Of a stretch of DNA of 44,346 bases, positions 1 through 44,346 are shown one piece after another. The position numbers were made by a program, and so were the translations under genes. Under the pieces are notes generated by a model that saw nothing but the letters and a program-made list of their open reading frames with translations, ran no database searches and had not been told where the DNA came from. The DNA comes from an uncultured Clostridia bacterium (lineage in GTDB: Bacteria; Bacillota; Clostridia; Oscillospirales; Feifaniaceae), in assembly GCA_904420075.1 (NCBI GenBank), contig CAJFTX010000054.1, positions 1 through 44,346 on the forward strand, written 5' to 3'. Positions within the stretch are counted from its first letter, which is position 1. Each line of letters starts with the position of its first letter.

Positions 1-686
1 TCTGCCGCGGCAGAGGAAAAAATTTCGAGGGGATTCAGCCCCGTTTTGTCTTTCGTCTCTATTTAAACGGCAGAACCGAGGAGGAGATCATGGCCTCCTT
101 TCACAGTAAGACCCGGTACAACATCCGTGTCGCGATCAAGAAGGGGGTCACCGTCAAGATCGAAACCCGCGACAAACTCAAGGATTTCTACGAGATCATG
201 CTCGAGACCGGTATGCGGGACAACTTCGTGACCCGACCGCTCTCCTACTTTGAGCGGATGTATGACGAGCTCGGGGACGACGTCCGGCTCTATATGGCGT
301 ACTACGAGGGCAAGCCGATCGCCGGTACTCTCGCAATCCACTATGGGGACAAGGTCTGGTATCTTTACGGCGCGTCGAGCAACGCCTACCGCAACGTGAT
401 GCCGAACTATCTGCTCCAGTGGGAGATGATCCGCTGGGCGATCGAGACGGGCGCGCGGGTATACGATTTCCGCGGCGTGTCGGGCGATATCGACGAAAGC
501 AATCCGCTCTACGGGCTCTATCGCTTCAAGAAAGGATTTAACGGCGAGCTCACCGAGTTTGTCGGGGAGTACGACCTGGTGCTCTCTAAACCGGTCAAAA
601 CTTTTTACGACGTCGGTGAGAAGGTCTATAAAAAATGCATCAAGACGGTCTATAAGCTCAAAAACAGGGATAAGGCCGTAAAGTAG
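1..686 (+). CDS. FemABX-family peptidoglycan bridge aminoacyltransferase, 5'-truncated by window edge
   Basis: The reading frame is open from base 3 with no stop, so the gene begins upstream of the window; an internal ATG at 90 is not the start because residues before it (ending in a QPRFVFRL-like stretch) already match the family. The visible part is the second GNAT-like fold of FemX/FemAB/MurM-type enzymes, which add amino acids from aminoacyl-tRNA to the lipid II stem or bridge on the cytoplasmic side. Recognisable family features are HSKTRYNIR followed by a KKGV stretch, the GKPIAGTLAIHYGDKVWYLYGAS block, the LLQWEMIRWA helix, the YDFRGVSGD block and a final GLYRFKKGF segment. The basic C-terminal tail is typical. 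It lies 23 bp before an alanine-racemase-like gene on the same strand, so the two are probably co-transcribed and both act on cell-wall amino acids. The amino acid added cannot be read from the sequence. Confidence 0.88.
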   Translation, partial: CRGRGKNFEGIQPRFVFRLYLNGRTEEEIMASFHSKTRYNIRVAIKKGVTVKIETRDKLKDFYEIMLETGMRDNFVTRPLSYFERMYDELGDDVRLYMAYYEGKPIAGTLAIHYGDKVWYLYGASSNAYRNVMPNYLLQWEMIRWAIETGARVYDFRGVSGDIDESNPLYGLYRFKKGFNGELTEFVGEYDLVLSKPVKTFYDVGEKVYKKCIKTVYKLKNRDKAVK

Positions 687-709
687 GCGCACGAGGGGAG
701 GGAAAGGGA

Positions 710-1801
710 ATGAAACGACTGGTCATCGAGACCGACCGGCTCGCGGGGAACATCGAGGCGGTGAAAAAGGCGGTCGGCGACTGTACGATTATCGGCGTCG
801 TCAAAGCAAACGGCTATGGTCTCGGCGCGGTGCAGTACTCGCAGTTTCTGCTCGGGCAGGGGGTGACGATGCTCGCCTGTGCGCGACTCGACGAGGCGCG
901 CGAACTCCGCGAAGCTGGGATTGAGGCGGAGATTCTGCTGCTGTCCCCGGTGAGCGTGCCGGACTATGTGGGGGAGGTGGTGGAGCTCGGGCTCACCGCC
1001 GCCATCGGCTCCGCCGAGAGCGCGCTCGCGCTCAATACCGCCGCCGCCGAGCGGGACGTCCGCGTGAAGGCGCATCTCAAGATCGACACAGGCTTTGGCC
1101 GCTTCGGCTTCCTGCCGGAGGACGTGGACAAGCTCATCACCGTCTGTAAGAGCCTCACCCATGTGGAGCTCTCCGGTATCTTCACCCATCTGAACGTCTC
1201 CTTTGGGGACGAGAAGTTCTGCCGGATGCAGTTTGACTCGTTCTGCGGTGTGATCGACCGCTTAAAGCAGGCCGGAATCTCCCCCGCTCTGCGGCACATC
1301 GCGAATTCCTGCGCCGCGCTGCGCTTTCCCGACATGCGGCTGGACGCGGTGCGGATCGGTTCCGCCTTTCTCGGCCGCCTGCCGATCAAAAACGAGTGGG
1401 GCCTCAAAAAGGTCGGCCGCTTCGAGGCGGACATCGACGAGATTCGCTATCTCCCGAAGGGGCACTTCGTCGGCTACGCCAACGTCTATCAGACCCCCCG
1501 TCCCACCCGGATCGCGGTGGTCACCGCGGGCGCCGCGGACGGGCTCGCTCTCCAGAAGGGGAAGGACGCCTACCGGATGCGCGACCGGCTTCGCTATCTC
1601 TGGAACGACTTTAAGTTTCTGCTCCGTCCGGGACGGCTTGCCTGCACTGTGCAGGGAAAACGGGCGATGGTGCTCGGCCGGGTCGGGCTCACCCACACGG
1701 TGATCGAGCTCGGCAACATTCCCGCGGGCGCGGGGGACGTCGCCACTTTCCAGGTCAACCCCCTCTATATCGACTCCTCGGTCGAGCGGGTGTACGAATA
1801 A
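710..1801 (+). CDS. alanine-racemase-family PLP protein with divergent active-site motifs
   Basis: 363 residues, with a GAGGGGAGGGAAAGG ribosome binding region before ATG 710. The N-terminal PLP barrel is clear: the Schiff-base lysine is K32 in VKANGYGLG, the catalytic-base region is DTGFGRFGF (about 127-134), the cofactor-binding HIANS is at 196-200, and VRIG follows at 214-217. The second catalytic Tyr is retained in GYANVY (Y256). However, the usual GYADG block is replaced by AGAADG (about 273-278), and the usual GRVSMDMT block reads GRVGLTHT (about 324-331), so residues of the canonical substrate entrance and carboxylate site differ. It sits between a FemABX gene and a PLP decarboxylase, suggesting a role in cell-wall or D-amino-acid metabolism. 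It may be a true alanine racemase, a racemase of another amino acid, or a non-racemising relative; family membership is sure, substrate is not. Confidence 0.85.
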   Translation: MKRLVIETDRLAGNIEAVKKAVGDCTIIGVVKANGYGLGAVQYSQFLLGQGVTMLACARLDEARELREAGIEAEILLLSPVSVPDYVGEVVELGLTAAIGSAESALALNTAAAERDVRVKAHLKIDTGFGRFGFLPEDVDKLITVCKSLTHVELSGIFTHLNVSFGDEKFCRMQFDSFCGVIDRLKQAGISPALRHIANSCAALRFPDMRLDAVRIGSAFLGRLPIKNEWGLKKVGRFEADIDEIRYLPKGHFVGYANVYQTPRPTRIAVVTAGAADGLALQKGKDAYRMRDRLRYLWNDFKFLLRPGRLACTVQGKRAMVLGRVGLTHTVIELGNIPAGAGDVATFQVNPLYIDSSVERVYE

Positions 1802-1802
1802 A

Positions 1803-3089
1803 ATGGGCGCCGTCTATGAGGCGCTGCGGGCCTATGCGAAAGCGGATCCGCTCCGACTGCACATGCCGGGACACGGCGGGCACTCCTCCGCGCTCGGTGC
1901 GCTCTCTCCCGTTCTCCCGCTCGACGTGACCGAGGTCCCGCCCACCGGCGATCTGCTCACCGGCGAAGGGCCCTTCGCCGCCGCATATGACCGGGCGGAC
2001 CGGCTCTATGGCGGGACGACCGTCTTCTCCGCCGGCGGCGCGACCCTCGCGCTCCAGGCTGCGCTCTTTCTCGCCACCCGCCGCGGGACGAGGCGAACGG
2101 TGCTCGTCGACCGGCGCTGTCACAAATCGGTGCTGGCGGCGATGGTGCTGCTCGATCTCGAACCGGTCTGGCTCTACCCGGAGGGGGACGTGCTCCCTCT
2201 CCGGACGCTCGAGGCGGCAGCTGAAGCTCATCCCGAAGCGGCGGCCGCCGTGGTCGTAAGTCCCACCTACTACGGCCGGCTCTCCGAGCTACATACGCCG
2301 CTGCCAAACGGGGTGCGGCTGGTGGTCGACAACGCGCACGGTTCCCACCTGCTGCTCCTGGGACGGCACCCCTTTTTGGCGGGGGCCGACTACGTGGTCG
2401 ACAGCCTGCACAAGACGTTGCCCGCCCTCACCGGGGCCGCGCTGCTCCACTGCCGCGACACACGGGAAGAGGCGCTCGAGGCGCTCCGGCTGTTCGGCTC
2501 GACCAGTCCCAGTTTCCTGATCGCCGCGTCGATCGACCTCTGTCTCGACTATCTCGAGGGGGAGGGCAAAGCCGATCTTCTGCGGCAGACGGAGACGCTC
2601 CGTGCGCTGCGGGTCCGGCTCGCGGCGCACAGGGTTGCCTCCCTCTCCGGGGTGGAATATGATCCCGCGCGGCTCACCCTTTTTCTTCCCGGCGGTGCGG
2701 AGGCGCTGCGGGCGGCGCTCGAGGCGCACGGCATCTTTGCCGAGTTTTCGGATGTGGACCACCTGGTGCTGATCCCTCCGCTCACCTTCGGAGAGCAGGC
2801 AGCGGCCCGGCTCGAGGAGGCGGTCACAGCGGCTCTCCCGCTCCCGTCCGGGGAGGCGGAGGCGGCGCTCCCCCCGGAGCTGCCGCAGGCGCTCTCCCCC
2901 AGGGCCGCCTACTTTTCGCCGCGGGAGCGGCTCCCTCTCCCCTTGGCGGCGGGCCGGATCTGCGCCGCACCGCTCTACTGCTATCCCCCGGGCATCCCGC
3001 TCTGTGTTCCCGGCGAGCGTCTGACGGACGCCTTCTGCTCCTGGGCCTCGACCCGGTTCGACACAGTTTGGGTCACTCGCTCGTCATAA
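1803..3089 (+). CDS. Orn/Lys/Arg decarboxylase family protein (YaaO-like)
   Basis: 428-residue fold-type I PLP enzyme. The start lies directly after the upstream stop (TAAAATG). Family marks: LRLHMPGHGG near the N-terminus (residues 18-26), an LYGG-TTVFSAGGAT substrate/PLP loop (69-81), the cofactor Asp in VVDNAHG (D176), and the Schiff-base lysine in DSLHKTLPALTG (H203-K204). The shorter C-terminal domain matches the YaaO/SpeA-like short form rather than the long inducible lysine or ornithine decarboxylases. The reaction is PLP-dependent decarboxylation of a basic amino acid, giving a polyamine precursor; the specific substrate is not readable. In Bacillus subtilis the homologous yaaO precedes tmk, darA and holB. 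Here tmk is missing and darA follows after 82 bp. Confidence 0.9.
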   Translation: MGAVYEALRAYAKADPLRLHMPGHGGHSSALGALSPVLPLDVTEVPPTGDLLTGEGPFAAAYDRADRLYGGTTVFSAGGATLALQAALFLATRRGTRRTVLVDRRCHKSVLAAMVLLDLEPVWLYPEGDVLPLRTLEAAAEAHPEAAAAVVVSPTYYGRLSELHTPLPNGVRLVVDNAHGSHLLLLGRHPFLAGADYVVDSLHKTLPALTGAALLHCRDTREEALEALRLFGSTSPSFLIAASIDLCLDYLEGEGKADLLRQTETLRALRVRLAAHRVASLSGVEYDPARLTLFLPGGAEALRAALEAHGIFAEFSDVDHLVLIPPLTFGEQAAARLEEAVTAALPLPSGEAEAALPPELPQALSPRAAYFSPRERLPLPLAAGRICAAPLYCYPPGIPLCVPGERLTDAFCSWASTRFDTVWVTRSS

Positions 3090-3171
3090 TAGAGAGGGAA
3101 ACTTGTTTTGTTGTCACCTTCCGTCCCTCCGGGGCGGAGTTCCACATACTATCAGCTGAAAGGAGAACATT

Positions 3172-3495
3172 ATGAAACTGATTTTTGCCATCGTGAATAA
3201 CGACGACGCGGGCGCCGTGTCCGCCAGCCTCACCAAAGAGGGGTATCAGATCACAAAGCTCGCCACCACCGGCGGCTTCCTGCTCTCGGGCAACACCACC
3301 TTCATCTGCGGCACCGAGGACGACAAGGTGGACAAGGCGATTGAGATCATCGGCAACTGCAGCAAAAAGCGCAAGCAGATGGTCCCCTCCTCCGCGTCCT
3401 ACGGTCTCGGCATGTATACCTCCTTCCCGGTTGAGGTGACAGTCGGCGGGGCGACAGTGTTCGTCACCGACGTCGAGCAGTTCAAGAAGCTGTAA
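3172..3495 (+). CDS. darA: cyclic-di-AMP receptor DarA (PII-like)
   Basis: 107 residues, the usual length for DarA/PstA/YaaQ. The ribosome binding site GAAAGGAGA precedes ATG 3172. The sequence starts MKLIFAIVNNDDAG, has the glycine-rich T-loop area (TTGGFLLSGNTTF, about residues 32-44), the ICGTEDDKV segment, and a C-terminal VEVTVGGATVFVTDVEQF strand-helix. DarA is a trimeric PII-fold cytosolic protein that binds the second messenger c-di-AMP at subunit interfaces; its output is not well defined. It is followed one base after its stop by holB, the same pairing as in B. subtilis (yaaQ ... holB). Confidence is high from length, motifs and neighbours. Confidence 0.95.
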   Translation: MKLIFAIVNNDDAGAVSASLTKEGYQITKLATTGGFLLSGNTTFICGTEDDKVDKAIEIIGNCSKKRKQMVPSSASYGLGMYTSFPVEVTVGGATVFVTDVEQFKKL

Positions 3496-3496
3496 G

Positions 3497-4405
3497 ATGG
3501 TAAGTCTCGAATCTCTCGTGGGAAATGACGCGCTGCGCGCGCGGCTGCGGGACGCAGTCGCGGCGGGGCGCGTCTCCCACGCCTATATTCTGGAGGGACC
3601 CGAGGGTGTCGGCAAGAGGAGCCTCGCCCTCGGGTTTGCTTCGGCGCTCCTCTGCGCGGAGGGAAGCGGCGTCCCCTGCGGCCGCTGCTCCCATTGCAGG
3701 CGGAGCGCCCATCCCGATCTCTCGGTCATCGAGGGGGAGGGCAAGAGCGGCGCCGTCAAGGTGGCCGCCATCCGCGCGCTGCGGGCGGACGCCTACATCC
3801 GGCCGAACGAGGCGGAGCGAAAAGTCTATATTATCGACCACGCGGAGACGATGCGGGCCGAGGCGCAGAACGCACTGCTCAAAATCTTTGAGGAGCCTCC
3901 GGCCTATGCGGTCATCATTCTTCTGACCGCCTCGCTCCCGGCCATCCTGCCGACGCTGCGCTCCCGGGCGGTCACCCTCTCGGTGCGCCCGCTCACCGTA
4001 GAGGAGACCGCCGCCGCCCTCCAGCGGCTCACCAAAAAGCGGGGGCCGGAGCTTTTGGAAGCGGCCGAGCACTCGGGCGGGCGGATCTCCTATGCGCTCG
4101 AGCTGCTCACCGACAAGCGGACAAAGGAGGCTGCAAAGCTGGCGGAGGAGTTCCGCGCCGCCCTGCCAGGTGAGCTCTACACACTCCTCACCTTCGCTCC
4201 CCGCGCCGCCGCAAACCGCGACCTCTTCGAGGCGTTCCTCTCCCAGCTCTACCAGCAAATGGCGACGGAGGCCGGTTTGACAAACCTATCTGCGGTGCAT
4301 ATAATGGAGAAAATAATTGAAATCCGCCAAAAGCTCGAGGGGAACGGGAATCTCTCCCTGCTCGCCCATTGCTTTTGTCTTGATTGTTGGGAGGCTGCTC
4401 ATTGA
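3497..4405 (+). CDS. holB: DNA polymerase III delta' subunit
   Basis: 302 residues. AAA+ clamp-loader subunit that, with delta and gamma/tau, opens the beta sliding clamp at replication forks. Visible marks are the SHAYILEGPEGVGKRSLALGF Walker A region (about residues 27-46), a four-Cys zinc module with CGRCSHC, the YIIDHAETM Walker B-like strand, the NALLKIFEEPP helix and LRSRA sensor (SRC-like) segment. The P-loop Ser/Thr position is Arg (GKR), compatible with the usual lack of ATPase activity in delta'. It starts one base after darA and its TGA overlaps the TTG start of ricT (TTGA), so the genes are translationally coupled. Downstream ricT and upstream darA match the conserved Firmicute cluster. 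Confidence 0.95.
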   Translation: MVSLESLVGNDALRARLRDAVAAGRVSHAYILEGPEGVGKRSLALGFASALLCAEGSGVPCGRCSHCRRSAHPDLSVIEGEGKSGAVKVAAIRALRADAYIRPNEAERKVYIIDHAETMRAEAQNALLKIFEEPPAYAVIILLTASLPAILPTLRSRAVTLSVRPLTVEETAAALQRLTKKRGPELLEAAEHSGGRISYALELLTDKRTKEAAKLAEEFRAALPGELYTLLTFAPRAAANRDLFEAFLSQLYQQMATEAGLTNLSAVHIMEKIIEIRQKLEGNGNLSLLAHCFCLDCWEAAH

Positions 4406-5571
4406 TTCAGGTAATTGGGGTGCGCTTTAAAAAGGTCGGCAAGGTCTACTACTTTGATCCCGGCGAAAATTCCTACCGCGAGGGGGACGGCGTCATCGTC
4501 GAGACCTCGCGCGGCGTCGAGCTCGGCCGGGTGGCGCTTGAGAACAAGAGCGTACCGGAGGACAAGGTCATTCTGCCGCTTCGTCCCGTCATCCGCGCCG
4601 CGACTGAGGAGGACTACGCCTGCGAGAAAAAGAACGAGGAGCGGGCGAAGGATGCCTTCAAGGTCTGTGAAAAGGCGATCTCCGACCACGGGCTTGAGAT
4701 GAAGCTGGTGGACGCGGAGTACACCTTCGACTGCAGCAAGGTGCTGTTTTATTTCACAGCGGAGGGCCGGGTGGATTTCCGGGAGCTTGTAAAGGACCTC
4801 GCTTCCATCTTCCGCACCCGGATTGAGCTGCGGCAGATCGGCGTGCGGGACGAGGCGAAGATGCTCGGCGGACTCGGTATCTGCGGGCAGCCGTTCTGCT
4901 GCTCCCGCTTTCTCGGGGAGTTCCAGCCGGTCTCAATCAAGATGGCAAAGGAGCAGGGGCTCTCGCTCAACCCGACCAAAATCTCCGGCACCTGCGGACG
5001 GCTGATGTGCTGCCTCAAATATGAGCAGGAGGCCTACGATGAGCTACTGAAGGTCACGCCGAAAGCGGGCTCTATCGTGGAGACGCCGGACGGTACCGGC
5101 ACCGTCTCAGTCGTCGGTCTGCTGCGCGGCAAGCTCGGCGTCCGGTTGGACGAGGCCCCGGACGCCCCGCCCACCGAGTACGATCTCTCTGAGATCACGC
5201 TGATCAGCGGTCCGAAGAAGGGCGGTCGCCAGGAGCGCGGCGAAAAGCCCTCGGAAAATGCGTCCCGGGCGCCGGAGGAGCAGCGCGTTCCGCGCGAGCG
5301 CCGCAAAAAGTTGGAGGATGCCCTCCCGCCGGAGCGCGCGAAGCCGGAACATCCTGAGGAGACTCAGGGCGCAGAGAAACAGCCCTCCCACCGCCGTTCC
5401 CGCGGCCGCCGCCGCAAGCCGAGTGGGAAAGCCGCCGCAGAGCAGAGCGCGCAGAGCCGGACTGCACCGCAGAAGGGCTCCTCCCCTCGCACCGCTCCCC
5501 CCGCGCGTCCACACGCCGGTCTGGATGATAAAGCGGCTTTTGAGCTGCTCCAGAAGCTCAAGCAAAAATAA
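4402..5571 (+). CDS. ricT: PSP1-domain regulatory protein RicT (YaaT)
   Basis: 389 residues from a TTG start at 4402 that overlaps the holB stop; a GGGAGG site lies 7 bases upstream, which favours this start over the in-frame TTGs at 4384 and 4387. The N-terminal about 275 residues form the PSP1/YaaT domain, beginning IQVIGVRFKKVGKVYYF. It carries the conserved cysteine clusters CGQPFCCSRF and CGRLMCCLKYE, which in B. subtilis help the RicA-RicF-RicT complex hold [4Fe-4S] clusters. RicT works with RNase Y in mRNA maturation and is also tied to sporulation and competence. The last about 110 residues are a low-complexity Lys/Arg/Ala/Pro-rich tail, probably disordered and possibly RNA binding; this extension is not part of the core family. 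It closes the operon before a strong terminator. Confidence 0.93.
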   Translation: MIQVIGVRFKKVGKVYYFDPGENSYREGDGVIVETSRGVELGRVALENKSVPEDKVILPLRPVIRAATEEDYACEKKNEERAKDAFKVCEKAISDHGLEMKLVDAEYTFDCSKVLFYFTAEGRVDFRELVKDLASIFRTRIELRQIGVRDEAKMLGGLGICGQPFCCSRFLGEFQPVSIKMAKEQGLSLNPTKISGTCGRLMCCLKYEQEAYDELLKVTPKAGSIVETPDGTGTVSVVGLLRGKLGVRLDEAPDAPPTEYDLSEITLISGPKKGGRQERGEKPSENASRAPEEQRVPRERRKKLEDALPPERAKPEHPEETQGAEKQPSHRRSRGRRRKPSGKAAAEQSAQSRTAPQKGSSPRTAPPARPHAGLDDKAAFELLQKLKQK

Positions 5572-5761
5572 AAAGCGGCTGGATTTTTTCGTGTCCGCAG
5601 GTGCAGAGAACTGCAGTATATTTTTTGAAAAATTCCGCTCCGTTATCAAAGATTCCTCCCGCGCCCACAGGCGCGGAGAAAGAAGATGGGCCGAGTCCGG
5701 CCCTGAGCCGAGCCGGCTCTTCTGCGGACTGCGCCGCACAGCCCGCGTTCTCCTCTTTTAA

Positions 5762-5799
5762 AAAGCCCCCGCGTTCCAATGGAACGCGGGGGCTTTTAT
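5762..5799. terminator. bidirectional intrinsic terminator between ricT and azlD
   Basis: A perfect hairpin with arms AAAGCCCCCGCGTTCC and GGAACGCGGGGGCTTT around a short AAT-type loop has A-runs on its left and T-runs on its right, so it can stop ricT on the plus strand and azlCD on the minus strand. The 190 bp between ricT and this hairpin hold no convincing gene. Confidence 0.85.
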
Positions 5800-5846
5800 T
5801 TCTCTCTGCGCCAAATCTGTCCCTTTTTTGCAGGGAGTGCTCTCCG

Positions 5847-6173
5847 TCAAAAAACCAGCTGCACAAGCGCCATATAGCAGAGCGTACCGCCCGCAATTGA
5901 GAGCAGCATCTGCCGCTTCCACCGGTGCAGCAGCACCACTACCAAAACAGCGATTAGCTCCGGAATCGCATGACTCCCCTCAAACAGACTGACCTCACGG
6001 AAGCAGTAGACGACGAGCAAGCCGAACACCGCCGCCGGGAGCACGCGTCCGAGGTAGCGGACATAGTCCGGCACGCGCCGCTTCGCCGGAAAGCAGAGAA
6101 ACGGCAAAAAGCGGGTGAGCGCCGTCCCCGCAACCACCGCTCCGATGGTCGTAAGCTGCTGCCAGAGCGTCAC
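5847..6173 (-). CDS. azlD: AzlD-family branched-chain amino-acid exporter small subunit
   Basis: 108 residues from a GTG start at 6173 that overlaps the azlC stop by four bases (GTGA), with a purine-rich AAAGGGGG site upstream inside azlC. A longer open frame to 6335 is overlap with azlC and is not used. The protein has about four hydrophobic segments and the AzlD hallmarks [23 protein letters not shown] near the N-terminus and a PELIAVLVV helix. AzlD pairs with AzlC to form the LIV-E type exporter of branched-chain amino acids and analogues in the cytoplasmic membrane. It is the last gene before the terminator at 5.78 kb. Confidence 0.9.
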
Positions 6174-6922
6174 GTCCGCACCCCCTTTGAGAGTCTCCCG
6201 CGCAGCAGCGTGAGCGCGAGGAGGATCGCCCCCATCGCCGGAAGCAGAAACCGCTCCGCTCCGAAGAGCAACAGACAGCAGAGCGGCAGCAGAACGCCGA
6301 GCAGAGCTCCCATATGCTCCCGCTCCTTCTTCCACTGCTCGAGAAAGATCACCACAAACATCGCCGTCATCACAAAGGAGATTCCCTCGGTGTCAAGCCG
6401 GATCACCTGCCCGAGCAGACCGCCCAGCGTGGCCCCGAATACCCAGTAAAAATGGTTCAACAGCGTTACAAAGAAGAAAAACCATCCCCGATCCACTCCC
6501 GGAGGGATCTCCGCCGTATAGTTGATCGAAAAGCTCTCATCGCACATTCCAAAGATGAGATAGCCTTTTTTCCAACCGGTGCCACTGTAGCGCTCCAGCA
6601 TCGAGAGCCCGTAAAAGATATGCCGCGCCCCCATCACAAGCGCCATTGCAAATGCCTGCAGCGGGTGGAACGCTCCCAGCAGCAGCCCCACCGTTACAAA
6701 TTCCATCGATCCCGCAAAAATGGCAAGGCTCATCCCCAGCGGGTACCAGAAGGAAAAGCCCGCGGCATTCATATAGATCCCATAGGTCAGTCCCAAAAAC
6801 CAGAACCCCGCAAAAATCGGAGCGGTGTGCGGCGCCGCCGCACAGAAGGCCCGGCGCACCGCGGAGTCCGTCTCTCTTCCTCTCATCTCTCCCAAATCCC
6901 ATCCGGGCGGAACTTCGAGCAC
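6170..6922 (-). CDS. azlC: AzlC-family branched-chain amino-acid exporter large subunit
   Basis: 250 residues if started at the GTG at 6922; an in-frame ATG at 6886 (starting [10 protein letters not shown]) is an alternative, and the upstream gene ends only six bases before 6922. The family pattern is clear: [18 protein letters not shown], a [14 protein letters not shown] segment, [13 protein letters not shown], the DESFSI motif in the central loop, and a [16 protein letters not shown] helix. About seven to eight membrane segments are predicted by eye. With AzlD it exports branched-chain amino acids; in Bacillus azlBCD is controlled by an Lrp-type repressor, but none is visible here. Translation is coupled to azlD through a GTGA overlap. 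Confidence 0.92.
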
Positions 6923-6927
6923 TTCTC

Positions 6928-7716
6928 TCAGTCGAGCGCCCGAAGTTCCGCAATCGCGCCATAGTGTAAAACATCAAACTCGTCCGGCGCAATTTGCAGC
7001 AGCAGCTCCCTGTGCTCTTGCTCCCAGCGGAGGAGCTCCTCCGCCGGAAGCGACGCCCCGACTCCCCGGCATGCTTTCACCCTGCCGTTCCACCCCTCCC
7101 GGGTAAAATGTACCTTGAGCGGGTACTCCTCATGGGAGACCAGCTCGAATTTTTCCCAGTAGCAGTCCGGAATCTCGATCGGGTGCATCCGCTCTCCCGC
7201 GCCGCTCCAGCTCGGATGATAGCGCAGTACAAGCTCCTCGCTCGCCCCCGCGATCCGATCCTCAAAGGGTAGCCACGCCATACACAGCACCAGCAGCCGC
7301 CCTCCCGGCCGCAACATGCGATAAAATTCAGGTATCACTCTCTTGTGGTCGAAATACCAGAAGCACTGACAGGCGGTAATCACATCAAACGACCGCTCCG
7401 GAAAGCGGATCTCCTCCGCAGGAGACACACAGTAGTCAATTTTCATCCCCTCGGAGAGCCTCCGAGCTTGCGCAATCTGCTGCTCTGAGCAGTCCACGCC
7501 GGTCCACTTTGCGCCATAGCGGTACATCCCTCTCGGCAGCACCCCGGTTCCCGTGCCCACATCAAGAACATCCTGTCCCTCGATACAGAGCGCGCGGTCA
7601 AGGATTTTCTCATAAAACTCCTGCGGATAGATATCCCGGAATCTCGCATAATCCGCCGAAGTTCTGCCCCAGTCAAAGGGTCTCCCCCCGTCGATCAGCC
7701 GGCCGGATCTGTTCAT
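6928..7716 (-). CDS. class I SAM-dependent methyltransferase
   Basis: 262 residues from ATG 7716, chosen because a GAGGTGA site lies just upstream; an in-frame start at 7776 would lie across the promoter. The Rossmann SAM-binding motif is VLDVGTGTGVLPRGM (about residues 49-63), followed by the acidic VDCSEQQI strand end, the FDVITACQCFWYFDH motif IV region and MLRPGGRLLVL. This is the methyltransferase-11/UbiE-like type that modifies small molecules; the N-terminal FDWGRTSADYARFRDIYPQEFY is common in unassigned Firmicute members. Substrate unknown. The azlCD operon starts six bases downstream, so the three genes are likely transcribed together from the promoter at about 7.75-7.78 kb. Confidence 0.85.
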   Translation of the reverse strand: MNRSGRLIDGGRPFDWGRTSADYARFRDIYPQEFYEKILDRALCIEGQDVLDVGTGTGVLPRGMYRYGAKWTGVDCSEQQIAQARRLSEGMKIDYCVSPAEEIRFPERSFDVITACQCFWYFDHKRVIPEFYRMLRPGGRLLVLCMAWLPFEDRIAGASEELVLRYHPSWSGAGERMHPIEIPDCYWEKFELVSHEEYPLKVHFTREGWNGRVKACRGVGASLPAEELLRWEQEHRELLLQIAPDEFDVLHYGAIAELRALD

Positions 7717-7747
7717 AGCGTCACCTCGTTCTTTCGCAATTTCACCC

Positions 7748-7776
7748 AGTATAACACACCGGCTCAAACAAAACAA
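7748..7776 (-). promoter_or_regulatory. sigma-A promoter for methyltransferase-azlCD
   Basis: On the minus strand TTGTTT (7776-7771) is separated by 17 bp from TATACT (7753-7748), about 32 bp before the gene start. It is divergent from the promoter at 7843-7871. Confidence 0.7.
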
Positions 7777-7811
7777 TCGCTCTCACACATCCCTTATTTC
7801 TTGTATATCCG

Positions 7812-7842
7812 TATATTTTTATTGTTTTTCAATAAAAATATA
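7812..7842. repeat. perfect 13-bp inverted repeat abutting a -35 box
   Basis: Arms TATATTTTTATTG (7812-7824) and CAATAAAAATATA (7830-7842) flank a five-T loop. The right arm ends on the base before the TTGACA box of the plus-strand promoter, so it is placed as an operator or an UP-element-like site. The downstream operon encodes its own small HTH protein, a natural candidate ligand. Confidence 0.75.
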
Positions 7843-7871
7843 TTGACATTTAGCTAGATTCACGATATGCT
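7843..7871 (+). promoter_or_regulatory. strong sigma-A promoter for the DUF2975-HTH-DUF4173 operon
   Basis: Consensus TTGACA (7843-7848), a 17-bp spacer and TATGCT (7866-7871), 29 bp before the ATG at 7900. This also shows that an in-frame ATG at 7867 is inside the promoter and not a start. Confidence 0.8.
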
Positions 7872-7899
7872 GTCCTCAGAGGAAAAGGAGGAATTTTAC

Positions 7900-8355
7900 A
7901 TGGCAGAATTCTGGAACGGAAAAAAGTCGCTCATCCTGTCCGTCTGGACCGTTCGTATTCTCACCGTCGCGCTGTTTGTCGTTATGGTGGCGCTGCCCCA
8001 TCTCATCTCGGAGTATCTGGACTACGCCGGCCGGCCGAACTCACTGCTTGCCCCCACCCTCGTCGCGCTCTATCTCACAGCGATCGCCGCGATGATTGTG
8101 CTCTTCTCTCTGCAGCGGCTGCTTCACAACATTCGCGAGGACGAGGTGTTTATCCCGGAGAATGTACGGATTCTGCGTCTGATCTCCTGGTGCTGCTTCG
8201 CCGTCGCTCTGATCTTCGCGCTGCTCGGCGTCGCCTATCTCTTCTCGCTGCTCGTCACTGTGGCGGCGCTTTTTGTCGCACTCATCCTGCGCGTTTTAAA
8301 AAATGTCTTCTCCATCGCTGTGGAACTCAAGGCGGAGAACGACTACACCATCTAA
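7900..8355 (+). CDS. DUF2975 membrane protein
   Basis: 151 residues from ATG 7900, which has AAAAGGAGG eight bases upstream. Four hydrophobic segments are visible (about residues 11-33, 48-67, 93-112 and 115-133), with a short loop LLHNIREDEVFIPENVRILRLISW between the second and third that is diagnostic of DUF2975. Such proteins are small integral membrane proteins of unknown function and are very often encoded next to a YozG-like HTH regulator, as here (next gene 13 bases downstream). The pair may form a regulator plus membrane partner module, but this is inference from co-occurrence. Confidence 0.85.
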   Translation: MAEFWNGKKSLILSVWTVRILTVALFVVMVALPHLISEYLDYAGRPNSLLAPTLVALYLTAIAAMIVLFSLQRLLHNIREDEVFIPENVRILRLISWCCFAVALIFALLGVAYLFSLLVTVAALFVALILRVLKNVFSIAVELKAENDYTI

Positions 8356-8368
8356 AGGAGGCGGGCGG

Positions 8369-8578
8369 ATGCCTATTATCATCAATATCGACGTCATGAT
8401 GGCGAGGCGGAAGATCTCCGCCGGCGAGCTCGCTGAAAAAATCGGGATCACCCCGGCAAACCTCTCCATCTTAAAAAACAATAAGGCCCGGGCCGTCCGC
8501 TTCTCCACATTGGAGGCGCTCTGCCGCGCGCTCGACTGTCAGCCCGGCGACCTTCTGGAGTACCAGTCCGAACCTTAA
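8369..8578 (+). CDS. small Cro/C1-type HTH regulator (YozG-like)
   Basis: 69 residues from ATG 8369, with AAAGGAGG overlapping the end of the preceding gene; a longer frame starting at 8303 overlaps the upstream gene and lacks a site. The helix-turn-helix is ISAGELAEKIGITPANLSILKNNKARAVRF split over residues 17-46, and the protein ends with the typical CRALDCQPGDLLEY segment. This is a single-domain DNA-binding protein of the XRE superfamily. In DUF2975 operons it is presumed to regulate its own operon, and a perfect inverted repeat next to the operon promoter is the obvious candidate site. Confidence 0.9.
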   Translation: MPIIINIDVMMARRKISAGELAEKIGITPANLSILKNNKARAVRFSTLEALCRALDCQPGDLLEYQSEP

Positions 8579-8603
8579 CGCTCACCGAGAAAGGAGTCTA
8601 CAA

Positions 8604-10058
8604 ATGAATCAGCTTTCCTCCTGCGAGGGCCGCCGCGACAGCGCGCTCGCCATCGCTCTTCTTTGTGTCGCCCTTTTTTTCTCACTCACAGTCCCGCTCA
8701 GCGGCGACGGCCCTGTTTTCCCTGTCGCATTCCTGCTCTTCTGCGCCGCCGCCGTGCTCTACCTCGTCAAAGAGGGGGCGCTTGCGCGTCCTCGCCTGCT
8801 CTGGGCGCTTCTCCTCCCCTTCCTCCTCTCGCTCACCTTCCCTCTTTTCGACGCGCCGCTGCGGATGCTCTCGCTCTGCTGCGCCGCACTCTTCGGCGCG
8901 CTCATCCTCTTCTCCGCCTCGGGCTGTAGCGGCGCCTATTATCGGCTGATTCTGCTCCCCTTCTGCCACTTTGACCGCGCGGCGGGAGCGATCGGGGCGC
9001 TGTTTCGGAAGGACGGCCGCAGCCGCAAAGTTCTTGTTCTGCTGCTCTCCCTGCTGGTCGCCGTCCCGCTGCTGGTGGTCGCGGGGGCGCTGCTCTCATT
9101 CGATACCGCCTTCGGAGCGCTCACCGACCGGCTGCTCGCCCATATCTCCTTCTCTCCGCTCCAGTGGTTCCCGCGGCTGATCCTCGCCGCGCTGCTCTTC
9201 TTCTGCTGGTTCAGTCTTCTCTTCGGGCTCTCTCACCGGCAGGCAGTCGCCCCGAAGCCGGAGGGCGTTCGGCTGGGCGCGCTTCCGCTCATCGGTGTAC
9301 TCACGCCGCTGCTGCTGCTCTATCTCCTCTTTTTCGCCTCCCAGCTGCTCTATTTTCTTGACGTGTCCCGGCAGATTCTCCCCGCCTCCTTCTCCTACGC
9401 CGACTACGCGCGTTCCGGCTTCTTTAATCTCGCTGCGATTGCGCTCTGCAATCTCGTGCTCACGCTCCTCATCCGCCGGTTTGCAAGTCGCGGCCCCACC
9501 GCCAAAGTTTATGCCCTCCTCCTCTCAGGTTTCACTTTTCCTTTTATCCTTCTCGCCCTCTTCAAGATGTGGCTGTATATCGGCAAATTTGCGCTCACAC
9601 CGATGCGAGTTTATGTCACCGTCTTTCTCGTCGCGCTGCTGCTCTTTTTTATCCTGCTGGTGGCGTCCATCTTCCGGGAGCGTCTGCGCCTCTTCCCGGC
9701 GGCGGTCGCGCTCTCCTGTCTGATGCTGCTCGGTCTCAGTTACGGCCGCTGCGACAGACAGATCGCCCGCTACAATATCGAGCTCTCCCTGCGCACCGGC
9801 TCAGAGCTCGACTGGGAGCTTCTCTCCTCCCTCTCGGACGACGCCGTCCCGGAATTCTTCCTCCTCGAGGGCAGTTCGATGCAAAGCGAATACAACGGCC
9901 GTCTGGTCAACACCTTCCAGCTGCTGCTCGATCTGCGGGCAAACCGTCTCATCTATTCCGAGCAGCAGAATCTCGACACCCGGCGCGCCAAAGCGCTCAT
10001 CCCGGACTACCGCCACCGGGCGGACCGGTTTTACCAGACTTACTACTACGGGGAATAG
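8604..10058 (+). CDS. DUF4173/DUF4153-type polytopic membrane protein
   Basis: 484 residues with GAGAAAGGAGT upstream of ATG 8604. Roughly ten to twelve hydrophobic segments run from residue 15 to about 385, followed by a soluble C-terminal domain of about 95 residues. The YADYARSGFFNLAAIALCN segment, the LLSGFTFPFILLALFKMWLYI region and the later RIYV-like helix followed by RCDRQIARYNI are characteristic of DUF4173. Function is unknown; members are often found with DUF2975 and HTH genes, as in this three-gene operon, possibly as an envelope-stress or signalling unit. No terminator of textbook form follows directly. Confidence 0.82.
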   Translation: MNQLSSCEGRRDSALAIALLCVALFFSLTVPLSGDGPVFPVAFLLFCAAAVLYLVKEGALARPRLLWALLLPFLLSLTFPLFDAPLRMLSLCCAALFGALILFSASGCSGAYYRLILLPFCHFDRAAGAIGALFRKDGRSRKVLVLLLSLLVAVPLLVVAGALLSFDTAFGALTDRLLAHISFSPLQWFPRLILAALLFFCWFSLLFGLSHRQAVAPKPEGVRLGALPLIGVLTPLLLLYLLFFASQLLYFLDVSRQILPASFSYADYARSGFFNLAAIALCNLVLTLLIRRFASRGPTAKVYALLLSGFTFPFILLALFKMWLYIGKFALTPMRVYVTVFLVALLLFFILLVASIFRERLRLFPAAVALSCLMLLGLSYGRCDRQIARYNIELSLRTGSELDWELLSSLSDDAVPEFFLLEGSSMQSEYNGRLVNTFQLLLDLRANRLIYSEQQNLDTRRAKALIPDYRHRADRFYQTYYYGE

Positions 10059-10466
10059 AGATCGCATCTCCCGCCATACGCCTCTGCGTTCTCAGGGCGT
10101 ATCCGCTCAAATTTAACGCAGGTATAGGCCGGTATCCCCTAGCGTTCCAGCGGAAAGAACCTCCTCCCCTTTTCTTGGGCCGGCAAACAATCCATAAAAT
10201 AAAACTCATCCAAGTGACAAACGACTGAAAAACGCGACCGGAGGGAATCAAATACGAGCCTACTGTTTCGAGCGAACTGTTTTTGATCACTCCGCACGTG
10301 CGGAGATTCAAATTTAAAAATCGCTCTTTTATACAAAGCTAGAGGTCGGACATGGCCCTCTACAGAACCGACGATTCCGGAGTACAGATCCGAAGGCCGT
10401 GATCTGATTCCCAGAATGAAAAAACAACATTGGTATTCGCCGCTCCCGGTTCTCTCCTGTGAACAA
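10059..10466. other. intergenic stretch of about 400 bp, nothing recognised
   Basis: Visibly less GC-rich than the flanking genes. Short open frames on both strands lack ribosome binding sites and resemble no family, and one runs into the tRNA. A weak inverted repeat (ATACGCC at 10077 and GGCGTAT at 10097) follows the DUF4173 gene but has no T-run. It could be a decayed gene or simply spacer. Confidence 0.5.
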
Positions 10467-10502
10467 AAAAAATCCGGATCACAATTGTGATCCGGATTTT
10501 TT
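10467..10502 (-). terminator. tRNA-Val terminator, a perfect 36-bp palindrome
   Basis: Each half is 18 bases (AAAAAATCCGGATCACAA and its complement) with the centre between 10484 and 10485. On the minus strand it is followed by a run of T and starts immediately after the tRNA CCA end, so it terminates the single-gene tRNA transcript. Confidence 0.85.
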
Positions 10503-10577
10503 GGTGGACAATAACGGGCTCGAACCGCTGACCCCTCGCACGTCAAGCGAGTGCTCTACCAACTGAGCTAATTGTCC
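10502..10577 (-). tRNA. tRNA-Val (anticodon GAC)
   Basis: 76 nt including encoded CCA. The acceptor stem is GGACAAT/ATTGTCC, the D-arm TAGCTCAGTTGGTAGAGCA, the anticodon stem CTCGC/GCGAG with loop TTGACGT (anticodon GAC), and the T-arm GGTTCGAGCC. All arms pair. It has its own promoter and terminator. Confidence 0.96.
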
Positions 10578-10590
10578 GTGTTGCTCAATT

Positions 10591-10619
10591 AGTATAGCAA
10601 ACTCTTAAAAAAAAATCAA
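10591..10619 (-). promoter_or_regulatory. promoter of tRNA-Val
   Basis: Minus strand TTGATT (10619-10614), 17-bp spacer, TATACT (10596-10591), 14 bp before the mature tRNA 5' end. Confidence 0.78.
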
Positions 10620-10685
10620 GACTTTTCTAAATATTTTTTCTCCGCGCCGGAAATTACTATGAAAAAAGAAAAGGCGGCTGACTCT

Positions 10686-12071
10686 ATGAATCTCGACACT
10701 CTCCGTCCCCGGATTCTCAAGCGCTCCTTTTGGGTGGCGCTTCTTCTCATTCTCTCCCTTCTCGCGCTCCAACAGGGGCTGCGCGCGGCCTCGCTCGACC
10801 GGACGCTCGCTGCACACTATGAGCAGTCCTTCTCAACCCTCTCTGAGACGCTCTCCGCTCTCGAGCAGGCGGTCAACCTAAGCGCCGTCGCAGCGACGCC
10901 GGACCAGGCGGTGGCTGCCGCGAGCGCCGCTCTCTCCGCCTCCGGCGCCGCGAAGACCGCTCTCGATCTTCTGCCGCTCACCGGGCACAATCTCGACACG
11001 CTGAACCGCTATCTCTGCCAGGCGGGGGATTACACCCTCGCCCGCGCCCAGAAGGCAGTTCTGGGGGAGGGCTACACCGGCGCCGAGCGGGAGGAAATCG
11101 CGGCGCTCGCCCAATACACAGGCGAGCTCTCCGCCGCAGTCTCCCAGCTCTCCGCCAATTACAGCGGCAAGGAGATGCGTTTCACCGAGCCCACGGTAAC
11201 GCTCGCTCAGGCGAGCGCGGAGGTCCCGCTCCCGACCATGCAGCAGGAGCTCTCCGACTGTCTCTCCTCACTCACAGGATATGGCGAGCTCATCTATGAC
11301 GGCGTCTACTCCGACCGGGAAGAGGGGCTCTCTCCGCTGCTCGCCTCTCTCGAACCTCTGAGCGAGGAGGAGGCGTTGAAACGGGCAGGCGAATTTCTCT
11401 CCTGCTCCCCCGAGTCGCTCCAGTCGCTCGGCCGCTCGGAGGGCGCGCTTCCGACCTACACCTTCACAGACGGCGTACGCACGCTGGAGCTCACCGAGCG
11501 CGGCGGACTCCCGCTCCTCTTCTTTGGAGCGGAGGACACCTCCTCCGACGGCACCGCCGTCCCGGTCTCCGGCGACTCCGAACACACAGCGCCGCGCGGC
11601 ACTCTTCCCTACGCACTGGAGAGCGCAAAGCAGTTCCTCTCCGCGCACGGAATTTCCGATCTCACCCTCTGCTACTACCAGTGTACCGGCGACCAGCTCT
11701 ACGCCGTATTCGCCTGCGAGGAGGACGGCGTCCTCTGCTACCCCGACCGGGTGACGCTCGGTCTATCGATTTCAACCGGGCAGGTGCTCTCCCTCTCCGC
11801 CGAGGAATATCTGACCCACCACAGCGAAAAGCGCGCGCTCCAACCCTCGCTCAGCGCGGAAGAGGCTCTGCGCGTCCTGCCGGAGGGCTGGTCCCTTCTC
11901 TCCACCCGCCTCTGTGTTATCCCCACAGCGGGCGAAAAGGAGCGGCTCTGTTATGAGGCTCTCTGCACCGACGGGGAGCAGCGCGCCCTCTATTACTACA
12001 GCGCCGATACCGGCGCCTGCATCGCCTCTAAGCTGCTCTACGAGAGCGCGGGCGGGGTGATCGCACACTGA
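10686..12071 (+). CDS. ypeB: spore germination protein YpeB
   Basis: 461 residues from ATG 10686, preferred because AAGGCGG lies eight bases upstream; an in-frame ATG at 10659 adds nine residues but has no visible site. A single N-terminal membrane segment (about residues 11-31) is followed by a large exported helical region and C-terminal PepSY-like repeats. The motif LTGYGELIYDGVYSDREEGLSPLL near residue 200 is diagnostic of YpeB. In endospore formers YpeB is made in the forespore and is needed to install and hold inactive the cortex-lytic enzyme SleB during dormancy. Usually sleB is adjacent; here the neighbours are a tRNA and a YihY gene. The gene implies that the organism forms spores. 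Confidence 0.9.
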   Translation: MNLDTLRPRILKRSFWVALLLILSLLALQQGLRAASLDRTLAAHYEQSFSTLSETLSALEQAVNLSAVAATPDQAVAAASAALSASGAAKTALDLLPLTGHNLDTLNRYLCQAGDYTLARAQKAVLGEGYTGAEREEIAALAQYTGELSAAVSQLSANYSGKEMRFTEPTVTLAQASAEVPLPTMQQELSDCLSSLTGYGELIYDGVYSDREEGLSPLLASLEPLSEEEALKRAGEFLSCSPESLQSLGRSEGALPTYTFTDGVRTLELTERGGLPLLFFGAEDTSSDGTAVPVSGDSEHTAPRGTLPYALESAKQFLSAHGISDLTLCYYQCTGDQLYAVFACEEDGVLCYPDRVTLGLSISTGQVLSLSAEEYLTHHSEKRALQPSLSAEEALRVLPEGWSLLSTRLCVIPTAGEKERLCYEALCTDGEQRALYYYSADTGACIASKLLYESAGGVIAH

Positions 12072-12112
12072 CCTTGCCATCCGAAGCAAAGACCGGTATA
12101 ATAAAAGAAAAA

Positions 12113-12158
12113 GCGCGCCGCCGTTCTCGAAACACTGCGGCGCGCATAGAGTTTTTTT
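12113..12158 (+). terminator. probable terminator after ypeB
   Basis: GCGCGCCGC (12113-12121) pairs with GCGGCGCGC (12137-12145); a run of seven T follows, but six bases after the stem, so efficiency is uncertain. Confidence 0.6.
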
Positions 12159-12217
12159 GAGCATTTCAGTCCCGGGCGAGCGCGTCTCCCGTCCGACACT
12201 GACCGAGGAGGCCGACG

Positions 12218-13051
12218 ATGAAACAGCTGCTGACCTTTCCCCGCGCGCTGATCTCCCGCTATTTTGACCATGGCTGCGGACGGACCGGAGCCGCCCTTGC
12301 TTATTACCTGCTCTTCTCACTTTTTCCGCTGCTCTTCTTCCTCAGCCAGCTGATCGGCCTTCTGAATATCCCCCCGATCGATCTCTCCTCCACGCTCGGC
12401 CGGGTCATTCCCTCGGGTGCGATCGAACTTTTTAACTCCTATCTCTCGCATGTCACCGATCGCGGCAGCCACGGGCTGCTCGCAGTCGGGCTTGTCTCCA
12501 CCTTTTACTTCCCGATGCGCGCGATGGCCTTTCTGATGCAGGTGGTGGGCAAGGCTTACTCGGTCGAGCCCCACCGCAGCATCCTGCGGGAGTATCTCGT
12601 CTCTTTCCTGCTCACTCTGCTTTTGGGACTTGTGATCGTGCTCTCGCTGCTCTTTATTCTGTTCGGCCGCAGCGCGCTGACCTATCTCTCCGGAGTTCTC
12701 CCCATCTCGCCCGAATTTATCTCCATCTGGAACTGGCTGCGGTTTCTGGCGCTCGGCGCGCTGCTGTTCGCGGTGCTCTGTGTACTTTACGGCGTCTCGG
12801 TCGGCCGGCGGGTGCCCGTGCGCTTTCTCTTCCCGGGCGCCGGCGCCTCCATTCTCGCCTGGGTGCTCATCTCGGCGGGCTTCTCCTTCTATGTGGACAA
12901 TCTTGCGGACTACTCGGTGGTCTACGGCTCGCTCGGGACGGTGATCGTGCTCATGGTCTGGCTCTTCCTGGGATCGGTCACCATCGTGATGGGCGCCGAA
13001 CTCAACGGGGCGCTGCTCGAACGTTCCGGCCACTCCCTTCCCAAAAAGTAA
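12218..13051 (+). CDS. YihY/BrkB-family membrane protein
   Basis: 277 residues, with GAGGAGG upstream of ATG 12218. Six membrane segments are visible, and the family marks are present: AALAYYLLFSLFPLLFFL in the first helix, the IDLSSTLGRVIP loop, the YSVEPHRSILREYLVSFLLT region and the final FYVDNLADYSVVYGSLGTVIVLMVWLFLGS signature (split across the last two helices). Members were once called RNase BN but that assignment was withdrawn; they are thought to be transporters or envelope proteins of unknown substrate. It is a single-gene unit closed by a strong terminator, and converges on the parB gene. Confidence 0.92.
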   Translation: MKQLLTFPRALISRYFDHGCGRTGAALAYYLLFSLFPLLFFLSQLIGLLNIPPIDLSSTLGRVIPSGAIELFNSYLSHVTDRGSHGLLAVGLVSTFYFPMRAMAFLMQVVGKAYSVEPHRSILREYLVSFLLTLLLGLVIVLSLLFILFGRSALTYLSGVLPISPEFISIWNWLRFLALGALLFAVLCVLYGVSVGRRVPVRFLFPGAGASILAWVLISAGFSFYVDNLADYSVVYGSLGTVIVLMVWLFLGSVTIVMGAELNGALLERSGHSLPKK

Positions 13052-13054
13052 GAG

Positions 13055-13086
13055 AAAAAGAGGCGCTCAAAAGAGCGCCTCTTTTT
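13055..13086. terminator. bidirectional terminator after the YihY gene
   Basis: AAAAAGAGGCGCTC and GAGCGCCTCTTTTT flank an AAAA loop. Its symmetry lets it serve both the plus-strand YihY gene and, read in the other direction, the minus-strand parB gene. Confidence 0.88.
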
Positions 13087-13146
13087 CGAAATAAGGGAGA
13101 AAAGTAAATGAAAAGGAGCTAGCAATTTCGGTCCGCCCCCCGCCGG

Positions 13147-13953
13147 CTACGCGCCGGCCGACTTTGGAATGCGGATGGAGTACTCAATGAACGCCTCCGT
13201 CTCACTCTTCTGTGAAACCGCCTCAATCCCACTCTGACGCATCACGCTGATCGCGTGGTTGATGGTGTTGATAAAGACGCGCACATCCTTGAACAGCAGC
13301 GTTCTCTTCGGCTTTTCCGGCCGGCCCTCGAGATACCGCTCGATGTACCGCTCCGTCTCCGCCACGCTCATCCGCTTGGTGATGACCTCCTGGAGCACCT
13401 CGCTCTGCGCCTGTTCGTCCGGCAGCTTCAAAAGCGCCCGGGCGTGCCGCTCGGAGAGCCCCGATGAGAGAATGAGCAGCCGCAGCTCCTCCGGAAGCCG
13501 CAGCAGCCGCAGCTTGTTCGCCACCGCCGACTGGGAGAGGGAGAGCACCGACGCCGCCGCCTCCTGCGTGAGGCTGTGCTGCTTGATCAGCGCCTCGAAG
13601 GCGATCGCCTCCTCGAAGAAGTTGAGATCCTGCCGCTGAATGTTTTCAATCAGCGCCACGATCGCCGAGTCCTCCGTAGCAATTTCGCTCAGAATACAGG
13701 GGACCTTCTTGTGACCTGCAAGCCGCGCCGCGCGCAGTCTCCGCTCGCCCGCCACCAGCTCATATCCGCCGTCCTGTTTCCGTACGGTCAGCGGCTGGAT
13801 GACGCCGTAGCGCCGGATGCTCTCGGTCAGTTCCGTGAGCGCAGCCACATCGAAATTGCGCCTCGGCTGCGCCGGATTCGGCCGGATCAATGTCACCGGG
13901 AGATACTGTACCCGTCCCCGTTTGACCACTGCATTACAGCTTGTCTGTGCCAC
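13147..13953 (-). CDS. noc: ParB/Noc-family chromosome partition or nucleoid-occlusion protein
   Basis: 268 residues from a GTG at 13953 with AGAAAGGGG eight bases upstream; an in-frame ATG at 14025 would add 24 residues that look unlike the family. The ParB N-terminal domain begins YLPVTLIRPNPAQPRRNFD, with the CTP-binding/clamp motifs GERR (residues 69-72) and ENIQRQDL (103-110). A helix-turn-helix (about 117-146, SLTQEAAASVLSLSQSAVANK) and a C-terminal dimerisation region follow. Its place immediately downstream of rsmG is that of Noc in Bacillus, which binds DNA and membrane to keep division off the nucleoid. The amphipathic N-terminal helix of Bacillus Noc is not evident, and no soj/parA follows, so it could instead serve as ParB. 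The symbol is therefore provisional. Confidence 0.85.
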   Translation of the reverse strand: MAQTSCNAVVKRGRVQYLPVTLIRPNPAQPRRNFDVAALTELTESIRRYGVIQPLTVRKQDGGYELVAGERRLRAARLAGHKKVPCILSEIATEDSAIVALIENIQRQDLNFFEEAIAFEALIKQHSLTQEAAASVLSLSQSAVANKLRLLRLPEELRLLILSSGLSERHARALLKLPDEQAQSEVLQEVITKRMSVAETERYIERYLEGRPEKPKRTLLFKDVRVFINTINHAISVMRQSGIEAVSQKSETEAFIEYSIRIPKSAGA

Positions 13954-14048
13954 TTTGTGTGCCCCTTTCTGTCCAGAGCTTTTTGCTACATCCCGATCAT
14001 AGCACGCCCGGACAGGCTCTGGCAAGAAATACAGATCGCAATTTTCGT

Positions 14049-14087
14049 CAAAAACGCTCCCGGAAGGAGACTCCTTCCGGGAGCGTT
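14049..14087 (-). terminator. terminator after rsmG
   Basis: AACGCTCCCGGAAGGA and TCCTTCCGGGAGCGTT form a 16-bp stem with a three-base loop, followed on the minus strand by a T-run. It separates rsmG from the parB-family gene, so the latter probably has its own promoter. Confidence 0.88.
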
Positions 14088-14095
14088 CGACAGAA

Positions 14096-14797
14096 TCAGA
14101 GAGGACTCTTCAAAATCGCCGCCTGTTTGCGCGGATATTTTGTCGAGGTGTGCGATCTTTTTCTGATAACGGCCACCGTGTGGACAATTTCGCTCCCCGG
14201 CAGCGGGATGCGTTCCACCCGAATCAGTTCTCCGCCCAGCGCCGCGAGCGCATGACTCGCCTCTTCGATCTCCTCCGCCACATCCTCGCCCTTCATCGCT
14301 AAGAGATGTCCCCCCACCTTGGCAAAGGGCAGCGCATACTCCGCGAGCGCGCGCAGCTTGGTCACTCCGCGGGCGGTCACGAGGTCAAACGACTCCCGCA
14401 GCCCGGTGTGGGCGAGCTCCTCCGCCCGCCCCGCGAGGGCATGCAGGTTGTGAAGGCTGAGCGCCTCCCCCGCCTCGGCGACAAACCGCACCTTCTTCTG
14501 AACGCTGTCGAGCGCCGTCACCTCGCAGTCGGACAGAATCGCGAGCGGCGCCGCGGGGAATCCCGCCCCGGTACCGATGTCGAGAATCCGGTCGCCGGGC
14601 CGGATCACCCCGAGCGAGAAGAGCGAGAAGCTGTCCACCACGTGGCGCAGCGCCGCCTCCTCCGGGTCCCGGATCGCCGTGAGATTCACCACCCTGTTAT
14701 AGTCGAGCATCCGCTCGAGATAGGCCGCAAGCTTCTCTCCCCCCGCCGGGAGGCCAAACGCCGCAAGGCCGCCCTCAATGATCTCCAAAACGCCCAT
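14096..14797 (-). CDS. rsmG: 16S rRNA (guanine-527-N7)-methyltransferase RsmG
   Basis: 233 residues, the usual length. It methylates N7 of G527 in 16S rRNA using SAM; loss gives low-level streptomycin resistance. Visible marks: LDYNRVVNLTAIRDPEE (about 31-47), RHVVDSFSLF (51-60), and SAM motif I ILDIGTGAGFPAAPLAI (71-87), followed by VTALDSVQKKVRF and TARGVTKLRALAEYALP. The start at 14797 has AGAAGGAGG upstream and overlaps the end of mnmG by 23 bases, so it is translated from the mnmG transcript. Order mnmE-mnmG-rsmG is the conserved origin-proximal one. Confidence 0.95.
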   Translation of the reverse strand: MGVLEIIEGGLAAFGLPAGGEKLAAYLERMLDYNRVVNLTAIRDPEEAALRHVVDSFSLFSLGVIRPGDRILDIGTGAGFPAAPLAILSDCEVTALDSVQKKVRFVAEAGEALSLHNLHALAGRAEELAHTGLRESFDLVTARGVTKLRALAEYALPFAKVGGHLLAMKGEDVAEEIEEASHALAALGGELIRVERIPLPGSEIVHTVAVIRKRSHTSTKYPRKQAAILKSPL

Positions 14798-16676
14798 CTT
14801 CGCTCCTCCTTCTCTGCTCCAAATAGATGAGCAGCACCGTAATATCCGCCGGGCTCACTCCTGAGATGCGCGAGGCCTGGCCGACCGTCTCCGGCCGCAT
14901 GGCGGAGAGCTTCTGCCTCGCCTCCAGCCGCAGCCCCTTGATTCTCTGGTAGTCGATCTCCTCCGGGAGCCGCCGCCCCTCAAGTTTGGCTGCGGCGGCG
15001 GCCTGCGCCTGCTGTCGGCGGATATATCCCTCATATTTCACCATGATCTCCGCCTCCTCGCGGACCTCCTGCGGGAGCTCCGGGCGCCCCTTATCGAAGG
15101 AGGCGAGCCCCTCGTAGGTCACGCCCGGCCGCCGCAGCAGCTCGGCGAGCTTCGCCCCCGTTGTGAGGCCCGCGCCGCCCGCCGCCTCCAGATAGGCCCG
15201 CAGCGCCTCCCCCGGGCCGACCGAGACGGCCGAGAGCCGCGCGATCTCCCGCTCCACCGCCTCATATTTTGCAAGGCAGGCGCGGTATCGCTCCTCTGAG
15301 ACGAGCCCCACCTCATAGCCGAGCGGGGTGAGCCGGAAATCCGCGTTTTCCTGCCGCAGCAGCAGCCGGTACTCGCTGCGGGAGGTCATCATCCGATAGG
15401 GCTCGTTTGTCCCCTTGATGACCAGATCGTCGATCAGCGTCCCGATATAGCTCGAGTCACGGGTGAGAACGAACGGCCCCTTCCCCCGCAGCTTCCGCGC
15501 GGCGTTGATCCCTGCGACCAGCCCCTGCGCCGCCGCCTCCTCGTAGCCCGAGGTGCCGTTGAACTGCCCCGCCCCGTAGAGGCCCGGAATCTCTTTAAAC
15601 TCCAGCGTGTGCAGCATCTGGGTCGGATCGGCGCAGTCGTACTCGATGGCGTAGGCCGGCCGCATCACCGAGGCGTGTTCCAGCCCGGGGATGGTGCGCA
15701 TCAGCTCATTCTGCACCTCCTCCGGGAGACTGGAACTGCACCCCTGCACATAGACCTCCTCGGTGTCGAGGCCCATCGGCTCCAGAAAAAGCTGGTGTCG
15801 CTCCTTGTCCGGGAAGCGCATGATCTTGTCCTCGATGCTGGGGCAGTAGCGCGGGCCGATCCCCTCGATCAGTCCGCCGTAGATCGGGGAGCGGTGGATA
15901 TTCCTCCGGATGACTTCATGGGTGCGCTCATTGGTATAGGTCAGATGGCAGCAGATCAGATTCCCTCTCGTGTCCTCCGGCCGGTGCTCAAAGGAGAGCG
16001 GGACGATCCGCTCATCCCCCTCTTGGACCTCCAGCCCCGTGTAGTCGATCGAGCGGCGGTTGACCCGTGCGGGCGTCCCCGTCTTAAAGCGCAGCAGCTT
16101 CACGCCGAGCCGCTCGAGGCATCCGGAGAGCGGTCCCGCCGCGAACATTCCGTCCGGTCCCCCGTCGTAGGCGACATCCCCCACGATAATCCGCCCCCGG
16201 AGATAGGTTCCCGAGGCGCAGACCGCGGCCTTGACATGATAGGTGGCGCCGAGTTTGGTGCGCACGGCGCAAACCGCCCCCTTCTCATCGGTCAGGATCT
16301 CGGTGATCTCCGCCTGGCGCAGCTCCAGATTCTCCTGGCGCTCGAGGCAGTGCTTCATCCGGCGCTGGTAGTCCCTGCGGTCCACCTGCACCCGCGGCGA
16401 GTGTACCGCGGGCCCGCGGCTGCGGTGCAGCATCCGGAACTGAATGAAGGTGTCGTCCGCCGCGCGGCCCATCTCCCCGCCCAGCGCGTCGATCTCCCGA
16501 ATCAGATGTCCCTTGGCGGAGCCTCCGAGGCAGGGGTTGCAGGGCATATTCCCCACCGCGTCGAGGTTGATCGTGAAAAGGACGGTGCGCACCCCGAGCC
16601 TCGCCGCCGCGAGCGCCGCCTCGATCCCCGCATGTCCCGCGCCGATTACCGCCAGCTCAAATTCAAAAATGTCCAC
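14775..16676 (-). CDS. mnmG: tRNA uridine-5-carboxymethylaminomethyl modification enzyme MnmG (GidA)
   Basis: 633 residues from GTG 16676, chosen because GGGAAAGGG lies six bases upstream and the result fits the family length; an in-frame ATG at 16727 has no visible site. The FAD-binding Rossmann motif is VIGAGHAGIEAALAAARLG at the N-terminus (residues 10-28). Other marks are PCNPCLGGSAKGHL, DRRDYQRRMK, KTGTPARV and the PRYCPSIEDK block, and a C-terminal MnmE-binding helical domain with YIRRQ. With MnmE it installs the cmnm5 group on wobble U34 of several tRNAs, using 5,10-methylene-THF or glycine. A gap of 246 bp, unusually long for the block, separates it from mnmE. Confidence 0.96.
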   Translation of the reverse strand: MDIFEFELAVIGAGHAGIEAALAAARLGVRTVLFTINLDAVGNMPCNPCLGGSAKGHLIREIDALGGEMGRAADDTFIQFRMLHRSRGPAVHSPRVQVDRRDYQRRMKHCLERQENLELRQAEITEILTDEKGAVCAVRTKLGATYHVKAAVCASGTYLRGRIIVGDVAYDGGPDGMFAAGPLSGCLERLGVKLLRFKTGTPARVNRRSIDYTGLEVQEGDERIVPLSFEHRPEDTRGNLICCHLTYTNERTHEVIRRNIHRSPIYGGLIEGIGPRYCPSIEDKIMRFPDKERHQLFLEPMGLDTEEVYVQGCSSSLPEEVQNELMRTIPGLEHASVMRPAYAIEYDCADPTQMLHTLEFKEIPGLYGAGQFNGTSGYEEAAAQGLVAGINAARKLRGKGPFVLTRDSSYIGTLIDDLVIKGTNEPYRMMTSRSEYRLLLRQENADFRLTPLGYEVGLVSEERYRACLAKYEAVEREIARLSAVSVGPGEALRAYLEAAGGAGLTTGAKLAELLRRPGVTYEGLASFDKGRPELPQEVREEAEIMVKYEGYIRRQQAQAAAAAKLEGRRLPEEIDYQRIKGLRLEARQKLSAMRPETVGQASRISGVSPADITVLLIYLEQRRRSEDGRFGDH

Positions 16677-16868
16677 ACCATTCACCCTTTCCCCGGTCCA
16701 TTTTTCAATACTTTTTGTAAAATTCATCTGTTTTTCTACTATTTAAGCCCCTGTTTGTGCGCTCTGTGAACGAAATTCCCCTCTTCCCTCTGAGACGGTA
16801 CTTTCGCTCTTCCGCAGCGCACCGGCTGTCCTCTCCCTCAAAAATTGTCCCGGGAGCCGGCATCCCAT

Positions 16869-16900
16869 CCGGCGGCCGACTCGGACGGGGCGGCCGCCGG
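16869..16900. repeat. GC-only inverted repeat in the mnmE-mnmG gap
   Basis: Perfect arms CCGGCGGCCG (16869-16878) and CGGCCGCCGG (16891-16900) with a 12-base loop, 23 bp after the mnmE stop. There is no T-run on either side, so it may slow polymerase, protect the mRNA end or be a weak terminator. No other element is evident in the 16677-16922 gap. Confidence 0.5.
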
Positions 16901-16922
16901 TTCCATCCGCCATGTACGGCCG

Positions 16923-18308
16923 TCACTTCCCGACACAGAACCGGCTGAAGATGCCCTCAATCACCTCGTCTCCGACCGAGTGGCCGGTGATCTGTGCGAG
17001 CGCGTTCGCCGCATCTACAAGGTCGATCTCCACAAGCTCGCTCTCAAGCCCCAGCGCAAGTGCATCCACCGCCCTCCGCAGCGCCTCACAGCACCGCATC
17101 AGGCAGTCGCGGTGGCGCAGATTGTCGATCACAACCCCCTCCGTCTCCAGTACTCCGGCGGCCTCGCAGAGCGCCCGCTCCAGCTCCGGGAGATTTTCCC
17201 CCGTGCGGGCGCTCAGGCGGACAAGCTCTGGGAATCGCTCCGTAAGCCTCTGAAATGCGCCGGCGGCGCAAAGCTCCTCCGTCTCGGGCAGGTCGCACTT
17301 GTTGAGCACGCCGACCGCCGTCCGCCCAGCGGACTGTTCCAGCAGCTGCAGGTCCTCCGCACAGAGCGGTCTGCTCCCGTCAAACACACAGAGCAGCACC
17401 TCCGCACAGGCGATCTCCTCTCTGGCGCGCTCCACCCCGATCCGCTCCACCGGGTCCCCGGTCTCCCGCAGGCCCGCCGTATCGGAGAGCAGAAACCGCA
17501 CGCCCCTGAGCTCTGTGCTCCCGGTGACCACATCCCGGGTCGTCCCCGAGAGCTCGGTCACGATGCTGCGCTCAGCGCGGGAGAGCGCGTTCATTACCGA
17601 ACTCTTGCCGGCGTTCGGGCGGCCGCAGATCACTGTCCGCACCCCCTCTTTGATCGCCCTGCCGATGGAATAACTGCCGCAGAGCCGCTCCGCGTCGGCG
17701 AGAATCCCGCGCACCGCCTCCAAAAGCTCCCCCTCTGTAAGGCGAACAAGCCCCTCATCCGCGAAGTCGACATAGGCGAGAATATGCGAGAGCTGGGCCG
17801 AAATACGCCTCTCAAGCCCGGAAACTGCATCCGACAGATCGCCTCCGACATGCGCGGCGGCCGTGCGCGCCGCGCGGACGCTCCCCGCCTCGATCAGATC
17901 AATCACGCTCTCCGCCTCCGCGAGATCCAGCTTTCCGTTTAAAAAGGCTGTTTTTGTAAACTCCCCCGCCTCGGCCGGGGCGGCGCCCGCCTCGATCAGC
18001 CGGTCGAGCACTAGCGCCGTCACCACCACTCCGCCGTGGCAGTAGAACTCCACCGTATCGAGACCGGTATAGGTGTGCGGCGCGCGCAGCACGGCCGCCA
18101 TCGCCCGATCGATCACCGCGCCGTCCGCACCTGTGATCACACCGTAGCAGAGCGTGTGACTCGCGCGGCGGGCGAGTGTCTCCCCCTCCGCCGGTTGAAA
18201 GACCCGCTCCGCAAGCTCGAGCGCCCCCGGTCCGCTCATGCGCACCACCGAGATCGCCGCATTCTGCGGCGCGGTGGAGATCGCCGCAAATGTCCGCTCC
18301 TCCCGCAC
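16923..18308 (-). CDS. mnmE: tRNA modification GTPase MnmE (TrmE)
   Basis: 461 residues from GTG 18308, chosen because GAGGAGGAG lies five bases upstream; the family is usually about 455-460 residues. The N-terminal THF-binding domain starts TFAAISTAPQNAAISVVRMSG. The GTPase domain has G1 GRPNAGKS (229-236), the G2 loop with SGTTRDVV, G3 DTAGLR, and G4 NKCD, and it is inserted in a helical domain. The protein ends in FCVGK, retaining the conserved catalytic C-x-G-K. It forms a complex with MnmG to modify U34 of tRNAs. It lies between jag, from which it is separated by a hairpin, and mnmG. Confidence 0.96.
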   Translation of the reverse strand: MREERTFAAISTAPQNAAISVVRMSGPGALELAERVFQPAEGETLARRASHTLCYGVITGADGAVIDRAMAAVLRAPHTYTGLDTVEFYCHGGVVVTALVLDRLIEAGAAPAEAGEFTKTAFLNGKLDLAEAESVIDLIEAGSVRAARTAAAHVGGDLSDAVSGLERRISAQLSHILAYVDFADEGLVRLTEGELLEAVRGILADAERLCGSYSIGRAIKEGVRTVICGRPNAGKSSVMNALSRAERSIVTELSGTTRDVVTGSTELRGVRFLLSDTAGLRETGDPVERIGVERAREEIACAEVLLCVFDGSRPLCAEDLQLLEQSAGRTAVGVLNKCDLPETEELCAAGAFQRLTERFPELVRLSARTGENLPELERALCEAAGVLETEGVVIDNLRHRDCLMRCCEALRRAVDALALGLESELVEIDLVDAANALAQITGHSVGDEVIEGIFSRFCVGK

Positions 18309-18332
18309 GCTTACTCCTCCTCTCATACAGAG

Positions 18333-18356
18333 AAAGCCGGTCAAATGACCGGCTTT
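18333..18356. terminator. hairpin between jag and mnmE
   Basis: AAAGCCGGTCA and TGACCGGCTTT with a two-base loop directly after the jag stop. T content downstream is modest on the minus strand, so partial readthrough into mnmE is likely. Confidence 0.6.
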
Positions 18357-18361
18357 TCGAT

Positions 18362-19147
18362 TTACTCTTCGTTTTTGTTCAGCACCGCCCAGAGATCCTT
18401 ATCGCTCACATGGTGCTCCTCCTTCGGAGCGGGCGCCGGTCGCTCGGGCCGCTCCTCCCGTCTCCTCGGAGCGCGGTCTCTACCGCCGCGGCGGCCGGGC
18501 CTGTCCTCTCTCGCGGAACGCTCCGGCTCACCCTCGGGCGAGATGACAACTTTTCGGTTCGGCTCCACGCCGGTGCTCGAGGTGGTGACCCCCTCAAACT
18601 CCTGGAGAGTCGCATGGATAATCCTGCGCTCATACGGATTCATCGGCTCAAGGCTCATGCTCCGGTGGTACTTCACAACCTTGCTCGCGAGCTTCCGTGC
18701 CAGCCGCACCAGTGTCTCCTCCCGCTTTGCGCGGTAGTTCTCGGTGTCCACTGTCACCTTTACATAGTTCTGCTCCTCACGGTTGACCACGAGGCTTGTG
18801 AGATACTGCAGCGCGTCAAGCGTCTCGCCCCGGCGGCCGATCACAATTCCCATATCCGGTCCCTGGAGATCGACCAGAATCCGATCCTCCTCCACCCGGG
18901 TGACCGGCTCCGCCTCCACTCCCATAATGGTGAGAACTTCCTTCAAAAAGGCCGCAGCCCGATCGCTCGGACCGCTCGGAACGCTCACCCGCACCCGGGC
19001 GTTCGTCGTCTTCAGTCCAAACAGGGAGCGCGAGGGCGCCTCGATGACCTCGACTTCCGCCTCCTCCCGGCTGCAGCCGAGCTCCGCACAGCCGAGCTCG
19101 ATGGCCTCCTCAATGGTTTTCGCGGTGGCGATAAACTCCCGATTCAT
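18362..19147 (-). CDS. khpB: RNA-binding protein Jag/KhpB (SpoIIIJ-associated)
   Basis: 261 residues. Three domains are visible: a Jag-N domain (about 1-50, with EAPSRSLFGLKTTNARVRV), a KH domain (about 70-145) whose GxxG-type loop reads IGRRGETLDALQYLTS, and an R3H domain (about 150-208) with MNPYERRIIHATLQ. The last about 55 residues are a charged Arg/Glu/Pro-rich tail. KhpB pairs with KhpA as a global RNA chaperone and affects cell elongation and division. Its ATG shares one base with the yidC stop (TAATG), so the two are translationally coupled, as usual for spoIIIJ-jag. Confidence 0.95.
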   Translation of the reverse strand: MNREFIATAKTIEEAIELGCAELGCSREEAEVEVIEAPSRSLFGLKTTNARVRVSVPSGPSDRAAAFLKEVLTIMGVEAEPVTRVEEDRILVDLQGPDMGIVIGRRGETLDALQYLTSLVVNREEQNYVKVTVDTENYRAKREETLVRLARKLASKVVKYHRSMSLEPMNPYERRIIHATLQEFEGVTTSSTGVEPNRKVVISPEGEPERSAREDRPGRRGGRDRAPRRREERPERPAPAPKEEHHVSDKDLWAVLNKNEE

Positions 19148-20334
19148 TATTTTTCCTCCTCATCCTGTGAGATTGTGGGTTCCACACTGCTCTCAGTCTG
19201 CGGGTCCGCTGTCGCCGGTTCTTCAGCCGGCTTCTCCTCGGTCTCCCCCGCCTCGCGCGCGAGAATCCGCGCGTTGTGCGCCTTGATCTTCTCGATAACC
19301 GCCGGATCGTCCTCAAACTGATAGGAGATCACCCGGTCGGGCAGATGGTCGATAAAGTCGCTGCCGGGTTCCTTAGGCGGCTTCTTTTTGATCTGATCGG
19401 AGGGGCGCTGCGGCTTTTTCGGCTGATCGTCCGTACCGCTCTCGCCGGTGAGCTGCGCCGCCTGCATCTTTTTCTTCTTCCGGTTGGAGATCGCCGCCTC
19501 GGCCTGGGCCGCGGCGAGCACCTCTTTGGGCTTATAGATCTTGTTGAGAATAAACTCCTGCAGGATGCTGAATGCGCTGGAGAGACCCCAGTACAGTCCC
19601 ACTCCGGCCGGCACCGTAAAGGCGAGCCAGACCGAGAAGAGCGGCATACCATAGGTCATAATCTTCATGCTGCCGCCCGCCGCCGGATTCTGCGGCATGC
19701 TCCTCTGGGAGTAGAGACTGTAAAGCAGCGCCGAGACGCCCGCGAAAATCGGGATGATCAGCAGCACATTGAACGCAAAGGAGGGCTGGCTCCCCAGCGA
19801 CATCCCGAAGAAGTCAAAGTTGATCTGCGGCGTCCCCGCCGGGAATCCCTCCACCGACTGCGCAAGGCTCCAGTTCTTCGCCATCTTATCCGCAAGCTCG
19901 GTCTGAAAATAGGGGTTGTTCTCCGTCGCGACCTGGAACACCTCCGCGAGCTTTGTAATCACATCGTTGGAAAGCCGCGAGATGTAGGTCAGCGGGTGCT
20001 GAATCACCTGGAACAGCGAGATGATGATCGGGAACTGGAGCAGCAGCGGCAGACAGCCCCCCATCGGATTATAGCCCTCCTCCTTATAGAGCGCCATAAT
20101 CTCATTCTGCATCTTCTCCTTGTTATTGGCGTACTTCTTACGGATGGCGTCCTCCTTCGGACGCATCCTCAGCTGGTTGATCATCCCCTTCTTCTGCTTG
20201 ATCGCAAGCGGGGACAGAATCAGCTTTAGGAACAGTGTAAAAAGTACAATTGCAACAAAGTAGTTATTGAATAAAAAATAACAGAAGCTCAGAACATACC
20301 CAAACGGTATATTCAAAATATCCAAAATGTTCAA
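19147..20334 (-). CDS. yidC: membrane protein insertase YidC (SpoIIIJ-like)
   Basis: 395 residues from a TTG start at 20334 with GGGAGG eight bases upstream. The YidC core spans about residues 20-265: KLILSPLAIKQKKGMINQLRMRPKEDAIRKKY, the cytoplasmic hairpin with MALYKEEGYNPMGGCLPLLLQFPI, and the last helices around YGMPLFSVWLAFTVPAGVGLYWGLSS. The conserved Arg/Lys of the hydrophilic groove is in the first core helix region. No lipoprotein signal is seen. A long charged C-terminal tail (about 125 residues) probably binds ribosomes or is disordered. It inserts membrane proteins alone or with Sec. It lies between yidD (22 bp) and jag. Confidence 0.95.
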   Translation of the reverse strand: MNILDILNIPFGYVLSFCYFLFNNYFVAIVLFTLFLKLILSPLAIKQKKGMINQLRMRPKEDAIRKKYANNKEKMQNEIMALYKEEGYNPMGGCLPLLLQFPIIISLFQVIQHPLTYISRLSNDVITKLAEVFQVATENNPYFQTELADKMAKNWSLAQSVEGFPAGTPQINFDFFGMSLGSQPSFAFNVLLIIPIFAGVSALLYSLYSQRSMPQNPAAGGSMKIMTYGMPLFSVWLAFTVPAGVGLYWGLSSAFSILQEFILNKIYKPKEVLAAAQAEAAISNRKKKKMQAAQLTGESGTDDQPKKPQRPSDQIKKKPPKEPGSDFIDHLPDRVISYQFEDDPAVIEKIKAHNARILAREAGETEEKPAEEPATADPQTESSVEPTISQDEEEK

Positions 20335-20356
20335 CGCCCGGTCCTCCCATCAATTG

Positions 20357-20566
20357 TCAAGGGACGGGATCAATCCCGCCCTCGTGCCAGGGGTGGCACT
20401 TCAAAATTCTGCGCAGTGCAAGCCATGAGCCTTTCAGCGCCCCATATTTCGTAAGCGCTTCAAGCGCATACTGGGAACAGGTCGGATAAAACCTGCAGCA
20501 GGGCCGCTTCAGCGGCGAGATATATCTACGGTAACACTTGACTAGAAAAATAAGGATCTTTTTCAT
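20357..20566 (-). CDS. yidD: membrane protein insertion efficiency factor YidD
   Basis: 69 residues. The family pattern is complete: [29 protein letters not shown], then [19 protein letters not shown] with the terminal IDPVP. YidD is a small amphipathic membrane-associated protein that helps YidC-dependent insertion. Its start overlaps the rnpA stop by four bases (ATGA), so the pair is translationally coupled in the standard rpmH-rnpA-yidD-yidC order. Confidence 0.95.
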
Positions 20567-20907
20567 CGTTTTTCAATCAGTCCTGCGGCTTCAAACGACT
20601 TCAAAAGCGCGCTCTTCACCGCCCAGAGTCCCGAGTGCGGCGTCCGCCCGCGCGCGACAAGGACGATATCCATTCCCGCTCTCACCGGATGCTCGGCCGC
20701 AATCAGCCGGTATCCCTCTGAGAGCAGGCGGCGCGCCCGGTTCCGCTTTACCGCACAGCCGATCTTTTTGCTTGTCGTAATCCCGACCCGGTTGACCCCG
20801 AGCCGGTTCTTCATCACATATACCACGCACAGCGGCGTCACAAAAGAACGCCCTCTGGCGTAGAGCCGCTTGAAGTCGCGGTTCTCACAAAGTGATTCTC
20901 TTCTCAT
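20563..20907 (-). CDS. rnpA: ribonuclease P protein component
   Basis: 114 residues. It starts with the typical [28 protein letters not shown] and carries the RNR signature region [21 protein letters not shown] (the basic helix that binds RNase P RNA). The protein assists the catalytic RNA in 5' maturation of tRNA precursors. It follows rpmH after a hairpin that could reduce expression relative to L34, and overlaps yidD by four bases. Confidence 0.96.
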
Positions 20908-20924
20908 CAGTTTCCCTCAGATAA

Positions 20925-20952
20925 ACAAAAAGGCCACAAAAACAGTGGCCTT
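20925..20952 (-). terminator. attenuating terminator between rpmH and rnpA
   Basis: On the minus strand AAGGCCAC and GTGGCCTT pair around a seven-base loop, followed by TTTTTGTTT. It lies 10 bases after the rpmH stop, so most transcripts may end after L34. Confidence 0.8.
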
Positions 20953-20961
20953 GTCCAGCGA

Positions 20962-21096
20962 TTAAAGAGAGAGCTGCTTTCTGCCTCTGGACCGTCTCCG
21001 GGCCAAGATCTTTCGGCCGCTGGCGTTTCTCATTCTCTTTCTGAAGCCGTGCTCCTTCGCTCTATGACGCTTTTTGGGCTGGTAGGTTCTGACCAC
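20962..21096 (-). CDS. rpmH: 50S ribosomal protein L34
   Basis: 44 residues, exactly the family length, too short for ordinary gene cutoffs. It starts with GTG at 21096 six bases after GGAGGTG. The sequence begins [18 protein letters not shown] and ends with an Arg/Lys-rich [13 protein letters not shown]34 is a small basic protein of the large ribosomal subunit. It is the first gene of the rpmH-rnpA-yidD-yidC-jag-mnmE-mnmG-rsmG block. In many bacteria dnaA lies divergently on the other side; here it does not. Confidence 0.96.
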
Positions 21097-21205
21097 TTCC
21101 CGCACCTCCTTCAATCAAAAACTCATTTTCGTTGATAACCACCGAAAAGCCTCCGCGCTGACGGCGGATTTCCGCTAGCTATCAGCACAATCGAATGCAC
21201 CATAC

Positions 21206-21235
21206 ATTATAACAAGACCTCTTCGGAAAAGTCAA
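21206..21235 (-). promoter_or_regulatory. sigma-A promoter of rpmH
   Basis: Minus strand TTGACT (21235-21230), 18-bp spacer, consensus TATAAT (21211-21206), about 110 bp before rpmH. The long leader between holds no DnaA box that I could recognise. Confidence 0.8.
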
Positions 21236-21250
21236 CAAAAATTTCCGCCG

Positions 21251-21284
21251 AAAAAAGCGCACGGCGGATTTTCCCGCCGCGCGC
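21251..21284 (-). terminator. terminator after the SIS-domain gene
   Basis: GCGCGCGGCGG pairs with CCGCCGTGCGC (one wobble) and is followed by TTTTTT on the minus strand, 15 bases past the stop. It isolates this gene from rpmH. Confidence 0.85.
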
Positions 21285-21298
21285 TCATTTTCAGAGAG

Positions 21299-22336
21299 TT
21301 ACTTCGTAACGGTGACCTTGGTGAGGCCTCTCGGCGCGTCGGGGTTGAGCCCCTTCGCCGCCGCCAGACGGCAGGCGAACATCTGCGCACAGGCGGCGCC
21401 CGCAAAGATCGCAGCCGGGCCCTCCGCAGCATCGGGCAGCTTGATCGCGATATCGCCCTTGTCCGCGATCTCCTGCTTGTTGGAGATGACGATCGTCTCG
21501 GCGCCGGCGCCCTTGACCTTGTCGATCATCTCGACGACGTCCTTGTCGGTCGCCTTGTCGCAGGCGAAGAGGAAGACCGGCATATTGTCGCGGATCATCG
21601 CAAACGGCCCGTGGTGGAAATCGGAGACAGCGTACGCTCTCGCGCGGACATAGCAGGTCTCCTGCGTCTTGAGCGCGGCCTCCATCGCCATCGGGTACAT
21701 GTAGCCTCTCGACAGGTAGAAGCACTCCTCCATAAAGCGGAAGCGGGCCGCAAGCTCGGTGAAATAGGAGACGTCCTTGAGCGTCTCGGCTACCAGGCCC
21801 TCGATCTTCGGCAGCATCTCGAGCAGCCCCTTGTCCTCCGACCACTTTGCGACAATCTCCGCCAGCAGATAGAGCGAGGTCATGTAGGTCTTGGTTGCGG
21901 CGACGCTCTTCTCAAGGCCGCAGTTGCACCAGAGGTGGAATTTCGCCTCCTTGGCGACAACCGAATCCGGGAAGTTGGTGATTGCAACTGTGGTGCAGCC
22001 GCAGGCGTTGCCCGCCTTCACAACCTCCAGCGCGTCCGCTGCAGCGCCCGACTGGGAGACGGCGATGACCACCGCGTCCTTCAGATTGAGTTTGCCGCCG
22101 TAAGCGGTTACGACGCTCGGCGCGGCCAGGGACACCGGAATTCCCTTGAACACCTCACAGAGATACTTGAAATAGGTGCCCGCGTGGTCCGAAGTGCCTC
22201 TTGCGGCGAGCACGATGTGAGTGGGATTCGTCGCCTTCAGTTCGGCGACGAGCTTGTCCATCGTCTCTTTGTTGACGTTCTCACAGTCGACCAGAGCGCG
22301 AGGCTGCTCCATGATCTCCTTCTCCATTAAGGTCAT
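21299..22336 (-). CDS. SIS-domain sugar-phosphate enzyme (GlmS-isomerase/NagB-II/FrlB-like)
   Basis: 345 residues with GGAGGAG eight bases before ATG 22336. Two SIS domains are visible. The first has HIVLAARGTSDHAGTYFKYLCE and VVIAVSQSGAAADALEVVKAG, the second has FYLSRGYMYPMAMEAALKTQET and VSDFHHGPFAMI. These are the marks of the isomerase half of GlmS without the glutaminase half. Such stand-alone proteins act as glucosamine-6-phosphate deaminases (NagB-II), fructosamine-6-phosphate deglycases (FrlB) or related aldose-ketose isomerases. No sugar transporter or kinase is adjacent, so the substrate cannot be inferred from context. Confidence 0.88.
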   Translation of the reverse strand: MTLMEKEIMEQPRALVDCENVNKETMDKLVAELKATNPTHIVLAARGTSDHAGTYFKYLCEVFKGIPVSLAAPSVVTAYGGKLNLKDAVVIAVSQSGAAADALEVVKAGNACGCTTVAITNFPDSVVAKEAKFHLWCNCGLEKSVAATKTYMTSLYLLAEIVAKWSEDKGLLEMLPKIEGLVAETLKDVSYFTELAARFRFMEECFYLSRGYMYPMAMEAALKTQETCYVRARAYAVSDFHHGPFAMIRDNMPVFLFACDKATDKDVVEMIDKVKGAGAETIVISNKQEIADKGDIAIKLPDAAEGPAAIFAGAACAQMFACRLAAAKGLNPDAPRGLTKVTVTK

Positions 22337-22355
22337 AACATTTACTCCTCCATCC

Positions 22356-22400
22356 TAAAATTGCTCTTCAATTTTATCACACCGTCCCTTCTCTTTACAA
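22356..22400 (-). promoter_or_regulatory. candidate promoter and overlapping operator for the SIS-domain gene
   Basis: Minus strand TTGTAA (22400-22395), 16-bp spacer, GATAAA (22378-22373). A perfect inverted repeat TAAAATTG-CTCTT-CAATTTTA (22356-22376) overlaps the -10 box, the position of a repressor site. The promoter match is moderate. Confidence 0.5.
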
Positions 22401-22464
22401 CCGCCTTTTTACATAAAAAGAAGGGGATTTTGCAGGCGATCTCTTGCGAAATGGGGTTTCGCGC

Positions 22465-22496
22465 AAAAAACGCCCGGGTATTCCCGGGCGTTTTTA
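22465..22496 (-). terminator. terminator after the 22.5-kb membrane protein gene
   Basis: AAAAACGCCCGGG and CCCGGGCGTTTTT flank a short loop with A- and T-runs on both sides. Confidence 0.88.
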
Positions 22497-22505
22497 TACT
22501 CGAAT

Positions 22506-22958
22506 CTACTGCTGCGGCGGGTTTTGTCCGTCCTGCTGCGGGAAATGGCCGACCGCTAAAGCCGCAATCTGCTTGAGCCCGGGAATACCCGCGTCCTTGC
22601 CCTTCGCGGTATTCACCATCGCAATAATGCCAAACACCAGGATCACAATGGAAACCGCGCCGAAAATCATGCTGAGCACCGCGCTGAGCCCGCCGAAAAA
22701 GAGCCCCAGGTAGTCAAAGCCGGAGACGCCGCTGACCGCACTTGTCACCACGCCGCTCACCACATGAATCACCTGCCCGACCAGCGCCAGGAGAAACGCC
22801 TGAATACACTGCCGGTTCAGCCACTCGTTCTTCTCCGTCGCGATGACAAAACAGAGCAGCACTCCACAGAGCAGCGTCTGACCGAGCACCGCGAGCAGAA
22901 ATGCCGCAACCGTATAAAACCAGTAACAAATTCCAAATGCACTCTTCTGTCTGTTCAT
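22506..22958 (-). CDS. small polytopic membrane protein, DUF4870/Tic20-like
   Basis: 150 residues from ATG 22958 with AAAGGGG seven bases upstream; the longer frame to 22997 has no site. Four hydrophobic segments are visible (about 9-35, 55-75, 80-95, 100-118). The stretch TEKNEWLNRQCIQAFLLAL after the second segment is typical of DUF4870-type proteins, in which K-N-x-W-x-x-xQ-A-hydrophobic occurs between helices. It ends in a short Gln/Pro-rich tail. Function unknown. Monocistronic between two terminators. Confidence 0.7.
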   Translation of the reverse strand: MNRQKSAFGICYWFYTVAAFLLAVLGQTLLCGVLLCFVIATEKNEWLNRQCIQAFLLALVGQVIHVVSGVVTSAVSGVSGFDYLGLFFGGLSAVLSMIFGAVSIVILVFGIIAMVNTAKGKDAGIPGLKQIAALAVGHFPQQDGQNPPQQ

Positions 22959-23067
22959 CCGAATTCCCCTTTCCGCCGTCTGCGCCCGGCCGCACACCGT
23001 TCCCCGCCGCGCAGAGATCTGCGGGGCTTTTCTCCATTATATACAGCCGCTCCCCTTTTTACAACCA

Positions 23068-23104
23068 AAAAGGGCCCCGCACAGCTTTTCTGTGTGGGAC
23101 CCTT
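23068..23104 (-). terminator. terminator after rubrerythrin
   Basis: AAGGGTCCCACACAG pairs with CTGTGCGGGGCCCTT (some wobbles) and is followed by TTTTTGG on the minus strand, 14 bases past the stop. Confidence 0.82.
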
Positions 23105-23117
23105 CTGAAAAAACGGT

Positions 23118-23654
23118 TTAATAATTCTCCGCCTTGATCTCAAAGTAGGCCTGCGGATGCGCGCAGACGGGACAGACGGCCGGCGCCTCCTTGGCGATGT
23201 GGATATGTCCGCAGTTGGCGCACTTCCAGATGACGACCTCGCCTCTCTTGAACACCTTGCCCTCGTTGAGGTTCTTGAGCAGTGTGCGGTAGCGCTCCTC
23301 GTGCTCCTTCTCAATCGCGGCGACTCCCTCGAACAGGCGGGCGATCTCCTCGAAGCCCTCCTCCTTGGCCTCCTTGGCAAAGGTGGCGTACATATCGGTC
23401 CACTCGTAGTTCTCGCCCGCAGCCGCGTCCGCAAGATTGGCGGCGGTGTCCTGAATGCCTCCGTTTACAAGCTTAAACCAGAGCTTCGCGTGCTCCTTCT
23501 CGTTGTCCGCCGTCTCCAAAAAGAGGCGGGCGATCTGCTCATAGCCCTCCTTCTTCGCCTTGGAGGCGTAATAGGTATATTTATTTCTCGCCTGGGACTC
23601 GCCCGCAAAGGCGGCCATCAGATTCTGCTCTGTTTTGGAACCCTTCAGATTCAT
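23118..23654 (-). CDS. rbr: rubrerythrin
   Basis: 178 residues with TAGGAGGG before ATG 23654. The N-terminal ferritin-like diiron domain has the paired E-x-x-x/E-x-x-H helices ([51 protein letters not shown]). The C-terminal rubredoxin-like domain carries CANCGH and [12 protein letters not shown] for Fe(Cys)4. It is a non-haem peroxidase that detoxifies hydrogen peroxide in the cytoplasm of anaerobes, taking electrons through rubredoxin. It is a single-gene unit with its own promoter and terminator, and a palindrome in the 5' leader suggests regulation. Confidence 0.96.
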
Positions 23655-23669
23655 AGATAATCCCTCCTA

Positions 23670-23683
23670 AATTTCTAGAAATT
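23670..23683. promoter_or_regulatory. palindrome in the rubrerythrin leader
   Basis: AATTTCTAGAAATT is a perfect 14-bp palindrome located just downstream of the expected transcription start and before the ribosome binding site. The position suits an operator for a peroxide- or redox-responsive repressor, although it is not a recognisable PerR box. Confidence 0.5.
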
Positions 23684-23695
23684 CTTTCCAAGGTC

Positions 23696-23724
23696 AGACT
23701 AACATTCCAACTCCCAAAAGTCAA
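23696..23724 (-). promoter_or_regulatory. promoter of rubrerythrin
   Basis: Minus strand TTGACT (23724-23719), 17-bp spacer, TAGTCT (23701-23696), about 40 bp before the start codon. Confidence 0.65.
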
Positions 23725-23760
23725 GATAAATTGCGCTCTCTTTAGAGGGTTCCACATCGC

Positions 23761-25236
23761 TCACAGTTCTATCCGTCCGGTCGCAATCTTTTTGCAGAAG
23801 GCCGCGTCGTGCTCCACAAAGAGCAGCGTCGCCCCGCTGGAGAGCAGCATCTCCTCGAGCTGCATCCTGGCGAAGAGATCGAGAAAGTTCAGCGGCTCAT
23901 CCCAGAGGTAGAGATGCGCCGCCTCCGCAAGGCTGCGCGCGAGCAGCACCTTCTTCTTCTGCCCGTCGCTGAAGGCGGAGAGCTCCTTTTCAAACTGCTC
24001 CCGGGGCAGTCCCAGCTTGCGCAGCAGGGTGAAGAAATCGGTTCGATCCAGGCCGCAGCGCTCCGCATAGTCCGCCGGTGTCCCCCGGAGTTTGTCAGTC
24101 CCCTGCGGCAGGTAGGAGAGCACCACTCCCGACGCGAGGGTGAGCATCCCCTCTCGACCGGGCGGCGGAGTGTCGAGTCCGCGCTGCGCCGCGACCGCGC
24201 GCAAAAGGCTCGACTTGCCCGAACCGTTCCCCCCGGCAAGCGCGACCCGCTCCCCCGGGTGCAGCGCAAACGAGAGCGGCGCAAAGAGCGGACGTTCTCC
24301 GTAGGAGAGGGTGAACTCCCGCGCGGAGAGCAGCTCCCCCCGCCAGGGGAGCGGGCGCAGCATGAGCGTGTCCTGCTGCTCGATCTCGCGCAGAAGCGAG
24401 CGCTTCTCTTCCGCCGCCCGCTCCCTTCTCGCCTCCACCGCTTTCGCGCGCTTCATCATCTTGGCCGCCTTGTGGCCGATCGCGCCGCGGTCGGGGCGGA
24501 GGCCCGCGATCTTCGTCCCCTTTTTGCTGCGCTCCACCGCATCCGCCCAGCCGGAGGTCCGGCGCGCGGCGGCGGAGAGCCTGTCGATTTCCCCTCTGAG
24601 CCGCCGGTTCTGCGCAAGTTCCGCCTCGTTTCGCGCCTCAAACCGCTCATACCACTGGGAGAAGGTCCCCTTCGAGACCTCGATCTCCGAGCGGCCGAGC
24701 GAGACGATGTGGTCGACGCAGCCGTCGAGAAAGGCCCGGTCGTGCGACACGAGGAGAAATCCCCGCTTGCCTCGGAGATAGGCTGCGACCTGCTCCCGCC
24801 CTCTCCCGTCGAGGTGGTTGGTCGGCTCGTCGATGAGCGGAAAGGCGTCCTCCTCGAGAAAGAGCGCTGCGAGCTGCACCTTGGTCCGCTCGCCGGGCGA
24901 GAGGGTGGCAAGCGGCCGCCAGAGCATCTCCTCGGAGAGTCCCAGAAGCGAGAGCTCCCGCGCCAGCCGCCAGCTGTCCTCCGGCGGCGCGAGCATGCTC
25001 GCGGTCCACTCCCCGGGCGGACTTCCCGGAAAGTAGCGGCAGGGGACGCTTTTCGTCACCGCGCCGCTCGGAAGCTCCCCCGCGATCAATTTCAAAAGAG
25101 TGCTCTTTCCTCTGCCGTTGCGCCCGCAGAGGCCGCAGCGCCAGTCGGTGTCGAGCGTGAGGTCGAGATGTTCGAATACGTTGTGGCAGCTTCCCTCGTA
25201 GGAGAAGGTGAGATCTGAAAGCTGAATCTGAGACAT
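23761..25236 (-). CDS. ABC-F ribosomal protection protein, Lsa/CplR-like
   Basis: 491 residues from ATG 25236 with TGGAGGG upstream; a longer frame to 25341 runs through the terminator and is not used. Two ATPase domains without membrane segments: first Walker A GRNGRGKS (38-45), signature LSPGERTKVQLA and Walker B with DEPTNHLD; second Walker A GGNGSGKSS, signature FSDGQKKKVLLA and DEPLNFLD. The N-terminal DTDWRCGLCGRNGRGKS and the DEPLNFLD variant resemble the Lsa and CplR group, which displace pleuromutilin, lincosamide and streptogramin A drugs from the ribosome. Both catalytic Glu are present. It lies downstream of aroQ and has a leader peptide and terminator that suggest drug-induced attenuation. 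The drug profile is inferred from the family. Confidence 0.88.
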   Translation of the reverse strand: MSQIQLSDLTFSYEGSCHNVFEHLDLTLDTDWRCGLCGRNGRGKSTLLKLIAGELPSGAVTKSVPCRYFPGSPPGEWTASMLAPPEDSWRLARELSLLGLSEEMLWRPLATLSPGERTKVQLAALFLEEDAFPLIDEPTNHLDGRGREQVAAYLRGKRGFLLVSHDRAFLDGCVDHIVSLGRSEIEVSKGTFSQWYERFEARNEAELAQNRRLRGEIDRLSAAARRTSGWADAVERSKKGTKIAGLRPDRGAIGHKAAKMMKRAKAVEARRERAAEEKRSLLREIEQQDTLMLRPLPWRGELLSAREFTLSYGERPLFAPLSFALHPGERVALAGGNGSGKSSLLRAVAAQRGLDTPPPGREGMLTLASGVVLSYLPQGTDKLRGTPADYAERCGLDRTDFFTLLRKLGLPREQFEKELSAFSDGQKKKVLLARSLAEAAHLYLWDEPLNFLDLFARMQLEEMLLSSGATLLFVEHDAAFCKKIATGRIEL

Positions 25237-25241
25237 AAAAA

Positions 25242-25289
25242 ACCCTCCAAACAGAAAAAATGGGCCGCGGGAAAACCACCCGCGGCCCA
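25242..25289 (-). terminator. leader terminator directly before the ABC-F gene
   Basis: TGGGCCGCGGG and CCCGCGGCCCA form an 11-bp stem with a seven-base loop (25261-25289), followed on the minus strand by TTTTTT, then the ribosome binding site. Outside the stem, ACCCTC (25299-25294) can pair with GAGGGT (25247-25242) of the ribosome binding site, so the closed form would also hide translation initiation. Confidence 0.82.
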
Positions 25290-25367
25290 AAAAGAGGGTC
25301 GGATGAGACGATCTCCCGCAGAGCGAGCGGCAGGAGGGCATACCACTCCCTTAGAAACCGCCCGGAC

Positions 25368-25391
25368 TTACTTGCGAGAAATCATGCGCAT
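25368..25391 (-). CDS. candidate 7-residue leader peptide of the ABC-F gene
   Basis: ATG 25391 to TAA 25368 encodes MRMISRK. It has GAGGTG five bases upstream and lies about 80 bases before the leader terminator. Short Arg/Ile/Met-type leader peptides ahead of antibiotic-resistance ABC-F and Erm genes are where drug-bound ribosomes stall to favour an antiterminated transcript. Too short for normal gene calling; expression is inferred. Confidence 0.6.
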   Translation of the reverse strand: MRMISRK

Positions 25392-25427
25392 CCTTTCACC
25401 TCACCTCTCCAATTTTTCTCTACGATA

Positions 25428-25871
25428 TCACTTTGCGCCGCCGCTGTCAAGCGCCGCAAGGCAGCGCAGCGCCTCCCCGTAGCCCGCAAACCCGAGCCCC
25501 ATAAAGGTCTTGACACAGGCGGCGCGCACATAGGAGACCTGCCGGAAGTCCTCCCGCTTTGAGACGTCCGAGATGTGCACCTCCACCGCGGGCAGGCCCA
25601 CCGCTTTCAGCGCGTCCAGCAGGGCGACGCTGGTGTGGGTGTAGGCCGCGGGATTGATGACAATCCCGTTGTACTGCCCGAGGGCCTCCTGGATCGCGTC
25701 CACCAGCGCCCCCTCGTGGTTCGACTGAAAGAACGAGACCGAAACCCCCAGCTTCTCCGCCTCCCCGCGGATATAGCGGAGCAGATCGTCGTAGGTCTCG
25801 CCGCCGTAGATCTCCGGCTCGCGCCGACCGAGCAGGTTGAGATTCGGTCCATTGATTACCAGAATATGCAT
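25428..25871 (-). CDS. aroQ: type II 3-dehydroquinate dehydratase
   Basis: 147 residues, normal length. It converts 3-dehydroquinate to 3-dehydroshikimate. Family marks are MHILVINGPNLNLLGRREPEIYG, where the Tyr is the catalytic base on the mobile loop, FFQSNHEGALVDAI, INPAAYTHTSVALLDAL with the catalytic His, and VEVHISD. The ATG shares one base with the stop of the upstream aroE-aroK gene (TGATG), so translation is coupled. It is the last biosynthetic gene of the aromatic operon; no terminator separates it from the ABC-F leader 36 bases downstream. Confidence 0.96.
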   Translation of the reverse strand: MHILVINGPNLNLLGRREPEIYGGETYDDLLRYIRGEAEKLGVSVSFFQSNHEGALVDAIQEALGQYNGIVINPAAYTHTSVALLDALKAVGLPAVEVHISDVSKREDFRQVSYVRAACVKTFMGLGFAGYGEALRCLAALDSGGAK

Positions 25872-27091
25872 CAGAGCTTCTCTCCTTCTTTAAAATGCGC
25901 GGCGATCTCCTCCGCCGTGCGGGCGATACCCTCGTTTCTCACCCGGTGTCCCGCGCACGCGAGGTAGACCGGCAGCCGCTTCTCATACAGCATCTCCAGG
26001 TTTTTTGAGAGCGGACGGCCCTCGGTCGCGAGCGCGGAGAGCTCCCGCTCGAGGAGGAATATCTCGCCGTTTTGACGGAGGGCCGCCCGGTTCTCCGCCG
26101 CGAGAGGAACCCCTCCGCCGGTCGCGAGGACAACCCCTGTCCGACGTCCGAGGTCGCATACAACCTCGCTCTCACGGGCGCGGAAGGCCGCCTCGCCCTC
26201 CCGCTCAATGTAGTCCGGCACCGGGCCGAACCGCCGCTCAAACTCGCTGTCCGTATCTAAAAAAGGGCGGTCAAGCAGCTCCGCTACCGCTTCTCCGACC
26301 GAGCTCTTCCCGCTGCCCGGCATCCCAATGAGCACCACGCTTGTGAGCTCGTGCGTGAGCGTCTCGGTGACCCGCTCCACCCGCGCCTCCGGGACCCCCT
26401 CCCCCGCGAAGAGGCGCGCCGCCTCGGCCGCCTGGCCGACCAGCATTGGGAGCCCGCCCGAGGCGGGAATCCCCTTCGCCTCCGCCTCCAGAACAAGCGG
26501 AGTGCGCAGCGGGTTGTAGATCACGTCGAGCACCCCCCGGCACTCCGGAAAGTCGGCAAGGGACAGAAGTCTCTCCCCATTGTTCGGATACATCCCGACG
26601 GGGGTGGTGTTGACGATCACCTCCGCGTCCCTGTGGGCGGCAAGGTCGTCGTAGGTGACCGGGCCCCGTCTTGAGACGGTCACGATCTCCCGCGCGCCCT
26701 CACGTCTCACGGCGGCTCCGGCGGTGAGACTTGTCCCGCCGCTGCCGAGGATCAGCACCTTCCTCCCTTCAAAGGAGACACCCGTCCGCCGGGCGAGGTA
26801 GAGAAAGCCGTCCACATCGGTGTTGTAGCCGGTGAGCTTTCCGCCCTCGTTTACCACGGTGTTGACGCTGCCGATCTCCGCCGCGCCCGGCGAGAGCGCG
26901 TCGAGCAGCGGGATCACCGCCTTCTTATAGGGGATGGTGACATTGACCCCGCGAAACGCCCGCGCCGCAAAAAAGGGGGCGAGCTCCTCCGCCCCGAGCT
27001 CCCGCAGCTCATAGGCGTAGTTTGCGAGCTGTGCGTGGATTCGCGGGGAGAAGCTGTGCCCGAGGGGCAGTCCGATCAGTCCGCACTCCAT
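25871..27091 (-). CDS. aroE-aroK: fused shikimate dehydrogenase and shikimate kinase
   Basis: 406 residues from ATG 27091, one base after the pheA stop; an upstream in-frame start inside pheA is not used. Residues 1-245 are AroE (NADPH-dependent 3-dehydroshikimate reductase): SFSP (13-16), NVTIPYK with catalytic Lys56, GYNTDVDG with Asp92, the nucleotide loop GSGGTS (116-121), and NTTPVGMYP. Residues about 250-406 are AroK: P-loop GMPGSGKSS (256-264), FLDTDSEFE, a FRxxE-like substrate motif (AAFRARESE), ATGGG, and GRPLSKN. Both halves keep their catalytic residues, so one polypeptide can catalyse two consecutive steps. It is coupled to aroQ downstream. Confidence 0.93.
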   Translation of the reverse strand: MECGLIGLPLGHSFSPRIHAQLANYAYELRELGAEELAPFFAARAFRGVNVTIPYKKAVIPLLDALSPGAAEIGSVNTVVNEGGKLTGYNTDVDGFLYLARRTGVSFEGRKVLILGSGGTSLTAGAAVRREGAREIVTVSRRGPVTYDDLAAHRDAEVIVNTTPVGMYPNNGERLLSLADFPECRGVLDVIYNPLRTPLVLEAEAKGIPASGGLPMLVGQAAEAARLFAGEGVPEARVERVTETLTHELTSVVLIGMPGSGKSSVGEAVAELLDRPFLDTDSEFERRFGPVPDYIEREGEAAFRARESEVVCDLGRRTGVVLATGGGVPLAAENRAALRQNGEIFLLERELSALATEGRPLSKNLEMLYEKRLPVYLACAGHRVRNEGIARTAEEIAAHFKEGEKL

Positions 27092-27092
27092 C

Positions 27093-28229
27093 TCACACCT
27101 CCGAGTAGCAGCCGAGCAGTATGAAGAGCTCCGGCTCCTCTGAGAGCTCGCCGAGCAGCGAGAGCACCTCGTCCGAGTAGACCGAGGCCTCCATGTCGAA
27201 ATAGAAGAGGAACTCAAAATCCCGCCCGGGGATCGGACGGCTCTCAATCTTGATGAGGTTGAGTCCGAGCGCCGAGAACTTCGCGATCATCGCGTAGAGC
27301 GCGCCGGGCCGGTGCGGTAGCGAGAGCATCAGGCTGATCCGCGACGCGCCGGGATAGATGCGCAGCTCCTTTGTGATGCAGATGAAGCGGGTGAAGTTGC
27401 TCGCCGCATCCTGCACATCCTCCTCGAGAATCGCAAGGCCGTAGAGCGCGGCGCAGTCGCGCGACGAGATGGCGGCAACGTCCGTCCGCCCACTCTCGCC
27501 GACCCGCTTCGCGGCGACGGCGGTGTTCTCCACCACGGTGATCTTCGCATCCGGGAACTGCTTCAAATAGGCCGCGCACTGGCCGAGCGCCTGCTCGTGG
27601 GAGAAGATCTCGCGGATCGTCTCCTTCTTCGCCCCAGGGTTTGCCAGCAGCATGTGATTGATCTGCACCTTGATGCTGCGCAGGATGTGAAACTTATAGT
27701 GCCGCATGAGGTCGTAGACCGCGCTCACCGTGCCGTGCGAACTGTTCTCAATCGGGAGCACGCCGTACTCGCAGAGCCCCTGCTCCACCGCCTGGAACAC
27801 CCCCTCAAACGACTTGAAATAGACGATGTCCGGCATCGCAAAGAGCTTGTCGCAGGCGATCTGCGAATAGGCGCCTTCCACCCCCTGGCAGGCGACCGTC
27901 CCCCGGTCGGGGAAGAGCTTCGGCGTCGACTCGAGCGCCGCTTTGATCTCCTCTTTGAGCGCCGAGCGGTCCTTCAGGAGCCGGTTCTGATAGGAGCGGG
28001 AGAGGTCCATCAGCGTGGAGAAGAGGATCTTCGCATAGCCCGCCTTATCCCCGGCGGCTTTTGTCACCCGGCTGAGGATCTCCCGCTCCCGGCCCTGTTG
28101 GAGGGTCGGGAGCGCGTGCTCCTTCTTGTAGGCCGCAACCTTGCCCGCCGTCTCCATCCGCTTTAAAAAGAGGTCGAGCAGCTGCCCGTCAATCCCGTCG
28201 ATCTCGTCGCGCAAACTCTGTAAATCCAT
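27093..28229 (-). CDS. pheA: bifunctional chorismate mutase/prephenate dehydratase
   Basis: 378 residues. An AroQ-class chorismate mutase domain fills residues 1-85 (LRDEIDGIDGQLLDLFLKRM, then KVAAYKKEHALP). The prephenate dehydratase domain (about 105-285) has GVEGAYSQIA, ENSSHGTVSAVYDLM and the catalytic NFTRF. A C-terminal ACT domain (about 300-375) with PHRPGALYAM and ESRPIPGRDFEFLFY mediates feedback inhibition by Phe. It makes phenylpyruvate from chorismate. The start shares a base with the aroC stop (TAATG). Its position within the operon ties Phe synthesis to the common pathway. Confidence 0.96.
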   Translation of the reverse strand: MDLQSLRDEIDGIDGQLLDLFLKRMETAGKVAAYKKEHALPTLQQGREREILSRVTKAAGDKAGYAKILFSTLMDLSRSYQNRLLKDRSALKEEIKAALESTPKLFPDRGTVACQGVEGAYSQIACDKLFAMPDIVYFKSFEGVFQAVEQGLCEYGVLPIENSSHGTVSAVYDLMRHYKFHILRSIKVQINHMLLANPGAKKETIREIFSHEQALGQCAAYLKQFPDAKITVVENTAVAAKRVGESGRTDVAAISSRDCAALYGLAILEEDVQDAASNFTRFICITKELRIYPGASRISLMLSLPHRPGALYAMIAKFSALGLNLIKIESRPIPGRDFEFLFYFDMEASVYSDEVLSLLGELSEEPELFILLGCYSEV

Positions 28230-29299
28230 TATCCTCTCTCCTCCATCAGGTCAAGTAGTGTGATCGCCGCCGCCGACTCCACGCAGGGTGCGGCGCGCAG
28301 GACGATGCAGGGGTCGTGCCGGCCGCCGATCTCGAGCGGCTCAATCTCCCCCGTCGCGAGGTTCAGCGTCTCCTGCGCCGCCTTGATCGAGGCGGTGGGC
28401 TTGAACGCCGCGCGGAAGATGAGCGGCATCCCGCTCGTGATCCCGCCGAGCGCGCCGCCGTGGTTGTTGGTGCGGGTTTTCACCGCGTCGCCCTCTCTGT
28501 AGTAGAGGTCGTTGTTCTCCGAGCCGCGCAAATCGGCCACGCCGAAGCCAGCGCCGAACTCCACCCCTTTGACCGCCGGGATACCGAACACCGCCTTTGC
28601 GATCCGGTTCTCCACCCCGTCGAACATCGGGTCTCCGAGCCCCGCGGGCAGGCCCACCGCCGCGCACTCAATGACGCCGCCGACGCTGTCGAGCGCCCGG
28701 ATGGCCTCCCACATCGCCGCCTCCATCGGCTCCCGCACCGCGGGGTCGAGCACCGGGAACTCCCGCGGCGCAAGGTCCGCCTCAGTCACCGCCACGGGGT
28801 CATACCGCCGGTCGCGGACCCCCGCAATCTGCTCAATATGCGCGCCGACCGTCACCCCGCGGCGTGCGAGAATCTGCTTTGCAATCCCGCCCGCGATGCA
28901 GAGCGGCGCCGTGAGCCGCCCGGAGAAGTGCCCGCCGCCGCGCAGGTCAACCGCGTCGCCGTAGCGGGCGCGGGCGGTGAAGTCCGCGTGGCCGGGGCGT
29001 GGGACGTCCCGGAGCTTCCCGTAGTCGCCCGAGCGCTGGTTGGTATTGCGGATCACCGCGCAGAGCGGCGCGCCGCAGGTCACGCCGTCCACAAGGCCGG
29101 AGAGAAACTCCGGCGCGTCCGGCTCTCTTCTCGGCGTTGAGAACTTGGTCTTGGCCCGGCGGCGCTCGAGAAATGCCTGGAGCTCCTCACGATCGATCCG
29201 CTCGCCCGCGGGCAGCCCGTCGATCAGCACGCCGATCGCCTCCCCGTGCGACTGGCCGAAGATGCTCACTCTCACTCTGTTTCCGATGCTAGAGGACAT
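28229..29299 (-). CDS. aroC: chorismate synthase
   Basis: 356 residues, normal for the family. It removes phosphate from EPSP to give chorismate and needs reduced FMN. Signatures: VRVSIFGQSHGEAIGVLIDGLPAG, RRRAKTKFSTPRREPDAPEFLSG, the RPGHADFTARARYG block, the GGGHFSGRLTAPLCIAGGIA stretch with the catalytic His, and KTRTNNHGGALGGITSGMPL with the second catalytic His. The start overlaps the end of aroA by 11 bases, and the stop overlaps the pheA start. All conserved blocks are intact. Confidence 0.97.
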   Translation of the reverse strand: MSSSIGNRVRVSIFGQSHGEAIGVLIDGLPAGERIDREELQAFLERRRAKTKFSTPRREPDAPEFLSGLVDGVTCGAPLCAVIRNTNQRSGDYGKLRDVPRPGHADFTARARYGDAVDLRGGGHFSGRLTAPLCIAGGIAKQILARRGVTVGAHIEQIAGVRDRRYDPVAVTEADLAPREFPVLDPAVREPMEAAMWEAIRALDSVGGVIECAAVGLPAGLGDPMFDGVENRIAKAVFGIPAVKGVEFGAGFGVADLRGSENNDLYYREGDAVKTRTNNHGGALGGITSGMPLIFRAAFKPTASIKAAQETLNLATGEIEPLEIGGRHDPCIVLRAAPCVESAAAITLLDLMEERG

Positions 29300-30473
29300 G
29301 GAAAATCCCTCCTAAACTTTTCAAATCTTCAAAAAAGCGGGGGTAGGACTTCGCCACCGCCTCCGCCCCGCGGATGGTGACGGCCCCCTTCGCCATCACC
29401 GCGGCGATCGCAGCCGCCATCACGATCCGGTGGTCGTTCGCGCCGTCCACAAGGCCGCCGGCAAAGCTGCCGCCGTGCACGGTGAGCCCGTCCGGCAGGG
29501 TCTCCACCTCCACCCCGAGCGCGCGCAGCAGCGCCGCCGTCGACTCAATCCGGTCGCTCTCCTTGATGCGGAGCCGCTCCCCGCCCACAAAGCGGGTCAC
29601 GCCCTGCGCACGCGCCGCCGCCACCGCCAGAATGGGCAGCAGGTCGGGGATCTGCTCAAGGTCGACCACAGCGCCGCCCCCGAGCGCCGGAAGCAACTGC
29701 TCTATCGCCCGGTCCCCCTGGGCGCTCTCCCGGTCGAGCCCCGTCACCTCCACGCCGGCGGCGAGGAAGAAGGCCGCGTTCGACCAGTCCCCCTCGGGGG
29801 AGAGCTCGCCCGGCGAGCGGTACTTTTGCCCGCCCGGCACGAGATAGCCGGAGGCCGTCCGCTCCACACGGACGCCGAAGCGCTTAAGCGAGCGCAGGGT
29901 CATCTCCACATAGCCCGCCGACTGCAGCGGGGTCGAAAGAAAAATCTCCCCGCCCTCCGGCAGCAGCGGCAGCGCGAAGAGCAGCCCCGAGACATACTGA
30001 CTGCTCACATTCCCCGGCAGGGTAAATCTCCCGCCCCGGAGTCCGCCCGAAAGGGTGAGCGGCAGCCGCCCGGCGTCCGCCGCCGCGCCGTGCTCCGCGA
30101 GCAGCCGGAGCAAAATCTCCTGCGGGCGGTCGGGAAGTCTCCCGCGGCCCACGAAGCGCCCTCCATGAAGTGCCGCCGCCACCGGCAGCAGAAAGCGCAG
30201 GGTCGAGCCGCTCTCCCCGCAGTCGAGGACCGGACTCCTCTCCGGGGTTTCAATCGGCGTGATCCGCAGCGCTTCACCCGCGCGCTCCACCTGCGCGCCG
30301 AGCGCCGCAAGGCACCGGACCGTCGCCCCGATGTCCTCCGACCAGTCCACCCGCTCGATCACCGTCTCCCGGTCGGCGAGCGCCGCGCAGATGAGCAGCC
30401 TGTGCGCGTCCGACTTTGACGAGATCGCGCGCACGCTGCCCGTGAGCCGACTCGGCTCTATTCTGATATCCAT
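29289..30473 (-). CDS. aroA: 3-phosphoshikimate 1-carboxyvinyltransferase (EPSP synthase)
   Basis: 394 residues from ATG 30473 with AGAGGGGGCGG upstream; an in-frame TTG at 30491 would overlap aroB and is not used. It joins PEP and shikimate-3-phosphate to EPSP. Marks: SSKSDAHRLLICAALA with the substrate-binding KS pair, GESGSTLRFLLPVAAALHGG, SSQYVSGLLFALPLL, EGDWSNAAFFLAAG, and the C-terminal RIKESDRIESTAALLRALG and NDHRIVMAAAIAAV. The GESGSTLRF version of the PEP-site loop differs from the plant/enteric GNAGTAMR, so glyphosate response cannot be assumed. The gene overlaps aroC by 11 bases. Confidence 0.96.
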   Translation of the reverse strand: MDIRIEPSRLTGSVRAISSKSDAHRLLICAALADRETVIERVDWSEDIGATVRCLAALGAQVERAGEALRITPIETPERSPVLDCGESGSTLRFLLPVAAALHGGRFVGRGRLPDRPQEILLRLLAEHGAAADAGRLPLTLSGGLRGGRFTLPGNVSSQYVSGLLFALPLLPEGGEIFLSTPLQSAGYVEMTLRSLKRFGVRVERTASGYLVPGGQKYRSPGELSPEGDWSNAAFFLAAGVEVTGLDRESAQGDRAIEQLLPALGGGAVVDLEQIPDLLPILAVAAARAQGVTRFVGGERLRIKESDRIESTAALLRALGVEVETLPDGLTVHGGSFAGGLVDGANDHRIVMAAAIAAVMAKGAVTIRGAEAVAKSYPRFFEDLKSLGGIFHVL

Positions 30474-30487
30474 CCGGCCGCCCCCTC

Positions 30488-31534
30488 TCAAAATCCCGCT
30501 CGGATAAAGTCGAGCACGCCATCAACCTTTACCGGGTGCAGCACGCAGTTTCCGATCCGCTCGGGCAGCACCAGCGTGAGGGTGTCGCCCGCACGCTTCT
30601 TGTCGGAGAGCAGCGCCCCCATGAGCGCCTCCGGCGGGAAGGGGCTCTTCACCGGCAGCCCGTTTGCCACCAGCGCCTCGCGCACCCGCGCGGCGCAGGG
30701 CTCAGCCGAGAGGCCGTGCGCATCCGCCGCCTTGGCCATCAGCGCCATCCCGATCGCCACTGCGTGGCCGTGGGTGATCCGGTAGCCGCTCTCCTTCTCG
30801 ATCGCGTGGCCGAGGGTGTGCCCGAAGTTTAAAAGCTTGCGCTCCCCCGACTCGAACTCGTCCGCCCCGACGATCGCCGCCTTCCACTCGACACTGCGCT
30901 TCACGATCGGCACGATCTCGGAGAAATCGCCCGTCTTCAGCCGGTCAAAGAACTCGGCGTCCCTGATCACCCCGTACTTCACCGCCTCGGCTCTGCCGTC
31001 GGCAAAGATCTCGGGTGAGAGGGTCTCAAAGGTGTCGCAGTCACAGAGCACGAGCTCCGGCTGATAGAAGGCGCCCGCGAGATTCTTCCCCGCGGTGAGG
31101 TTCACCCCCGTCTTTCCGCCGACCGAGCTGTCCACCGCGGCGAGCAGGGTGGTCGGCAGCTGGACAAAGGCGATCCCCCGGAGAAAGGCGGAGGCCGCAA
31201 AGCCCGCCACGTCGCCCACGATACCGCCTCCGAGCGCGACGACGAGGTCGCTGCGCGTAAGCCCCTCCCGGGCGAGAAATTCGAGAATCTCCCCGACTGT
31301 CTGGAGCGATTTGTGCTCCTCCCCGCCCGGGAAAGTGAAGCGTACCGCTTCGACACCCGCCGCGCGCAGGCTCGCCTCCACCGGCTCCGCGTAGAGCGGT
31401 CCCACCGCGCTGTCGGTGATGACCGCCGCCTTTTTGACGCCGCGCAGCGGCAGCAGCTCCCCCGCGCGGGGGAGCAGGCCATGGCCGATCACGACCTCAT
31501 AAGGTTTTCCCGTGCGAATTGCAACCCGCTCCAT
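30488..31534 (-). CDS. aroB: 3-dehydroquinate synthase
   Basis: 348 residues. It cyclises DAHP to 3-dehydroquinate using NAD and a divalent metal, the second step of the shikimate pathway. Marks: GGEEHKSLQTVGEILEFL, ALGGGIVGDVAGFAASAFLRGI, QLPTTLLAAVDSSVGGKTGVNL, GAFYQPELVLCD, AEAVKYGVIRD, the metal-ligand regions ERKLLNFGHTLGHAIEKE and THGHAVAIGM. The start is one base after the tyrA stop and the next gene aroA starts 14 bases downstream, so it is an internal operon gene. Confidence 0.97.
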   Translation of the reverse strand: MERVAIRTGKPYEVVIGHGLLPRAGELLPLRGVKKAAVITDSAVGPLYAEPVEASLRAAGVEAVRFTFPGGEEHKSLQTVGEILEFLAREGLTRSDLVVALGGGIVGDVAGFAASAFLRGIAFVQLPTTLLAAVDSSVGGKTGVNLTAGKNLAGAFYQPELVLCDCDTFETLSPEIFADGRAEAVKYGVIRDAEFFDRLKTGDFSEIVPIVKRSVEWKAAIVGADEFESGERKLLNFGHTLGHAIEKESGYRITHGHAVAIGMALMAKAADAHGLSAEPCAARVREALVANGLPVKSPFPPEALMGALLSDKKRAGDTLTLVLPERIGNCVLHPVKVDGVLDFIRAGF

Positions 31535-31535
31535 C

Positions 31536-32374
31536 CTACGCCTCCTCCCCGTCGATCATCGCCTTGCGCTCCCGGCCCTCTTTCAAAAGGGCGAAGAGCG
31601 CCGCCTCGTCCCGGCTCTCCAGCGCGTCGGCGTAGCTCTGAAGATTTTGGATGAGCCCCCGCACCTCCGAGAGCAGATTGTCCCGGTTCTCGAGGAAGAG
31701 CTCGGTCCACATCTGCTCGTTTAAGCGGGCGACTCTGGTCATATCCTTGAAGCTCCCGGCCGAGAAGCCGCGGTGCTTCTCCGCCGCCTCACTCTTGATA
31801 TAGGCGGAGGAGAGCACATGCGCCAGCTGCGAGGTGTAGGCGATCATCCGGTCGTGCTCCTCCGGGGTCGCGATGGTGATCGATCGAAAGCCGAGCGCGA
31901 GGAAGAGCTTTTTGAGCATGTCCACCACCTCGATGCCGACCGAGCTATCCGGCGTGAGGATCATCGCCGCGCGCTCAAAGAGCGACTCCTTCGAGTAATC
32001 AAAGCCGGAGAACTCCGCCCCCGCCATCGGGTGCGCCCCGACATAGGTGAAGGGGTGGGCCGCCGCGATCGGCCGGATTCCCTCGCAGACCTCCCGCTTG
32101 ATGCCACAGCAGTCGGTAACGATCGCGCCGGGCTTGAACTCCTCGGCGTGCTCCCGCACAAAGTCGATCGTCGCGTGCGGGTAGAGCGCGATAATCACAA
32201 GGTCGCAGTCTCTGAGCTCCGCCTCGGTCAGCTCCCCGTCGATCGCCTCGGTCAGCTTCGCGCGGAGCACAACCTCCCGGTCGCGGTCAAGTCCGAGCAC
32301 CGTATGCTCTGTATTCTTCGAGATGGCCTTCGCAATCGAGCCGCCGATGAGGCCGAGGCCCACTACTCCGATCT

Positions 32375-32378
<4 letters not shown>
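31536..32378 (-). CDS. tyrA: prephenate dehydrogenase
   Basis: 280 residues. It oxidatively decarboxylates prephenate to 4-hydroxyphenylpyruvate, the Tyr branch. The N-terminal NAD-binding fold starts [14 protein letters not shown] (residues 7-14). The middle has [14 protein letters not shown] and the substrate-site [12 protein letters not shown], followed by a helical dimerisation domain with [11 protein letters not shown]. No C-terminal ACT domain is present, so Tyr feedback must act at the catalytic domain or elsewhere. The start overlaps the aroF stop by four bases (ATGA). Confidence 0.95.
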
Positions 32379-33388
<1,010 letters not shown>

Positions 33389-33406
33389 TTTACTTTTCCT
33401 CCATTC

Positions 33407-33446
33407 AAAATAAAAAGCTCTGCGGCGGGTTCGCCACAGAGCTTTT
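33407..33446 (-). terminator. attenuator terminator ahead of aroF
   Basis: On the minus strand GCTCTGTGGC pairs with GCCGCAGAGC (one G-T) around GAACCC, followed by TTTTTATTTT. It lies between the leader peptide and the aroF ribosome binding site and would stop transcription before the structural genes. Confidence 0.88.
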
Positions 33447-33468
33447 AACCAAGTTTACGCGGGAGCCT

Positions 33469-33579
33469 CTACGCACACGCGCAAGTTCTGTCAGCAGCGG
33501 AACCCAAATAAGCCTTACCCATAAAGTAATAGGTAAAGCGGAAGGTAAAGTATCCGGCTGTGAACTTACGAACGTCCAT
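33469..33579 (-). CDS. Phe/Tyr-rich leader peptide of the aromatic operon
   Basis: A 36-codon frame, ATG 33579 to TAG 33469, below usual gene-length cutoffs. AAAGGAG lies seven bases upstream of the ATG and a promoter about 30 bases before it. Residues 10-19 read YFTFRFTYYF, so seven of ten are Phe or Tyr; in all there are five Phe and four Tyr in 36 residues. It is followed by an intrinsic terminator and then aroF, and the operon makes Phe and Tyr. This is the arrangement of a classical amino-acid attenuator such as E. coli pheA. Translation and stalling are inferred; the frame, codons and terminator are directly visible. Confidence 0.85.
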   Translation of the reverse strand: MDVRKFTAGYFTFRFTYYFMGKAYLGSAADRTCACA

Positions 33580-33607
33580 GTAGGAACTCCTTTAATTTGC
33601 TGGTCAC

Positions 33608-33636
33608 ATTGTACCACATCCATTTTAAAAAGTAAA
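33608..33636 (-). promoter_or_regulatory. promoter of the aromatic operon
   Basis: Minus strand TTTACT (33636-33631), 17-bp spacer, TACAAT (33613-33608). Predicted start about seven bases downstream leaves a short leader before the leader peptide. Confidence 0.75.
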
Positions 33637-33673
33637 GTCTTCATCTGCGCTAAAAATTGGTCAATTTTCCGTC

Positions 33674-33702
33674 TTTGCTTTGGGCAGCATTCGTTGTATA
33701 CT
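33674..33702 (+). promoter_or_regulatory. promoter of the YeiH-family gene
   Basis: TTTGCT (33674-33679), 17-bp spacer, TATACT (33697-33702), 35 bp before the start codon; divergent from the aromatic operon promoter. Confidence 0.62.
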
Positions 33703-33737
33703 ATCCGCGGTAATTTTTTTCTAGGAAAGGGGATTTT

Positions 33738-34742
33738 ATGAAAAAGCTCAAAGAACTTCTGCCGGGGCTGCTCTTCTGCGCCGCGATCGCGGTCCCGTCC
33801 TATTTTCTCGGGCTCGCGCTCCCGGTTGTCGGCGGCCCGGTCTTTGCAATTCTCATCGGCATGGTGCTCGCGCTCATTCTCAAAAAACGCGACGCGCTCT
33901 CCCGCGGGGTGACTTTCACTTCCAAGAAGGTGCTGCAGCTCGCGGTGGTGCTGCTGGGATTTGGAATGAACCTCTCGGCGATCGCCAAGGTCGGGGCGCA
34001 GTCGCTTCCGATTATCCTCTCCACCATCTCGATCTCGCTGATCGTGGCCTTCCTGCTCTGCAAGGCGCTGCGCATCCCCTCCCGCATCGCGACGCTGATC
34101 GGCGTCGGCTCCTCCATCTGCGGCGGTTCCGCCATCGCGGCCACCGCTCCGGTCATCGGCGCGGACGACGAGGAGGTCGCCCAGTCGATCTCGGTCATCT
34201 TCCTCTTTAACATCATCGCGGCGCTCCTCTTTCCGACGCTCGGCGGACTGCTCGGCCTGTCGGACACCGGCTTCGGCCTCTTCGCGGGCACTGCGGTAAA
34301 CGACACCTCCTCGGTGACCGCCGCGGCCACCGCCTGGGACGGGCTCCACCCGGGGGCGAACACCCTCGACGCCGCGACCATCGTGAAACTCACCCGGACG
34401 CTCGCGATTATCCCGATCACCCTCGTGCTCGCCCTCTGGCGCACCAAAAAGGAGAAGAGTGCGGCCCGGGTTTCCCTGCGGAAGATCTTTCCCTTCTTCA
34501 TCCTCTTCTTCGTGCTCGCGGCGGTGGTGACCACCGTCTTCTCCCTGCCGGCGTCGGTCACCGGTCCGCTCAAGGAGGCGAGCAAGTTCTTCATCGTGAT
34601 GGCGATGGCCGCAATCGGCTTTAACACCGACCTTGTCAAGCTGATCAAGACGGGCGGAAAGCCGATTCTGCTCGGCCTCTGCTGCTGGGGCGCGATCACC
34701 GGCGTGAGCCTTGCGATGCAGCATATGCTCGGCATCTGGTAA
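33738..34742 (+). CDS. YeiH-family (UPF0324) putative sulfate exporter
   Basis: 334 residues with AGGAAAGGGG before ATG 33738. About ten membrane segments. Family signatures are [31 protein letters not shown], the [37 protein letters not shown] block, and [13 protein letters not shown]. Members are predicted secondary transporters, annotated as sulfate exporters mostly by similarity; the true substrate is not settled. A MATE gene begins three bases after its stop and is probably co-transcribed. Confidence 0.92.
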
Positions 34743-34744
34743 CG

Positions 34745-36124
34745 GTGGCACGGCTCGAAAACGACCTCGGCCGTGACGATGTCCGGCGCCTGGTCCTGCG
34801 CATCGCAATTCCGAGCATGCTCGCCCAGTTTGTGAGCGTGCTCTACAACATCGTCGACCGGATGTACATCGGCAATATTCCCGGCACCGGCAGCCTCGCG
34901 CTGGCCGGTGTCGGCGTCTGCGGTCCGATTTTGACGATGGTCGGCTCGGTCGCCTTTCTCATCGGGGTCGGCGGCTCTCCGCTGATGAGCATCCGGATGG
35001 GCAAGGGGGAGATGGACGCCGCCCGGCGGATTCTCGCCAACTGTTTTCTGATGCTCTGCGCCGCCTCCGCGCTGCTGGTGCTGCTCGTCTTCCCCTTCCG
35101 GCTGCCGATGCTCCGGCTGTTCGGCGCGAGCGAGGCTGTGCTGCCCTATGCCGACAGCTACTTCTCAGCCTATCTCACAGGGACGCTCTTCTCGCTGCTC
35201 TCGGTGGGAATGAACCAGTTCATCATCTGCCAGGGCTACGCCCGGATGGGGATGTTCTCCGTGCTCTGCGGCGCAGTCGCAAACATCATTCTCGACCCGA
35301 TCTTCATCTTTGTTCTCGACCTGGGCGTAAGCGGTGCCGCGATCGCAACAGTGCTCTCCCAGCTGCTCAGCTGTATCTTCGTCCTGCGGTTCCTATTTTT
35401 CGGGGAAATCCCGGTCAAAATCACCTTCGGCGGCTACAGTTGGCGGACTGTCCGGCGGGTGCTCGCCATCGGCTTTACCCCCTTTGTCATCATCGCGATC
35501 GACAACATAATGATCATCGTGATGAACGCGGTGCTCCAGCGGTACGGCGGGGCGGAGGGCGACTTTCTCATCACCTGCGCCACCATCGCGCAGAGCTTTA
35601 TGCTGGTGGTCACTATGCCGCTCGGCGGCATCTCCGGCGGCACCCAGACCATCCTCGGCTACAACTACGGCGCGGGCCGTCCCGACCGGGTCCAGAGGGC
35701 GCAGCGCTGGATTTTTCTGCTCTGTGTCTGCTACACCGCGCTTCTGTTCCTGCTCGCCCGGCTCTGCGGTCCGCTCTTTGTCCGGCTGTTCACCTCGGAT
35801 GCGGTCGTGGCGGAGAAGGCGTTCTGGGCAATCAAGGTCTGTACGCTCTCGATCATCCCGCTCGGTCTCCAGTATGAGATCGTGGACGGCTTCACCGCGA
35901 TCGGAGAAGTAGGTCTCTCGCTGCCGCTCTCCCTCTTTCGCAAGCTCGTCTATTTTCTCGCGGTCTTTCTTCTCCCGCTCTTTCTGGGGGCGGAGGCGGC
36001 CTTTTTTGCCGAGCCGGTTTCAGACGTTCTGGGCCCGCTCGTGAGCGCGCTTATCTACTGTCTCGCGATCAAAAAGATTCTCTATCGCAAAAGAGGCGCC
36101 CGTGGAGCCGGCGTCCGCCCATGA
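34745..36124 (+). CDS. MATE-family multidrug efflux transporter
   Basis: 459 residues, starting with GTG two bases after the upstream stop; no strong ribosome binding site is seen, so translation probably depends on coupling. Twelve membrane segments. Marks: RIAIPSMLAQFVSVLYNIVDRMYIGNIPG in helix 1, LIGVGGSPLMSIRMGKGEMDAARRIL, NQFIICQGYARMGMFSVLCGAVANIILDPIFIFVLDLGVSGAAIATVLSQ, and a second-half GGTQTILGYNYGAGRPDRVQRAQRW. These fit the DinF/NorM-related MATE group, exporting drugs or metabolites by Na+ or H+ antiport. Substrate unknown. Confidence 0.93.
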   Translation: MARLENDLGRDDVRRLVLRIAIPSMLAQFVSVLYNIVDRMYIGNIPGTGSLALAGVGVCGPILTMVGSVAFLIGVGGSPLMSIRMGKGEMDAARRILANCFLMLCAASALLVLLVFPFRLPMLRLFGASEAVLPYADSYFSAYLTGTLFSLLSVGMNQFIICQGYARMGMFSVLCGAVANIILDPIFIFVLDLGVSGAAIATVLSQLLSCIFVLRFLFFGEIPVKITFGGYSWRTVRRVLAIGFTPFVIIAIDNIMIIVMNAVLQRYGGAEGDFLITCATIAQSFMLVVTMPLGGISGGTQTILGYNYGAGRPDRVQRAQRWIFLLCVCYTALLFLLARLCGPLFVRLFTSDAVVAEKAFWAIKVCTLSIIPLGLQYEIVDGFTAIGEVGLSLPLSLFRKLVYFLAVFLLPLFLGAEAAFFAEPVSDVLGPLVSALIYCLAIKKILYRKRGARGAGVRP

Positions 36125-36152
36125 GCGCGGATATAGACCTTCCCTGCCAAAA

Positions 36153-36195
36153 TAGAAAGAATTCCCCGGACAGTCGCTCCGGGGAATTCTTTCTA
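36153..36195. terminator. 18-bp inverted repeat between MATE and nitroreductase genes
   Basis: TAGAAAGAATTCCCCGGA (36153-36170) and its exact complement (36178-36195) with a seven-base loop lie between convergent genes. U-content in the 3' arm and beyond is moderate on both strands, consistent with a bidirectional terminator. Confidence 0.8.
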
Positions 36196-36246
36196 TTGGG
36201 AGAAGCTGCCTCTCATCCGCACCGACAACGCCAAAGTTTTTACAGC

Positions 36247-36768
36247 TTATACGCGTTTGATGTAGTCCGCCTTGCGCGGCGCCGGCGCTTTTGGCTCCTC
36301 CGCCGGATATCCGAGCGAGAGGGCCCCGATTCCCTTCATCGAGGAGGACAGCCCCCAGCGGCGCATCAGCTCCCGCCCTTCTTCCCGCTCAAACATCTGC
36401 CGCTCGCGATTGATCCAGCAGGTTCCCAGCCCCACCGCATGCGCCGCGAGCATAAGAGTTGTGAGCACACAGCATCCGTCCTCCACAAAGGTGCGCACTT
36501 CACTGTCGGCAAAGACGAGCAGCAGCGTCGGCGCGCCGTAGTAGGGGTCGCCCTCCGTCCCCCAGATCTCCGCGTTCAGCCGCGAGAGCGCGCCGATCGT
36601 CTCCGCATCCTGCACTACGACAATCTGCGCCGCCTGCCGGCCCATCCCGCTCGCGGCGAAGGTTCCCGCCCGCAGCACCGCCCGCAGCTTCTCCTCCTCC
36701 ACCTGCCGTCCCTCATAGGCGCGCACGCTGCGCCTCGTCTCAATGCAGGAGAGCACCTCGTTTTTCAT
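36247..36768 (-). CDS. nitroreductase-family flavoprotein
   Basis: 173 residues with GAGGTG upstream of ATG 36768. It opens with the signature CIETRRSVRAYEGRQVEEEKLRAVLRAGTFAASGMGRQAAQIVVV, in which the R-R-S-x-R segment contacts the FMN phosphate. The second half has CCVLTTLMLAAHAVGLGTCWINRE, the usual FMN-site helix, and GALSLGYPAEEPKAPAPR at the C-terminus. Such enzymes reduce nitro groups, quinones or flavins with NAD(P)H as homodimers. Physiological substrate unknown. Two inverted repeats lie in its upstream region. Confidence 0.92.
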   Translation of the reverse strand: MKNEVLSCIETRRSVRAYEGRQVEEEKLRAVLRAGTFAASGMGRQAAQIVVVQDAETIGALSRLNAEIWGTEGDPYYGAPTLLLVFADSEVRTFVEDGCCVLTTLMLAAHAVGLGTCWINRERQMFEREEGRELMRRWGLSSSMKGIGALSLGYPAEEPKAPAPRKADYIKRV

Positions 36769-36998
36769 CGTTTTTCACCTCATTTTTCAAATATAGAAAA
36801 CCTGTCTTTCACTCCGGCGAAAAACAGGTTGACCGCAAACGTCTAAACCCATTTTTCAGAGGAAGCTCTCGCAAACACAGAGAATGTGCTCTCCCTCTGA
36901 ACTGCCAATTAAAAATAAAAGCATAGCACATTTGGCACACAACATCTCACTATATACCGGCATATATCGCTACATCAGACACGGCGGAAATCAAAAGC
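36769..36998. other. upstream region of the nitroreductase gene with two inverted repeats
   Basis: No gene is seen. Near the start codon AACCTGT (36799-36805) and ACAGGTT (36824-36830), with further TTTC/GAAA pairing inside, form an 11-bp interrupted hairpin. Further out TTCAGAGG (36855-36862) and CCTCTGAA (36894-36901) frame a 47-bp segment. These may be operators or leader structures; no clear sigma-A promoter was found. Confidence 0.45.
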
Positions 36999-37042
36999 AA
37001 AAAGCCCGCAATTCCTTGAAACTCTAAGAATTGCGGGCTTTC
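36999..37042 (-). terminator. terminator after tRNA-Gly
   Basis: AAAGCCCGCAATTCTTAGAG-side and CAAGGAATTGCGGGCTTT-side arms pair as AAGCCCGCAATTC with GAATTGCGGGCTT, with a T-run on the minus strand. Confidence 0.85.
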
Positions 37043-37047
37043 TTCTC

Positions 37048-37121
37048 TGGAGCGGGTGAAGGGAATCGAACCCTCGTGTTCAGCTTGGGAAGCTGACATT
37101 CTACCATTGAACTACACCCGC
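37048..37121 (-). tRNA. tRNA-Gly (anticodon CCC)
   Basis: 74 nt including CCA. Acceptor stem GCGGGTG/CACCCGC, D-arm TAGTTCAATGGTAGAA, anticodon stem TCAGC/GCTGA with loop TTCCCAA (anticodon CCC, reads GGG), T-arm GGGTTCGATTCCC. All stems pair. Single-gene unit with its own promoter and terminator. Confidence 0.96.
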
Positions 37122-37138
37122 AGATTTTTGACTTATTC

Positions 37139-37167
37139 AGTATAACAAATTTGCGGCGCAGTTGCAA
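37139..37167 (-). promoter_or_regulatory. promoter of tRNA-Gly
   Basis: Minus strand TTGCAA (37167-37162), 17-bp spacer, TATACT (37144-37139), 18 bp before the tRNA. Confidence 0.7.
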
Positions 37168-37239
37168 GAGGGGATTTGCATTTTTCTGCCGATATTTTTA
37201 AAAGAAATTCGACAGAATCCGCACTCCCCCTCTCTTCTC

Positions 37240-37890
37240 CTACTCCCGCTCGGACGAGAGAAAGTCCACCGCCCGCTCCACTGCGAGCCGCACCTCCTCG
37301 GGCAGCGGTCCGCCGCCCGCATTCCGGTAGTCAAACGAGGTAGTAAACGCTGAGAGCAGCCGGTGCACCTCCCGGCGGCGGCGCTCAGTCACCTCGCTCA
37401 CCGTCGCAATAAACCGGCGCAGCTCCTCCTTTTTGAGCCGCTTCTGCGCGATCTCGCAGAGACTCCGGTGGTGCGGCAGACAGAAGCTCTCCTGTGCGAG
37501 CAGCACCTCCCGAAAGCCGGGGTCGGTGTGGAACATCAGCACCACCGTGTCGAGCACCCCGTTAAAGCTGCGCTCCACCATATCGCAGACAAAGCACCCC
37601 TGCGGCGGCAGCGGCTTCTTAAAAGAGTCCGGCAGCTCAATGAAATCCACCAGCGACTCGAGCGTCAGCGCAAAGGGCAGCCGGTTCCCCGCCGCGAGCA
37701 TCGCGTCGAGGTGCCGCCCGCAAAAGCCGCGCCGGTTGGTCATCTGACGGATGTCCGGCTCCATCATCGCCGGCCCCAGAATATAATCCACCGCTTTTTT
37801 CTCAAGCTTCTTCCGGAGGCGGCAGATCGGGCACCCCTCCTTCGGCTCCATGATCTCCCCCACCGGAATTTCAAAAATTTTCTCTCTCAT
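37240..37890 (-). CDS. DUF6062-family protein with four Cys/His pairs
   Basis: 216 residues from ATG 37890, with GGTGAG just upstream; it follows the shikimate-kinase-like gene after four bases. The sequence is soluble and helical, with GCPICRL (about 20-25), RGFCGRH (about 55-61), GCFVCDM (about 98-104) and SFCLPHH (about 138-144). The two C-x-x-C pairs and two C-[GL]-x-H/CxxHH pairs could form two metal sites of Cys3His or Cys2-CysHis type, probably zinc. This pattern matches the uncharacterised DUF6062 family of Clostridia. No function is known; the tight link to a small-molecule kinase is the only hint. Confidence 0.8.
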   Translation of the reverse strand: MREKIFEIPVGEIMEPKEGCPICRLRKKLEKKAVDYILGPAMMEPDIRQMTNRRGFCGRHLDAMLAAGNRLPFALTLESLVDFIELPDSFKKPLPPQGCFVCDMVERSFNGVLDTVVLMFHTDPGFREVLLAQESFCLPHHRSLCEIAQKRLKKEELRRFIATVSEVTERRRREVHRLLSAFTTSFDYRNAGGGPLPEEVRLAVERAVDFLSSERE

Positions 37891-37894
37891 CTTC

Positions 37895-38389
37895 TCACCG
37901 CTCCACAAGTGCGCGCAGCACCCGCTGCGCCGTATCATCCGCGCTGCCCTCCGGCCGCACGGTCACATCCGCATATCGCCGGTAGAGCGGAGCGCGCACC
38001 GCATAGATCTCCTCAAGGGTTGTCCCCGGCTCCGCCGCAATTCCACGCTTTGCAAAATCTCCGAGCCGCCGCGCGAGCACCGGAAGCGGATACTCGAGAT
38101 AGACCACTCGGCCGAGCATCTTCAAATGGGCCATCCCGCGCTCGGAGAGCACAGCCGACCCCCCCGTGGCGATCACCAGCTCTCCGCCCGGCTGTGCGAG
38201 CAGCGCCTCCTCCTCCTTTTGCAGGAGAAGCTCCACCCCTCCGGTCAGAATCTCGTGGAGCTTGCGCCCCTCTCTCTGCTGAATCACAAGGTCGGTATCC
38301 ACAAAGCCGCTGCCCAGCAGCTTTGCCAGAATCACACCCACGGTACTTTTGCCGCTGCCCGGCATTCCAATTAAAATAATACTGTTCAA
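37895..38389 (-). CDS. shikimate-kinase-like P-loop kinase, altered substrate site
   Basis: 164 residues from a TTG at 38389 with GGGAG six bases upstream; the in-frame start at 38449 adds unrelated residues. P-loop GMPGSGKS (8-15), FVDTDLVIQ (29-37) and the lid region with RAPLYRRYADV (132-142) identify the shikimate kinase fold. However, the substrate-binding FRxxE is replaced (LLLQKEE, Q57 at the Arg position), GGG reads GGS (76-78), and the lid RPLL segment reads KRGI (114-117). A complete AroK is already fused to AroE in this window. Clostridia commonly carry this variant annotated as shikimate kinase; its true substrate may be another small alcohol. Pathway assignment is therefore uncertain. 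Confidence 0.8.
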   Translation of the reverse strand: MNSIILIGMPGSGKSTVGVILAKLLGSGFVDTDLVIQQREGRKLHEILTGGVELLLQKEEEALLAQPGGELVIATGGSAVLSERGMAHLKMLGRVVYLEYPLPVLARRLGDFAKRGIAAEPGTTLEEIYAVRAPLYRRYADVTVRPEGSADDTAQRVLRALVER

Positions 38390-38420
38390 TGTTCTCTCCC
38401 GTTCTGCCCCCGCCGTCGCG

Positions 38421-38445
38421 GGTGGAGTCTGAGAGCAGCTCCACC
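38421..38445 (-). repeat. hairpin in the leader of the kinase-like gene
   Basis: GGTGGAG (38421-38427) and CTCCACC (38439-38445) pair with an 11-base loop, about 32 bases before the TTG start. It may modulate translation; no T-run follows. Confidence 0.4.
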
Positions 38446-38525
38446 CCATTTGGTTCCACAGGCAGAGCCTCGCGCTCCCATCAGCTCTATTATACTTTCT
38501 TTTCTTAGAAAAAGAAAGTTTTCTC

Positions 38526-38555
38526 TTTACACCGCCCCTGTTTTTCTATTATGAT
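38526..38555 (+). promoter_or_regulatory. promoter of the NSS transporter gene
   Basis: TTTACA (38526-38531), 18-bp spacer, TATGAT (38550-38555). The ATG at 38551 lies in the -10 box, so the real start is the downstream ATG at 38608. Confidence 0.72.
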
Positions 38556-38607
38556 AGAAGAAAATGGGACTTGCTTGTCCCGAGAAAAACAAAACGGGGT
38601 ATGTGAC

Positions 38608-39960
38608 ATGAAAGAAAAATCGAAGCGCGGTAACTTTACCTCGTCCTTCGGCTTTGTGCTCGCCGCGGCGGGCTCAGCCATCGGACTTGGAAACCTGTGG
38701 AAGTTTCCCTATATCGCCGGCGAGTCCGGCGGCGGGGTGTTCATGGTCTTCTATCTGGTCTTTATTCTGATTCTCGGTGTCCCGTTCATCATGAGCGAGA
38801 CTGCAATCGGCCGAAAGACCCAGCTCTCCACCATCGGAGCGTATCGCTCCATCAATCCAAAATGGACCTTCGCCGGCATCATCGGCGTGGTGTGCGCCTT
38901 CTTTATCCTCTCCTACTACAGCGTCGTAGGCGGCTGGATTTTGAAGTATATCACGGTATTCTTCACCTCGGGCCACACGACGGCGGCGGCGCCGGGTTAC
39001 TTTGCGAGCTTCACCGCAAATCCTGTCGAGCCGGTCGTCTGGCACCTGGTCTTTATGGCGTTCTGCACGGTCGTCGTGCTCTTCGGCGTTGAGAAGGGCA
39101 TCGAGAAGGGCAGCAAAATTATGCTCCCGGCTCTCTTTGTGCTGATTGTCATTGTCGCTGTGCGTTCGCTCACACTGGGCGGAAACGCGATGGAAGGCGT
39201 CAAATTCCTTTTCATTCCCGATTTTTCTCAGCTCGACTCCCCTGCCAAGGTGGCCAATGTCGCCGTACAGGCGATGGGGCAGGTGTTCTTCAGCCTTTCG
39301 ATCGGTATGGGCATCTCCATCACCTACGGCTCCTATCTGAAGAAGGACTCCAATCTCGTGAAGAACTCCTTCATCATCGGCGGACTCGACACGCTGGTTG
39401 CGCTGCTCGCGGGACTCGCGATCATGCCCGCAGTCTTCGCTTTCGGTTTTGAGCCGGCGGCGGGCCCGAGCCTGATTTTTGAGACGCTGCCCGCGGTCTT
39501 TGATTCGATGCCGCTCGGCAATCTCTTTGCGGTCATCTTCTTCATTCTTGTCTTCTTCGCGGCGGCCACCTCGGCCATCGCGCTGCTGGAGGTCGTCTCC
39601 TCCTTCTTCATCGACTCACTCGGCTGGAAGCGGTCGGTCGCAACCATTTCGACCGCGAGCGTGATGGCGCTGATCGGGGTCTTCGCCTCTCTCTCGTTCG
39701 GGCCGCTTAAGGATGCCACCCTCTTTGGAATGGGCTTCTTCGACTTCCTGAGCTATCTCACCGACAAGATTTTGATGCCGCTCGGCGCGCTCGCCATGTG
39801 CCTCTTTGTCGGCTACTCCTGGAAACCGAAGAGCGCGGCGGAGGAGCTCGCAATCGGGCGCGGCGGATTCCGCGCGGTCGGCCTCTATAGCGCTCTGATG
39901 CGCTTTGTCGCCCCGGCGCTCGTGATCATTATCTTTGTCGCGGGACTGATCAACAAATAA
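38608..39960 (+). CDS. neurotransmitter:sodium symporter (NSS) family transporter
   Basis: 450 residues from ATG 38608; an in-frame ATG at 38551 sits inside the promoter. The N-terminal sodium-site motif FGFVLAAAGSAIGLGNLWKFPYIAGESGGGVF is the NSS signature (written here within its two helix halves), followed by GVPFIMSETAIGRKTQ and YYSVVGGWILKYI. Eleven membrane segments can be counted, as in bacterial LeuT/MhsT relatives with 11 rather than 12 helices. Members import amino acids such as Leu, Trp, Tyr or Ala with Na+. The substrate is not readable, though aromatic amino-acid uptake would fit this genome region. Monocistronic. Confidence 0.93.
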   Translation: MKEKSKRGNFTSSFGFVLAAAGSAIGLGNLWKFPYIAGESGGGVFMVFYLVFILILGVPFIMSETAIGRKTQLSTIGAYRSINPKWTFAGIIGVVCAFFILSYYSVVGGWILKYITVFFTSGHTTAAAPGYFASFTANPVEPVVWHLVFMAFCTVVVLFGVEKGIEKGSKIMLPALFVLIVIVAVRSLTLGGNAMEGVKFLFIPDFSQLDSPAKVANVAVQAMGQVFFSLSIGMGISITYGSYLKKDSNLVKNSFIIGGLDTLVALLAGLAIMPAVFAFGFEPAAGPSLIFETLPAVFDSMPLGNLFAVIFFILVFFAAATSAIALLEVVSSFFIDSLGWKRSVATISTASVMALIGVFASLSFGPLKDATLFGMGFFDFLSYLTDKILMPLGALAMCLFVGYSWKPKSAAEELAIGRGGFRAVGLYSALMRFVAPALVIIIFVAGLINK

Positions 39961-39967
39961 TGTATGA

Positions 39968-40056
39968 AAAAAAGGGGACCTGTTGAGGCGCTCTCTGCAA
40001 GGACGTGAGCAATCGCGTCTGCCGAGACGGGAAACATCGGGTCTTTCCCCTTAAAA
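39968..40056 (+). other. possible structured RNA between the NSS gene and its terminator
   Basis: AAGGGGACC near the left end and GGTCTTTCCCCTT near the right end can close a stem with a small bulge. Inside, GCTC/GAGC and CGTCT/AGACG give two further hairpins. No coding frame or known riboswitch class is recognised. It may be a 3' UTR structure or a small RNA ended by the terminator at 40066-40104. Confidence 0.35.
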
Positions 40057-40065
40057 GTTCTTAGA

Positions 40066-40104
40066 AAAGCACCCTCTAAAGAATTACTTTAGAGGGTGCT
40101 TTTT
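40066..40104. terminator. terminator after the NSS gene
   Basis: AGCACCCTCTAAAG and CTTTAGAGGGTGCT with loop AATTA, followed by TTTTT on the plus strand and preceded by A-residues; may serve both strands. Confidence 0.87.
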
Positions 40105-40146
40105 GCGTCCACACAAGGAGGAGCGCGATAAACTGAATTTGGGATT

Positions 40147-40665
40147 TTACAGCTGACTCAGTATAAAACCTTGATTTTCTTCAACGGGTTTCGTTCCGTC
40201 AATTTTCAAAACAGGACAACTGAGTCGCTGTATCCATTCTTCAACCACGCTCTCCGATCTGGTTCTGACAAACTCAAAAAATCCTTCTTCCTGCTCATGC
40301 AGGTCTCCTCCCGGTAACATCCTATTGCCAAACTTTTGAAAAGAACGATTTTTAACCCGTTGCATCCGAACATTCTTTGGAGCATCCATCAAGATAACTG
40401 ATTGAAAAAGGGGGTAAATCGCCTCTCCATAATCTCCTTTTACAGCAGCAAAAATAAAATTTTCATGCGCTTCTATCTCACGAAACAGCATTTTTTCGGC
40501 CTCCTCACGCGTACGTGGAGAAGCATAAATATAAGTAGGGTCTGTTTTTAGGAAAAACAGGTCTTCATTGTCTATCAAATAAAAATGCAATTTCTCAGCA
40601 AGCGCTCTTCCCAATGTGCTCTTTCCGGCGCCATTTAAGCCGCATATCATAATTCCTGTTCCCAT
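40147..40665 (-). CDS. P-loop NTPase/kinase-like protein of low GC
   Basis: 172 residues from ATG 40665 (a TTG at 40671 is an alternative, with AAGG five bases before it). The Walker A motif GLNGAGKST (9-17) is followed by ALAEKLHFYLIDNEDLFFL, a DE-rich nucleotide-kinase-like region, and a later ILMDAPKNVRMQRVKNRS lid-like segment. The layout resembles small adenylate-kinase/AAA-type P-loop proteins that phosphorylate a small molecule, but no specific family function can be given. The gene is visibly richer in A and T than its neighbours, which suggests recent acquisition. It is monocistronic with a near-consensus promoter. Confidence 0.8.
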   Translation of the reverse strand: MGTGIMICGLNGAGKSTLGRALAEKLHFYLIDNEDLFFLKTDPTYIYASPRTREEAEKMLFREIEAHENFIFAAVKGDYGEAIYPLFQSVILMDAPKNVRMQRVKNRSFQKFGNRMLPGGDLHEQEEGFFEFVRTRSESVVEEWIQRLSCPVLKIDGTKPVEENQGFILSQL

Positions 40666-40685
40666 AAACAATCCAACCTTTTTCC

Positions 40686-40714
40686 ATTATAATGGGCTCT
40701 CATTTCTCTGTCAT
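40686..40714 (-). promoter_or_regulatory. promoter of the P-loop gene
   Basis: Minus strand ATGACA (40714-40709), 17-bp spacer, TATAAT (40691-40686). The predicted leader before the start is only about 15 bases. Confidence 0.7.
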
Positions 40715-40776
40715 GTTTGGCAAAAATCAAAGGAAAGCGGTCTCCCTACGAAGTATCCTCTTCGAATCCCCTCTTT

Positions 40777-41709
40777 TTAAAACCGGTCGCCGAGCCACAT
40801 CAGCAGCTCCATACGAACCTCCTCGCTGTTTCTCTCATGGAGCATATCGTGCCGCCCGCCGCGATAGAGCCGCAGGGTAAGATCGCGGTGCCCCGTTTTT
40901 CGCAGGAGCTCATAGGAGGCACGCACCCCGCGGCCATAGTCGCCCACCGGGTCCTCCGTCCCCGCATAGAAATAGACCGGAAGCGCTTTCGGAACGCGGC
41001 GCGCCCACTCCTCCGTATTCACCTGCTGTACCACTGTAAACAGCTCATGAAATGCGCTGACCGAGAAGCAGAAGGTACATTTTTGATCCACCCGGTACCG
41101 GTCGATAAAATCCGCATCCCGGCTGATCCAGTCATACTGGGTGCGGGGATAGGGAATGCGACGGTTATATCCGCCGAATACCAGCCGGTCAAGCTTCTCC
41201 GAGACATAGCGCGGCCCGTGCAGCTTTGTGAGCGCGGCCGCGAGCGTCCGCCCGACGCCCGCGAGCGGATTGGGCCCTCCCGTCCCGGAGAGAATCAGTC
41301 CTGCAAGCGTCTCGCCGTACTCCGCGGCATATGCCCGCGCGAAAAAACTGCCCATACTGTGTCCGAGCAGCACAACCGGTACTTCTGGATACCGCTGGCG
41401 GGCCAGTGCATTCATCGCCGCCAAGTCCTGCAGCACATACCGCGCTCCGTCCCGCTCCGCAAAAAAGCCATTTTGCCGCGTATCCCCGCTTGTCGCACCG
41501 TGCCCGAGATGATCATTGCCACAGACTGCAAATCCCCGTTTCACGAGAAATTCCGCCGTCTCGTCATAAAACGCCAGGTATTCGCACATCCCGTGCGAGA
41601 GCTGAATGACAGCGCGCGGCTCAGCCGTCCCCTTATAAAAATAGCCGGTTACCGTGTCAGAACCGTTTGAAGAGGGGAAGGTGATCCACTCTTTTTTCAC
41701 TGCGTCCAT
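40777..41709 (-). CDS. alpha/beta hydrolase, monoacylglycerol-lipase-like
   Basis: 310 residues from ATG 41709 with GGAAGGGAG eight bases upstream; a GTG at 41718 abuts the site and is less likely. The fold marks are QLSHGMCEYLAFYDETAEFL with the oxyanion-hole HG, CGNDHLGHGATSG, and the nucleophile elbow GHSMG (Ser118). The later acid is in AGTEDPVGDYG and the His in GGRHDMLHE, completing a Ser-Asp-His triad. There is no signal peptide. This is the hydrolase-4/YvaK/PldB-like group acting on monoacylglycerols or lysophospholipids; the substrate is inferred from family only. Confidence 0.9.
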   Translation of the reverse strand: MDAVKKEWITFPSSNGSDTVTGYFYKGTAEPRAVIQLSHGMCEYLAFYDETAEFLVKRGFAVCGNDHLGHGATSGDTRQNGFFAERDGARYVLQDLAAMNALARQRYPEVPVVLLGHSMGSFFARAYAAEYGETLAGLILSGTGGPNPLAGVGRTLAAALTKLHGPRYVSEKLDRLVFGGYNRRIPYPRTQYDWISRDADFIDRYRVDQKCTFCFSVSAFHELFTVVQQVNTEEWARRVPKALPVYFYAGTEDPVGDYGRGVRASYELLRKTGHRDLTLRLYRGGRHDMLHERNSEEVRMELLMWLGDRF

Positions 41710-41766
41710 TCCCAACACTCCCTTCCTATATCTCTATTAAATGTGACACAGATTGTCCCACGTGTC

Positions 41767-41801
41767 AAGCGGCCCCTCCGGTGCGAACGGAGGGGCCGCT
41801 T
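41767..41801. terminator. GC-rich hairpin between hydrolase and flavodoxin genes
   Basis: AAGCGGCCCCTCCG (41767-41780) and CGGAGGGGCCGCTT (41788-41801) form a 14-bp stem. U-runs are short on both strands, so termination efficiency after the flavodoxin gene is uncertain. Confidence 0.6.
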
Positions 41802-41841
41802 CTTTGAGAATCCGATTGAAAGTGGAGGGAGTTATCTATTT

Positions 41842-42273
41842 TTATTCGAATCGGGCAAAGCCCGCTCCGAATGCACGGCACCGCTCGAGACCTTCCTCAT
41901 CCGGTGCCTCGTTCTGCGTCAGGCCCTGCCCCTCATAGAGCAGCGCCCCGGCAGCGGTCACCCGCCGTTCCCATTGACGCATCCACTCGCCGTCTCCCCA
42001 GCCATAGGAGCCGAAGAGAGCGACTCTGTGTCCTTTTAGCTTCGGCTCGAGCTCGGTGAAGAAAGGTTCAAACTCATCCGGCTCGAGAATTTCGTCCCCC
42101 ATCGCGGGACATCCCAGCGCGAGCAGCTCATAGCCGCAGGCCTGCGCAGCGGAGCACTCCGAGACCGGGAGCAGCGATACCTCCGCAGCCTCCGCAGCCC
42201 CGTCTGCAATCGCGCGTGCCATGTCCTCCGTATTTCCTGTCTGGGACCAGAAAATAACGGCCATTTTTCTCAT
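41842..42273 (-). CDS. flavodoxin
   Basis: 143 residues from ATG 42273 with GAGAGGAGA seven bases upstream. The FMN phosphate loop is WSQTGNTEDMARAI near the N-terminus, followed by LALGCPAMGDEILEPDEFEPFF and VALFGSYGWGDGEWMRQWERR, where the Gly/Tyr/Trp loops hold the isoalloxazine ring. Flavodoxins are small soluble FMN electron carriers that replace ferredoxin when iron is scarce. It lies 21 bases after a DUF3793 gene in an operon whose promoter region carries paired metal-regulator-like repeats, which supports an iron-limitation role. Confidence 0.94.
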   Translation of the reverse strand: MRKMAVIFWSQTGNTEDMARAIADGAAEAAEVSLLPVSECSAAQACGYELLALGCPAMGDEILEPDEFEPFFTELEPKLKGHRVALFGSYGWGDGEWMRQWERRVTAAGALLYEGQGLTQNEAPDEEGLERCRAFGAGFARFE

Positions 42274-42294
42274 CAAACATTCTCCTCTCATTGC

Positions 42295-42858
42295 CTATGC
42301 TACCGAAAACAAGTTTACAATCGATCTGCCGGCTTCCACCTTCTGACAGAGCGCACGGCGTACGCGGTCATACCGTGCGAAGCGCTCCTTCGCTTGCTCC
42401 ACATCCGCGTACACCTTCCAGTGTCCGCAAAACTGGTAGCCGCGTCCTCCGTTCTGCCAAAACCCGACCACATCCGCTACCGGATACCCCAAGAAGAGAC
42501 CGATCTCATGGGGAAATTCCTTGCACTCAGAGAGACGTGTGCCAAGAATGTTTAGAAGTGTGTCAAGCGGCGCATCCGCGGGATATCCCGCCTTTCGCAG
42601 CAAGCGACTCACCTCGGGACAAGCCAGCTGTTCCGCGAGCATCTCCTCCCGATAAACGAGAATCAGCGCGCGCCGCTCACAGCGGCAGAGCATTTGAAAG
42701 CACACGCCGCTTCCCGCAAGTGCGCTCTGATACTCAACGATCAGTGCGTCGATCGCCGGAAAGCGCTCCGATGTGCAGGAGATTAAGTTGGACGGCTTCA
42801 TCCCCGCAAGCGTCGGCGCACAGTGAAATGCGAGCACTCGTTCAAACTGCTTCTGCAT
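42295..42858 (-). CDS. DUF3793-family protein
   Basis: 187 residues with TTGGAGGAG upstream of ATG 42858. Family features: an N-terminal HCAPTLAGMKPSNLISC, the central CFQMLCRCERRALILVYREEML, and ECKEFPHEIGLFLGYPVADVVGFWQNGGRGYQFCGHWKVYAD (conserved in short blocks HEIG-FLGYP and GxWKVY). The protein is soluble with several Cys. Biochemical role unknown. In Clostridia it is repeatedly found with flavodoxin and iron-transport genes, and here it is the first gene of an operon with flavodoxin under two inverted-repeat operators, consistent with an iron- or metal-linked role. Confidence 0.88.
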   Translation of the reverse strand: MQKQFERVLAFHCAPTLAGMKPSNLISCTSERFPAIDALIVEYQSALAGSGVCFQMLCRCERRALILVYREEMLAEQLACPEVSRLLRKAGYPADAPLDTLLNILGTRLSECKEFPHEIGLFLGYPVADVVGFWQNGGRGYQFCGHWKVYADVEQAKERFARYDRVRRALCQKVEAGRSIVNLFSVA

Positions 42859-42871
42859 AGCTCCTCCAACG

Positions 42872-42887
42872 GTTAGTCCAAACTAAC
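42872..42887. promoter_or_regulatory. operator A, GTTAGT-N4-ACTAAC
   Basis: Perfect 6-4-6 inverted repeat between the promoter and the DUF3793 gene, 14 bases before its start codon. Same pattern as the copy at 42914-42929, centre-to-centre 42 bp. Confidence 0.75.
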
Positions 42888-42913
42888 TATAGTCCAAAAA
42901 AAGAAAGGTTGTA

Positions 42914-42929
42914 GTTAGCTTTTGCTAAC
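42914..42929. promoter_or_regulatory. operator B, GTTAGC-N4-GCTAAC
   Basis: Perfect 6-4-6 inverted repeat three bases downstream of the -10 box, covering the expected transcription start, the classic repressor position. The half-site resembles those of DtxR/IdeR-type metal regulators. Confidence 0.78.
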
Positions 42930-42932
42930 CAG

Positions 42933-42962
42933 AGTATAACAAGAAATGCACGATGCTGTCAA
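42933..42962 (-). promoter_or_regulatory. promoter of the DUF3793-flavodoxin operon
   Basis: Minus strand consensus TTGACA (42962-42957), 18-bp spacer, TATACT (42938-42933). Confidence 0.82.
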
Positions 42963-42989
42963 GTTATTTTTCAGAATTTTTTCTCAACG

Positions 42990-43029
42990 TGAGTCGGGGC
43001 GGCCGCGTGCTATGCGGTCGCCCCGATTT
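42990..43029. terminator. hairpin between cysteine-synthase and DUF3793 genes
   Basis: AGTCGGGGCGGCCGC and GCGGTCGCCCCGATT pair with one mismatch. The T-run is on the plus-strand side; on the minus strand, where cysK ends 10 bases before it, U-content is low, so it may be a weak terminator or insulator. Confidence 0.6.
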
Positions 43030-43038
43030 TCCCTCTTC

Positions 43039-43971
43039 CTACTCCTCAAAGAGCGGCGTGCTAAAATACCGCTCTCCCGTGTCGGGCAGCACAGTGACCA
43101 CCCGTTTTCCTGCTCCCAGCTCCTTTGCGAGCCGGATGGCCGCCGCCACATTGGAGCCGCTGGAGATTCCGCAGAGGATTCCCTCTTTCTTCGCGAGGTC
43201 CTTGGCTGTCTGCAGCGCTTCTCTGTCGGTCACCACACAGATGTGATCGTAGATCTCCCTGTTGAGATTGGCGGGGATTAGTCCGTCGCCAATACCCATC
43301 TGCAGATGGGTGCCGATGCTGCCCCCCGAGAGAATCGCCGCGTTCTCTGGTTCCACCGCCCAAATCGTAATCTCCGGGAACTGATTTTTCAGTACTGTGC
43401 CGATTCCGGAGATGGTCCCACCGGTGCCAATTCCGGAGCAGAAGCCGTCAATCGGCCCCTCCACCTGCTCCAGAATTTCCACTCCTGTGTGGTACTTGTG
43501 CACCAGCGGATTATCCGGGTTTTCAAACTGCTGCGGGATGTAGACGTCCGGGTCCGCCGCCGCCATCTCCTGCGCAGTACGCAGACATTCCTCAATACAC
43601 GCGCCGATATCCCCCTCGTCGTGTACCAGGATCACCTCCGCGCCGTAGTGCCGCATCAGTTTCCCGCGCTCCTCGCTCACCGAGTCCGGCATTACAATTC
43701 GCACACGGTATCCCCGCACTGCGCCCACCAGCGCAAGCCCGATCCCTTGATTGCCGCTGGTCGGCTCGACAAGCGTCGTCTTTCCCGGCGTAATTTCCCC
43801 CCGCCGCTCCGCCTCGCAGATCATATTATAGGCCGTCCGCGTCTTAATCGAGCCCCCGATGTTCATCCCCTCGTATTTGACAACAATCTCCGCGTCAGAG
43901 GGTCCTGTCATATGGTTCAGTCGGATCACCGGTGTATGGCCGATCGCCGCTAAAATATCCGGATAGATCAA
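43039..43971 (-). CDS. cysK: cysteine-synthase-family PLP enzyme
   Basis: 310 residues from a TTG at 43971 with GGAAGGG nine bases upstream. Fold-type II PLP enzyme: the Schiff-base lysine is K43 in NIGGSIKTRTA, TSGNQGIG (71-78) binds the substrate carboxylate, GTGGTISG cradles the PLP phosphate, and GISSGSN is near the C-terminus. It matches O-acetylserine sulfhydrylase, which makes cysteine from O-acetylserine and sulfide. The usual NPGGSVKDR reads NIGGSIKTR, with Thr in place of Asp, so it may be a variant subgroup (for example a cystathionine- or diaminopropionate-type enzyme). No cysE is adjacent. Confidence 0.88.
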   Translation of the reverse strand: MIYPDILAAIGHTPVIRLNHMTGPSDAEIVVKYEGMNIGGSIKTRTAYNMICEAERRGEITPGKTTLVEPTSGNQGIGLALVGAVRGYRVRIVMPDSVSEERGKLMRHYGAEVILVHDEGDIGACIEECLRTAQEMAAADPDVYIPQQFENPDNPLVHKYHTGVEILEQVEGPIDGFCSGIGTGGTISGIGTVLKNQFPEITIWAVEPENAAILSGGSIGTHLQMGIGDGLIPANLNREIYDHICVVTDREALQTAKDLAKKEGILCGISSGSNVAAAIRLAKELGAGKRVVTVLPDTGERYFSTPLFEE

Positions 43972-44039
43972 AACAAATTCATCCCTTCCAGCTCAATTCG
44001 CCCTTTTCCAGACGGGCGTTCTCTAAAATCAGCTCTCTT

Positions 44040-44068
44040 ATTGTATCGAAAAAAGCAGCAGCACGCAA
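44040..44068 (-). promoter_or_regulatory. promoter of the cysteine-synthase-family gene
   Basis: Minus strand TTGCGT (44068-44063), 17-bp spacer, TACAAT (44045-44040). The rest of 43972-44237 shows no gene. Confidence 0.6.
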
Positions 44069-44237
44069 GCAAAAACGCTATGATACAGGATATGCACTCA
44101 CGGCGAATAAGCTGCACAGCGGCCGAACAGACGGCTTCTCACAACGGTCTACCGCTGCAGCCTCACCGCGATCCGGACGGCCAATATCCACCCACTCCGC
44201 CGCATCTCACATATGCAACAATCCCCCGGAGCAAATG

Positions 44238-44270
44238 GAAAAAGGGGGTCACATGGAAATGTGACCCCCT
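44238..44270 (-). terminator. rRNA operon terminator
   Basis: AGGGGGTCACAT and ATGTGACCCCCT form a perfect 12-bp stem with a four-base loop, followed by TTTTT on the minus strand, just after the 5S rRNA 3' end. Confidence 0.88.
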
Positions 44271-44279
44271 CATATGCAT

Positions 44280-44346
44280 TGTGCCGGCACCGACTTATCT
44301 TCCCAGGCAGCTTCCCGCCAAGTATTGTCAGCGCTGGAGAGCTTAA
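44280..44346 (-). rRNA. 5S rRNA, 3' part, continues beyond window
   Basis: On the minus strand the sequence begins TTAAGCTCTCCAGCGC, then ATACTTGGCGGGAAGC-TGCCTGGGA and ends GTCGGTGCCGGCA. These are the conserved loop and helix IV-V and terminal-helix segments of bacterial 5S rRNA. About the last 67 bases are inside the window; the rest, and presumably 23S and 16S, lie to the right on the minus strand. The exact 3' end is estimated. Confidence 0.9.

Follow-up and report, generated by a model that had tools for sequence, protein, structure and literature searches.

The intergenic span between the end of aroQ (25428) and an ABC-F gene (25236–23761), on the minus strand of the 44,346-nucleotide stretch analysed here (the window), very probably acts as a ribosome-mediated attenuator of this Lsa-like ABC-F gene. 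By computation, the parts of the element were identified and found to be conserved and to covary, and a switch was predicted from them. The same arrangement is found in about 120 relatives across Clostridia and Paenibacillaceae, and in about 119 an equivalent very short ORF was located in the same place.

Layout of the leader and its gene

The span holds every element that a sequence-only reading of this DNA had listed: a leader ORF encoding MRMISRK behind a ribosome-binding site, a GC-rich terminator followed by the ribosome-binding site of the ABC-F gene, and an outer ACCCTC/GAGGGT pairing over the latter site. Absent from that reading was the pairing of the leader ORF with 25319–25301, which forms the core of the switch. 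The features are as follows.

25422–25450, minus strand: promoter-like TTGACA-17-TATCGT with TG extension (sigma-70-like, extended -10); candidate from a consensus scan, 10/12 matches
25392–25410, minus strand: ribosome-binding site of the leader ORF (GGAGAGGTGAGGTGAAAGG); sequence, anti-SD duplex of -8.2 kcal/mol
25368–25391, minus strand: leader ORF (ATGCGCATGATTTCTCGCAAGTAA), MRMISRK plus TAA, with its ATG at 25391; sequence and model match
25374–25381, minus strand: arm A (TTTCTCGC), within the leader ORF; A:B pairing and covariation
25312–25319, minus strand: arm B (GCGGGAGA), partner of A (off) or of the terminator loop and D (on); covariation and test of own versus foreign partners
25301–25308, minus strand: B' (TCTCATCC), partner of the leader SD/ATG (off) or of arm C (on); folding and partner tests
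25294–25299, minus strand: anti-Shine-Dalgarno ACCCTC, in the outer stem enclosing the terminator; extended helix
25279–25289, minus strand: arm C, 5' arm of the terminator; folding, scan, two-sided C:D changes
25261–25271, minus strand: arm D, 3' arm of the terminator; scan, covariation of C:D and B:D
25255–25260, minus strand: U-tract of the intrinsic terminator, TTTTTT; sequence and terminator scan
25243–25248, minus strand: ribosome-binding site of the ABC-F gene, GGAGGG; sequence
23761–25236, minus strand: Lsa-like ABC-F ribosome protection gene, 491 aa; NF000167 and NF000355 profiles, PDB match

The candidate promoter (25450–25422) partly overlaps the end of aroQ. The terminator, TGGGCCGCGGG-TGGTTTT-CCCGCGGCCCA (25289–25261), consists of an 11-bp stem followed by TTTTTT, and within the next 12 nt lies GGAGGG (25248–25243), ahead of the gene's ATG at 25236. 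ACCCTC (25299–25294) can pair with GAGGGT (25247–25242) in an extended helix of -10.3 kcal/mol. In the repressed state the SD site of the leader is predicted to be paired with B', and coupling of these two segments is seen in relatives. The leader region as a whole folds more stably than its shuffled counterparts (z -4.88), none of 200 shuffles being equally stable.

The ABC-F protein is matched by the NCBIfam Lsa profile NF000167 with an E-value of 1.6e-173 and 578 bits, under the cut-off of 750, and by the general profile of ribosomal-protection ABC-F proteins, NF000355, with 394 bits, over the cut-off of 380. By far the nearest solved structure in a PDB search is Lsa(A) (7nhk, E 2.4e-122). 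Judged from its sequence, the protein is Lsa-like rather than a named Lsa allele, and its gene is the sole one of this kind found in the genome. Lsa proteins are directed against pleuromutilins, lincosamides and streptogramin A. Since the gene is Lsa-like, these compounds are the drug class expected by homology, and the choice of the sequence-only reading was right in this respect.

Upstream of lsa, on the same strand, aroQ, a fused aroE-aroK ORF, pheA, aroC, aroA and aroB are aligned between 25428 and 31534 (gene names taken from the translations). The attenuator must also halt readthrough from this operon.

Leaders of related lsa genes

Relatives were collected from 80 loci of public genomes and from 75 genomes of the order, giving 146 distinct upstream regions, that of the window included. 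In Clostridia the search for leaders was guided by the expected features. In nearly all annotatable regions, a ribosome-binding site and an ATG open an ORF of 1–8 codons, which is enclosed in a long hairpin, and a terminator immediately precedes the gene.

For the leader hairpin a covariance model was constructed from 32 relatives, leaving out the window; its single match in the 44 kb is at the window site (29.7 bits, E 2.3e-4, model E-values being rough). Within the 1.9-Mb genome this site ranks first, with an E-value of 0.0099 that is modest at genome scale. In 290 genomes the model yielded 49 matches, nearly all directly upstream of lsa genes; the leaders of the close relatives G002 and G005 were not found by it. 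Four other matches were checked: that in L162 precedes an lsa start and that in L161 an ABC exporter, the one in L163 is situated at a contig end, and the one in L164 is probably false. Ahead of the exporter, a permease-ATPase rather than lsa, stands a comparable leader (MIYVSC) together with a terminator (L161:2449–2582, minus strand). A search of the window against Rfam, at gathering as well as relaxed thresholds, returned two tRNAs only, the sub-threshold matches being implausible, and no riboswitch, T-box or leader family. The RNA family of the lsa leaders is not in Rfam.

Among mobile genes, the examined lsa(E) and lsa(B) plasmids gave no match to the covariance model. On an E. faecium plasmid (L165), lsa(E) is located behind IS1216 and lacks the lsa leader, which suggests that its control may have been lost. 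In two loci (L162 and L140) a second, longer leader ORF is situated between the short-leader terminator and lsa, and in two others (L166 and L167) such an ORF lies upstream of lsa. These second leader ORFs share a VTHxxLxI-like motif (MNSAEQIVTHDSLRIVSVPFGEIYTE; on plasmids MVLELDVTHELLRISRYNLSNIYGVI before lsa(B) and MSNLDTIVTHVILCISR in Priestia). L162 seemingly carries two attenuators in tandem. A weak model match (E 0.02) was observed in Subdoligranulum (L168), where the leader reads MRI.

Covarying arms and the predicted switch

Pairing was counted in an alignment of 53 leaders. Two-sided changes occur at 12/12 pairs of the terminator C:D. Arms A and B are paired in 92.7% of the cells and arms B and D in 93.2%; in both cases the covariation was matched by none of 500 shuffles, and sliding the register abolishes both signals. 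At the four-way columns 45/166/294/320 most leaders have T-A-A-T or T-A-G-T, and the window displays the rarer variant C-G-G-C, owing to which its leader has Ser-Arg in place of the Ser-Cys of others. When the complete 53-sequence alignment was folded with RNAalifold, the terminator alone was recovered, probably due to the variable interior of the leader hairpin, and the named arms were counted instead.

The remaining pairings were examined by asking whether a segment fits its own partner better than those of relatives, in permutations that ignore relatedness. Arm B prefers the loop and D of its own terminator over those of other leaders (0/2000 permutations), and its 3' extension likewise prefers its own loop (0/2000). 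Coupling is also evident between the leader SD/ATG and B' (0/2000) and between B' and C (3–4/2000). B:C, which served as the control, showed no coupling (838/2000 and 906/2000), and a trp-like antiterminator formed by B and C was rejected. Because the pairing of B with the loop and D is nested with that of B' and C, the two make up a single long antiterminator, which is able to start on C before D is made. The outer stem is enriched in 100 relatives compared with shuffled left arms (KS p 3e-15).

From these pairings the following sequence of events may be envisaged. When no drug is present, the leader SD/ATG would pair with B', and A with B, so that C and D are free to form the terminator; in any readthrough mRNA the ribosome-binding site of the gene would be paired with ACCCTC. 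A pleuromutilin, lincosamide or streptogramin A would trap the ribosome at the start codon of the leader, so that the SD, the ATG and arm A are covered. B' would then pair with C while C is being made, and the helix would extend as B pairs with D and the loop of the terminator. Too little time would be left for the terminator to form, ACCC would be drawn off the ribosome-binding site of the gene, and Lsa would be made. Drug arrest at the start codon and the resulting induction are suggested by homology and by the literature.

The switch was modelled by blocking the leader from -15 to +15 of its start site, which mimics an initiating ribosome, with a block of the same size at +33 to +63 as control. 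With the leader start blocked and D 5 nt short of its end, the antiterminator was predicted in 95/108 relatives, namely in 47/59 clostridial and 48/49 Paenibacillaceae leaders. The terminator was preferred in 104 of the 108 unblocked leaders, and the control block led to the antiterminator in 7/108. Comparative folding of relatives, which the sequence-only reading had proposed as a check, turned out in its favour. Once D was complete, blocked leaders retained the antiterminator in 17/59 clostridial and 46/49 Paenibacillaceae cases. The window follows the clostridial pattern: in step-wise folding with a blocked leader the antiterminator persists up to the point where about 3 nt of D are lacking, and then gives way to the terminator. 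A mutually exclusive antiterminator that a ribosome on the uORF sets free is thus found by covariation and folding across the family, and in the window for incomplete D only.

In the equilibrium fold of the full window leader, with the leader blocked and all of D exposed, the terminator returned and antitermination was not seen. Antitermination in the window must therefore be kinetic or partial. When termination occurs, several bases at the RNA end are covered by RNA polymerase, which makes the folding in the window compatible with regulated readthrough; the effect on readthrough may be partial here. It could be argued that the drug merely opens the ribosome-binding site of the gene and that the terminator acts constitutively or leaks. 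The stability of C:D in the window (-25.3 kcal/mol) indeed exceeds that of B:D (-16.9 kcal/mol), the terminator is retained in the full-length fold, and in cplR translation attenuation suffices alone for repression (PMC10201436). However, the family-wide covariation of B with the loop and D, together with the switch predicted in 95/108 relatives, argues for regulated termination, and control by translation alone is unlikely. Dual control by termination and by masking of the ribosome-binding site, as the sequence-only reading had proposed, is backed by the comparative evidence from C:D, A:B, B:D, the outer stem and folding.

The initiating ribosome as putative sensor

The leader peptides comprise 0 to 7 residues after Met and their sequence is not conserved; examples are MRKISC, MRNFSCR, MIILSC, MKKFSC, MINFSCK, MRI, MIR and MR, next to MRMISRK in the window. 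As far as can be judged from sequence, the leader codons follow RNA pairing and not the peptide. In the Paenibacillaceae loci (L014–L088), about 200–230 nt upstream of lsa, a stop codon directly follows the ATG in 39/49 leaders (TAA 24, TAG 9, TGA 6), against 5% stop triplets in the background. Where the immediate stop is missing, the frame mostly reads into Ser-Cys-stop (Fisher p 4e-5). The leader finder demanded a stop within 12 codons, so that its comparison of frames is biased; the Paenibacillaceae leaders were counted again regardless of reading frame. The immediate stops and the link with the frame indicate that selection maintains a start and a stop with hardly anything, or nothing, between them. 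RNA pairing favours some of the start-stop letters; the single TGG and the link with the reading frame argue for selection on translation.

Since the peptide is not conserved and start-stop leaders prevail in Paenibacillaceae, drug sensing most likely relies on the initiating ribosome, arrested by a pleuromutilin, lincosamide or streptogramin A, and not on a stalling peptide. The sequence-only reading had assumed stalling on the leader peptide. Arrest of a ribosome on the leader is retained from this proposal, whereas the peptide sequence, which varies freely and is absent from most Paenibacillaceae leaders, is probably not what is sensed. Sequence-specific arrest of the elongating, drug-bound ribosome by the nascent MRMISRK peptide itself, as in macrolide leaders, could account for the weak consensus in Clostridia, where codon 2 is CGC or CGT in 31/70 leaders and a Ser-Cys end is frequent, and in vmlR an MRK variant was a poorer inducer than MIN (PMC9226507). 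But the Ser-Cys/Ser-Arg end is read from arm A and fixed by pairing, the Arg codon CGC of the window being a compensating variant of A:B and B:D, and neither R-x-R nor R-x-K, motifs of the macrolide-stalling kind, is present in MRMISRK. Considering also the variable length of the peptides and the 39 leaders that encode none, such a mechanism is very unlikely.

That the terminator merely ends the aro operon, with a chance ORF and with lsa expressed constitutively or by readthrough, is hardly tenable: lying 139 nt downstream of the stop codon of aroQ and on the strand of that gene, it must also stop aro transcripts, but a separate promoter-like site is present, covariation ties the terminator to the leader region, and relatives carry the same leader without a nearby aroQ. 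The linkage to aroQ is peculiar to the window among 111 loci, and the leader thus belongs with lsa and not with the aro operon.

In kind, the mechanism is known from vmlR and cplR (PMC9226507, PMC10201436). As in those leaders, an ARE-ABCF gene lies directly downstream in the window, a very short uORF is equipped with a ribosome-binding site, and an intrinsic terminator is placed between them. The vmlR leader of B. subtilis is, by its description, alike in having a three-codon uORF within an anti-antiterminator hairpin, a terminator and a masked ribosome-binding site (PMC9226507). It is induced by lincomycin and retapamulin, and the start codon and SD of its uORF are essential; arrest at initiation is reported for retapamulin and expected for lincomycin (PMC9226507). 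In contrast to the window, its gene encodes the ARE2 protein VmlR and not Lsa, and a NusG pause has been reported (PMC9226507). The cplR leader of C. difficile likewise combines a very short uORF (MRI; consensus MR[I/M]) with a terminator and a masked SD, and both layers, termination and SD masking, were demonstrated by mutation (PMC10201436). Start-codon arrest is likely in cplR as well, and MRI leaders also occur in the lsa-leader family (L089, L168). CplR, however, belongs to ARE1, and its SD lies inside the terminator stem, whereas that of the window is part of the outer stem around the terminator. Enterococcus lsa(A) shares the protein family and a predicted short uORF (MAGN), but the uORF consensus, drawn from homologues at least 80% identical to LsaA, is a different one (PMC10201436). 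Drug arrest at the start codon of a uORF is also found in are5sc/tiaA of Streptomyces (PMC12421871) and toiL of E. coli (PMC12121999), which concern other genes and phyla; toiL moreover employs Rho and senses macrolides as well, at a position past its start (PMC12121999).

The novel part would be the start-stop leader found elsewhere in the family. Ribosome profiling has revealed start-stop ORFs in E. coli and Campylobacter, and no report of one acting as a drug sensor was found in a literature search missing most subscription papers. It appears somewhat more probable than the contrary that the lsa leaders form a widespread, undescribed attenuator family in which the initiating ribosome alone is the sensor, the ORF being reduced in Paenibacillaceae to AUG-stop, so that no peptide bond is made. 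If this is true, inducers would be limited to drugs arresting the ribosome at the start codon, which are those that Lsa removes; the start-stop ORF would serve as a drug-class filter and the peptide would be dispensable.

In conclusion, the leader offers an explanation, based on structure and open to testing, for the probable induction of lsa-type genes by pleuromutilins, lincosamides and streptogramin A in Clostridia and Paenibacillaceae. It bears on the field's open question whether conserved sequences of tiny leader ORFs reflect peptide-specific stalling: in lsa leaders RNA pairing accounts for the conserved letters, and the majority of Paenibacillaceae leaders encode no peptide at all. Searches that demand a conserved encoded peptide probably miss start-stop leaders.
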